Below, piece after piece: positions 1-41,127 of a stretch of 41,127 nucleotides of DNA. This DNA is from Candidatus Omnitrophota bacterium (GTDB lineage: Bacteria > Omnitrophota > Gorgyraeia > Zapsychrales > Zapsychraceae): assembly GCA_023247445.1 (NCBI GenBank), contig JAHFGL010000020.1:1-41127 (forward strand). Direction: 5' to 3'. The notes beneath the pieces were generated by a model. It was not told the DNA's origin and made no database searches. It saw nothing but the letters and a program-made list of their open reading frames with translations. Both the position numbers and the translations under genes were made by a program. The first letter of the stretch is position 1. Every line of letters begins with the position of its first letter.

Positions 1-234
1 AAATGTTTGATTGGCAATCACATGAGCATTAGTAATAATTTTGTTTCCTTTAATTACAACACCTGATCCCGCGGCGGAGGCAATACCCAACGATTGCCAA
101 GGCCGATAATAATCAATACGATTAGAGGCAACCAATATTTTAACGACAGAATCTGTCAAAGAATCGGCAAAAACGATCTGAGGCGATATAAGCAAACCGC
201 TTAGCAGAACAACGCCTAGAATTATTCTTTTCAT
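1..234 (-). CDS. Deg/HtrA-like trypsin-type serine protease, 3' part outside the window
   Basis: The 78 visible residues start MKRIILGVVLLSG, a signal peptide ending near FADS, and reach the trypsin-fold segment GSGVVIKGNKIITNAHVI. GSGVVI followed by TNAHV is the typical start of the Deg/HtrA (S1C) catalytic domain; His71 would be the catalytic histidine. The Asp and Ser of the triad and any PDZ domains lie beyond the left edge. The start is ATG at 234. It overlaps the stop of the upstream coiled-coil gene as ATGA, so translational coupling is likely. By family knowledge it would act in the periplasm on misfolded or specific envelope proteins. The family call is firm, but the exact subfamily cannot be told from the N-terminus. 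Confidence 0.8.
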   Translation of the reverse strand, partial: MKRIILGVVLLSGLLISPQIVFADSLTDSVVKILVASNRIDYYRPWQSLGIASAAGSGVVIKGNKIITNAHVIANQTF

Positions 235-1631
235 ATTTCTCCCAGTTGAACACTAAGCGCCTGCTTAACATCATTTAATTTACTCTGCAATTTTTTGATT
301 TCATCTTGATGATTCTGCGGTTTTTCATTCATCGTGGTTGAACTCCCTTTTAGTTCTGAAATCTTTTTTTCAATATCTAAGAGCTCTTGCTTTAAACTCA
401 AATAACCTTCCTTAACCGTTTGAAATTCTTTATTCTTTTTAAAATATCTCGTTTCAACTAAATCCAACTGATCTTCCAAGGTTGTCATATTAGCTTTTTG
501 CTGCTTCGTCATCCGTGTTGTTTCGATTAATTTCCCTTTATAAATTTGCAATATTCCGTTAAGCTCGATTAACTTTTCATCTTTCGAGGCGACAATATTC
601 TTGAACTCTTCCTGTGCACCAGCTGTTTCATTCTGAATCTTTGCCAAAGTTTCTTGCAACTGTTGAATTTTCACTTCCTTCTCATTCATTATTTCTTCAT
701 TTAACTGAAGTCTTGACTGCAAATCACGAAAATTCTCCGTCAATGATAATAATCTTTGCTCTTGTTTAACAACCGCCATGTCTTTTTCAGAAGTCTTAAG
801 ACTAAGATCAATAACTTGCCCAGTTAACCGTTCAATTTTTTGATCTTTTTCGATACTCGCTGTTTCAAGCTGATTTAATTTCTTATAAATTATGGCCAAT
901 TGCTTTTTAAGCAATGACAAATCATCTTCTTGATTTATCATCGCTTGCTGATCTAAATCTTGAATACCGTCACCATTGGGCACGAAAGAATTACTTCCTC
1001 TCTCTGCATGAGCTAACCGATATACATTTTCTTCTGCCATTAAGATGGTTTTATTAATTTTACGCAAACGTTCGAAATAGTTTTTTAAAACACTTGTATC
1101 GTTAAAAAGCTTTTCTTTGTCTTGAGATAAGGAATGAATGGCTAATTTTAACGGTTGGGTCTCATCAAATGATCCTTCTAAAGGCACATTAACTTCACCC
1201 TGCTGTGCTTCCTTAATTATATTATATCGTTCTTCACTGAGCAGCCTTGGATCATATCCTTTGTCAAAGATCTGTTTTTCCAATAAAGATATTTTTTCAT
1301 TGAAATAGATCTTCTTCTTTTCTAAATCCTTAAGATAAACATTAAGATCGTCAAAAAGTGATATATCCGCTTTTTGGGTTGCTGTTAAATGCGGTTCTAG
1401 AGACAATTCGATTAATAATTCATGAACTTGTTTATTATACGGATCTAAGGCAAGGGCCTGACTATAGTCGTCAAAGGCCTGTTGAATCTTTCCATGGGCA
1501 TAGAGTTCTTTACCATGGGTAAGGAGTGCGCTTGCGACAGGATTTTTCTCCTTTGCTTCGACAGGTAGAATCAACGCAAAGATAAGATAGAATCCAAAGA
1601 TAAAAGTTTTGACTGGTATTCGATTGTTCAT
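231..1631 (-). CDS. Secreted long coiled-coil protein with N-terminal TPR-like segment
   Basis: This is a 466-residue protein with a signal peptide (residues 1-26, hydrophobic FIFGFYLIFALILPVEA). A single TPR-like pair follows (about 33-75: LLTHGKELYAHGK, AFDDYSQALALDPYN). From about residue 80 to the end it is dominated by Glu/Lys/Gln/Leu heptads, a long coiled coil broken near 190-225. No catalytic motif is seen. The C-terminus overlaps the Deg-like protease start by 4 bases, so the two are probably co-translated; a scaffold or adaptor role for the protease in the periplasm is inference. A good sigma-70-type promoter lies 29-57 bases upstream. I do not recognise a named family. Confidence 0.75.
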   Translation of the reverse strand: MNNRIPVKTFIFGFYLIFALILPVEAKEKNPVASALLTHGKELYAHGKIQQAFDDYSQALALDPYNKQVHELLIELSLEPHLTATQKADISLFDDLNVYLKDLEKKKIYFNEKISLLEKQIFDKGYDPRLLSEERYNIIKEAQQGEVNVPLEGSFDETQPLKLAIHSLSQDKEKLFNDTSVLKNYFERLRKINKTILMAEENVYRLAHAERGSNSFVPNGDGIQDLDQQAMINQEDDLSLLKKQLAIIYKKLNQLETASIEKDQKIERLTGQVIDLSLKTSEKDMAVVKQEQRLLSLTENFRDLQSRLQLNEEIMNEKEVKIQQLQETLAKIQNETAGAQEEFKNIVASKDEKLIELNGILQIYKGKLIETTRMTKQQKANMTTLEDQLDLVETRYFKKNKEFQTVKEGYLSLKQELLDIEKKISELKGSSTTMNEKPQNHQDEIKKLQSKLNDVKQALSVQLGEI

Positions 1632-1659
1632 TTTTCTAAGAATGGTTTAAGATTGGGAG

Positions 1660-1688
1660 AGTATAACATTTCGATAAGAATCTTTCAA
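1660..1688 (-). promoter_or_regulatory. Sigma-70-type promoter for the coiled-coil/protease pair
   Basis: On the minus strand TTGAAA (1683-1688), a 17-base spacer and TATACT (1660-1665), with TG one base before the -10 element (extended -10). It lies 29 bases before the ATG at 1631 and just past the response-regulator stop at 1710, so the operon at 231-1631 can be transcribed independently of the two-component genes. Confidence 0.65.
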
Positions 1689-1709
1689 GGGCGAGAATCA
1701 TTGGGGATA

Positions 1710-2093
1710 TTAATCGGAAAATGGCAGGATATACTCCTCAATGGCATTAAGCAAATCTTCCAAGTGGCATGGTTTGGAAACAAAGGTGTGCTTGCCTATT
1801 TTATGGCCAACTTCCAATGCTTCATCTTCAGTGATAGTTCCGGTTAAGAAAATAATTGGTATTTCTTTTAATTTTTCATCGTTTCGCATTTCGATAGCGA
1901 CATCAGGTCCCTCCATTCTGGGCATGATGACATCCAATAAAATTAAATGCGGACGATATTGTAGGGCCATTTTTACGGCATGTTGCGGGTTATTCTCAAC
2001 TTGAACTTGATACTTACCAGTAGCTTCCAGCGTTAATTTCAGAATATCAGTAAATCCTTTTTCATCATCGACAATGAGAATTCGAGGTAACAT
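1710..2093 (-). CDS. Single-domain response regulator (REC only)
   Basis: The protein is 127 residues, just the length of one receiver domain. The acidic pair D9/D10 is in ILIVDDE, the phosphoacceptor is D54 in LILLDVIMP, T84 is in IFLTG and K107 is in VSKP, so all the conserved residues are present. There is no output domain, so it would act by protein contact or as a phosphate relay (CheY/Spo0F-like). It starts 15 bases after the REC-histidine kinase gene with a strong GGGGGAG ribosome site, so kinase and regulator are one operon and probably partners. The target is unknown. Confidence 0.93.
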   Translation of the reverse strand: MLPRILIVDDEKGFTDILKLTLEATGKYQVQVENNPQHAVKMALQYRPHLILLDVIMPRMEGPDVAIEMRNDEKLKEIPIIFLTGTITEDEALEVGHKIGKHTFVSKPCHLEDLLNAIEEYILPFSD

Positions 2094-2108
2094 TATTTCT
2101 CCCCCTAA

Positions 2109-3305
2109 TTAAGTTTTGAATGCCAAACTTACCCTTACGCCACCTTTTCTTTGATTTTCGATCGCAATATGTCCTTCGTGAATATCGATAATATTTTTAG
2201 AAACGCTTAACCCTAAACCAACACCTCCTTCTGTAGGACGTGTTGTAAAAAAAGGGTCAAATACTTTATTAATCTTTTCGGTCGCGATGCCACACCCCTG
2301 ATCTTCAATACAAGCAATAACAATTCTTTGTCCAACTTTAAAACCATTATCATGTATCCACGACATTTCTCCAGTATTTTTTTGTATTTGATGACTATAT
2401 GTTTTTAATTTAATTGTGCCTCCTCTAGGCATAGCCTGAATCGCATTAAGAAACAAATTTATAAAAACCTGCTCAATTCGGTTCCTATCGATTTCGACCT
2501 CTGGTAGGTTGGGATCTAAATTTTTATTAATATGAACATTGGAACGTTCCGCCTCATGCTTTACAAGCATGATGGATTTTTCAATAACCTCATTCAAATC
2601 TTCTTTTCTTTTATTTAAGTGATTTATTTTAGAAAAGTTGAGCAAATCAGAAATAATATTATTAGCGCGATCAATCGCTTCTTTAATATTTTCGAACACC
2701 AATTGGACTTCTTTATTCTTTGGTTTAATTTGTTCAGACAAATAAGTAATTCCAAAAAGAATAATGGCTAAAGGATTTTTTACTTCGTGGGCAATACCGC
2801 TGGCCAAACTACCCACTACTTTCATCTTTTCAACTTGAATAAGTTCGGCCTGTGTTTCTTTAAGCTTATGGTAGGCTTGCTTTAATTCTATTTCCAATCG
2901 CTTACGTTCAATCGCATAACGAAGGGTCTTATTTAATATATAGGTTGAATATTTACCTTTAACAAGAAAATCTTGAGCCCCGAACCCAAGTGTCTTAACA
3001 CCTAATTCATCTTCGTAGGCTCCAGTATTAACTACGATTGCAACATCGGGATACATTTTATTTAACTGTTTAAGAGTGTCTTGCCCCCGGCTATCAGGAA
3101 GGTTTAAATCTAAAACAACAACATCAAATTGATCGCTACTTAAGCTTTTAATCGCTGAAGCTAAAGAACTGACTGTTTTAAGGCGGGAAATCAGTGGCGG
3201 GGCTTCACTAAGCATGGCTTCGAGTACTTTATGATCGATTTCGTTATCCTCAACGATCAAAATGCTTATTGGCTCGAAATATTGTATAGAGTTAGGATCG
3301 GCCAT
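2109..3305 (-). CDS. Histidine kinase with N-terminal receiver domain
   Basis: This 398-residue protein has no predicted membrane segment, so it should be cytoplasmic. Residues 14-135 form a receiver domain (D66 in VVVLDLNLP as phosphoacceptor; lysine in LVKG). A short coiled coil (135-163) follows, then a HisKA domain with H173 in GIAHEVKNPLA. The HATPase domain has an N box (N283 and N287), a G1 box DQGCGI (335-340), an F box FDPFFTT and a G2 box GGVGLGLS (360-367). An N-terminal receiver joined to a kinase suggests it is itself controlled by another kinase and then phosphorylates the stand-alone regulator encoded just downstream. The start ATG at 3305 has an AGGGAG ribosome site. A hairpin and T-run lie 33 bases upstream. 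Confidence 0.93.
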   Translation of the reverse strand: MADPNSIQYFEPISILIVEDNEIDHKVLEAMLSEAPPLISRLKTVSSLASAIKSLSSDQFDVVVLDLNLPDSRGQDTLKQLNKMYPDVAIVVNTGAYEDELGVKTLGFGAQDFLVKGKYSTYILNKTLRYAIERKRLEIELKQAYHKLKETQAELIQVEKMKVVGSLASGIAHEVKNPLAIILFGITYLSEQIKPKNKEVQLVFENIKEAIDRANNIISDLLNFSKINHLNKRKEDLNEVIEKSIMLVKHEAERSNVHINKNLDPNLPEVEIDRNRIEQVFINLFLNAIQAMPRGGTIKLKTYSHQIQKNTGEMSWIHDNGFKVGQRIVIACIEDQGCGIATEKINKVFDPFFTTRPTEGGVGLGLSVSKNIIDIHEGHIAIENQRKGGVRVSLAFKT

Positions 3306-3338
3306 GCTCTCCCTCTCTTATTTAAGAACAAACAAAAA

Positions 3339-3371
3339 GCCACGGATAGTTTGTTCACAACGATCCGTGGC
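3339..3371 (-). terminator. Rho-independent terminator or leader attenuator
   Basis: A perfect 9-bp inverted repeat (GCCACGGAT / ATCCGTGGC) with a 15-base loop is followed on the minus strand by TTTTTG. It lies after the barrel gene (stop at 3450) and before the kinase gene (start 3305). A possible promoter (3413-3441) sits between the barrel stop and the hairpin, so the hairpin may act inside the kinase leader rather than simply end the barrel transcript. Confidence 0.75.
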
Positions 3372-3412
3372 ATATCGTCTTAATCTGTCAATTAAATCTA
3401 ACCTACACTTTA

Positions 3413-3441
3413 AGGATATACTCAAATTTTGGGGTTGTCAA
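3413..3441 (-). promoter_or_regulatory. Candidate promoter for the two-component operon
   Basis: On the minus strand a perfect TTGACA (3436-3441), a 17-base spacer and TATCCT (3413-3418). The -10 element matches consensus at 4 of 6. It begins 9 bases after the barrel stop codon and would give a leader of about 100 bases that includes the hairpin at 3339-3371. Confidence 0.5.
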
Positions 3442-3449
3442 TGGGGGTG

Positions 3450-4589
3450 CTAAAAATGGGTCCCTAATCTTATCCCATATTCCGTAGAATTGTTGTCTGG
3501 CTCAATTCCAACCAATATAAGTCCTGGGCTCGGAGAAATTAGTTGTCCATTAATAGTAATCGGAGAGATCTTTGATTTCCTAATATGCCAATAATTAAAG
3601 AATGGTTCCACATAAAAATCGACATCTTTATTCTTTTTGATTATTCTAAAAGATCCCTTAAAGCCGTAGCCATGTGGCTGCTGATTAACTAGCTTATCAA
3701 AACCAACCCCTGGGATATCTTCAATATGACTGACTTGCTTGCCGCTTAAGAATAAATCATATTCTAAAAATAAATCCATCGCGATACCATTTTTTGCTTT
3801 CGCATAAGTTTCCAATCCTAACGGAATATAAAGATAGTTAGATTCTCGCCTATATCCGTTGGCTCCATTAGATGATTGGCCTCTTAGGTCATCATGAAGA
3901 TATCGAATGCCTAACCCTGTGTAAGGGGTAAATCTTGCCTGCGCAATCGGGATATCATACCCAATAATCCCGCGAATTTCCGCCATATAATCCTCAACAT
4001 CATCCGCACTGCCGGTGCCTTGCGAATCATAATCAACACTCCCCCAGCTATATTTAAAATCAAAACCATAGACATTAATTTTATTTTGGTCATCAAAAAC
4101 ATCTTTTAAACTACGAATATCCTTATTTTCTGACATGCGATACGTATAGTGAAGATCAATACCATACATATTCCCTCTTTCACGCATTAATCCTGGCTCC
4201 TTATATTCGATAAAAGAGATTCCTCCCGCCATGTCAAAAGAATGTATCCCCTTACTCGAAGAGATTAGATTGTCGTCTTCAACATTAGATAAAGGGCGAT
4301 CTGACCGTTGAGAATTATCCTGCATGTTCAATTCATCATCTTGATGAGACAGAACCCCGTCATACTCATCTAACGCCTGATTCATGGCCCTTGCTTGTTT
4401 TTCCTCTAATTGGTTGTCTGAATAACAGACATCACTCCAAGTAATCTGATGGACATGTTGTTCAACACAGTCTAACTCATGACCAATGAGGTCCTGACGA
4501 TCATCAGCAAAAACAAAATTTATGTGGGTAAAATTAACGGTAAGATTTAGAAGAAATATAATTGATGAGGAAACAATGGCCTTTTTCAT
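3450..4589 (-). CDS. Predicted outer-membrane beta-barrel protein, unknown role
   Basis: This 379-residue protein has a signal peptide (residues 1-28, ending VFADD). An acidic, low-complexity N-terminal region to about 110 is followed by alternating polar/aromatic segments typical of a small outer-membrane barrel: IDLHYTYRMS, VYGFDFKYSWGSVDY, ARFTPYTGLGIRYLHDD, YLYIPLGLETYAKA. The protein ends in phenylalanine (IRLGTHF), the usual last residue of outer-membrane barrel proteins. The repeated pattern and GLGIRY-type turns resemble the OmpA/OMP_b-brl style of porin-like proteins, but no specific family is recognised. A near-consensus -10 lies only 8 bases before the ATG, so the mRNA may be leaderless. 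Confidence 0.7.
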   Translation of the reverse strand: MKKAIVSSSIIFLLNLTVNFTHINFVFADDRQDLIGHELDCVEQHVHQITWSDVCYSDNQLEEKQARAMNQALDEYDGVLSHQDDELNMQDNSQRSDRPLSNVEDDNLISSSKGIHSFDMAGGISFIEYKEPGLMRERGNMYGIDLHYTYRMSENKDIRSLKDVFDDQNKINVYGFDFKYSWGSVDYDSQGTGSADDVEDYMAEIRGIIGYDIPIAQARFTPYTGLGIRYLHDDLRGQSSNGANGYRRESNYLYIPLGLETYAKAKNGIAMDLFLEYDLFLSGKQVSHIEDIPGVGFDKLVNQQPHGYGFKGSFRIIKKNKDVDFYVEPFFNYWHIRKSKISPITINGQLISPSPGLILVGIEPDNNSTEYGIRLGTHF

Positions 4590-4597
4590 ACAGCCAG

Positions 4598-4626
4598 ATT
4601 ATAGGAAGGCCCGATGAGTGTAGCAA
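4598..4626 (-). promoter_or_regulatory. Promoter of the barrel gene, implying a leaderless mRNA
   Basis: On the minus strand TTGCTA (4621-4626), a 17-base spacer and a perfect TATAAT (4598-4603). Only 8 bases separate the -10 element from the ATG at 4589, so transcription would begin at or within a base or two of the start codon, and no Shine-Dalgarno sequence could be present. Confidence 0.55.
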
Positions 4627-4646
4627 TGTAAATTTAATATTTTTTC

Positions 4647-5075
4647 TTACCCGTGCAAAGTGTCATTCATCAGATTGTTGTGGCTGCCAATAACAACCCA
4701 AAAATCTTTTTGCTTTTTCCAGGTCATGGTATATCTGCGGATGACACGCTTGCCACCTTCGGCATTTTTTTCGATGGTAAAGATAAAATACTGAACAATA
4801 GCAATATCTTGATGTATACGAATATCAATTGGTCTTAACTCACAGATAAGAATTTCTGTTGTTTTTGTCCAAAAACCAACCCATTTCTCAAGCCAAGGAC
4901 GATCAATATTAATGGGACTTTCATGGCCAAAACCAATAAAATCTTCATGAATATATTTGATAAATTCATTAACTCTCTTATGAATCAGATGATCCCAATG
5001 CTCTTCAATACATCGCCAAACACTGTTTTGTTCACTATTCCAACTTGCTGGTTTAGATGATGCTAACGGGTGCAT
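4647..5075 (-). CDS. SnoaL-like / NTF2-fold protein
   Basis: The protein has 142 residues and no signal peptide. The pattern is of the NTF2-like (SnoaL/DUF4440) fold: an N-terminal helix (WRCIEEHWDHLIHKRVNEFIKYI), then HEDFIGFGHESP, and C-terminal strands (IDIRIHQDIAIVQYFIFTIEKN, RRYTMTWKKQKDFWVVIGSHNNLM). Such proteins are small cone-shaped barrels, often enzymes or ligand binders of unknown substrate, and no substrate is deduced here. The ribosome site AGGAGG sits 5 bases before the ATG and a strong promoter lies 41-69 bases upstream, so this is probably a single-gene unit. It is separated by 57 bases from the barrel gene, which has its own promoter. Confidence 0.75.
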   Translation of the reverse strand: MHPLASSKPASWNSEQNSVWRCIEEHWDHLIHKRVNEFIKYIHEDFIGFGHESPINIDRPWLEKWVGFWTKTTEILICELRPIDIRIHQDIAIVQYFIFTIEKNAEGGKRVIRRYTMTWKKQKDFWVVIGSHNNLMNDTLHG

Positions 5076-5115
5076 AAGTGCCTCCTATAAATCATTTTTA
5101 ATAAAACGTGAAAGA

Positions 5116-5144
5116 ATAATACAAGAATTACTCTTCTGTGTCAA
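5116..5144 (-). promoter_or_regulatory. Sigma-70-type promoter of the SnoaL-like gene
   Basis: On the minus strand a perfect TTGACA (5139-5144), a 17-base spacer and TATTAT (5116-5121), 41 bases before the ATG at 5075. Confidence 0.7.
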
Positions 5145-5216
5145 ACCGAAATAACCAAAAGTATCGATAGAAACTTACAGAATTCTAACTATTTATTGAG
5201 TTTGATTAAAAAATTT

Positions 5217-5519
5217 TTAATATTTGCGACCTTGAACTCGGTACTGACTCCAGTCGATTTTGGAATCAATGCTTTGATCGGCAGATGAAGATGTTTGGAC
5301 TGGCGTAGATGACTGGGATGATCTTTTATTGTTGGCTGGCGCTGGTAAAGGTTCGAGGACCTGAGGAGAAGTAACTTCAGCATACCACGTATTAAAATGG
5401 TCTGACGTCCATTTATAAATACTCACCTTCTTCCCTGAGTTGTCTGTAACAATCTTAGGAATAGTTATACCCAAGGTCACGATAATAAGAAAAATAAAGA
5501 ATTTAAGTGGGGTTGGCAT
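5217..5519 (-). CDS. Small membrane-anchored or secreted hypothetical protein
   Basis: This 100-residue protein has one N-terminal hydrophobic segment (about residues 5-22, LKFFIFLIIVTLGITIP) that could be an uncleaved anchor or signal. The rest is polar: a short aromatic stretch (YKWTSDHFNTWYAEV), a Pro/Ala/Ser/Gln-rich linker, then a charged tail ending VQGRKY. No family is recognised. The start is supported by AGGAG five bases before the ATG and by an extended -10 promoter about 92 bases upstream. It is followed on the same strand by the SnoaL-like gene, which has its own promoter. Confidence 0.6.
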   Translation of the reverse strand: MPTPLKFFIFLIIVTLGITIPKIVTDNSGKKVSIYKWTSDHFNTWYAEVTSPQVLEPLPAPANNKRSSQSSTPVQTSSSADQSIDSKIDWSQYRVQGRKY

Positions 5520-5610
5520 TTTTCTCCTATAAATATTTAATTCGTTTAAGCAAATTAGAATGTACTGTTAAATACTTCGAGTATGATTCCTACCCAATCT
5601 TTCTGGAGGC

Positions 5611-5619
5611 ATTATAACA
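5611..5619 (-). promoter_or_regulatory. Extended -10 promoter of the small membrane protein gene
   Basis: On the minus strand TGTTATAAT (TGn plus a perfect TATAAT at 5611-5616). No good -35 hexamer is visible at the right spacing, as is common for extended -10 promoters. It overlaps the region just after the HTTM gene stop at 5643. Confidence 0.5.
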
Positions 5620-5642
5620 AAAATTGCGTTAAAGCAAAATAA

Positions 5643-7517
5643 TTAGAAGCACTGATGTCGCCAAATGATTTTTATTTGCGGTGGTGATGGCCGACAACCC
5701 GGTTCGGGAGTATCTTCGCGCATATAAATCATAACAAATCGCTGCAGCTTGTGATTGGCATCATGCACCGCATTCCATTCCCGACATAAATAACGACCGT
5801 AGTAAAGCCGATAAGCTGAAAACTTCTTATTCCAAAGGTTCATCATATATTTTTGCCATCGTTGATTTTTATATGTTTTGTAAACATACTTTGGTTTTGT
5901 TGAGACAACCGCTGCGCCCCCTTTAAACAAATCAACTTTTTGCTCATTTTTTAATTGCCCCGCAACAATATACCAACCGTCATCTGTCATAGGCCTGGGC
6001 GCAAACATATTCCATTGTTGGTCAATACGTAGCGTGTAGGCCAGCCACTGCCACTTAGGTGGAATTCTAATTTTTGCGTTCGTAAGCGTCCCAACGTTCC
6101 AGATAAAAACATATAAAATCAAGAAAGCCAATACTAAACTACCTAAAAATGAATATCGATTAGTTTCGGGAGGCGACTCTTTGGTAAACCATTTTTGATT
6201 ACGGTGATGCGAAACATATTCGTAAACTTTATTTCCTATGTTGGCAAAAATATTAAGTCTTAAGATGGGGACAAAAATTTTAAAAACTGGTGAAGCTTGC
6301 ATAAGCACAAGCATCGCCTCAAATTTAAAATACGCCTTCCCACTTGAATCAACGATCACCCATGAATGCTGCTGCTGCATTTTCTTTGAAATGTCAACAT
6401 TGCTATCATCAGGAAATGCTTTAACTCCGCTAAGTAAGAATAAACGCTTGATAACTTCTACACTTTTTTTACAGAATTTACATTCATGGTCATAATAAAC
6501 GGTAAGTCCTTCACCATAAATTTTCTTAAATGGTCGCGCAATGAAATCCCAAAACTCCGATGGCAAAAATCCTATAAAAGCCGACAAGGCGATCCAATGA
6601 AACAATCCCATTGCCATACTCATCTGAATTCCGATATGCAATCCAACAAACAAACAAAGCGCAATCATTCGAATTGGAACAGAAAAAAATGGAAAGAATA
6701 AAAACAACGCTCCAAAGCACTCTAAATACCAAGTACTAAAAGTCATAATTTTTAATAAAGAGGGAAATTGCAGTAAAAAATATCCAAACGGTTTTGTAAA
6801 CTGATCGACATTTAGCGCATAATAAATTGCCGTCCCATCAGTGGTCCATTCTCTTCCTGTTTTCAATAATCCAGAAAAAGTGTAAACAAAAGCTATTTGT
6901 AAAAGATACGCCACGGTGGCCAATGAAGAAACTTGTTTTGGTTCATTGGTCCTTAGCGCTAACAAACTATCGACTGAATAACATCGCCCCCAAGGCAAGA
7001 ACATTCCCCAGAATAAAACCATGCGAAACAAAATATCTCCCCCTTGCAAAACTAAGAAATTGCGATTATGAAGGGAAACTAAAAAAAACCAGGACAGAAT
7101 CGAAACTAATCGAGTTCGATATCCAATCAAAAGACAAAAAGCAGCAAGGCCAGCCATCAGGAATAAAATGAACTGAACGGCAAAAGTTCCGCTAAGTAAA
7201 TGAAGAGAATTTAATCGAAGGATATTTTCGTACTGAAATAGTGCATGTCTGGGAAGGACACCGTAATCGGTGTAATAGGCTTTTAAACTGCTGCCGCGAT
7301 TGATTAAATCGATGATAATAAGACTTGCAAAGCAAACACGTACCAGCGCCAGTGAGCGGACATCCATGCCAAATAATTTTTCAAATTTGGCTTTTATCCC
7401 TCGTTTCATTAACTTTTCAACATCCAAGATATTTTTAATCCAAGAAAGACGAGGGATAATACCGCGTTTTTCAAAAATAAAATGTAGAACTTTTGAAACG
7501 CGGTATATAAAACCCAT
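5643..7517 (-). CDS. HTTM (gamma-carboxylase-like) membrane protein with internal DCC thiol-disulfide domain
   Basis: About 624 residues. The N-terminal half is an HTTM domain (vitamin-K-dependent gamma-carboxylase-like membrane region): LALVRVCFASLIIIDL, several membrane segments, NFLVLQGGDILFRMVLFWG and FVYTFSGLLKTG. It is followed by a soluble DCC (DUF393) domain with YYDHECKFCKK, whose CxxC cysteines fall near residues 346 and 349. One more membrane segment and a soluble C-terminal domain (QQWNMFAPRPMTDDGWY) follow. HTTM proteins sit in the inner membrane and the DCC domain is thioredoxin-like, so a redox-linked membrane enzyme is inferred. The frame extends to a TTG at 7526, but that TTG is only two bases from the AGGAAA ribosome site, so the ATG at 7517 is preferred. 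It is 24 bases behind the GST gene. Confidence 0.85.
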   Translation of the reverse strand: MGFIYRVSKVLHFIFEKRGIIPRLSWIKNILDVEKLMKRGIKAKFEKLFGMDVRSLALVRVCFASLIIIDLINRGSSLKAYYTDYGVLPRHALFQYENILRLNSLHLLSGTFAVQFILFLMAGLAAFCLLIGYRTRLVSILSWFFLVSLHNRNFLVLQGGDILFRMVLFWGMFLPWGRCYSVDSLLALRTNEPKQVSSLATVAYLLQIAFVYTFSGLLKTGREWTTDGTAIYYALNVDQFTKPFGYFLLQFPSLLKIMTFSTWYLECFGALFLFFPFFSVPIRMIALCLFVGLHIGIQMSMAMGLFHWIALSAFIGFLPSEFWDFIARPFKKIYGEGLTVYYDHECKFCKKSVEVIKRLFLLSGVKAFPDDSNVDISKKMQQQHSWVIVDSSGKAYFKFEAMLVLMQASPVFKIFVPILRLNIFANIGNKVYEYVSHHRNQKWFTKESPPETNRYSFLGSLVLAFLILYVFIWNVGTLTNAKIRIPPKWQWLAYTLRIDQQWNMFAPRPMTDDGWYIVAGQLKNEQKVDLFKGGAAVVSTKPKYVYKTYKNQRWQKYMMNLWNKKFSAYRLYYGRYLCREWNAVHDANHKLQRFVMIYMREDTPEPGCRPSPPQIKIIWRHQCF

Positions 7518-7541
7518 AACATTCAATTTCCTTTGGTGAAA

Positions 7542-8204
7542 TTAATATTTTGGATTTTCGTAAACTTCAATGATGTCCTTCTCTAAGCTAGCCTCTTGTA
7601 ACCATTGCTTCATACCGGAAAGAGATAGGATAGTTTTCTTATACTCTTCTGCTATCGAAGAAAGTTTTACTTCGTAAGTCATGAATCGAATGGTAACAGG
7701 TGCAAACATCGCATCAGCAATTGTAAAACTGCCAAAAAGAAATTCTCCTTTTTGACCAAATTTTGTACGGCACTGTGTCCAAATATCAATAATACGGTTA
7801 ATATCTTTTTGAACTAGTTGCGGAATTTCCTTAAGCGCCCCCTTAACTTTTGAGTTCATGGGCATTACTTGGCGAAAATTTTGAAAACCAGCATGCATTT
7901 CATGGCTAACTGACCGCGCGATCGCGCGTTCTTTGGAGTCAAGTGGCCATAATTTGGCTTGAGGATATTTTTCGGCTAAATATTCACAGATGGCGAGCGA
8001 CTCCCAAATCGTTAAATCCCCATCAATTAATACGGGAACCTTCCCTGCGGCAGAATACTTTTGAATATTCTTGGTGGTATCATCTTTACGAATTAAAACT
8101 TGAATCTCTTCAAATGGGATTCCAGCTTGCTTCAATAAAATCCAAGGTCGCAAGGACCAAGAAGAATAGCGTTTATTACCAATAAGTAATTTTAATTTAT
8201 TCAT
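7542..8204 (-). CDS. Glutathione S-transferase family protein
   Basis: This 220-residue protein has the GST two-domain layout. The N-terminal thioredoxin fold has KLLIGNKRYSSWSLRPWILLKQAGIPFEE, with serines near the usual active position. It continues with the cis-proline segment GKVPVLIDG and the glutathione-binding ES pair in IWESLAICEYLAEKYP. A helical C-terminal domain runs from about 90 to 220. The YSSWSxRPW pattern resembles the maleylacetoacetate-isomerase/YfcF-like side of the family, but the substrate is unknown. It starts 4 bases after the slyD-like stop and is probably co-transcribed with it from the promoter at 8725-8753. Confidence 0.88.
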   Translation of the reverse strand: MNKLKLLIGNKRYSSWSLRPWILLKQAGIPFEEIQVLIRKDDTTKNIQKYSAAGKVPVLIDGDLTIWESLAICEYLAEKYPQAKLWPLDSKERAIARSVSHEMHAGFQNFRQVMPMNSKVKGALKEIPQLVQKDINRIIDIWTQCRTKFGQKGEFLFGSFTIADAMFAPVTIRFMTYEVKLSSIAEEYKKTILSLSGMKQWLQEASLEKDIIEVYENPKY

Positions 8205-8208
8205 TTAA

Positions 8209-8682
8209 TCAATGGTGATGATGGCCACCCGCACCATGAATATGACCATGAGCGATTTCTTCGGCCGTTGCTTCGCGTTTTTCTAAGATTTCAACATTAA
8301 AGGTAAGATCCTGTCCAGCTAAGGGATGATTAGCATCTAAGGTAACTTGGGTCTCTGTAATTTCAATAACCGTAACCAACTGATAAGAATCGCCTGCGCC
8401 AACCTGATAAACATCGCCAATTTTTATATCACCCGCTGGAAATTTTTCACGCTCAACTGAATAAATCAATGTTTGATTATACGCGCCATAAGCCTCTTGA
8501 TATGGAACCGTTACTTCTTTCTTATCTCCAACCTTAAGGGCTCCAAGTTCTTTTTCTAAGCCAGGAATAATTTGCCCAACCCCTTCCAAATAGCTTAAGG
8601 GTTCTTTTCCTTTTGAATTTTCAATAGTTTTTCCAGATTTATCGGTTAAGACATAATGAAAGCTAATAACGGATTGACTCAT
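8209..8682 (-). CDS. slyD: SlyD-like FKBP-type peptidyl-prolyl isomerase
   Basis: The protein has 157 residues from the ATG at 8682. An FKBP core (SFHYVLTDKSGKTIENS, EPLSYLEGVGQIIPGLEKEL) is interrupted by the insert-in-flap chaperone domain (about 70-120: PYQEAYGAYNQTL to ITETQVTLDANHPLAGQDL). It ends in a histidine-rich metal-binding tail (HGHIHGAGGHHHH). The family catalyses proline isomerisation and chaperoning and delivers nickel in some bacteria. The open frame extends upstream to 8748, but AAAAGGA lies 7 bases before the ATG at 8682 and a consensus promoter (8725-8753) lies inside the upstream extension, so the shorter form is right. It leads an operon with the GST and HTTM genes. Confidence 0.93.
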   Translation of the reverse strand: MSQSVISFHYVLTDKSGKTIENSKGKEPLSYLEGVGQIIPGLEKELGALKVGDKKEVTVPYQEAYGAYNQTLIYSVEREKFPAGDIKIGDVYQVGAGDSYQLVTVIEITETQVTLDANHPLAGQDLTFNVEILEKREATAEEIAHGHIHGAGGHHHH

Positions 8683-8724
8683 GACAATTCCTTTTCTGTG
8701 TGGTGGGTTAATAATATTGGATAG

Positions 8725-8753
8725 ACAATAACGTAATTTATTTACCATGTCAA
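8725..8753 (-). promoter_or_regulatory. Sigma-70-type promoter of the slyD-like operon
   Basis: On the minus strand a perfect TTGACA (8748-8753), a 17-base spacer and TATTGT (8725-8730). Its predicted start near 8718 lies 36 bases before the ATG at 8682 and excludes the longer reading frame. Confidence 0.7.
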
Positions 8754-8767
8754 TAGTATAAAAACAA

Positions 8768-8801
8768 AAAATCCTATTCCGAAATGACGGAATAGGATTT
8801 T
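8768..8801 (-). terminator. Strong rho-independent terminator after the 29-codon gene
   Basis: A perfect 13-bp stem (AAAATCCTATTCC / GGAATAGGATTTT) with an 8-base loop is followed on the minus strand by a T-rich run (TTGTTTT). It lies 30 bases after the stop of the small gene at 8831 and 15 bases before the -35 element of the slyD promoter, so it insulates the two units. The A-rich left flank makes it a good minus-strand terminator; it could also work weakly on the plus strand. Confidence 0.85.
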
Positions 8802-8830
8802 AGGGTAGATGATTGAAGCTTTATTAAATA

Positions 8831-8920
8831 TTAAAGATACACATCAATTTCATCCCAGCCAAAGCGCTCGCGCTCTTTGTTTGTGCTGGAAATCGGTTTG
8901 TCTTCTTCCCATTCATCCAT
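8831..8920 (-). CDS. 29-residue orphan peptide with its own promoter and terminator
   Basis: This is a 30-codon frame (ATG at 8920, TAA at 8831-8833). The peptide begins MDEWEEDKPISS and ends FGWDEIDVYL. It is acidic and has no signal peptide or cysteine. Several features show it is a real gene: a perfect AGGAGG (8929-8934) eight bases before the ATG, a near-consensus promoter (8987-9016) and a strong terminator (8768-8801), which make a complete single-gene unit. The family is not recognised. The C-terminal Glu24-x3-Tyr28 spacing matches the crosslinked Glu/Tyr pair of PqqA, the PQQ precursor, but no pqq genes are visible, so this may be chance. It could also be a small regulatory or accessory protein. 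Confidence 0.7.
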   Translation of the reverse strand: MDEWEEDKPISSTNKERERFGWDEIDVYL

Positions 8921-8942
8921 AGTAGTTACCTCCTAACTGAAT

Positions 8943-8961
8943 TTGGTTCCTTTCGAACCAA
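8943..8961 (-). promoter_or_regulatory. Hairpin in the 5' leader of the 29-codon gene
   Basis: TTGGTTC and GAACCAA form a 7-bp stem with a 5-base loop, eight bases upstream of the AGGAGG. It lies near the predicted 5' end of the transcript and could stabilise the mRNA or bind a regulator. Confidence 0.45.
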
Positions 8962-8986
8962 TAATATGCTCTCTTTGAACATCCCA

Positions 8987-9016
8987 AGTATAGACTAAAC
9001 CCTAAAATATTGTCAA
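8987..9016 (-). promoter_or_regulatory. Near-consensus sigma-70 promoter of the 29-codon gene
   Basis: On the minus strand TTGACA (9011-9016), an 18-base spacer and TATACT (8987-8992). It is one of the best promoters in the window, implying strong expression of the small gene. Confidence 0.75.
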
Positions 9017-9069
9017 CCTTTTTTTTGGGAGGCCACAAAATGCTAGAAACACAATGTTTTACAAAATTA

Positions 9070-10029
9070 TCACGCGAATTGGGTGCAAACAGCGGTTAAA
9101 AAACTTTCTTTCATCGTTCCACTGCCAGGAAAATCAGAATCTTGTCCGAAAGAAGTAATGTTAGAGGGATTTTTACCATTCAGTTGGCAAATTTTTCTTA
9201 TTTTGCTGGATAAATTATCGTTTGATAAGCCAGAAAAGTTTGTGGATACAAATAAAACTCCTTTAAAATCAATGACTTTGAGTGATAAGGCGATAAGCTC
9301 AGACAAATCTCGTTCAACATTAAAAACTTTGTTATCATAACGTGCAAATGATGGTGGATCGAGGATAACAACGTCAAAAATCTCTCCTCTTTTGACTATT
9401 CGCATCAAATAATTGTGACAATTATCTTTAACAAACTCTTTTTTTGATGCCTCAATGCCATTTAGCTGATAGTTTTGACTCCCTTTATCTAAATTTTTCT
9501 TACTTATATCAACGTTAATGACATCAACAGCTCCTTTGGCCCTACAATAGACACCAAATGAACAGGTATAAGCAAAACAATTAAGGATACGCTTACCCTT
9601 ACTTAACTCTCCGATCATTTTTCGATTCGTGCGCATGTCCAAAAACAAACCTGTACTAACTGTATCATTAAGATCAACGGCAAACTTAAGGCCATTTTCG
9701 TCAACAACAGTTTTAGAACCGCTTTTATCTATTAATATCTTAAATTTTGGTTGATCGAGGCTTCGGCCATCAGCCGAAGTTCTATCTTTAACGATTAAAA
9801 ACTGGGGATCAAAGGCAGTTTTTATAAAACTAGCAACCGTTTCAATATAAACCTTCGCCTTTGGATGAAATTGTTGAATAAGAAAATGCTGACTATACTG
9901 ATCAAGTGTTAATCCTTCCAATCCATCGCCTTTTCCGTTAACTAAACGCAGCGCATTGGTAATTTTTCGCAAATGACTTCGCTTCTGAAGTGACTTCTCT
10001 ATTATTTTTGGAATTGAGGTTAACGTCAT
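9070..10029 (-). CDS. Class I SAM-dependent rRNA methyltransferase (RlmI/RlmK-like)
   Basis: The protein has 319 residues from the ATG at 10029. The N-terminal region LRLVNGKGDGLEGLTLDQYSQHFLIQ is the central domain of the RlmI/YccW family, here without the leading PUA domain. The Rossmann methyltransferase follows: motif I NCFAYTCSFGVYCRAKGA, motif with D in NVDISKKNLDKG, and the catalytic region ILDPPSFAR. Family members methylate C5 of a cytosine (or N of guanine) in 23S rRNA; the target base here is inference. The frame runs on to 10122 inside the upstream gene, but the ATG at 10029, two bases from that gene's stop and with AAAAGG before it, is the likely start. Confidence 0.85.
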   Translation of the reverse strand: MTLTSIPKIIEKSLQKRSHLRKITNALRLVNGKGDGLEGLTLDQYSQHFLIQQFHPKAKVYIETVASFIKTAFDPQFLIVKDRTSADGRSLDQPKFKILIDKSGSKTVVDENGLKFAVDLNDTVSTGLFLDMRTNRKMIGELSKGKRILNCFAYTCSFGVYCRAKGAVDVINVDISKKNLDKGSQNYQLNGIEASKKEFVKDNCHNYLMRIVKRGEIFDVVILDPPSFARYDNKVFNVERDLSELIALSLKVIDFKGVLFVSTNFSGLSNDNLSSKIRKICQLNGKNPSNITSFGQDSDFPGSGTMKESFLTAVCTQFA

Positions 10030-10033
10030 TCTA

Positions 10034-10330
10034 TTAATGCCTTTTGTAACCACAACACTGGTCTCCTGGCCACCATTTATGGAGAATTTGGCGAATGGAA
10101 ACACATTCAAAGACCTTACCACTTACGGTTTTATGGAAACCAAAACGATTTTCGTAAATACTACAGATATATTTACCCTTCGAAGCTTCAACTAAGTGTT
10201 CACAAGGATCCCCCTCTGCCACACCACAGCAAGCTCCACAGCGGGTGCATTTATTTTCCCAGGCATCAAGCTGTTTTTGTTGCCAATTTTGATAACTCAG
10301 GTCATCTGAAATAATTTTTGATGATTCCAT
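10034..10330 (-). CDS. YkgJ-type cysteine-cluster protein
   Basis: This 98-residue protein has the cysteine pattern of the YkgJ/UPF0153 family: CTRCGACCGVAEGDPCEHL near residue 32, then CSIYENR and FECVSIRQIL, with a C-terminal CCGY. These small proteins bind zinc or an iron-sulfur cluster, and their role is unknown. The final codons (CATTAA) overlap the ribosome-binding region of the rRNA methyltransferase gene, so the pair is tightly coupled. It lies 21 bases behind the secreted-protein gene. Confidence 0.82.
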   Translation of the reverse strand: MESSKIISDDLSYQNWQQKQLDAWENKCTRCGACCGVAEGDPCEHLVEASKGKYICSIYENRFGFHKTVSGKVFECVSIRQILHKWWPGDQCCGYKRH

Positions 10331-10351
10331 AGCAATAAATGCGCACTTGGA

Positions 10352-10855
10352 TTATTTACGACTTCGAATACTGTCTTGGATGCTTGTCAGATTGCGACCA
10401 GCATTTGGACTCGCTTCAGCCGTTATATTATTCGGAGTCGCATTTTGGTTAAGCGAAGAACGCGCCGCTTCGCTATTAGAAAGGACTTCTTGATTCGGAG
10501 AATTTCTAGTCGCAGCTTGATTTGATTCATCGCTAGATGCCTTTGGTGATATATCTCGCTCAGTAGGAGGTTCAATATTATTAAAATAAGTAACTTGCAT
10601 CTCTTCCAATCGAATGGCAAGACCCTTGAGCCGATACGCACGATAAATCTTAGGCATCTTTGTTTTAAGATATTCCACATCCTCTTTATTTTCACTTAAT
10701 TTTTTCCACGCCAAGGTAATAATTTTTTGATCCTTACTGTTTAAGGCGTTCATATAATTTTGAATAGTTTTTGGAGTTGAAACCGCATTTTGTGCATAAC
10801 TAAACGTTGTTAACCAAAAACCCAATGCCATCACAATAAAAAATTGTATTTTCAT
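10352..10855 (-). CDS. Secreted hypothetical protein with low-complexity tail
   Basis: The protein has 167 residues from the ATG at 10855, which has GAGGGG six bases upstream; the longer frame to 10879 adds eight residues before the signal peptide and is unlikely. The signal peptide is MKIQFFIVMALGFWLTTFSYAQN. A helical region follows (25-90, ALNSKDQKIITLAWKKLSENKEDVEYLKTKMP), then an Asn/Ser/Ala/Pro-rich disordered tail to the end. No family is recognised. It sits between an L,D-transpeptidase and a cysteine-cluster gene on the same strand, which hints at an envelope location. Confidence 0.65.
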   Translation of the reverse strand: MKIQFFIVMALGFWLTTFSYAQNAVSTPKTIQNYMNALNSKDQKIITLAWKKLSENKEDVEYLKTKMPKIYRAYRLKGLAIRLEEMQVTYFNNIEPPTERDISPKASSDESNQAATRNSPNQEVLSNSEAARSSLNQNATPNNITAEASPNAGRNLTSIQDSIRSRK

Positions 10856-10892
10856 TTTCCCCCCTCTATGAATGTCCAATACTGTACCAAGC

Positions 10893-11603
10893 TTAATATA
10901 AACGATCCCTAGTCAAATCACCCAAAATAATAACTGGATGTAAGGACAAGCTAAACCAAGCTAAAAGTTTTTTTACATCATCTTCAGCCAGCGCCACACA
11001 ACCGGCGGTTGGCTTATCATCCCCACGCCAAATATGAATAAAAATTGCGCTACCATTACCAGGAATAATCAAATCCGTATTGTATTCAATAACAATCCCA
11101 TATTTATAAAGGTTATCATCCCGCTTAAGGCGCTCAAAAGATTTTGCCTCTGTAGGCGACTGTATCCATTGATTATATTGTGGTGATTCTGGATCATCAA
11201 CCCAGATGTCACGATCTGTTACTTGCTGATAATCGAGTTTTGTTTGTACATTTGGCTCGTAACCAAAGGCTCGCCGAATCTGATAAATTCCAGATGGTGT
11301 TCGGCCATCCCCCTCTTGTTTTACTCCTAAAGGCGCAAGCCCATTTCGTCCCAAAACTGCTGACATAGCATCAAATTTAACTTGCCACTGCATATCCTTT
11401 TTTTCCCATGCCGTCACCTGAGCTTTTGAGAAGGCCGTTACTGAATGAACAATAAGAGCTTGATGGATATCTGAATCTAATAATTGCAAGACATGTTGGT
11501 CACGGATTGATTCCTGGTTATCACGCAGGCCAGCGCATCCGCTTAAAACAAAAAAACATAAACTAACGATCACAAAACGAAAAGATTGTATATATAAACT
11601 CAT
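10893..11603 (-). CDS. L,D-transpeptidase (YkuD-fold) lipoprotein
   Basis: This 236-residue protein begins with a lipoprotein signal (VLSGC, lipid-carrying Cys23). The YkuD/L,D-transpeptidase catalytic pattern follows: the GDGRTPSGIYQIRRAFGY segment (about 98-115), then H190 in FIHIWRG and the catalytic Cys202 in PTAGCVALAEDDV. Such enzymes make 3-3 crosslinks or attach proteins to peptidoglycan in the periplasm. The motif has PTAGC rather than the common SxGC, as in many proteins of the YafK/ErfK type. The start ATG overlaps the stop of the SGNH gene by 4 bases, so the two are translationally coupled. Confidence 0.9.
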   Translation of the reverse strand: MSLYIQSFRFVIVSLCFFVLSGCAGLRDNQESIRDQHVLQLLDSDIHQALIVHSVTAFSKAQVTAWEKKDMQWQVKFDAMSAVLGRNGLAPLGVKQEGDGRTPSGIYQIRRAFGYEPNVQTKLDYQQVTDRDIWVDDPESPQYNQWIQSPTEAKSFERLKRDDNLYKYGIVIEYNTDLIIPGNGSAIFIHIWRGDDKPTAGCVALAEDDVKKLLAWFSLSLHPVIILGDLTRDRLY

Positions 11604-12721
11604 TTATTTTTTTGAATCGGGATAAGACCCTCTTTAAAAATCTTCATATAGCTATATTCTGAAAAATATTTTGCCCCAATTTCATTAAAATGATCGTCAT
11701 CATTAATATGATAGAATCGAACAGGATTGTCCCCTTTAATATAATTTTCAAAATTGGTTTTCATGTATACCGAAGGGTCAATTAAATTAATATTCGATTC
11801 TTGCGTGATGCGCGTCAATTGCTTACGAGGATCAATTGTCGCACAATCAAATCTTCTTGGCCTGGATAAAACATTAATCTTCATTTCTGGTTCAATTAAT
11901 TCCGCAATGGGCGAAATAAGAATAATGAAAGGAATGTCACCTAACTCTGTCTTTGTTATTTTTAAATCACTTTCAAACCGATCCCATATTTTCTGCGATG
12001 TCTCTTCTAAACCTTTTGAACCAAAACAATAGCTATATTCTCCAAGGGCTTCAATTCCCAATCGCTCGCATGGTATTTTTGAATTACGATATAACGCATG
12101 GGTTATTTTATTAGCCAAAACCCTTAGCATTACACTATGGTTAAGATAAACCGTACGCACATAAACTAATTTTTTGATCATTTGTGTAATAAATGACGAC
12201 TTTGATTCCAAATACTCCATATGTTTTAAATCCGCAGAATCATATGGCAAAATATCATTAAAATTAAATTGATATACAACACCATCAATATGGGGTGTTA
12301 GTTCTTTATATTTTTTAACAGCGGTGCGCATCGCCAAAAAATTATCTGTATAGTTAACGCCATAACTGTTTATCGAGATAACCTTGACATCCGAACCTTC
12401 CAACTTAAGCATTCGCTGCCAATAATTCCAAAAAATATCTTCAAAGGCCAAGCCATAACCAACGGAAACAGAATCGCCAAACTCAAGAATGATATGATCC
12501 GTAGGCTTAATATCAAGGGTTAAATCTGAAGTTCGCGAACGTGTCTTGCCGCCGAGGATGGCGACATCGTACCTTTTTTTGCCATAGGTTATATCCTTCG
12601 TTAAAATATATCCGCGATATTCGGGGAAAAAAGCACGAAAAATAATTTCGCCACAGGCAAACACGATTAATATGCTGATCGTCGCTTTACAAAGAATACT
12701 AAAGAAACCATTTTTCTTCAT
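11600..12721 (-). CDS. Membrane-anchored SGNH/GDSL-type hydrolase
   Basis: This 373-residue protein has one N-terminal membrane anchor (about 7-30) and an exported domain. Block I GDSVSVGYGL is present (Ser84 as nucleophile), an Asn-bearing segment follows later, and block V has the Asp/His pair in NDDDHFNEIGAKYF (about 344-357). This is the layout of SGNH esterases or acetyltransferase partners that act on cell-surface polysaccharides, though the substrate is not known. A good GAGGAG ribosome site precedes the ATG. The gene sits between a YfhO-like membrane protein and the L,D-transpeptidase, so an envelope-polymer role is reasonable inference. Confidence 0.82.
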   Translation of the reverse strand: MKKNGFFSILCKATISILIVFACGEIIFRAFFPEYRGYILTKDITYGKKRYDVAILGGKTRSRTSDLTLDIKPTDHIILEFGDSVSVGYGLAFEDIFWNYWQRMLKLEGSDVKVISINSYGVNYTDNFLAMRTAVKKYKELTPHIDGVVYQFNFNDILPYDSADLKHMEYLESKSSFITQMIKKLVYVRTVYLNHSVMLRVLANKITHALYRNSKIPCERLGIEALGEYSYCFGSKGLEETSQKIWDRFESDLKITKTELGDIPFIILISPIAELIEPEMKINVLSRPRRFDCATIDPRKQLTRITQESNINLIDPSVYMKTNFENYIKGDNPVRFYHINDDDHFNEIGAKYFSEYSYMKIFKEGLIPIQKNK

Positions 12722-12753
12722 ACGTATCTCCTCTTCCTACCTAAAATACAAAA

Positions 12754-14478
12754 TCAACGTATTCGTCCCTTGTTTCTATCAAACGGCCAAATTAGCCAAA
12801 GAAACGCAACAACATAAATAATCCACAACCCCATGCTAACTTTATTCATAATGCGAATATATAATGGCAATTTAATAATTTGTTTATAATTAATAAACTT
12901 TTCGAATTCCGCCTGATCTGTCCTTGGCCATAAAGGCCATGGATGATCTAAAAAATATCCATGGTTAGCTTCTGAACTCGCTATTCGACGGGCATCATGC
13001 ATATTGTAATATCCTTCTTGTGGCGACAAGTCAATAGACTGCCCTCCATTGATTGATGCCCCAATTGAGATTTGTGATGGGTAGGGATTAAGATAACCAT
13101 AAATATTGCTGAGATTACAACAAAAATTATTATACACAAGTGGTTTGGGAAACTTGGGATTATTAGAGGTGTCTAAAACATCTTTAAATGGTGGGTTGGG
13201 AGAAAAATCTAACTGTTTTAATTGAACATTGAGAATTTCAGCTAAATTTAATGTCATTAAACCTAAAACAAGAAAAACCAAAAATTTATTTCGCCACTGC
13301 AGCACAAATTGATATCCAGAAGCCATCAAAACGCAAAAAAAGAATGTTACAATTCCTGTTCCCCGCCAATACCACGTAATTTGTTTGTATAGTGGAAGTA
13401 TCGTTCGTAAGGCATCAGCAACATAGTGGCTTCGCGTCATCCCAAACTGAAACAAACTAGCCAATAATAAACCGACAAATGCCTTTGAACGAAATAGTTC
13501 TTTAAATCGAAAAAAGCCGAGCCCTAAGGGAATAAGGGCCGTTAAACCGATAAAATCACTGTAGTCCCACCAAACTCCCAGAAATTTATTCCGACGGCCG
13601 CCAATGGCCGAGGCGTCAAAAAAAGATTTCCAATAAGCTTCTAATAATTTTCGCGTATCTTCAATCAGAGGAAAATGATCAATCGATCCTCCCAATCTTG
13701 GAAACTTTAAAAGCTGAAATTCAAAAATACCACCAAGCCGTGGGAAGCTAAGCAAAATAGCAAAAAATCCAAGGAATAAAATAATTCCTAAACGTTTTAA
13801 TTGTTCCCAACGACTTTCTTTTGTTATCAAAAATTCCGCAATGAATCGTAGTCCAATCATCGGCACCGCAACCTGCAACCAATAATACCCGCTATTGATA
13901 AGTAGAAAAAAAAGTATGATAAGCGTAAACGCCTTAACCAAATAATCTTTTTTCCAACCAGGCTTTTGTTCAAACAACATTTCAATGTAATACATAATCC
14001 AAGGGGTATACGCAAAGCCATGCGCCCAAACATGCCCTCCTTGCGTCAGATTAATAACCCAATAGCCAGAGACAACGGCGATGATCCCGACAAAAATGCG
14101 TACCATTTGATTTTGGATATTAAAATATTTTAGCCAAAGGTAAACACCCGTGGCCAAAATAATCGATAATAATAAATTGGAAATCTTTATCGCCCAGACC
14201 GTGTTTGGAATGAGAAAACTAATCAACATGTAAAGCGAGAATATAAGATCATGGGCATCGGCAGCTAAATGAAAACCTCCGCATCGGGCCGGTGTAAAAT
14301 ATGGCATAGCAAAATCATTGGCTAAATGAACTTTTAACAAATTAAATCGCCAATAGACGTCTCCATCATCGCCATTAAGATCCTTGATCATAAAGAAAAC
14401 GATAAACATCCCTAAGGCAAGAAAAAGCAAGAAAATGCTGCCAAACTTTTCTATTGTAAGTTCAATTTTCTTATTCAT
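12754..14478 (-). CDS. Multi-spanning membrane protein, YfhO/GT-C-like
   Basis: This 574-residue protein has about 12 hydrophobic segments. After the first segment comes a periplasmic loop with acidic residues (NGDDGDVYWRFNLLKVHL) and then MPYFTPARCGGFHLAADAHDLIFSLYM. The pattern of a proline-aromatic turn, GG and then a residue run before the second helix is typical of YfhO-like GT-C-fold membrane proteins. A C-terminal soluble loop and a last membrane helix (residues about 545-565) close the protein. GT-C members use polyprenyl-phosphate sugars as donors at the periplasmic face. The donor here is unknown and the glycosyltransferase call is inference. It lies between the thermonuclease and SGNH genes. 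Confidence 0.65.
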   Translation of the reverse strand: MNKKIELTIEKFGSIFLLFLALGMFIVFFMIKDLNGDDGDVYWRFNLLKVHLANDFAMPYFTPARCGGFHLAADAHDLIFSLYMLISFLIPNTVWAIKISNLLLSIILATGVYLWLKYFNIQNQMVRIFVGIIAVVSGYWVINLTQGGHVWAHGFAYTPWIMYYIEMLFEQKPGWKKDYLVKAFTLIILFFLLINSGYYWLQVAVPMIGLRFIAEFLITKESRWEQLKRLGIILFLGFFAILLSFPRLGGIFEFQLLKFPRLGGSIDHFPLIEDTRKLLEAYWKSFFDASAIGGRRNKFLGVWWDYSDFIGLTALIPLGLGFFRFKELFRSKAFVGLLLASLFQFGMTRSHYVADALRTILPLYKQITWYWRGTGIVTFFFCVLMASGYQFVLQWRNKFLVFLVLGLMTLNLAEILNVQLKQLDFSPNPPFKDVLDTSNNPKFPKPLVYNNFCCNLSNIYGYLNPYPSQISIGASINGGQSIDLSPQEGYYNMHDARRIASSEANHGYFLDHPWPLWPRTDQAEFEKFINYKQIIKLPLYIRIMNKVSMGLWIIYVVAFLWLIWPFDRNKGRIR

Positions 14479-14497
14479 CTAAAATAATCCGTTAATC

Positions 14498-15043
14498 TTA
14501 TTTTGATTCAGCCTCTGAGGCCAAAGCCCACAATCCTCTTTTTCCACTACGCGCTTGGGCGTAAAGCGTTTTAAAAAGCTGTGCGTGTTTGACATTCGGT
14601 GGAACAGTCATAGGCGATGCCAACCCTTGCTCCACAATTCTAGCGTTAACAAAGGTTCCATCCGGCAAATAAACATACGCGAGCAATCGTCCATAGCGAT
14701 CGCGTTTTTGTACATCAAACTCAAGTTGGATATTTTTATTAAGAAGCAATTGGCGGGTAAAATCCGTAGAAAGCTTCCCCATTTCTTTAATAACCGCAAT
14801 ATCTTGTCCGGTCCGTTTGGCATCACGATATAACTTTTGATTTTCATGAGTTTCCGGACAATCAATGCCAATGAATCGAACCTTCTCGCCATTAACTACC
14901 GTAATTGTGTCTCCATCATAAACTTTAATAACCTTTATATGACGATAATCAGTTGTTACGCTGTGCGCTGCTAAAGGAGAAAACAAAAACAATAGCCCAA
15001 CCGTAAAACAAGAAAATATCTTTTGTGTCATCCTATGATTCAT
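14498..15043 (-). CDS. Secreted thermonuclease (SNase-fold) family protein
   Basis: This 181-residue protein has a signal peptide (to about AAHSV, residue 29) and a staphylococcal-nuclease domain. Visible motifs are VIKVYDGDTITV (calcium-binding Asp), VRFIGIDCPETHEN (catalytic Arg and Asp), LEFDVQKRDRYGRLLAYVYLPDG (Glu and Arg of the active site) and VEQGLASPMT. All key residues seem present, so it should be an active extracellular or periplasmic nuclease acting on RNA and DNA. The start could also be the ATG four codons in (15031); both leave the signal peptide intact. It sits 19 bases before the YfhO-like gene. Confidence 0.9.
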   Translation of the reverse strand: MNHRMTQKIFSCFTVGLLFLFSPLAAHSVTTDYRHIKVIKVYDGDTITVVNGEKVRFIGIDCPETHENQKLYRDAKRTGQDIAVIKEMGKLSTDFTRQLLLNKNIQLEFDVQKRDRYGRLLAYVYLPDGTFVNARIVEQGLASPMTVPPNVKHAQLFKTLYAQARSGKRGLWALASEAESK

Positions 15044-15083
15044 ACTTGGGGATTAAAAAACTCGCTAATGAATTCAGGAGGTA

Positions 15084-15446
15084 TTATTTTTCAGAATGAA
15101 GGGCGATGCGATTTCCTTCGCTATCTAAAATAACAGCACGAAACCCATAAGGTCCGATTTGATGTTTTGGCTTAATAATTTTTCCACCATATTTCTCAAC
15201 TAACTTGATAGCTTCATCCAAACGCTCGGCAACGCCAAAATACAATAACGGTCCATGCGCCGAAGGTTGATCCTCAACACTTTGGAATAAACATCCAGAC
15301 ACTTCATCTTGCGAATGTTCAAAAACACCGACCGGCATATCAGGAAAATCTTTAGTAATTTTAAGGGCCAAAACATGTGTATAAAACTCAATGGCGCGAT
15401 CCAGCTTAAGAACGGGAATGTCAAACCAAACGATCCGATGTCCCAT
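15084..15446 (-). CDS. VOC (glyoxalase/bleomycin-resistance) family protein
   Basis: The protein has about 120 residues with two beta-alpha-beta-beta-beta modules: IVWFDIPVLKLDRAIEFYTHVLALKI and PLLYFGVAERLDEAIKLVEKYGGKIIKPKHQIGPYGFRAVILDSEGNRIALH. The metal-ligand positions are partly occupied, with His4 and a C-terminal Glu. The substrate is unknown; many members are dioxygenases or lyases. The frame extends to a TTG at 15452, but GGAG lies 7 bases before the ATG at 15446, so that start is preferred. It lies 30 bases behind the HAMP-like gene. Confidence 0.88.
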   Translation of the reverse strand: MGHRIVWFDIPVLKLDRAIEFYTHVLALKITKDFPDMPVGVFEHSQDEVSGCLFQSVEDQPSAHGPLLYFGVAERLDEAIKLVEKYGGKIIKPKHQIGPYGFRAVILDSEGNRIALHSEK

Positions 15447-15476
15447 ACGCAAACTCCTTTTAGCTCGGTTGAAAGA

Positions 15477-15899
15477 TTAATGCGATAATTTTTCTAACAA
15501 CTGATTAATCTTCTGAACTAACGGTTGGAATTTATCACTTTTTCTAAGAATTATCGGTCCCTTCCTTTTTCCTTTTATATTTTCATCTAATTCGCGCACA
15601 ATGCGATCAAATGGCCCAACGATGCGTAAACTTATTTTATGAGCGACAATAAGCAATATTGTAATCGACAATGGGCCAGCGACAATTAAAACACCAATAA
15701 CTCGCTGAGCCGCCGGAACAATATTGTAGGCAATCGCCTCTGGAATTCCAATTTGTTCAGCGGTGATATTAAAAATCAAATAAAATAAACCAATCGAGGC
15801 AATCGAAACAGGAATTACCGAAGCCCAAAAGATCATAAAAAAAATATCAGAATGAAGTTTGTTGGCAAAAAATCGTTTTCGTTTATGAGAAAATGTCAT
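15477..15899 (-). CDS. Two-span membrane protein with HAMP-like region
   Basis: This 140-residue protein has two hydrophobic segments (about 19-44 and 66-90) joined by a short external loop. A HAMP-like segment follows (RIVGPFDRIVRELDENIKGKRKGPIILRKSDKF), then a helical end (LVQKINQLLEKL). HAMP regions normally pass signals from membrane sensors to kinases or cyclases, but no output domain is attached, so the partner is unknown. The ATG overlaps the DUF3047 stop codon as ATGA, showing tight coupling with that gene. Confidence 0.75.
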   Translation of the reverse strand: MTFSHKRKRFFANKLHSDIFFMIFWASVIPVSIASIGLFYLIFNITAEQIGIPEAIAYNIVPAAQRVIGVLIVAGPLSITILLIVAHKISLRIVGPFDRIVRELDENIKGKRKGPIILRKSDKFQPLVQKINQLLEKLSH

Positions 15900-16582
15900 T
15901 TAGGATACCCTACTTTCAGGTCTTTGTAAGAAGCCTCAGCCGTTGAAATTGAATTATCAGAATCCGTCATCAGGGCAATCATCCCGACAGTGATGTTTCC
16001 AACTTTACCGAATGCCTTTTTATAATCTTCGTAAATATTACGTTCAACCGCAACCCATTTATTGACATTAGCCTTGCCTGATTCAGCGACAATTAATTTT
16101 ATATTGGGTGAATAAGGACTGGTGATAATGGTGTCCTTGGGCAAATCATCATCCCAAACATACTCCAGACTTTTAATATTCATAAAATTCCAACTAGGGA
16201 ATATGACATAAACGCGGGCGGCATAATCATCCTGCTCTACCCATCCAGGTTTACCGGTATCGCCCTTGTCATTAGCCGCCTTCTTTGTCCCAGGGAATTC
16301 TTCTACCTGCCACTTCCAGCTGATCATGGGAAATTTTTTTGCATTAAATTTTGATTTGTAAAGAAGACCTGAACAGGCCTGATGACTTGTCGCCGAAAGA
16401 AAACCAGCTTGATTGGGTTTTGTTTCAATCACATAAAGGACGCGGTTTCGAAAAACCTTCTCCTCCCATCCTTTTAACGCATTTTTTTCGTTAAAAGGAA
16501 ACCAATCGTAAGCGAAAAGACGATAGGTGCAGAAAAAGAAAATACTTGTAGCGAGAAATATTACTCGAAAATGTTTTATCAT
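15896..16582 (-). CDS. DUF3047 family secreted protein
   Basis: The protein has about 228 residues with a signal sequence (HFRVIFLATSIFFFCTYRLFAYDW). The rest matches the DUF3047 pattern: FNEKNALKGWEEKVF, MISWKWQVEEFPG, QDDYAARVYVIFP, LEYVWDDDLPKDT, VAVERNIYEDYKKAFG and GMIALMTDSDNS. The fold is a secreted beta-sandwich of unknown function. The frame opens at a TTG (16588), but the ATG two codons in (16582) is more likely. Its stop overlaps the HAMP-like gene by 4 bases, so the two probably work together in the envelope. Confidence 0.85.
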   Translation of the reverse strand: MIKHFRVIFLATSIFFFCTYRLFAYDWFPFNEKNALKGWEEKVFRNRVLYVIETKPNQAGFLSATSHQACSGLLYKSKFNAKKFPMISWKWQVEEFPGTKKAANDKGDTGKPGWVEQDDYAARVYVIFPSWNFMNIKSLEYVWDDDLPKDTIITSPYSPNIKLIVAESGKANVNKWVAVERNIYEDYKKAFGKVGNITVGMIALMTDSDNSISTAEASYKDLKVGYPK

Positions 16583-16596
16583 AATCAAAATCTTGG

Positions 16597-16618
16597 GGCG
16601 CTAGTGAAAACAAGCGCC
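16597..16618. other. Intergenic hairpin between DUF378 and DUF3047 genes
   Basis: GGCGCT and AGCGCC form a 6-bp stem with a 10-base loop. No T-run follows on either strand, so it is not a convincing terminator. It may protect or process the polycistronic message. Confidence 0.35.
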
Positions 16619-16641
16619 ATCGAGGCATAACACATATTCCT

Positions 16642-16860
16642 TTACGATTTCTTACACGCCGGACAAACCATAAAAAAGCTCGCTAAAAGGGCAACTCCAG
16701 AAAGTCCAATGAAGACATAAAGGACGTTTGTAATAATCGATTGTCCGAAAAGCCGGTCGAGCAGATTCATATGAAAAAGTCCAATCATCCCCCAATTTAG
16801 GGCCCCAATGATTGCAAGCACTCCCACAACCTTACAAACGATACATGCCTTTTTTAACAT
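16642..16860 (-). CDS. DUF378 family small membrane protein
   Basis: This 72-residue protein has two membrane helices. The first has the family signature VVGVLAIIGALNWGMIGLFHMNLLDRLFG; the second is NVLYVFIGLSGVALLASFFMV, followed by a short tail with a CPACKKS cysteine pair. DUF378 proteins are small, mostly uncharacterised inner-membrane proteins. The ribosome site GGGAGG lies 8 bases before the ATG, but it is complementary to an upstream leader segment (see the leader at 16861-16988), so its translation is probably regulated. It is the first gene of a dense minus-strand run. Confidence 0.9.
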   Translation of the reverse strand: MLKKACIVCKVVGVLAIIGALNWGMIGLFHMNLLDRLFGQSIITNVLYVFIGLSGVALLASFFMVCPACKKS

Positions 16861-16988
16861 ATCCTTGCCTCCCGCCTTTCATTGGTTTTGTGTGGCGAGG
16901 CTCGCCAACTTCCCAAAATAATAAGTTGGCGGCCTTTGATAAAAAGTTAAACACAATTTAACTCCTGTGATCAAAAGATGCTTTATCT
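16861..16988 (-). promoter_or_regulatory. Structured 5' leader of the DUF378 gene, riboswitch-like
   Basis: The predicted 128-base leader has several nested stems. One element spans 16934-16977: CTTTTGAT / ATCAAAG as outer stem, AGTTAAA / TTTAACT (16945-16963) inside. A second is an extended stem CGCCAACTT / AAGTTGGCG (16903-16931) lengthened by GGC / GCC around one bulged A. Its 3' side overlaps a shorter palindrome GGCGAG-G-CTCGCC (16894-16906). The segment GCCTCGCC (16894-16901) is in turn complementary, with a 2-base gap, to GGCGGGAGGC at the ribosome site. The stems exclude each other, a layout typical of translational switches. The ligand, if any, is unknown. Confidence 0.5.
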
Positions 16989-16994
16989 GTTCAC

Positions 16995-17023
16995 AGTATA
17001 ATATTTATGACGAGACTCGACAA
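16995..17023 (-). promoter_or_regulatory. Sigma-70-type promoter of the DUF378-led run
   Basis: On the minus strand TTGTCG (17018-17023), a 17-base spacer and TATACT (16995-17000). It fires away from the radical SAM gene and would produce the structured leader. Confidence 0.6.
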
Positions 17024-17102
17024 TCAATTAAACGATTATTTTATCGATAATTTCGAACCATTTTTAAGATTCATAATTAGGCGTATACCGCTAAAAATTT
17101 CA

Positions 17103-17111
17103 TGTTATAAT
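17103..17111 (+). promoter_or_regulatory. Extended -10 promoter of the radical SAM gene
   Basis: TGTTATAAT on the plus strand (perfect TATAAT at 17106-17111, TG one base upstream). No convincing -35. The predicted start lies about 30 bases before the ATG at 17149; no strong ribosome site is visible before that ATG. Confidence 0.5.
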
Positions 17112-17148
17112 TTCAGAGCATAAACCCCTTGATATTAAAAATTGGCCT

Positions 17149-19098
17149 ATGTTTTTTTTATTCAGAAAAAAAATTGTCACATTTTGTGAATTAACACTCC
17201 TGCAACACGTTATCCCTTTGGTTTCTGGTTATCTGCAAAGTTATGCCTGTCAATATCCCGAAATTAAAAAATCTTATCAGTTTAATAAATTATCGTTCGA
17301 TTTGCTTCGCCCTTATGAACAAATTTTAAAAGAACTGTTATCAACCAACGCTGACGTCTATGCCTTTTCTTGTTATGTTTGGAATATGCGTTTAATTAGG
17401 CGCCTTCTGGCGGATCTGCTCGCTCTTCGCCCCAATGCCCATTTTATCCTCGGAGGACCTCAAGTTATTAATCAAGGGAACGAATATCTTAGCCCTCGCT
17501 ATGAAAATGTCGTCATCTGTAATGGCGAAGGTGAAAGAACCTTTTCTTATCTTCTAAAAGAACTCCTTAACAAAGACCGCTGTTTTAAATCCATCAAGGG
17601 AATAACCTACTATGATTCGAATCAGCTGATTACCACAGAAAAGGAAGAACGTATTTCCGATTTAAATGAAATCCCCTCTCCTTTTCTAACGGGAGTTTTT
17701 GAAAAAAAGAGATATGAATTTAGTGTTTTTGAGACAAATCGTGGTTGTCCATTTAAATGCAATTATTGTTTTTGGGGAGCGGCAACCGGATCAAAAATTT
17801 ACCAGTTTAATGAAGAACGAATCAAAGATGAAATGCAATGGATCGGGGAAAATACTGTCGGCTACGTTTTTATCGCCGATGCCAATTGGGGCATAACACA
17901 AAGAGATGTTGAACTTTCTCAACATCTTGCTGAGTGCAAAAAAACATATAATTTCCCTAATTTACTCTATTTTTGTACTTCCAAAAATAGTAAATCGCGC
18001 ATTGAGGAGATAACAAATATTTTTAGCAAAGCAGGTCTTTTGGCCACGCACAATGTTTCCTTACAAACCTTAAGCGATACTGCTTTAAAAATGGTTGAAC
18101 GATCGAATGTCAAGATGGACACGTACACAGATTTGCAAATGCGATTAAATGAAAATCAGATTAATTCAACCGTTGAACTAATCTGGCCCCTGCCTGGGGA
18201 GACTTTAAATTCTTTTATGGAAGGAATTGGACGGTTGTGTGAAAACAACACGGACACCATTGCCACCTACCCGCTTATCTTGATGAATAATGTTGGACTA
18301 AAACAAAAACAACAAGAATATGGACTGGTAACGGTTGATGAAGTTGATCCGGCCAGCGAGGCTCAAATTGTTGTTGCAACTAATCAAGTAACTCGCGATG
18401 AAAACTTTGAAGGTGTTCGCTACTCCGCTGCGGTTATAAGCTTATATAACGTTCGGAGCCTGTGGCACTTATTTCACTACCTGCACAACGAACTAAAAAT
18501 TAAATATAGCGATATGTTTTTGTGGTTTAAGAACTATTGCAAAAAAAATCCTCAATACCTATATTCTCAACACATTGAGAAATCAATTCAAGATGGTGAC
18601 CACTATCGATTTGACACAATTGGTAGGATGATCCAATCAATACTGTATTCACATCGTCAAGATTTTGACAACCTAATTGTTGCATTTGTTAATTCTTTGC
18701 CATGCAAAGGATCACAAGAGATTCTTTTTATGATGGAAATTGATTTGCTTAATCGTCCCTATATCTTTAGAAATGTCCCTATTCAAGATATTGGGCACGA
18801 CTTTAAGCACATTCAATTATTGGATAAAACAGAAAATGGATTCTATATTCAAATCCCAAAATATTACCGAGAATTGTTCAATGCCTACATAAAAGGTGGC
18901 GCATCTGCCGAAGACGATGATGAAGTATTCTTTATTAATTATCGAAAGAAACAGCTGCAGCTAGATCCAAATGGATCGGATAGAGAAAAAAGATTTTACT
19001 GTTACGAAATGACGACAAAATCCAGAGATATTGTCCCCAGCTGGATACATCAAAAAAATTATTCCTCGATCGTCTCTCCCATCATCTGCTCAAGATGA
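17149..19098 (+). CDS. B12-binding-type radical SAM protein
   Basis: This 649-residue protein has a cobalamin-binding-like Rossmann domain (about 60-140: NADVYAFSCYVWNMRLIRRLLADL, FILGGPQV, VVICNGEGERTFSYLL). The radical SAM core follows, with Cys200, Cys204 and Cys207 in NRGCPFKCNYCFWG and barrel segments VFIADANWGI, HNVSLQTLSDTALKMVERSN and VELIWPLPGET. The C-terminal 250 residues are family-specific. Class B members usually carry out methylation, ring contraction or related chemistry at unactivated carbons. The typical cobalamin DxHxxG motif is not obvious, so cobalamin may not bind in the base-off mode. Substrate unknown. It is the only large plus-strand gene nearby and converges with the pyrophosphatase gene, overlapping its 3' end by 40 bases. 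Confidence 0.88.
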   Translation: MFFLFRKKIVTFCELTLLQHVIPLVSGYLQSYACQYPEIKKSYQFNKLSFDLLRPYEQILKELLSTNADVYAFSCYVWNMRLIRRLLADLLALRPNAHFILGGPQVINQGNEYLSPRYENVVICNGEGERTFSYLLKELLNKDRCFKSIKGITYYDSNQLITTEKEERISDLNEIPSPFLTGVFEKKRYEFSVFETNRGCPFKCNYCFWGAATGSKIYQFNEERIKDEMQWIGENTVGYVFIADANWGITQRDVELSQHLAECKKTYNFPNLLYFCTSKNSKSRIEEITNIFSKAGLLATHNVSLQTLSDTALKMVERSNVKMDTYTDLQMRLNENQINSTVELIWPLPGETLNSFMEGIGRLCENNTDTIATYPLILMNNVGLKQKQQEYGLVTVDEVDPASEAQIVVATNQVTRDENFEGVRYSAAVISLYNVRSLWHLFHYLHNELKIKYSDMFLWFKNYCKKNPQYLYSQHIEKSIQDGDHYRFDTIGRMIQSILYSHRQDFDNLIVAFVNSLPCKGSQEILFMMEIDLLNRPYIFRNVPIQDIGHDFKHIQLLDKTENGFYIQIPKYYRELFNAYIKGGASAEDDDEVFFINYRKKQLQLDPNGSDREKRFYCYEMTTKSRDIVPSWIHQKNYSSIVSPIICSR

Positions 19099-19739
19099 GG
19101 AAACTTCTCTAAATAATCTTGTCGGGCCCGAAGGATAACCTCAAGCGCCTCCTCCCGGTTATATACATTTGTAATTTCACAGGATGGCTTCGTTGAACTG
19201 GGAAGATCTTTATAGGTAAGAAAATAGTGACGCAACCGTTCAATAAACGCCTGAGGACAATTGGCGACTTCTCGCCATTGACTATAGAGACCATCATTAT
19301 GCATGACAGCGATGATTTTATCATCCGCTTGGCCATTATCGATCATCCGAAATCCGCCAATAGGAATCGCGCGAACAATAATATCGCCATGGCTAATTGT
19401 TTTTTCGGTTAAAACACAAACATCCAAAGGATCATCATCTCCGACAATATCCCGTCGGCCGGTGCGTTCACGGCAAAATTCGGCAATATTGTTGGCGCAA
19501 TAGGTTTGTGGGATAAAGCCATAAAGCGTAGGACAAATACTTGAATATTTTTGCGGACGATCAACTTTTAAAATTCCGCTTTTTTTATCAATTTCATATT
19601 TGACGGTGTCCGTTGGAACGGTTTCAACATATGCGTTAACGGTATGCGGAGCCTCTTTGCCAATTGAAATCCCGTGCCAAGGATGAGCCCGCAAAAGGTA
19701 CGACAACGATTGCCATAGATTTTTTTGATCATTATTCAT
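19059..19739 (-). CDS. ppa: Inorganic pyrophosphatase, family I
   Basis: The protein has 226 residues from the ATG at 19739. Family I motifs are clear: KYEIDKKSGILKVDR (metal and phosphate ligands), CPTLYGFIPQTY, and the signature DDDPLDV (101-107), followed by AIPIGGFRMIDNGQADDKIIAV. It hydrolyses pyrophosphate to phosphate in the cytoplasm with Mg2+ and pulls polymer-forming reactions forward. The longer frame to 19811 adds 24 residues that lie inside the upstream gene and is rejected. It follows a GT-C-like membrane protein by 4 bases, so it is probably translated from the glycosyltransferase operon. The extended region CRERTGRRDIVG is seen in the larger plant/chlamydia-like type. Confidence 0.93.
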   Translation of the reverse strand: MNNDQKNLWQSLSYLLRAHPWHGISIGKEAPHTVNAYVETVPTDTVKYEIDKKSGILKVDRPQKYSSICPTLYGFIPQTYCANNIAEFCRERTGRRDIVGDDDPLDVCVLTEKTISHGDIIVRAIPIGGFRMIDNGQADDKIIAVMHNDGLYSQWREVANCPQAFIERLRHYFLTYKDLPSSTKPSCEITNVYNREEALEVILRARQDYLEKFPHLEQMMGETIEE

Positions 19740-19743
19740 AGTT

Positions 19744-20919
19744 TTAGGTAAAAAGATATGCCCAGGTTTTATAAAAGCGAAAAAGAAACAATGTCCCAAA
19801 AAGGACAGCAAAGATTATAAACCACATTCGATTTGATCGAAAAGCCCTTCCAACAATATAAGGAACGAAACTACTAATCAATATCGACAGTGGTGCCAAA
19901 TATATAAAATACCGATTAGAAACTTCAAACCGTGGGGCATTGAGTGGCTTCATTGTGTGAAATTTAATGATTTCAATAACAGCGGCGATAAACATAAAAA
20001 AGCAAAATAAAGCAACTGGAGCCCCTCGTTTTAACTCTTGGGATAAGGCCAAATATTTTTCTCTGGCGAAAGAGCTAAAATACGCCCAGGCTAATATCAA
20101 AACAAAAATAACCCAGATCAAGATACGATCTAAAGGAAAATTGGCCGCGGCCACATTTAGCGGCCCGCTTTCGGGCGTAAAATAAAAGTACTGCTGCCAG
20201 CATTGATTATAATAATAGAACCAAATGCCTCCTTGCAGTAATGTCATGATATAAAGACTTTTCTTCTGACGGAAATTAAAAATCCACAAAACCATCCCCG
20301 CCGCTAAAATTTGAAAAACACTAAACGCTGTATGAAAAACTAATAAGAATTGAGAAAACATCAGCCAAAACCAATATTTCTTATCAATTGATTTCTTATC
20401 GATAATAATAAAGAGATACGCTAATTGAACGGTGGTGATGAGAAACCATAATGCGTATTGACGATTTTCAGCAATATGAGCCCACAACATATAAGTAGAA
20501 ATCGAGGCAATAAGATTCAACACCCCTAGCGCGACACCAAAGTAACGACTGTAAAAATAAAACGAAAATGCAACCGCCAAAGAAATAAAAACAATCGGTG
20601 GAATTCGATACCAAACTTGCAATGGAAGATTCGCATAACTAGTGGCCTCCAAAATACCCGGCCAACGAATATTAAAAAGATGCAAAAAGTTGACATATGT
20701 CTTTTCAACCAAATGAAATAAAGGAAATCTGCTTGGATCAACTTTGCACATGCCAAGAATCATATCAAGATAGGAAAAACTGTTGATATGATTTAAATAA
20801 TGGACTTCATCGGCCCAAAAATATTTATTCACCGCAACAAGCAATCCCGCCATAAACATGAGGCTAAAAATAAATGCTGACAGATAAAAAAGTGTTCTCT
20901 TAGAAAGTGAAATATTCAT
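19744..20919 (-). CDS. GT-C-like multi-spanning membrane protein (PMT/GT39-like)
   Basis: The protein has about 391 residues and 10 or so membrane segments. After the first helix the loop FWADEVHYLNHINSFSYLDMI holds the Asp-Glu pair typical of the first periplasmic loop of GT-C enzymes (PMT, ArnT). It is followed by DPSRFPLFHLVEKTYVNF, the usual proline-aromatic segment before helix two. Such enzymes transfer sugars from polyprenyl-phosphate carriers. Donor and acceptor are unknown, but the upstream gene carries a polyprenyl-sugar-type glycosyltransferase domain. The ATG at 20919 was chosen over TTG at 20928; neither has a clear ribosome site, so coupling to the preceding stop is likely. Confidence 0.7.
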   Translation of the reverse strand: MNISLSKRTLFYLSAFIFSLMFMAGLLVAVNKYFWADEVHYLNHINSFSYLDMILGMCKVDPSRFPLFHLVEKTYVNFLHLFNIRWPGILEATSYANLPLQVWYRIPPIVFISLAVAFSFYFYSRYFGVALGVLNLIASISTYMLWAHIAENRQYALWFLITTVQLAYLFIIIDKKSIDKKYWFWLMFSQFLLVFHTAFSVFQILAAGMVLWIFNFRQKKSLYIMTLLQGGIWFYYYNQCWQQYFYFTPESGPLNVAAANFPLDRILIWVIFVLILAWAYFSSFAREKYLALSQELKRGAPVALFCFFMFIAAVIEIIKFHTMKPLNAPRFEVSNRYFIYLAPLSILISSFVPYIVGRAFRSNRMWFIIFAVLFGTLFLFRFYKTWAYLFT

Positions 20920-20928
20920 CGTAGACAA

Positions 20929-22644
20929 TTATTTAAATTGCTGAAATTTAACAACACCTTTATCGTGTAGAATATATTTAAACAACAGTTTTATCACCCC
21001 AAAACCATAACCAATGGATGCCATCACTCCAACCGTACGTGCTTCTTCAAAATAACGGGTTCGGATAGGAATTTCATCAATTTTAAAACCCTGATTTATC
21101 GCCTGAACAATGATTTCAGAATCAAAAATATATCCGTCACTATTTTTTTCAAAATCCACAGATTTTAACATCTTGGCTGAAAAGGCGCGAAAGCCTGAAT
21201 GATATTCGGAAAGATATGTTTTTAGAAAAATATTTTGCAAAGCAGTAATAAAAATATTGGCATTATGTTTCCACAAAGGCATCCCACCTTCGAGCGAACC
21301 GCCCTTAATCATCCGCGAACCTAAAACCATATCGGCCCGGCCTTCTTTGATTGGCTGAATTAACTCTGGAATAACCTTGGGATCGTAACGATAGTCGGGA
21401 TGAATAATCACAACGATATCAGCATTTAATTCCAGCGCCTTTTGATAACATGTTTTTTGTGTCGCCCCATAACCTTTTCGTTCTGAATGCTTAATGACCC
21501 GAACATTTAAGGATTCGGCAACCGTCACCGTCTCATCTGTTGAACAATCATCAACCAGGATGATATCTTCCACAATATTCTCTGGAAGATCTTTAATTGT
21601 CCGCGCCAACGTATGGGCCACATTATACGCCGGAAGCACTAAAACAGTTTTTAAATCTTCTAAAAATGGAGCTTGGTTGACGCGCTCATCCTGATCAATA
21701 AACTCCAATGAACGTTTCTTTTGGATAAAGAATTCCAATTGATCGTAAAGATTCAGTGTTACAAGCGGGTCTTTTTTAAAAACTTTTTGCCAAAATTTCG
21801 AAAAAACTTTCCAAAATTTGCTGTAGAAACTCAAACGATCCAGCCAATATTGTGTGCTAAAAGTTCGCGGATGTGGGCCGACGCGAACCATTCGAAATCC
21901 AGCACGATCTAACATCTTCATCATCGAATTCTTAGAAAAATATATAAGATGTGCCTTTTTAATGCCCCACCATTTTGCTTTCAAGAATTTACTTAAGAAA
22001 GAATCGATATCAGGTGTCGTGACACACAAGATACCACTAGGTTTTAAAATCTTACGAATTCTTATTAAAACATCTAACGGATCAGCAAAATGTTCAATCA
22101 CATCCGTCATGACAATCACATCAAAATGATTATAGGGGAATTCGACATCCATAATTGAGCCTTGCGCAACTTTAAGCCCAAGTTTATTTTGTGCATACTT
22201 AGCCGCCCAATGCGATGGCTCTAGCCCTTGGGCGTCATATCCAAGTTTGGATGCTTCATCAACTAAAAATCCGGTTGCGCATCCAATATCTAGCAATCGC
22301 CCGCGCTTTTTATAATTTTGAATTGTTTTCAACAGATGTGCTGCGGCCAGCCGCCGACCTCTTTCCTCTTGAACATAAAGCTCATCACTTTCCATGTCAA
22401 TATAAGACGAGGTGATCGCTTGCCCATCTTGATCATCAAGGGCAAAAATAAGGTTACAGTGTCGGCATTTGGCGATTTGAAAGGAAGGTTTTACTTCAAG
22501 ATCCGTAATGGAATAATTTTTGCTTGAAGACTCTTTTGAAGCATGCCCTTCATAGACAATTTCATAATTGTTAGAAGCGCATAATTTACAGCGATATTGT
22601 TCCATGTCAGGAAGTATTTTCTGAATTATTCGATTTGTTTTCAT
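20929..22644 (-). CDS. Methyltransferase-glycosyltransferase (GT2) fusion protein
   Basis: This 571-residue protein has two enzyme halves. A zinc-ribbon-like start (C19, C22, C60, C63) leads into a class I SAM methyltransferase with motif I LLDIGCATG (117-125), LEPSHWAA and the acidic VMTDVIEHFADPL (about 178-190). From about 333 comes a GT-A family 2 glycosyltransferase: VLVLPAYN, ILVDDCSTD (365-370), HPD (415-417) in the DxD position, VLGSRMIKGG and a C-terminal SGFRAFS/YIFDSEI region like dolichol- or polyprenyl-phosphate glycosyl synthases. It would act at the cytoplasmic face. It heads an operon with the GT-C-like protein and pyrophosphatase and has a good promoter (22687-22715). Confidence 0.9.
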   Translation of the reverse strand: MKTNRIIQKILPDMEQYRCKLCASNNYEIVYEGHASKESSSKNYSITDLEVKPSFQIAKCRHCNLIFALDDQDGQAITSSYIDMESDELYVQEERGRRLAAAHLLKTIQNYKKRGRLLDIGCATGFLVDEASKLGYDAQGLEPSHWAAKYAQNKLGLKVAQGSIMDVEFPYNHFDVIVMTDVIEHFADPLDVLIRIRKILKPSGILCVTTPDIDSFLSKFLKAKWWGIKKAHLIYFSKNSMMKMLDRAGFRMVRVGPHPRTFSTQYWLDRLSFYSKFWKVFSKFWQKVFKKDPLVTLNLYDQLEFFIQKKRSLEFIDQDERVNQAPFLEDLKTVLVLPAYNVAHTLARTIKDLPENIVEDIILVDDCSTDETVTVAESLNVRVIKHSERKGYGATQKTCYQKALELNADIVVIIHPDYRYDPKVIPELIQPIKEGRADMVLGSRMIKGGSLEGGMPLWKHNANIFITALQNIFLKTYLSEYHSGFRAFSAKMLKSVDFEKNSDGYIFDSEIIVQAINQGFKIDEIPIRTRYFEEARTVGVMASIGYGFGVIKLLFKYILHDKGVVKFQQFK

Positions 22645-22686
22645 GTACCTTGGAATTGACTAATACAAAATAAATATCGATGGATT

Positions 22687-22715
22687 ATTCTAAACGAAAA
22701 CGAAATTATTGTAAA
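22687..22715 (-). promoter_or_regulatory. Sigma-70-type promoter of the glycosyltransferase operon
   Basis: On the minus strand TTTACA (22710-22715), a 17-base spacer and TAGAAT (22687-22692), 42 bases before the ATG at 22644. Confidence 0.6.
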
Positions 22716-22717
22716 TT

Positions 22718-22733
22718 ATTAACTCCAGTTAAT
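22718..22733. promoter_or_regulatory. Palindromic operator candidate
   Basis: ATTAACT-CC-AGTTAAT is a perfect 7-bp inverted repeat with a 2-base centre, two bases upstream of the -35 element. Its position suits an activator or a small dimeric repressor. The regulator is unknown. Confidence 0.4.
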
Positions 22734-22806
22734 ATTAATTTTTGGCACCATTCTACTTAAACGCAAAGGAGATTGCAATAGTAACCATCACTGAAAAGCC
22801 TTTAGA

Positions 22807-23040
22807 TCATGACCCTTTACGATCTTGTGGCTTTAAATAAAGATAGAGATTCTGAACCTTTTCTCTTGCCCAGGGTGTCTTACGCAAAAAAGTTAAACTA
22901 GATTTAATACTAGGATTCTTGGCAAAGCAATTGATCTTGATACGGCTGTAAAGTCCTTCCCAGCCATGTTTCTTATGTAACCGAGTCAGAATGGTTTCAA
23001 GATTCACTCCATGCAAGATGTCATGTTGTTGTTCGTCCAT
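22807..23040 (-). CDS. VF530-family (DUF2132) DNA-binding protein
   Basis: This 77-residue protein matches the VF530 family over nearly its whole length: DILHGVNLETILTRLHKKHGWEGL, RIKINCFAKNPSIKSSLTFLRKTPWAREKVQNLYL. Members have a small helical fold reported to bind DNA, with no known target. The start has AGAAGGA six bases upstream. It is transcribed from the promoter/palindrome module at 23084-23134, a copy of which drives the neighbouring gene at 23176. Presence in the accessory stretch beside a recombinase suggests it may travel with mobile DNA, but the family is also common in ordinary chromosomes. Confidence 0.92.
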   Translation of the reverse strand: MDEQQHDILHGVNLETILTRLHKKHGWEGLYSRIKINCFAKNPSIKSSLTFLRKTPWAREKVQNLYLYLKPQDRKGS

Positions 23041-23083
23041 TTGATATTCCTTCTTTTACTTATAAAAGTATCCTGCAAATAAA

Positions 23084-23134
23084 AAACCCGCGGCAAGTAT
23101 AACCCTCACAGCGGGTTTCTTCAATTAACTCCCC
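23084..23134 (-). promoter_or_regulatory. Repeated promoter/palindrome module, copy 1
   Basis: The palindrome AAACCCGC / GCGGGTTT (23084-23091 and 23111-23118) surrounds a promoter on the minus strand: TTGAAG (23119-23124), a 17-base spacer, TATACT (23096-23101). The block GGGGAGTTAATT lies upstream. The left palindrome arm falls in the spacer and the right arm at the transcription start. A T-run follows (TTTTTTATTT), so it may also terminate the gene at 23176. It is near-identical in layout to copy 2 at 23678-23729. Confidence 0.6.
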
Positions 23135-23175
23135 CTGGTTGACGAATTTTGCAATTGGCTATTAAATCGTGAAGC

Positions 23176-23655
23176 TCATTCCTTGATTTTAGATTTTATT
23201 TCCTGAACAACATTATCTAGAGGCACGTACTCCAATTCAAAGATACTCTTACCATCTTTTTTGTACCATTCTACACTCTTATCTTTTATTGGTCTTATTG
23301 AAAAGCTCCAATTTGAGCCAACCAGTAAATTTTTATCATACTTTAAAAACAAAAGAAATTTTCCGTTTTTAAAAAGACATTGAGCACAGATAAAATCTTC
23401 TTTCCCATAAATGGTAATGTCCTTAGATGGCTTTCCCTTTAAAATTTCATCAACTTTAGCCGTCACCTTTTGCCCGTAAGTCCAATGCTCGCTTTTAGTT
23501 TCTGTATTTTCAACGTTAATAATGTCTACAATAGCAATAATATCTGCTTTCTTTATCATTTCAACCTTTGAAGCAAAATATGCTTTGGCATAAGACGTTA
23601 TTTGAAAAGTCAAAAGCGTCAAAATGATAATAAACATTTTTATCAATCGAATCAT
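23176..23655 (-). CDS. Secreted hypothetical protein between two promoter-module copies
   Basis: This 159-residue protein has a signal peptide (MFIIILTLLTFQITSYAKAYF). The mature part begins with an alternating hydrophobic segment (ADIIAIVDIINVENTETK), then KVTAKVDEILKGKP, ITIYGKEDFICAQCLFKNGKFLLFL and a polar tail. The pattern of V-x-x-ILKG followed by a glycine turn and a CAQC pair suggests an OB-like or small beta-barrel domain of the kind seen in several secreted proteins, but no family is certain. The ribosome site AAAGGGA lies six bases before the ATG. It is flanked on both sides by copies of the same promoter/palindrome module. Confidence 0.6.
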   Translation of the reverse strand: MIRLIKMFIIILTLLTFQITSYAKAYFASKVEMIKKADIIAIVDIINVENTETKSEHWTYGQKVTAKVDEILKGKPSKDITIYGKEDFICAQCLFKNGKFLLFLKYDKNLLVGSNWSFSIRPIKDKSVEWYKKDGKSIFELEYVPLDNVVQEIKSKIKE

Positions 23656-23677
23656 TTTAATTTCCCTTTAAAGTAAG

Positions 23678-23729
23678 AAACCCGTTGCAAGTTTATCACT
23701 CACAACGGGTTTGGTCAAATTAACTCCCC
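23678..23729 (-). promoter_or_regulatory. Repeated promoter/palindrome module, copy 2
   Basis: The palindrome AAACCCGTTG / CAACGGGTTT (23678-23687 and 23703-23712), with promoter elements TTGACC (23713-23718), a 17-base spacer and TAAACT (23690-23695) on the minus strand. The upstream block GGGGAGTTAATT is shared with copy 1. The changed arm bases stay paired (TTG with CAA here, GC with GC in copy 1), so the dyad is conserved, not just the bases. No minus-strand gene lies just upstream, so it is not there simply as a terminator. Confidence 0.6.
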
Positions 23730-23867
23730 GATCGAGAGAGCCAGCGCACTAGGTTAACGGTTATCCTCACAATGCCAATTCATATCATTTTTGATAATCA
23801 TCGATGATTAAATATCGTTGAAGGTGATGCTCCTTATAAGATCGCAACTAATGGCCGTATTACAAAA

Positions 23868-24236
23868 ATGTTACTAAGGCAGTTCGGCCCTTTAAAATGC
23901 AAGCCTAATTCTATCAAAACAGCCTTAGAATACAATAAGGTTTACAAAAATTTGCCTGCTTCATCCATGATTAGCGTTGCCAAACATTTCGGTGTGACAC
24001 GTGTGAGGGTGTGGCAAATGCTAAATTTGTTGAAATTAGACCCTAAGATTATCGATTATCTTACAAATCTTGCTGATCCAAGAGAAAACAATTATTGGAC
24101 TGAACGCAAATTACGTAAGTTAATCCCTGTTAATGAAGATCAACAATATCCAGAATTTCAGAAACTGTTAGAAAGCTTTAAAGAACCTGGTAAGGGTCAA
24201 ATTCTCCAACAGGCTGTTGGAGAATTTGGCAGCTAA
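23868..24236 (+). CDS. ParB-like HTH protein, 5' end interrupted by a stop codon
   Basis: The open frame of 122 residues contains a helix-turn-helix of the ParB/KorB kind (SSMISVAKHFGVTRVRVWQMLNLLKLDPKIIDYL), then a polar tail. The same frame continues upstream without another stop to 23808, reading EGDAPYKIATNGRITK just before the ATG. An in-frame TGA (23805-23807) then separates it from a further stretch starting at an ATG at 23772 (MPIHIIFDNHR). The gene therefore looks like a longer ParB-like protein with a nonsense mutation. Similar small HTH genes are often found near large serine recombinases, such as the fragment at 25956. A terminator hairpin follows. Confidence 0.6.
   Translation: MLLRQFGPLKCKPNSIKTALEYNKVYKNLPASSMISVAKHFGVTRVRVWQMLNLLKLDPKIIDYLTNLADPRENNYWTERKLRKLIPVNEDQQYPEFQKLLESFKEPGKGQILQQAVGEFGS
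24201..24225 (+). other. Perfect hairpin at the 3' end of the ParB-like gene
   Basis: ATTCTCCAAC and GTTGGAGAAT form a 10-bp perfect stem with a 5-base loop inside the last codons. A second, separate 10-bp hairpin follows 12 bases later, so the gene ends in a tandem pair. Confidence 0.6.
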
Positions 24237-24237
24237 T

Positions 24238-24260
24238 TTCTCGCACCATTGGTGCGAGAA
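24238..24260 (+). terminator. Terminator-like hairpin after the ParB-like gene
   Basis: TTCTCGCACC and GGTGCGAGAA form a perfect 10-bp stem with a 3-base loop just after the stop codon. TGTTTTT follows 8 bases later. It could also act on the antisense side, after the antitoxin gene stop at 24272. Confidence 0.6.
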
Positions 24261-24271
24261 TTACGCTGTTT

Positions 24272-24598
24272 TTACGCTACTTCAAGATGACTACCGTGTC
24301 CGACACTACGAGGAAAAGAAATCTTTACATTATGTCCTAGGGATTCAGCGATGCGGATTAATGTATCGAGGGTTAGATTTTTTCCTTCGCCCGTCTCAAT
24401 TTGAGAAACAAATTGTTGAGAGACTCCTAAGCGAGCGGCTAGTTCTTTTTGATTGAGATGTTTTTCTTGGCGCATCTCGGCAATTTTCTGAGCCAAAGCA
24501 ACTTTTGCTCGCTCAACTTCATAAAGTTTTCGAAATTCTTTATCTTTAAGCTTTTCTTTTAAATATCCATCGATATTCTCTAATCTTACTTTTGACAT
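24272..24598 (-). CDS. XRE-family antitoxin (HigA-type)
   Basis: This 108-residue protein has a Cro/C1-type helix-turn-helix in its C-terminal half: LNQKELAARLGVSQQFVSQIETGEGKNLTLDTLIRIAESLGHNVKISF. The N-terminal part (YLKEKLKDKEFRKLYEVERAKVALAQKI) is the usual helical region seen in HigA antitoxins. It would neutralise the toxin and repress the operon by binding the palindrome in its promoter. It starts 12 bases after the toxin stop, in the toxin-first order typical of higBA. Confidence 0.9.
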   Translation of the reverse strand: MSKVRLENIDGYLKEKLKDKEFRKLYEVERAKVALAQKIAEMRQEKHLNQKELAARLGVSQQFVSQIETGEGKNLTLDTLIRIAESLGHNVKISFPRSVGHGSHLEVA

Positions 24599-24610
24599 AT
24601 GAGATTCTCC

Positions 24611-24964
24611 TTATAAATCCATTTTTTCAATATTTCCTGCATTTTCTGTTTGTTTCTTCCTTTTGATACAAATATTCATGTCTTCTGAAGGGATTTTATC
24701 GGTCTTTTTTCTTATCGCATGAAGTAAAACCGCATTTTCTCGCAAATAGAAGAAATAAAAAACTCGATTGTCACGAGGACGTAATTCATAAATCCCTTCG
24801 CCTAAATAATCAGCCATAGGCCGACGCAAGTTATGACCTTGCTTTTTAAGCTCATCAAAATAGGCTGTGATTTTAGCCTGTTCTTTTAAGGGTAACTTAT
24901 CAATGAACTCTTTAACCGGATTACTTCCACGCTCATCAATAAAAAATGAAATTGTCTTTAGCAT
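24611..24964 (-). CDS. RelE/HigB-type toxin (Gp49-like)
   Basis: The protein has 117 residues with the phage-derived Gp49-like/HigB pattern: FFIDERGSNPVKEFIDKLP, AKITAYFDELKKQG, LGEGIYELRPRDNRVFYFFYLRENAVLLHAIRKKTDKIP. The ELRPR...R...FY and KKT residues are those that bind and cut mRNA on the ribosome in the RelE fold. It would inhibit translation by cleaving mRNA when free of its antitoxin. The frame begins with a TTG at 24979, but AAGGA sits 4 bases before the ATG at 24964, which is preferred. The stretch after KKTDKIP is longer than usual and lysine-rich. Confidence 0.9.
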   Translation of the reverse strand: MLKTISFFIDERGSNPVKEFIDKLPLKEQAKITAYFDELKKQGHNLRRPMADYLGEGIYELRPRDNRVFYFFYLRENAVLLHAIRKKTDKIPSEDMNICIKRKKQTENAGNIEKMDL

Positions 24965-24983
24965 ACGATCCTTACGCAATTAA

Positions 24984-25012
24984 AGTATACAAGATATAAC
25001 TTGTATAGTCAA
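24984..25012 (-). promoter_or_regulatory. Toxin-antitoxin promoter with embedded operator palindrome
   Basis: On the minus strand TTGACT (25007-25012), a 17-base spacer and TATACT (24984-24989). The spacer contains the dyad TATACAAG / CTTGTATA (24986-25007), a perfect 8-bp inverted repeat, placed exactly where a bound antitoxin would block RNA polymerase. This supports autoregulation of the operon. Confidence 0.75.
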
Positions 25013-25022
25013 TGGTGATTTG

Positions 25023-25184
25023 TTAGTTTGTTGATTTTTTAATTTTTTTATCCTTAGAAAGAGGTGCCTTTTGATCGATAGCCGATTTTTCTTTTCGCTC
25101 ATTCTCCAAGCACAAATAAACACCCTTCGCTAAAAGTTCACCAATACGATCTAATCTTTCCGACATTGGCATTTTGCGATTCAT
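25023..25184 (-). CDS. 53-residue mobile-element-associated small protein
   Basis: The 54-codon frame (ATG at 25184) encodes a 53-residue protein beginning MNRKMPMSERLDRIGELLAK, continuing GVYLCLENE, and then a lysine-rich, probably unstructured tail. The SERLDRIGELLAKGVYL segment is the sort of small helical protein commonly found beside serine recombinase genes in islands. Its function is unknown. It lies 24 bases behind the 65-residue gene, and downstream is the toxin-antitoxin promoter. Too short for ordinary gene finding, but the codon pattern and position in the operon support it. Confidence 0.55.
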   Translation of the reverse strand: MNRKMPMSERLDRIGELLAKGVYLCLENERKEKSAIDQKAPLSKDKKIKKSTN

Positions 25185-25208
25185 AAGGCACCGCCTTTCT
25201 TTAAAAAG

Positions 25209-25406
25209 TTAAACTTTATTACCTGTTAGAACACCAGCCCATACTTTAGCCGCTAAATCAATGACTTGTCTTTTTCGTTCATCATCGCTCAATTTCCCAT
25301 TTGGATTTAGAGGATTCAAATTGTTCCGATCGGCCAAAACAAAGGTAACCTTGATGTTCTTCCAATCAATATTATTTCTTGCATGCTTTTTCGGGATCGC
25401 AATCAT
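25209..25406 (-). CDS. 65-residue island hypothetical protein
   Basis: A 65-residue protein with no signal or membrane segment: MIAIPKKHARNN, KNIKVTFVLADRNN, KLSDDERKRQVIDLAAKVW, then a short tail. One strand-like and one helical segment suggest a small folded protein; I do not recognise a family. An AGG about 7 bases before the ATG gives a weak ribosome site. It lies between the truncated replication-relaxation-like gene and the 53-residue gene on the same strand, so it is probably part of that island operon. Confidence 0.5.
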   Translation of the reverse strand: MIAIPKKHARNNIDWKNIKVTFVLADRNNLNPLNPNGKLSDDERKRQVIDLAAKVWAGVLTGNKV

Positions 25407-25462
25407 ACTAACACCTGGCCATCATTTAACCTGCCAAACAATCGTCATTTTTACATCGCAAA

Positions 25463-25957
25463 TTATCCGACTTTAGATAATTCTGGCTCTACTGATTTAC
25501 TTGGTAAATACTGAGCGAAAAATTTGTCTAAAGCAATAAACTGAAAATGATAATCTATCAATTTCATTGATTGAAGCATTAAGCTTTCTGTTTTTAAGAG
25601 CTCCTTTTGTATAACCTCGTTATTACAGATATAAATAACATTCTTATTGATGACATCCTCGCGCTTGGCATAGCTTTCAAAAAGTTCCATATATCGAGCC
25701 CGGTTCTTTAAACTCCGTTCATATTCCAGAAAGAACTTTTGTCTTGTCCCATCATTACGTTCACGCCAGAAAATTGCATCCGGTATTTTATTAAACGTAA
25801 ATCCATTGCGCCTTTCGAGAGGGGAATAACGAATATAATTCTCAGACCACCACTCCGCTATTTTGATCTGATTGGACTTTTCTAAAGCAATTCGGATTTT
25901 ATTCATCCCTAACGCATGAGGCACCATATGCAGTGGAAAGAAATTTACGAACACCAT
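25463..25957 (-). CDS. Truncated replication-relaxation-family protein
   Basis: The recognisable part (from HALGMNKIRIALEKS, about residue 15) matches the C-terminal two thirds of replication-relaxation (Replic_Relax) proteins. Matching segments are NKIPDAIFWR, KFFLEYERSLKNRARYMELFESYAKRE and VIYICNNEVIQKELL; the hallmark is the Glu-rich LEYERS helix with PDAIF before it. Full-length proteins carry an N-terminal DNA-binding winged-helix region that is missing here. The sequence before HALGMNK is not family-like and lies at the junction with the recombinase fragment. Such proteins take part in plasmid or integrative-element replication and mobilisation. Expression and function of the stump are doubtful. 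Confidence 0.65.
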   Translation of the reverse strand: MVFVNFFPLHMVPHALGMNKIRIALEKSNQIKIAEWWSENYIRYSPLERRNGFTFNKIPDAIFWRERNDGTRQKFFLEYERSLKNRARYMELFESYAKREDVINKNVIYICNNEVIQKELLKTESLMLQSMKLIDYHFQFIALDKFFAQYLPSKSVEPELSKVG

Positions 25958-26867
25958 GATTTTAAAAAAACTCAAAAGCCGCGTTTATCTAGGTGAAGTT
26001 GAGCTAAAAGGAGAATGTTTTAAAGGCCAACATGAGCCGATCGTTAGTAAAGACCTTTGGGAACGAGTTAATAATTTACTTAGAAAACAAGCTCCAACGC
26101 GAAGAAATCCTAAACAGCCTAAACAACGTATTTTTCTTCTACAAAGCTTACTACAATGCGGTTGGTGTAACTCATTTATGTCGACTAAGTATTCGACCGG
26201 TGGTAATGGCAGACGCCATTATTACTATCAGTGTACGAAAAATGCTCATGGAGGCAATGATGCTTGTAAGATGAAATACGTGCCAGCAGATAAACTAGAA
26301 AAGATAGTTTTAAATAAAATCCGTTTATTATCAACTGATAAAGAATTTCTAAATCAAGTCATTCTAACGGCTAATGAATCGAGCAGTGGGAAACTTTCGG
26401 GGTTAGTAGATCAAAAGAAAGATCAGGAAAATAAACTGCTCTCAATCAAAGAGCAAATTGGAAATATTGTTAATGCGATTGCTGGGAATCAAATCAAGAA
26501 CCCAAAATCTATTTCCGAGAAGTTGGCTGAGCTAGAAGAGCAAAGAACTCAATTTGAGAAAACAATTAATGATTTAGGCTTTCAAATTGATGAAGAAAAA
26601 CGGAAGATTTTTAGTGCGGAAATTATGCACAAATCTTTAACCAAATTCAGCCAAGTTTATGACAAATCAGATTTAATTCCCGAGAAGGTTAAAGATCTTT
26701 TGACTAACTTTGTGCAATTCGTTACATTTTCACCCCAAGAAATACAAATAGCCCTTTTCAATCGACCGACTGAAAAAGGGCTACTTGTTAACCACTCAGA
26801 CATTGGTGCGCCTGAGTGTATCGAATGGCTCCCCCGCGAGGACTCGAACCTCGGACCCAGTGGTTAA
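25956..26867 (+). CDS. N-terminally truncated large serine recombinase
   Basis: About 300 residues of the C-terminal part of a large serine recombinase are present. They include the end of the recombinase domain (SRVYLGEVELKGECFKGQHEPIVSKDLWERV), the zinc ribbon (C68, C71, C93, C104 in LLQCGWCNSF to GGNDACKMKY), and the coiled-coil/C-terminal region. The N-terminal resolvase domain with the catalytic serine is missing, so it cannot recombine by itself. The frame ends inside tRNA-Asn, giving the tail WLPREDSNLGP that is a translated tRNA rather than real protein. This position is typical for an integrase whose attachment site is the tRNA. It is probably a pseudogene left by a deletion or inversion. 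Confidence 0.8.
   Translation: MILKKLKSRVYLGEVELKGECFKGQHEPIVSKDLWERVNNLLRKQAPTRRNPKQPKQRIFLLQSLLQCGWCNSFMSTKYSTGGNGRRHYYYQCTKNAHGGNDACKMKYVPADKLEKIVLNKIRLLSTDKEFLNQVILTANESSSGKLSGLVDQKKDQENKLLSIKEQIGNIVNAIAGNQIKNPKSISEKLAELEEQRTQFEKTINDLGFQIDEEKRKIFSAEIMHKSLTKFSQVYDKSDLIPEKVKDLLTNFVQFVTFSPQEIQIALFNRPTEKGLLVNHSDIGAPECIEWLPREDSNLGPSG
26750..26782 (-). terminator. Terminator of tRNA-Asn, inside the recombinase frame
   Basis: Stem AGCCCTTTTTCA / TGAAAAGGGCT on the minus strand (one bulge), followed by ATTTGTATTTC. It lies about 44 bases downstream of the tRNA 3' end, on the correct strand. It overlaps the recombinase reading frame. Confidence 0.6.
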
Positions 26868-26902
26868 CAGCCACTTGCTCTACCAAGCTGAGCTACAGGG
26901 GA
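26826..26902 (-). tRNA. tRNA-Asn (anticodon GTT)
   Basis: A 77-base cloverleaf on the minus strand. The acceptor stem pairs TCCCCTG with CGGGGGA (one T-G wobble). The anticodon arm is AGTGG-CTGTTAA-CCACT with GTT as anticodon. The T arm is CGAGG-TTCGAGT-CCTCG and CCA is encoded at the 3' end. Downstream (lower coordinates) the tRNA 3' end overlaps the recombinase frame; upstream are structured repeats. Confidence 0.97.
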
Positions 26903-26928
26903 ATAAAATTTTGTAAAAATTTTATTCC
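26903..26928. repeat. AT-rich inverted repeat in the tRNA-Asn leader
   Basis: GAATAAAATTTT and AAAATTTTATTC form a perfect 12-bp stem with a 3-base loop (26901-26927). It starts at the first bases of the tRNA gene on the upstream side. Its outer bases (GGAATAA / TTATTCC) are shared with the structured repeats beyond. Confidence 0.7.
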
Positions 26929-26977
26929 ACAGCAATGATTTCCATAAAGCATTTAGAAAAATCATGCAGGGGAATAA
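26922..26977. repeat. Structured repeat, copy 2 (upstream of tRNA-Asn)
   Basis: Outer arms TTATTCC (26922-26928) and GGAATAA (26971-26977) enclose an inner stem ATGATTT / AAATCAT extended by GC / GC. The loop contains ATTTAGAA, and GCAGGGGAATAA lies at the right end. The right-hand end repeats the sequence at the tRNA 5' end (CAGGGGAATAA). Confidence 0.6.
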
Positions 26978-27003
26978 TTACAATAAATTTTTATTTAGAA
27001 AGA

Positions 27004-27060
27004 TTATTCACCAGTCTTGGCTACAACAATTTATTTAGAAAAGCCAAGGCAGGGGAATAA
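27004..27060. repeat. Structured repeat, copy 1 (upstream of tRNA-Asn)
   Basis: Outer arms TTATTC (27004-27009) and GAATAA (27055-27060) enclose an inner stem CTTGGCT / AGCCAAG. The loop contains ATTTAGAAA and the right end is GCAGGGGAATAA. The stem bases differ from copy 2 but still pair, while the loop and right end are conserved. Confidence 0.6.
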
Positions 27061-27124
27061 AATTTACTAAATATTTTTTAAAAAGAACAGTGGTAATCCC
27101 TCAATCGCTTTCGCTCTCTCGGGA

Positions 27125-27158
27125 CGAATCGACATAATTTTTTAATTTAGTCGATTCG
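27125..27158. other. Intergenic hairpin after recR
   Basis: CGAATCGAC and GTCGATTCG form a perfect 9-bp stem with a 16-base AT-rich loop. It lies 36 bases after the recR stop on the minus strand. No clear T-run follows, so its role as a terminator is uncertain. Nothing else coding is seen in 26903-27193. Confidence 0.4.
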
Positions 27159-27193
27159 AAACAAGATGGATTATATCGAATAATATTTAAAAG

Positions 27194-27796
27194 TCAACTT
27201 TCAATTTCTCTTCGAGAATTAAGCGACATGCTCAGTGTGGATGCGTCCGCGTATTCCACGGCACTGCCAACAGGAAGGCCAAAACCGATGCGGCTAACTT
27301 TAACACCCAAGGGCTTTAACTGGCGGATTAAATAAAGCGCGGTCATCTCTCCTTCATTATCTGGATCTGTCGCAATCACAACTTCACGAATCGATTGCGT
27401 TGAAACGCGATTTAATAAATGTTGAATCTTTAACTGCTCCGGCCCACGGCCATCCGCGGGTGAAATCGTCCCCAAAAGAACATGGTAATGGCCACGAAAA
27501 ACTCCGGTGCGTTCAATCGCCAACAAATCTTTGGGCTCTTCGACCACACAAATCATCCGATCATCACGCTGTGTGTCGCTACAAATCAAACAAATTTCGG
27601 TATCACTTAAATTATTGCATAGCCGGCAAAACATCAATCCTTCTTTAAGATTGATAATACTTTCCGATAGGGCTTGCGCATCTTCGATGGAATGATTAAG
27701 CAGCCAAAAAACCATCCGCTCAGCGCTCTTTCGTCCAACGCCGGGAAGTTTGGTTAATTTCTCGATAAGATTTTCGATTAGTTTTGGGTAAGCCAT
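27194..27796 (-). CDS. recR: Recombination mediator RecR
   Basis: This 200-residue protein has the usual RecR length and order: a helix-hairpin-helix start (LTKLPGVGRKSAERMVFWLL), a zinc finger with C57, C60, C69 and C72, and a Toprim domain (about 80-175) with VVEEPKDLLAIERTGVF and ATDPDNEGEMTALYL. A C-terminal Walker-B-like part (GFGLPVGSAVEYAD) closes the protein. RecR works with RecO (and RecF) to load RecA on single-stranded DNA gaps. It starts 3 bases after dnaX, without the ybaB gene that usually lies between them. Confidence 0.98.
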   Translation of the reverse strand: MAYPKLIENLIEKLTKLPGVGRKSAERMVFWLLNHSIEDAQALSESIINLKEGLMFCRLCNNLSDTEICLICSDTQRDDRMICVVEEPKDLLAIERTGVFRGHYHVLLGTISPADGRGPEQLKIQHLLNRVSTQSIREVVIATDPDNEGEMTALYLIRQLKPLGVKVSRIGFGLPVGSAVEYADASTLSMSLNSRREIES

Positions 27797-27799
27797 ACG

Positions 27800-29437
27800 C
27801 TATTCATTATGCCAACGATTAACAACCTTGCCTTGAAATGTATTAAGCGCATTTTTGACAACATCATCTTCTTCGGGGGATTTAAGTTTATCGCCAATGG
27901 TTAGATTAATGACCATGGCCGCATTTAATTTTTCCGAAAGCACACGTTCAATCAAGCGTTTGTGATTTTGATCTTCCAAAGCATTTTTATTAAAAGAACT
28001 TTCCGGTGGGAAACTGATGGTTAACTTTGTTCCCTCAAGTGTCGATGGAATCCCTTCTTGTAAATAAGTCGCCACTGACATCTTTTCTTTACTGACCGCA
28101 TGCGTTAACGTATCCCAGATCTGACGAATTTTGTCGATATCAAGATTCTTAACAAAATTCTCAGCTGGTGGCGCGATGACTTCCTTGATTGGCTCAGGCT
28201 CACTTCCAGAAATATCGACTTGCCCTTTTTGATTACGTAAAACATTCATGGGAGAATAGCTGTTTGCGGCTGGCGCTGGTGGATTGGGTTTTGGTTGCGT
28301 CACTTGCACTGCTGTCGACGCTGTTGTCTTTACTTCGTTAACCGGTTCATTTTGATACGTTAACTTTGCAAAGGCAATTTCCAAAGGCATTCGTAATGAT
28401 TCAGTAATCCGCGCAATTTCCTGGGCTCCAACAAAAGTATCGATTGCGTTTAAAATATCTTTTAAAGAAAACAAATCGCACTGGGTTAAATACATTTCTT
28501 TAATCGCTACAGGATAATCGACCAACTTTCCCAAAGTTTTTCCGCCAACCTTAATCACCATCAAATTTCGAAAATGTTCAATTAAATCACGCATCAACTG
28601 TTTAACATCCTTACCCTTATCCGTAATTTTTTCAAGCGTCTCAAGCGCAAGTGTACAATTTTTCTTGCCCAATGCTTCCGAAAGATCAAACAAAAGTTGC
28701 GTCTCAACCAAACCGAGCATTGAGAACACATCATTGGCTTCAATGGCGCGGTCGCTTAAAGCGCCCAGCTGATCAAGAATACTTAGCGCATCGCGAAAAC
28801 TTCCCTGAGCGGCTTTAGCAATGGCATAAAGCGCCTCGTGACTAATTTTAAATCCTTCCTTCTGACTGATCGCGGCTAAAAGTTCTACAACAGTTTTAAT
28901 CGGAATACGGACAAAATCAAAACGCTGACAACGAGAGATGATTGTGGCTGGAACTTTATTGGGTGAAGTTGTCGCAAAAATAAATTTAACGTGTTCAGGC
29001 GGCTCTTCTAACGTTTTAAGAAGCGCGTTGAAAGCTTCCGTTGTAAGCATATGAACTTCATCAACAATATAAATTTTATAGCGGCCATAGCTGGGCGCAA
29101 ACTTAACGTTCTCACGCAGCGCACGGATCTCATCAATCCCGCGATTGGAGGCGCCATCAATTTCTAAAACATCAAAGCTTGTTCCCTTGGCAATTTCCTG
29201 ACAGGCGGAACATTCGCCACATGGACTGAGCGTCGGACCTTTCGCACAATTTAGGCATTTCGCTAAAATACGCGCGCACGAAGTTTTTCCAACCCCACGC
29301 GGGCCAGAAAATAAATAGGCATGAGCCACACGATTAGATTCAATGGCCTTGATAAGAAGATCAGCGATATGATCTTGACCAATAACTTCTTTGAAGGTTT
29401 GTGGACGATGTTTTCGGGCTAAAACGAGATAGGACAT
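27800..29437 (-). CDS. dnaX: DNA polymerase III subunit tau/gamma
   Basis: The 545-residue protein has the clamp-loader ATPase core: Walker A GPRGVGKT (45-52), zinc-binding C64, C73, C76 and C79, Walker B VDEVHML (125-131) and the SRCQRFDF sensor. Domain III follows, then a proline/glutamine-rich linker (about 375-440) and a C-terminal tau-type domain. It loads the sliding clamp and ties the polymerase to the helicase. No strong ribosome site precedes the ATG. The leader carries a long palindromic repeat, and recR follows in the same operon. Confidence 0.98.
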   Translation of the reverse strand: MSYLVLARKHRPQTFKEVIGQDHIADLLIKAIESNRVAHAYLFSGPRGVGKTSCARILAKCLNCAKGPTLSPCGECSACQEIAKGTSFDVLEIDGASNRGIDEIRALRENVKFAPSYGRYKIYIVDEVHMLTTEAFNALLKTLEEPPEHVKFIFATTSPNKVPATIISRCQRFDFVRIPIKTVVELLAAISQKEGFKISHEALYAIAKAAQGSFRDALSILDQLGALSDRAIEANDVFSMLGLVETQLLFDLSEALGKKNCTLALETLEKITDKGKDVKQLMRDLIEHFRNLMVIKVGGKTLGKLVDYPVAIKEMYLTQCDLFSLKDILNAIDTFVGAQEIARITESLRMPLEIAFAKLTYQNEPVNEVKTTASTAVQVTQPKPNPPAPAANSYSPMNVLRNQKGQVDISGSEPEPIKEVIAPPAENFVKNLDIDKIRQIWDTLTHAVSKEKMSVATYLQEGIPSTLEGTKLTISFPPESSFNKNALEDQNHKRLIERVLSEKLNAAMVINLTIGDKLKSPEEDDVVKNALNTFQGKVVNRWHNE

Positions 29438-29460
29438 AAGATAATAACTTAATTATTTTA

Positions 29461-29541
29461 TCGTCATCCTGAGGAACGAAGTGACGAAGGATCTCAATAT
29501 TTTTAGCGTTCTGAGATTCTTCGCTTCGCTCAGAATGACGA
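29461..29541. repeat. Intergenic palindromic repeat in the dnaX leader
   Basis: An imperfect 81-base inverted repeat. The outer arms TCGTCAT / ATGACGA are perfect; the left arm continues with CCTGAGGAACGAAGTGACGA and the right arm has CTTCGCTTCGCTCAGA. The arm type TGAGCGAAGCGAAGAATCTC recurs as a dispersed repeat in many bacterial genomes. As it lies between the dnaX promoter and the gene, it would form a large hairpin in the leader. Confidence 0.75.
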
Positions 29542-29570
29542 CAGAAAAATTTTACCGATTATTTGGTGTC

Positions 29571-29599
29571 ATCATAACATAATTTGCATTCGCATTTAA
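29571..29599 (-). promoter_or_regulatory. Candidate dnaX promoter
   Basis: On the minus strand TTAAAT (29594-29599), a 17-base spacer and TATGAT (29571-29576), with TG one base upstream of the -10 element. The -35 matches poorly. The leader would be about 127 bases long and contain the palindromic repeat. Confidence 0.4.
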
Positions 29600-29613
29600 C
29601 TTTTATTTTCGAT

Positions 29614-30525
29614 TCATTCCAGACATTTTCGTAAAGAACTCTCAAGTGTCAGATAGCGAAACCGATAGCCGCTAGTTTTAAGTTTTTTAGGAACAACCCG
29701 TGCCCCTTTAAGAAGAAGCACCTCTCCCATTTCACCAAACATCGTCTTAATCGCAAACGCTGGTGCAGGAATATTCGTCGGTTTACTTAAAACCTCACCT
29801 AGAATCTTTGTAAACTGTTCATTGGTCACCGCCTGAAAACCGACCACATTGACCGGGCCATTTATTGTTGGCGTATTAATCAAATGGTCCATAATTAAAG
29901 GAATTTCATCGAGCGCAATCCAGCTAAAACCTTGCGTTCCATTCCCAAGCTTGCCCCCCATCCCTGATTGAAAGATTGGCAACATCTTCGCAAGCGCACC
30001 ACCTTTGGAACTAAGAACCGCACCAAAACGCATATTAACAACGCGAATCCCTTTTTGCTGCGCCATCTGTGTTGCCCTTTCCCAGTCATAACAAACCTTC
30101 GCTAAAAAATCTTTGCCAACTGGCGAGGCCTCGGTGATTTCTTCGTGAGTTTCATACGCGCCATAATATCCAACGGCTGAAGCGGATAATAAAAGTTTGG
30201 GAGGATTTTTTAGCTCCGAAAGTATTTGCGATATACGCAGCGTTCCCTTAACACGGCTATCATAAATTACTTTTTTATAGGCATCCGTCCAACGACTATC
30301 GGCAAGGTTTGCGCCGGCCAAATGAATCACAACATCATAGCCTTCGAGGGCATCTTTACTCACCAATCCCGAATTAATATCCCACGAAATATAATTTTCT
30401 TTCGATTGGATCTTAGACGTTGGCCGAATCATGCGGGTCACCAGCGCCCCTTGTTTTAAAAAATGGGCAACGACCGCTTCTCCTATCAAACCCGTTGAAC
30501 CTGTGATGGCAATACGTAAATTCAT
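29614..30525 (-). CDS. TIGR01777-family NAD(P)-dependent epimerase (YfcH/SDR39U1-like)
   Basis: The protein has 303 residues from the ATG at 30525, with GGA eight bases upstream; the longer frame adds nine residues and is unlikely. It is an extended short-chain dehydrogenase fold with the dinucleotide motif ITGSTGLIGEAVV, DVVIHLAGANL, LLLSASAVGYYG (catalytic Tyr region) and GTQGFSWIALDEIP. The C-terminal domain (PAFAIKTMFGEMGEVLLLKGARVVPKKL) is typical of TIGR01777. The substrate is unknown; relatives are annotated as nucleotide-sugar epimerases or cell-division-inhibitor-like proteins without proof. Confidence 0.92.
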   Translation of the reverse strand: MNLRIAITGSTGLIGEAVVAHFLKQGALVTRMIRPTSKIQSKENYISWDINSGLVSKDALEGYDVVIHLAGANLADSRWTDAYKKVIYDSRVKGTLRISQILSELKNPPKLLLSASAVGYYGAYETHEEITEASPVGKDFLAKVCYDWERATQMAQQKGIRVVNMRFGAVLSSKGGALAKMLPIFQSGMGGKLGNGTQGFSWIALDEIPLIMDHLINTPTINGPVNVVGFQAVTNEQFTKILGEVLSKPTNIPAPAFAIKTMFGEMGEVLLLKGARVVPKKLKTSGYRFRYLTLESSLRKCLE

Positions 30526-30549
30526 AATAATTTCCAATAAACCAAATTC

Positions 30550-30688
30550 CAAATACCAAGCAGTTCAAAAATTCCAAATTCCAACACCAAGCAAAAAACA
30601 AATTACAAATCTAAAACGCTAAATAACAAACTTTGAATTTTGTTCATTGGAATTTGTATATTGTCTGTAATTTGGTGCTTGGTATTTG
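30550..30688. repeat. MITE-like inverted-repeat element
   Basis: Perfect 13-bp terminal inverted repeats CAAATACCAAGCA (30550-30562) and TGCTTGGTATTTG (30676-30688). They flank a non-coding, AT-rich core that contains further short inverted repeats of the type AATTCCAA / TTGGAATT. At 139 bases it has no coding capacity and resembles a small non-autonomous element or a dispersed intergenic repeat. Confidence 0.6.
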
Positions 30689-30694
30689 TAACAT

Positions 30695-32833
30695 TTATAT
30701 CTTTTTTTTCATCGACAAAGCAATGCGTTTTCGTTCAAGATCAACTTCCACAACTGTTACCTTAACTTTTTGCGCAACCTTAACGACATCCGATGGATCC
30801 TTAACGTAATGATCCGCCAGCTGACTGATATGAACAAGTCCATCTTGATGAACACCAATATCAACAAACGCTCCAAAGGCGGTGACATTGGTAACGACAC
30901 CAGGCAATTTCATTCCCGGTTGCAGGTCTTCCATCTTTTCAACACCTTCTTTAAACGCAAATAGTTGAAACGATTCCCTTGGATCTCTTCCAGGTTTAGC
31001 CAATTCACTTTTAATATCGGTTAAGGTCGGCAGACCAATTGTCTGCGTTACATATTGCTTAAGATCAATTTTATTGCGCAAATTATCATTTGTCATTAAA
31101 TCTTTGATCGAACATCCCACATGCTCAGCCATTAATGAAACAATTGTATAAGATTCAGGATGGACCGCTGAGGCATCGAGCGGATTTTTTCCATCACGAA
31201 TCCGTAAAAATCCAGCCGCTTGTTCAAAAACTTTCGGACCAAAGCCAGTCACCTCTTTTAACTGATCGCGAGAAACAAATGCGCCATGCGCGTTTCGATA
31301 ATCAATGACCGCCTGTGCGCGCGTTGGCCCCAGACCAGAAACATACGTTAAAAGTTGTTTACTCGCCGTATTAATTTCAACGCCAACATAATTAACACAG
31401 CTCGCCACAACATCATCCAAACTGTCTTTGAGCGCGTTTTGATCAACATCATGCTGATATTGTCCAACGCCAATTGATTTTGGATCGATCTTAACAAGTT
31501 CCGCCAATGGATCCATGAGCCGGCGACCAATTGAAACGGCGCCGCGCACGGTGACATCGTAGTCGGCAAATTCTTCGCGCGCCACTTCCGACGCCGAATA
31601 AATTGATGCGCCACTTTCATTGACCATCACAAGCAAAATTTCTTTGGGCAATCCTAAGCTCTTAACAAATGATTCCGTTTCGCGACTGCCCGTACCATTG
31701 CCGATGGCGATCACTTCAATTTTATATTTTTTACACAAATCTTTGACGGCCGTGGCGGCATCTTCTTTCTGATGCTCTGATCCAAATAAATAAACCGCGT
31801 CATTATGTAAGAGTTTTCCTTGCGCATCTAAACAAACGATCTTGCAACCGGTTCGTTGTCCTGGATCAATAGCTAAAACACGTTTTTGTCCCAACGGCGG
31901 CGCCATGAGAAGCTCTCGCAAATTTTGACTAAAAACATTAATCGCTTCTTTATCGGCGCGTTTTTTAAGCTCTAACCGAACTTCCGTTTCAAGCGACAGC
32001 GAGATTAATCTTTTAAAGCCATCATAAACGGCCATCTTAACTTGATTCGAATCCTCTCCCTTGCCTGTGACAAATTGTTCGTGAAGTATCCGTAGCGCCT
32101 CTTCTTCTTGCACAATAATGCGAACCATAAGAAATGTTTCTTTTTCCCCACGACGCATCGCCAAAAATCGATGGGACGGCGCGGTTTTAACAGATTCTTG
32201 CCAATCATAATAATCTTTAAACTTAACACCCTCTTTGTCTTTGCCACGGACAACTGTTGATTTAATCATCCCGCTTTCATTATATAATTGCCGCAGCTTT
32301 GCACGTGCTTGTGCATCTTCACTAATCCATTCAGCGATAATGTCACGCGCGCCAGTAAGCGCCTGATCGGTTGACTCAACCTTCTTTTGAGCACTAACAA
32401 ATTCGATCGCTTCTTTTTCTGGATCACATCCGGTTTGCGCAAAAATCATTTTGGCGAGTGGTTCAAGTCCTTTTTCTTTGGCATCGGTCGCTTTCGTTCG
32501 CCGTTTAGGACGATACGGTAAGTAGAGATCTTCTAAAATGGCCATCGTTGGAGCAGCCAAAATTTTTTTCTTTAATTCTTCAGTAAGTTTTCCCTGCTCT
32601 TGGATGGATTCAACAATACTCGCACGGCGTTTATCGAGCTCACGTAACTGTGTCAACCGATCACGGATATTCGTGATTGCCACTTCATCTAAATTTTCAG
32701 TTACTTCTTTTCGGTAACGAGAAATAAAAGGAACAGTTGATCCCTCGTCTAAAAGCTTAACCGTCGCCTGAACCTGGTGGGCTGTTATCTTTAATTCTTG
32801 GGCAATACGATTTGAATAATCAGTTGTTATCAT
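30695..32833 (-). CDS. tex: Tex family RNA-binding transcription accessory protein
   Basis: This 712-residue protein has the full Tex layout: an N-terminal helical region (STVPFISRYRKEVTENLDE), a YqgF/RuvC-like domain (RVLAIDPGQRTGCKIVCLD), helix-hairpin-helix motifs (LTYVSGLGPTRAQAVIDYR, LKEVTGFGPKVFEQAAGFL), and an S1 RNA-binding domain near the end (LPGVVTNVTAFGAFVDIGVHQDGLVHISQLA). Tex binds nucleic acid and affects transcription in the cytoplasm. The length and domain order are normal. The ATG overlaps the stop of the membrane-protein gene upstream by 4 bases, an unusual position for this housekeeping gene. Confidence 0.97.
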   Translation of the reverse strand: MITTDYSNRIAQELKITAHQVQATVKLLDEGSTVPFISRYRKEVTENLDEVAITNIRDRLTQLRELDKRRASIVESIQEQGKLTEELKKKILAAPTMAILEDLYLPYRPKRRTKATDAKEKGLEPLAKMIFAQTGCDPEKEAIEFVSAQKKVESTDQALTGARDIIAEWISEDAQARAKLRQLYNESGMIKSTVVRGKDKEGVKFKDYYDWQESVKTAPSHRFLAMRRGEKETFLMVRIIVQEEEALRILHEQFVTGKGEDSNQVKMAVYDGFKRLISLSLETEVRLELKKRADKEAINVFSQNLRELLMAPPLGQKRVLAIDPGQRTGCKIVCLDAQGKLLHNDAVYLFGSEHQKEDAATAVKDLCKKYKIEVIAIGNGTGSRETESFVKSLGLPKEILLVMVNESGASIYSASEVAREEFADYDVTVRGAVSIGRRLMDPLAELVKIDPKSIGVGQYQHDVDQNALKDSLDDVVASCVNYVGVEINTASKQLLTYVSGLGPTRAQAVIDYRNAHGAFVSRDQLKEVTGFGPKVFEQAAGFLRIRDGKNPLDASAVHPESYTIVSLMAEHVGCSIKDLMTNDNLRNKIDLKQYVTQTIGLPTLTDIKSELAKPGRDPRESFQLFAFKEGVEKMEDLQPGMKLPGVVTNVTAFGAFVDIGVHQDGLVHISQLADHYVKDPSDVVKVAQKVKVTVVEVDLERKRIALSMKKKI

Positions 32834-34110
32834 TTTAAGAATGGGAATAATGTACTCATTGGGAATTCACCTTGGCGCGGCAGATAATCGAACGCAAAAA
32901 GTATTAACAAATAAAAATTCCATAGGATAAAAACACTCCCTATCATAACGGCCAATCTAAAATTTTGTACGATTTTCTTAAAAAAGTAGGCCAATCCAAA
33001 GGCGAAGATCAAACTCGCTTCACAAAAAGCCCTAGCGCCAAAGGCATGACCAAAGCCCACATCATGCCAAGAAGCATTTATATATAATAAAATTAGAAAG
33101 CTCGATAAGAATAATTTCGCTACAACTTGGCGATCTTTTATAATACTTACAATTAGGCCCGCAAGCGACAAGGCAATTACCGGCGACCAATATAATAAGC
33201 CGTGATTAGAGGAAAACAATATCTTGGTAAGTTCAGGACGCCACCACACGAATCCCTCACTCCCGTAAGAGTAGACGAAATAATTGCCAAAAATAATTTT
33301 CCAGCTTAATACTTGGAGAAACAGAATGCCCAAGGTTAGGAACACTCCCAAAAAAATCACTGGCCTAACCTTTGTATTACTTTTGATAATTTTTTGTAAA
33401 ACGTAAATTGGATAAATAAGAAAAATAATATTAGAAAATCTCATGACGATTAATAATCCACTTAGTAGTCCTCCCCACAAAAAATATTTCCATTTTCCTG
33501 ATCTTTCTAAGCGCATAGTAACGTAGTAAAGCGCGCTAACGCAAAAAAATCCCCCCGCATGCGGCATCATGGTATCAATGGTTGCATAAAATATTAGATT
33601 GCTGCCTAACCAAATAGTTACAATCGCAAGAAGTGCCCGTTCCTTCTCAAAATAAAAGCTTAGAAAGCGATAACTAAAAATAAAACCTAAAAGGGCGTAG
33701 ATGACTTGGCCAAACGGAACTAATAAATTATAAAAATAAGAATATCCATCCAGGGAAAAATTCCATAGATGCATTTTAAGTCCAATCCACGTCAAAGAAT
33801 GCGCCAAAATAAAAAATGGCAGACTTGAAAGAGAATATCCTATTGGATATCGATTGGTCGTGTGGTTGGTTTTGGGAGAAGTCGGTTGATTCGCGACACT
33901 AGCCGGAAACGGGGTCAGCTCAATAAATTCATTTTTGAAATCAAGATCGCTATCAATAACAGCGGAGCGAACATAGGCATAATACATCTGCCCATCCGCG
34001 CCGCGAATATTTATTTTTTGGTGATAAGAAACAAAGAGAAATAAAACGATATTAAAACAACAAAAAGCGACAATGGCTCTTTGAATTCTTTCCTTAATAC
34101 AATAATCCAT
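32830..34110 (-). CDS. GT-C-like multi-spanning membrane protein
   Basis: This 426-residue protein has about 11 membrane segments. After the first helix, the loop contains RGADGQMYYAYVRSAVIDSDLDFKNEF, then NRYPIGYSLSSLPFFIL. The acidic, Tyr-rich loop followed by a PxGxS segment is typical of GT-C-type membrane glycosyltransferases of unknown specificity. The ATG at 34110 overlaps the adhesin gene by 17 bases and has a GGA about 10 bases upstream, so the gene is translationally linked to the giant repeat protein, which it might glycosylate. That link is inference. It overlaps tex at the other end. Confidence 0.7.
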   Translation of the reverse strand: MDYCIKERIQRAIVAFCCFNIVLFLFVSYHQKINIRGADGQMYYAYVRSAVIDSDLDFKNEFIELTPFPASVANQPTSPKTNHTTNRYPIGYSLSSLPFFILAHSLTWIGLKMHLWNFSLDGYSYFYNLLVPFGQVIYALLGFIFSYRFLSFYFEKERALLAIVTIWLGSNLIFYATIDTMMPHAGGFFCVSALYYVTMRLERSGKWKYFLWGGLLSGLLIVMRFSNIIFLIYPIYVLQKIIKSNTKVRPVIFLGVFLTLGILFLQVLSWKIIFGNYFVYSYGSEGFVWWRPELTKILFSSNHGLLYWSPVIALSLAGLIVSIIKDRQVVAKLFLSSFLILLYINASWHDVGFGHAFGARAFCEASLIFAFGLAYFFKKIVQNFRLAVMIGSVFILWNFYLLILFAFDYLPRQGEFPMSTLFPFLK

Positions 34111-37100
34111 TCTTAATTATTCCACCGGGCAATCCTCCCATGTACATCGGTGATAGCTGTGGCACGAGTGGTAAGTTATATAATCCTCGACTATCAAGCT
34201 GCTTTAAGGTATTACGAAAATTCTTTTGTCCAGCGCTATTAAGAAAACGCTTATTGACCACGACAAATCCTGGGATGTTATTATCAAAATGATACTTCCC
34301 TGAACCTTTCACTGAGATTGACACATTATCCTGCATTTTTGTTACGGATAATGTCGCCATTCCAGAAACAGAAAAAGTAACCGGATTATCTAAAGTCCCA
34401 ATATATCCATTTACAGTTATCGTTGGATTGACTCCGGTAATTGAACCGCCTGAGGTGGAGGTAATATTGCCGCTAACGGTAATTGTTGAGGAGGTGATAT
34501 CTAAAACCGCGCTAAGAGTTAATTGAGTAAGTGCTGCCGTCGTTGTTAACTTAGGCTGCCTGGCGGTCGATGGAATAATAACAGTGTCAACGGCAGACGG
34601 CACTTCGAAGGTATCCCAGTTTCCAGCAGTATCCCAATCATCGGAAACAGCGCCCGTCCAGGTAATTGTTTGAGGATCATCACTGCCAAACGTCCAGTTG
34701 ACATTATTGCCACCGCTGGTTGATGTAATAGTCAAAACCGTTTTATCTGAGGTCGAATAGCTGACACTGACACTGGTGACCGTCGCTCCAGCGGGCGGCG
34801 AAATATACCATGTCGTTGCCGCATTTTGGGGAGCTAAGGTAATTTTCGTTGCCCCGCCGGTTAAGGTTAATGTCGTTGTTATTGTATGCGGGGCCCCTGC
34901 TGAGGCGGCTGCAAATTTAAGAGTACTGCCGTCGGTAATATCCGTGAGTGTTGCCGTCTGTAAGCGATCGGCAAAGGTGACGCCGCCCGCCGAGGCGTTG
35001 GTGATTGTGATCGCGTTAAAAATATTTCCGCTGGAGGTAATTGTCTGCGCAGCCGAACCATTTAAAGCTAGCGTCGATGTACCTACGGTCAATGTCCCGC
35101 CGGTTAAATTAATATCTGCCGGTACCGTCATCGCCGCTGACCCGGCATTAAATGTCCCACTTGAAACGCTTAAGCCGCCGGTCAATGTGTGTGCACCGCT
35201 CGACGCTAAATAAATTCCCCCGCTGACTGTCGTTAATCCAGTGATTGTGACCGTCTGGCCATTGGCATCAAATGTTCCAGCAGAAACGGTGAACGCTCCC
35301 GCTAAACTCAAAGCATTCGTCGTGCGCTTTAAAGTTCCACTACCCACTTTGGTGATCGTCGTGTCATTGCTGATCGCGCCGCTAAAATTGATATCGCCAG
35401 CACCGGAAAATGTTAACGCAAACCCCGCGTTATTGATCGCACCGCTTAAGGTGAGCGTTCCAGCATCGGAGGCAATCCGTCCCGCGGAACCTAAAGTAAT
35501 TGCTCCAGCCACGGTATTATTCCCGCTGATGTTACGTAAGGCCCCGTCGGTCGAAACACCCGTGCCATTTAAGGTAAAACTAATTGTGCTCGGAACAGTG
35601 ATCCCTCCCTGCAATTGCAAGGCCGCACCGGAGGTAACGGTGACCGTTACCGTTCCCGCGCCGAGTGCTGAATTGTTTTGGATATTTAACACACCCGCGC
35701 TAATCGTCGTCGCGCCGGTATAAGTGTTCGCGCCCGTTAACGTGAGCGTTCCAGCGCCCGCTTTCGTTAAGGTAAACGCCCCACCAATGACACCACCCAC
35801 GGTCAAAGTACTCGCACTGACTGTCACTTGACGATTGGCGCTTAATGTCACCGCTCCTGTTCCTAAATTCAAGGCATTGGAACCTGTAAATGTAAAATTA
35901 CCATTCCATGCTTGAGGATAATTTACTGTCGTGATCGAACCACCGCTCGTATTATCAATTGTCCCACCGGAAATTGTAAATGTGCCAGCGACTGTTCCGA
36001 GCGCTGACGCATTATTAATGTTTAGTGTTCCTGCGCTTAAACTAACGCCGCCAGTGAAAGTGTTGGTTCCAGAAAGTGTCAACGCGCCAACGCCCGCTTT
36101 CGTTAAGCTAAACGCGCCACCAATCACACCACCGACGGTCAATGTACTTCCACCCACGGTCACCTGACGATTCGCACTTAAGGTCACGGCTCCTGTTCCA
36201 AGATTCAACGCGTTACTTCCTGTAAATGTGAAATCTCCGTTCCATGCTTGCGGATTGTTGTTGGTTAAAGTAATTGATCCACCGCTGGTGTTGTCAATGG
36301 TTGTTCCACCGGCAATCGTAAATGTTCCTGCCGTCGTGCCTAGCGCGGCCGCGTTATTGATATTTAATGTTCCTGCACTCAGTGTCACGCCACCGGTGTG
36401 CGTATTAACACCGCTTAAAGTTAAAGTCCCCGTACTCGTTTTCGTTAGCAATCCCGCCCCAGCGGTGATGCCGCCATAAACTAATGTCGTCCCTGCAGAA
36501 ACATCGAGTGTTCCACCACCGGCATTGATTGTCATCCCGCGATTAGAATTTAAAGTAAAGGATGCCGTTGTAGCCAGCGTCCCGCCACCGAAAGTTATGG
36601 ATGTGGCGGTCGCTCCACCCGGTGCTGTTCCTAATCCGGAATCAGCAGCAATACTTAAAGTTCCCGCGTTGATCGTCGTGATTCCTGAATATGTATTCAC
36701 TCCACTTAATGTGAGCGTTCCATTACCCGCTTTCGTTAACGCCTGCGCGCCACTAATGATCCCGCCAACGGTTAATGTACTTGTACTGATTGTCAGCGTC
36801 GGTGAGGCTCCAAGAGTAACCGCACCTGTTCCCAAATTCAACGCGTTACTTCCTGTAAACGTAAAACTACCATTCCACGTCTGCGGATAATTCGACGTCG
36901 TAATTGATCCGCCACTGGTATTATCAATGGTTGTACCGTTGGCAATGGTGAATGTTCCGGCCGTCGTACCAAGTGCTGCAGCCGCATTGATGTTGAGTGT
37001 TCCGGCATTATGAGTTACTCCGCCGGTAAATGTATTTGTTCCGGATAATGTTAACGCGCCGGTTCCAGCCTTCGTTAAACTTTGCGCGCCGCTGATAATG

Positions 37101-40100
37101 CCCCCAACAGTCAAGGTACTACCACTGATCGTCAGCGTCGGACTCGCGCCAAGACTTACAGCACCACTTCCTAAATTGAGCGCATTATTTCCGGTGAAAG
37201 TAAAACTTCCATTCCACGTTTGCGGATAATTTACCGTTGTGATTGAGCCGCCGCTCGTGTTATCGATCGTTGTTCCAGCAGCAATGGTGAATGTTCCAGC
37301 GATTGTTCCTAGCGCTGAAGCAGCATTGATGTTGAGTGTCCCGGCATTTAAATTAACTCCACCAGTAAACGTGTTAGTTCCAGAAAGGGTCAACGCACCC
37401 ACGCCCGCTTTCGTCAAACTAAACGCCCCGCCGCCGATCGCACCACCAACGGTAAGCGTATTTCCCCCCACGGTGACTTGTCGATTCGCGCTTAAGGTAA
37501 CCGCCCCTGATCCTAAATTCAAATCGTTACTTCCGGTAAACGTAAAATCGCCATTCCAAGCCTGAACATTATTATTCGATAGTGTGACCGAACCGCCGCT
37601 GTTGTTATCAATGGTTGTGCCTGCGGCTATCGTTAATGTTCCGGTCCCGACGGCGGTGGCATGATTAATATTTAATGTGCCAGCGCTCAATGTCGTTCCA
37701 CTTGAAAAAGTATTCGCGCCCGAAAGCGTGAGCGTCCCGGCGCCTGCTTTTGTCAAACTTTGTGCGCCGCTAATAATGCCACCGAGGGTCAAGGTGCTTG
37801 CGCTAATGGTAAGTGTCGGGGAGGCGCCCAACGAAATCGCGCCGTTTCCAAAGTTTAAGGCATTGCTTCCCGTAAAGGTGAAGCTGCCATTCCATGTGCC
37901 CGCATTATTATTAGAGAAGGTGATCGAGCCGCCGCTCGTGTTATCGAATGTTGTTCCATTAGCGATCGTGAAGGTTCCAGTTCCAAGAGCCGTCGCGTGA
38001 TTAATATTTAAAGTTCCCGCACTAAGCGTTGTTCCGCTGGAAAAAGTGTTCGCACCACTTAAGGTCAATGTCCCTGAACCAGCCTTGGTTAAACTTTGCG
38101 CGCCGCTGATCACGCCACCCATGGTCAACGTGCTCGCACTAATCGTAAGTGTCGGGGATGCTCCAAGCGAAATCGCACCGCTGCCAAAATTTAAGGCATT
38201 GCTTCCGGTAAACGTAAAACTGCCGTTCCATGTGCCAGCATTATTATTAGAAAAAGTAATCGATCCGCCGCTTGTGTTATTAATCGTAGTCCCGTTGGCA
38301 ATCGTGAAGGTTCCGGTTCCAAGCGCGGTTGCGTGATTAATGTTTAGAGTGCCGGCGCTTAACGTTGTCCCGCCGCTGTGCGTATTCGCCCCGCTCAAGG
38401 TAAGTGTCCCTGTGCTTGTTTTCGTAAGCGTTCCTGTACCAGCCGCAATGCCACCATAGACTAATGTCGTGCTGGCCGCGACATCGAGGGTGCCACCACC
38501 AGCGTTGATCGTCATGCCGCGATTAGAATTGAGCGTAAATGATGCGCTCGTCGCCAATGTCCCACCGCCAAAAGTAATTTGTGTTGCCGTCGCGCCACCC
38601 GGTGCTGTTCCTAATCCTGAATCCGCGGCAATACTGATTGTCCCCGCATTGATCGTTGTTATTCCCGAGTAAGTATTGACGCCACTTAACGTGAGCGTCC
38701 CCGCGCTCGTTTTCGTCAAAGCTCCAGTGCCTGCAATAATCCCGCCATAGGTTAATGTTGTGCTTGAGGCCACATCAATCGTCCCACCACCCCCGTTTAA
38801 AGTGATCCCTCGATTAGAATTTAGCGTAAACGACGCCGTTGTGCCCAACGTTCCACCGCCAAAAGTGATTTGTGTGGCGACCGTTCCTCCCGGAGCTGTT
38901 CCTAAACCGGAATCCGCGGCGACACTCACGGTTCCGGCATTGATCGTCATTGTACCCGTGTATGTGTTGACACCACTTAGGGTCAATGTTCCGGCTCCCG
39001 CCTTCGTCAAATTACGTGGTCCTGAAAAAATACCACCCACCGTAAAATTACTTCCATTAACCGTGATCGTACGATCAGCGTTGGCGGTCACAGTTCCTGT
39101 CCCTAAATTTAAATCCCCCGTGCCTGTAAAAGTAAAATTGCTGTTCAAAGCTAATACATTATTATTGGATAAAGTTATTGAACTACCGCTATTATTATTG
39201 ATCGTTCCACCATTGATCGTAAATGTTCCCGTACCAACAGCCGCGGCGTTATTAATATTAAGTGTTCCAGCGTTAAGTGTCATTCCCCCAGAAAAAGTAC
39301 TCGCGCCAGAAAGTGTTAATGTTCCCGCCCCCGCCTTCGTTATTCTCAATGTAGAGCCGGAAATAGCTCCGCCGACTGTCAAATTCCCATTAGTGGTTGT
39401 TATCGTGACATGATTAGAAGGCGTCACTGCCCCCGTCCCCATATTTAAGTCGCTGGTTCCTGTAAATGTAAAATCTTTTGACCAAGCTTGAGTATTATTA
39501 GTCGTTAGTGTAATAGCAGCGCCGCTTGTATTATTAATAGTTCCCCCATTAATCGTAAATGATCCTGTGCCAAGCGCGGTCGCATTATTTATATTTAGAG
39601 TCCCATCGTGTAGCGCTGAAGGGCCAGTATTAGTATTTGCTGCAGATAAAGTTAATGCGCCTGGCCCAGCTTTAGCAAAATAATTACCAATTAAACCACT
39701 GATCGTAAGTGTCCCAGATCCAAATTGATGAACAATGAATTCTGCATTACTCGCGCCTACTTGAGCATTCTGGATTGTAAAATTGTTTGATCCTGTCATT
39801 AAAATTGCGGCGTAACCGAAACTAAGGACATTACTGTTTGAGACTAAATCCAGAAAACCAGAACCACCCGAAGTATCGATGGATAAAGTATTCGTCGCAT
39901 GATTGCCATTGGTCATCGTCAAATTTCCCGATGTGGAATAATTAGTCGTAGAACTGTTGTCTGCCGCTGCCAACACCGTAGCCCCGGTGTAACGCACGAC
40001 GTTTCCTCCGCTTGTGGTTAAGAATCCGATATTCCCCGTAGAATCTTTAACAGTCGCGTAACCTAAAACACTGTTTGATAACGTTGGACTTGATGTTAGG

Positions 40101-41127
40101 GCTCCACTAGGAGCCAGGGATAAATCGACGTGTAAAACATTTCGTACTGAGCTGCGTGACCAAGTGTTTCCTAAGGTAAGTGTTGTTCCAGTCCCGCCGT
40201 TGTCATTAATAATAATTGTATTTTGACCGCCTGTACCGATAGCCGGGTTTCCAAGGGTCTGACTGGAACCGCCGGTACTTTTACCTTTCACACTCAACGT
40301 GCCCCCAATTAATGTTGGAACCGTCGTTGCATCGAGAACTCCTGTTGTATTTGTTGATAAATCCAATAAAAGTGTTCCATTGCTAATCGAGATGCCACCG
40401 GTAAATGTATTTAGTCCAGATAAAGTCAGAGTTCCATTGCCAGCCTTCGTTAAACTACGCGCCCCGCCGCTTTCGCTAATGACACCACCCAGGGTCAGAT
40501 TTGATCCGTTAACCGTTATCGTTCGACTGGCTGAGAGAGCCGCATTACCTGTTCCTAGATTAAGGTCATTCGTTCCTGTAAATGTAAAATTTCCACTCCA
40601 AGTCATAGGATTGTTATTCGATAACGTTATCGCCCCGCCACTCGTGTTATCAATTATCGTCCCAGAACCAATCGTAAATGTTCCTGCCCCATTACCCAAG
40701 GCTGTCGCATGATTGATATTGAGAGTCCCCGCGCTCAGTGTCATACCACCGGTAAATGTGTTCGCGCCGCTTAAAGTTAAAGTGCCGTTAGCTCCTGCTT
40801 TGGTCAACAGACGTGCCCCACCGCTTTCACCGATCGCACCGCCAATAGTTAAATTGGAACCATTACCTGTTACAGTCACGTTAGTGCTCATGGTCACCGC
40901 GCCTGTTCCAAGATTTAAATCATTGGTGCCGGTAAACGTAAAACTAGCCCCCCAGCTTTGCACATTGTTATTGGATGAAGTAACACTGGCGCCGCTCGTG
41001 TTATCGATTGTACCGCCGGAGATAGTCAATGTTCCTGTGCCAAGCGCTGTCGCGTGATTGATGTGTAAAGTACCGGCACTTAATGTTATTCCATTACTAA
41101 ATGTATTTGCTCCAGAAAGCGCCAATG
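34094..41127 (-). CDS. Giant autotransporter-associated beta-strand repeat protein, 5' end outside the window
   Basis: Over 2340 residues are visible and the frame is open at the right edge, so the N-terminus and any signal peptide lie outside. About 16 copies of a module of 80-130 residues follow the pattern GTLTLSGANTFSGGTTLSAGTLNINHA, the autotransporter-associated beta-strand repeat (PF12951/TIGR02601). This builds a long right-handed beta-helix. Three modules carry SGLGTAPGG. After the last module come other beta-helix segments, a TWTGAVSDDWDTAGNWD motif (seen at the C-terminal side of many surface proteins), and a short tail ending MYMGGLPGGIIKNGLLY. No C-terminal autotransporter barrel is seen. 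The protein is presumably a secreted surface adhesin or fibre. Some repeats are almost identical in protein sequence. Confidence 0.92.
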   Translation of the reverse strand, partial: LALSGANTFSNGITLSAGTLHINHATALGTGTLTISGGTIDNTSGASVTSSNNNVQSWGASFTFTGTNDLNLGTGAVTMSTNVTVTGNGSNLTIGGAIGESGGARLLTKAGANGTLTLSGANTFTGGMTLSAGTLNINHATALGNGAGTFTIGSGTIIDNTSGGAITLSNNNPMTWSGNFTFTGTNDLNLGTGNAALSASRTITVNGSNLTLGGVISESGGARSLTKAGNGTLTLSGLNTFTGGISISNGTLLLDLSTNTTGVLDATTVPTLIGGTLSVKGKSTGGSSQTLGNPAIGTGGQNTIIINDNGGTGTTLTLGNTWSRSSVRNVLHVDLSLAPSGALTSSPTLSNSVLGYATVKDSTGNIGFLTTSGGNVVRYTGATVLAAADNSSTTNYSTSGNLTMTNGNHATNTLSIDTSGGSGFLDLVSNSNVLSFGYAAILMTGSNNFTIQNAQVGASNAEFIVHQFGSGTLTISGLIGNYFAKAGPGALTLSAANTNTGPSALHDGTLNINNATALGTGSFTINGGTINNTSGAAITLTTNNTQAWSKDFTFTGTSDLNMGTGAVTPSNHVTITTTNGNLTVGGAISGSTLRITKAGAGTLTLSGASTFSGGMTLNAGTLNINNAAAVGTGTFTINGGTINNNSGSSITLSNNNVLALNSNFTFTGTGDLNLGTGTVTANADRTITVNGSNFTVGGIFSGPRNLTKAGAGTLTLSGVNTYTGTMTINAGTVSVAADSGLGTAPGGTVATQITFGGGTLGTTASFTLNSNRGITLNGGGGTIDVASSTTLTYGGIIAGTGALTKTSAGTLTLSGVNTYSGITTINAGTISIAADSGLGTAPGGATATQITFGGGTLATSASFTLNSNRGMTINAGGGTLDVAASTTLVYGGIAAGTGTLTKTSTGTLTLSGANTHSGGTTLSAGTLNINHATALGTGTFTIANGTTINNTSGGSITFSNNNAGTWNGSFTFTGSNALNFGSGAISLGASPTLTISASTLTMGGVISGAQSLTKAGSGTLTLSGANTFSSGTTLSAGTLNINHATALGTGTFTIANGTTFDNTSGGSITFSNNNAGTWNGSFTFTGSNALNFGNGAISLGASPTLTISASTLTLGGIISGAQSLTKAGAGTLTLSGANTFSSGTTLSAGTLNINHATAVGTGTLTIAAGTTIDNNSGGSVTLSNNNVQAWNGDFTFTGSNDLNLGSGAVTLSANRQVTVGGNTLTVGGAIGGGAFSLTKAGVGALTLSGTNTFTGGVNLNAGTLNINAASALGTIAGTFTIAAGTTIDNTSGGSITTVNYPQTWNGSFTFTGNNALNLGSGAVSLGASPTLTISGSTLTVGGIISGAQSLTKAGTGALTLSGTNTFTGGVTHNAGTLNINAAAALGTTAGTFTIANGTTIDNTSGGSITTSNYPQTWNGSFTFTGSNALNLGTGAVTLGASPTLTISTSTLTVGGIISGAQALTKAGNGTLTLSGVNTYSGITTINAGTLSIAADSGLGTAPGGATATSITFGGGTLATTASFTLNSNRGMTINAGGGTLDVSAGTTLVYGGITAGAGLLTKTSTGTLTLSGVNTHTGGVTLSAGTLNINNAAALGTTAGTFTIAGGTTIDNTSGGSITLTNNNPQAWNGDFTFTGSNALNLGTGAVTLSANRQVTVGGSTLTVGGVIGGAFSLTKAGVGALTLSGTNTFTGGVSLSAGTLNINNASALGTVAGTFTISGGTIDNTSGGSITTVNYPQAWNGNFTFTGSNALNLGTGAVTLSANRQVTVSASTLTVGGVIGGAFTLTKAGAGTLTLTGANTYTGATTISAGVLNIQNNSALGAGTVTVTVTSGAALQLQGGITVPSTISFTLNGTGVSTDGALRNISGNNTVAGAITLGSAGRIASDAGTLTLSGAINNAGFALTFSGAGDINFSGAISNDTTITKVGSGTLKRTTNALSLAGAFTVSAGTFDANGQTVTITGLTTVSGGIYLASSGAHTLTGGLSVSSGTFNAGSAAMTVPADINLTGGTLTVGTSTLALNGSAAQTITSSGNIFNAITITNASAGGVTFADRLQTATLTDITDGSTLKFAAASAGAPHTITTTLTLTGGATKITLAPQNAATTWYISPPAGATVTSVSVSYSTSDKTVLTITSTSGGNNVNWTFGSDDPQTITWTGAVSDDWDTAGNWDTFEVPSAVDTVIIPSTARQPKLTTTAALTQLTLSAVLDITSSTITVSGNITSTSGGSITGVNPTITVNGYIGTLDNPVTFSVSGMATLSVTKMQDNVSISVKGSGKYHFDNNIPGFVVVNKRFLNSAGQKNFRNTLKQLDSRGLYNLPLVPQLSPMYMGGLPGGIIKNGLLY
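35670..41127 (-). repeat. Tandem beta-helix modules within the adhesin gene
   Basis: About 16 degenerate tandem modules, in DNA roughly 240-360 bases each. Two neighbouring modules (about 37710-38046 and 38047-38398) differ at only 8 or so residues of about 113 but show many third-base changes. The three modules with SGLGTAPGG form a second subtype. The long plus-strand open frames over this region are mirror frames of the repeat and not genes. Confidence 0.8.

Follow-up and report, generated by a model that had tools for sequence, protein, structure and literature searches.

Small genes escape standard annotation. One described example is VcdP of Vibrio cholerae, a protein of 29 residues encoded by the dual-function RNA VcdRP, which binds citrate synthase and activates it (PMC8672173). 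Another short peptide, PqqA, is the substrate for a Glu-Tyr crosslink that PqqE makes and for which PqqE requires PqqD (PMC8326336). In the GMSC catalogue, a domain hit was recorded for only 6.1% of the families of small proteins (PMC11364881). The Omnitrophota, the source of the gene described here, have so far not been isolated (PMC10066038).

The gene lies in a window of 41,127 nucleotides (the whole stretch of DNA that was analysed) and encodes a peptide equal in length to VcdP, cytosolic like it, and read from a short transcript of its own that holds a single small frame. The RNA that carries VcdP, in contrast, acts by base-pairing, and VcdP is an activator of citrate synthase, whereas modulation of an enzyme is for our peptide a proposal made here; the likeness is one of analogy, and no sequence relation is claimed. 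With PqqA it shares its shortness and, in the window copy, a Glu-x3-Tyr spacing. It resembles GMSC-type families in having fewer than 100 codons, in being conserved across genera and in carrying no domain annotation: no member tested had a profile match in Pfam, NCBIfam or PHROGs, and no PDB chain is a sequence relative of the peptide family. Judged against Pfam, NCBIfam, PHROGs, PDB and Rfam, this is a new small-protein family, of which the window peptide is the founding member and which is so far limited to two families of one Omnitrophota order.

A complete transcription unit for a 29-residue peptide

The unit runs from promoter to terminator over 250 bases of the minus strand (9016-8768), with a leader of 60 bases. 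The sequence-only reading had described a promoter, a leader hairpin, AGGAGG, a 30-codon frame and a terminator at this place, and all five were confirmed there:

9016-9011, minus strand: -35 hexamer TTGACA, read from the sequence; relatives have TTGGCA or TTGCNN at the equivalent site
8992-8987, minus strand: -10 hexamer TATACT after an 18-base spacer; TATATT or TATACT is equivalently placed in most relatives
8961-8943, minus strand: 5' leader stem-loop TTGGTTC-GAAAG-GAACCAA, 7 pairs; leader fold z = -4.65
8934-8929, minus strand: Shine-Dalgarno sequence AGGAGG, 8 bases 5' of the ATG (8920), read from the sequence
8920-8831, minus strand: coding sequence of MDEWEEDKPISSTNKERERFGWDEIDVYL, 29 residues plus TAA, 30 codons; relatives and purifying selection
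8863-8834, minus strand: C-terminal motif F-x-W-D-E-x-x-V-x-L at the extreme end of the protein; common to both subfamilies
8801-8768, minus strand: intrinsic terminator, 14-pair stem and T run; terminator-like hairpins in relatives

The window promoter matches the consensus at 11 of 12 positions, and no site in the 2.4 kb scanned scores higher. Sites resembling promoters are not enriched in this AT-rich stretch (7 seen versus 8.0 expected from shuffles), and the score of the window promoter was reached by none of 580 shuffled upstream stretches. Together, the promoter and the Shine-Dalgarno sequence suggest that the peptide gene is strongly expressed, its small frame lying inside a short, independent transcript predicted from the sequence.

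The same cassette recurs in related genomes. A terminator-like hairpin (-12 kcal/mol or lower, within 110 bases of the stop) follows 27 of the 29 copies of the gene, versus 7% of shuffles; a promoter score met by just 3.8% of shuffles is reached in 17 of the 29; and a promoter block, TTGGCA-N17/18-TATATT, can be aligned across class B and the class A copies of the second family (both described below). Between stop and terminator, the copies vary in sequence and length. Nearly every copy thus has an independent promoter and terminator, which bears out the earlier description of a self-contained gene. A complete promoter-to-terminator cassette spotted by eye can point to a genuine small gene missed by profile libraries.

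Distribution, subfamilies and selection

When the 29 residues were run by tblastn on 55 related genomes, matches over the full length appeared in other genera with E values down to 2e-8, and whole-length matches among the copies reach an E value of about 1e-18. A profile search of 81 genomes of the order (E < 1e-8) places the gene in 28 of them: 7 of the 32 genomes in f1, the family to which the window belongs, 21 of the 32 in a second family (f7), and none of the 17 belonging to five other families (f2-f6). Together, the tblastn and profile searches bring the peptide family to 29 copies, spread over 28 Omnitrophota genomes. When 384 genomes from across the phylum were searched, no convincing member emerged beyond f1 and f7; the weak profile matches outside these two families (L037, L039, L045 and others) were inspected by eye and dismissed as chance, being start-less or within other frames. 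A scan of 84,980 species returned 15 contigs; the titles of 14 name Omnitrophota, Omnitrophica or Omnitrophus, and the remaining title says just "bacterium." Absences are soft because the metagenome-assembled genomes are incomplete, although among the f7 genomes at least 90% complete, 9 of 11 have the gene.

The copies fall into two subfamilies. Class A (20 copies, including that of the window) has the consensus M-x-E-W-K-E-D-K-P-I-x6-R-E-x-F-x-W-D-x3-[VI]-x-[LIF]-stop, and class B (9 copies) has the consensus MxGPHNxESNQKxQQE[DE]EATFAWDEANVLI. Class B was first detected via the C-terminal half alone and later with full-length profiles. The two classes sit in different genera, no genus holding both, and one genome (G401) holds two class B copies. 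A phage origin was considered and rejected, since class A patterns found no relative in IMG/VR and there was no PHROG match.

Substitutions among the copies are overwhelmingly synonymous. By the Nei-Gojobori method, pN/pS is 0.054 for class A in f7 (55 pairs; pN 0.03, pS 0.64), 0.131 for class B and 0.256 for class A in f1; with pS at 0.64-0.82 the synonymous sites are near saturation, and the differences pile up at third codon positions. These counts are decisive for selection at the protein level, and we take the peptide to be a translated, selected protein. Failure of the frame to be conserved in related genomes had been set beforehand as the result that would tell against the gene; the frame is conserved in 28 genomes at a pN/pS of 0.05-0.26, so the window unit is more than a product of chance, and we are nearly certain that it is a real, conserved, stand-alone small-protein gene. 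Selection of such strength means that a protein of 29 residues must matter to Omnitrophota cells. It is nonetheless not essential to the group, since it was undetected in 25 of the 32 f1 genomes and throughout f2-f6.

The same figures bear on whether the peptide is a small structural part of a constitutive machine, or stabilises one, such as the ribosome, RNA polymerase or a respiratory or redox complex. Nearly all copies have the kind of cassette expected for high expression, which would suit such a part, as would the very slow evolution of the f7 protein. However, the distribution is patchy, with the gene undetected in all 17 f2-f6 genomes as well as most of f1, the peptide is acidic where ribosomal small proteins are not, and no PDB chain is related to it; we consider this reading rather unlikely.

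A C-terminal motif shared by both subfamilies

Classes A and B have in common solely the C-terminal stretch F-x-W-D-E/N-x-x-[VI]-x-[LI], their N-terminal halves being unrelated. The motif stands at a fixed distance from the stop in both classes, with one extra residue in a single genus (g14), and because this distance is kept despite the unrelated N-terminal halves, the motif points to a docking end. The comparison of the two subfamilies thus already indicates which residues are likely to carry function. Inspection of the sequences by eye revealed no transmembrane stretch or signal peptide in any copy.

As to origin, a neighbouring gene family (cluster C7) adjoins the class A copies in f7 and also class B copies, and a second (cluster C10), together with an RlmI-like gene, connects the window locus with other genera. 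These shared neighbours favour a single ancestral gene over repeated capture, so that descent of all copies from one ancestor is our preferred explanation, short of proof.

The C-terminal end had also given rise to a tentative proposal, called speculation at the time, that the peptide is a PqqA-like RiPP precursor modified by a radical SAM enzyme. What prompted it is present in the window, namely Glu24-x3-Tyr28 in the peptide and a radical SAM gene 8 kb off. The residue pair, however, is not conserved: apart from the window copy, L062 is the one other class A copy that has it (2 of 20), and none of the 9 class B copies does, the commonest class A form having Asn24 and Leu28, with position 28 being Leu or Ile. 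No copy has a radical SAM gene, PqqE-type or other, or a PqqD gene beside it, PqqD (PF05402) was not found in the window's genome, which is 95.6% complete, and the radical SAM gene is of the B12-binding type (PF02310 and PF04055). Since motif, maturase and PqqD all fail, we reject the RiPP reading and regard a precursor of this kind as scarcely conceivable.

Neighbouring genes

The genes next to the peptide gene vary between copies, and many copies face a convergent gene downstream. Named from their sequences, the neighbours include what we take to be an AddA-type helicase, a YkgJ-like protein, a PilT-like ATPase, queH and a SurA-like foldase; the convergent downstream genes include queH, sulfite reductase and surA-like genes. 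This variation decides the case of a cis-acting leader peptide, in which translation of the short frame would control the terminator and hence the downstream gene. The anatomy is that of an attenuator, a short frame followed by a terminator, and in the window an FKBP-type slyD begins about 85 bases past the terminator on the same strand. Against this, the downstream genes differ among relatives and are often convergent, the amino acids are conserved throughout without a run of regulatory codons, and the distance from stop to terminator is variable. Attenuation was therefore rejected as highly improbable, and because the neighbours differ and are often convergent, the peptide gene is not an operon member either.

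A partner was sought through gene neighbours and through presence and absence, and was not found by these means. Several class B copies adjoin a gene for a ferredoxin-dependent sulfite/nitrite reductase; this link was dropped, since across the 81 genomes presence of the reductase does not track the peptide: several genomes (among them G042, G045, G379 and G017) have the peptide with no NIR_SIR match, and many peptide-less genomes have NIR_SIR. Genome context thus names no partner.

At 10034-10879 on the minus strand, the window also encodes two further proteins: one is rich in cysteine (98 residues, CTRCGACCGV...) and has no match in Pfam; the other, of cluster C10, has 175 residues and looks secreted. 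The cysteine-rich and C10 proteins accompany the peptide gene in other genera as well (L061; L055 and L056).

Structure of the leader

Taken as a set, 27 leaders fold more stably than dinucleotide shuffles (combined z of -5.5), with several individual leaders folding no better than their shuffles. Most leaders form a stem-loop at this place, and in class A the stem sequence changes from genome to genome. Class B leaders are 83% identical in pairwise comparison versus 56% at third positions of codons sharing their first two bases, which argues that the class B leader is itself constrained. Its helix UCCCA/UGGGA encloses GGGG/CCCC, and three pairs have changed on both sides, in seven related sequences, which are few. 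When a crossing helix AUCU/AGAU and a helix AGGA/UCCU around the ribosome site are included, 97.5% of cells are paired, versus 34-61% when slid; these two helices hardly vary, and the data are consistent with them without proving them. From its sequence, the class B leader may possibly form an H-type pseudoknot in which AUCU/AGAU crosses UCCCA/UGGGA.

The element is present in the class B leaders L038, L071, L072, L073, L075, L076, L078 and L085 and absent from class A, the window copy included. A covariance model built from it and run over the 81 genomes matched the class B peptide genes plus one stray, in G031 (E 2.7e-5, the sole other match below 0.001), which we judge to be chance, as it lies inside a cation-efflux transporter-like frame. 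With matches confined to the peptide genes, the class B leader is specific to this gene, and the idea of a general riboswitch was rejected; the element has no match in Rfam.

A rival reading is a dual-function RNA, in which the transcript of about 210 bases would be both a base-pairing small RNA and the mRNA of the peptide, as in SgrS/SgrT or VcdR/VcdP. Its size, its own promoter, the leader fold and the strong terminator resemble a small-RNA gene, the identity of the class B leaders exceeds that of degenerate third positions, and dual-function RNAs encoding 29-residue proteins are known (PMC8672173). We nevertheless hold this to be unlikely: besides the lack of an Rfam match, the window's branch keeps the presence of a hairpin and not the sequence of the leader, the stop-to-terminator region is variable, and coding constraint alone explains most of the conservation.

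Proposed function

We propose that the gene encodes a well-expressed cytosolic microprotein that docks by its C-terminal motif onto a partner protein and modulates it; taken as a whole, we believe this statement has about an equal chance of being right or wrong. The mRNA would be compact and heavily translated, and its 5' stem-loop may protect it or tune that translation. The peptide alone is probably unfolded; the AlphaFold model of a 34-residue relative is nearly structureless and uninformative (mean pLDDT 67.6, pTM 0.15), and its low confidence agrees with disorder of the lone peptide. The C-terminal F-x-W-D-x3-[VI]-x-[LIF], ending at the stop, would then dock on a cellular protein, and the docked peptide might modulate this partner, by analogy with the 29-residue VcdP and citrate synthase. 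Other roles, for instance as a protease adaptor or as a structural subunit within a complex, would fit the evidence equally well.

Extending the microprotein proposal, the two subfamilies could form an autoregulated system, in which both dock the same partner via the C-terminal tail while the class B leader fold switches translation through the peptide, the partner or a metabolite. We offer this extension tentatively, as an idea with a small chance of being correct. The peptide itself is a cheap and concrete handle, which can be synthesised and used as bait.

Other features of the window

On the minus strand at 24272-24979 lies a HigB/HigA-like toxin-antitoxin pair, a Gp49-type toxin (PF05973) followed by an XRE-type HTH antitoxin (PF01381). 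A large serine recombinase is represented by its C-terminal part (PF07508, PF13408) on the plus strand, running up to a tRNA gene at 26829-26902 on the minus strand (Rfam RF00005), the whole spanning 25956-26902; the recombinase part is likely the remnant of an element integrated at the tRNA. Finally, an open frame of at least 2343 residues extends to the window edge (34094-41125, minus strand), and consists of beta-helix repeats (TLSGANTFSGG...) that are nearly identical and resemble those of autotransporters, which fits the reports of giant adhesin-like genes from Omnitrophota (PMC10066038). Another giant Omnitrophota gene, an open frame of 30644 residues, surrounds a chance match in an f1 genome (G023:C46, locus L014).
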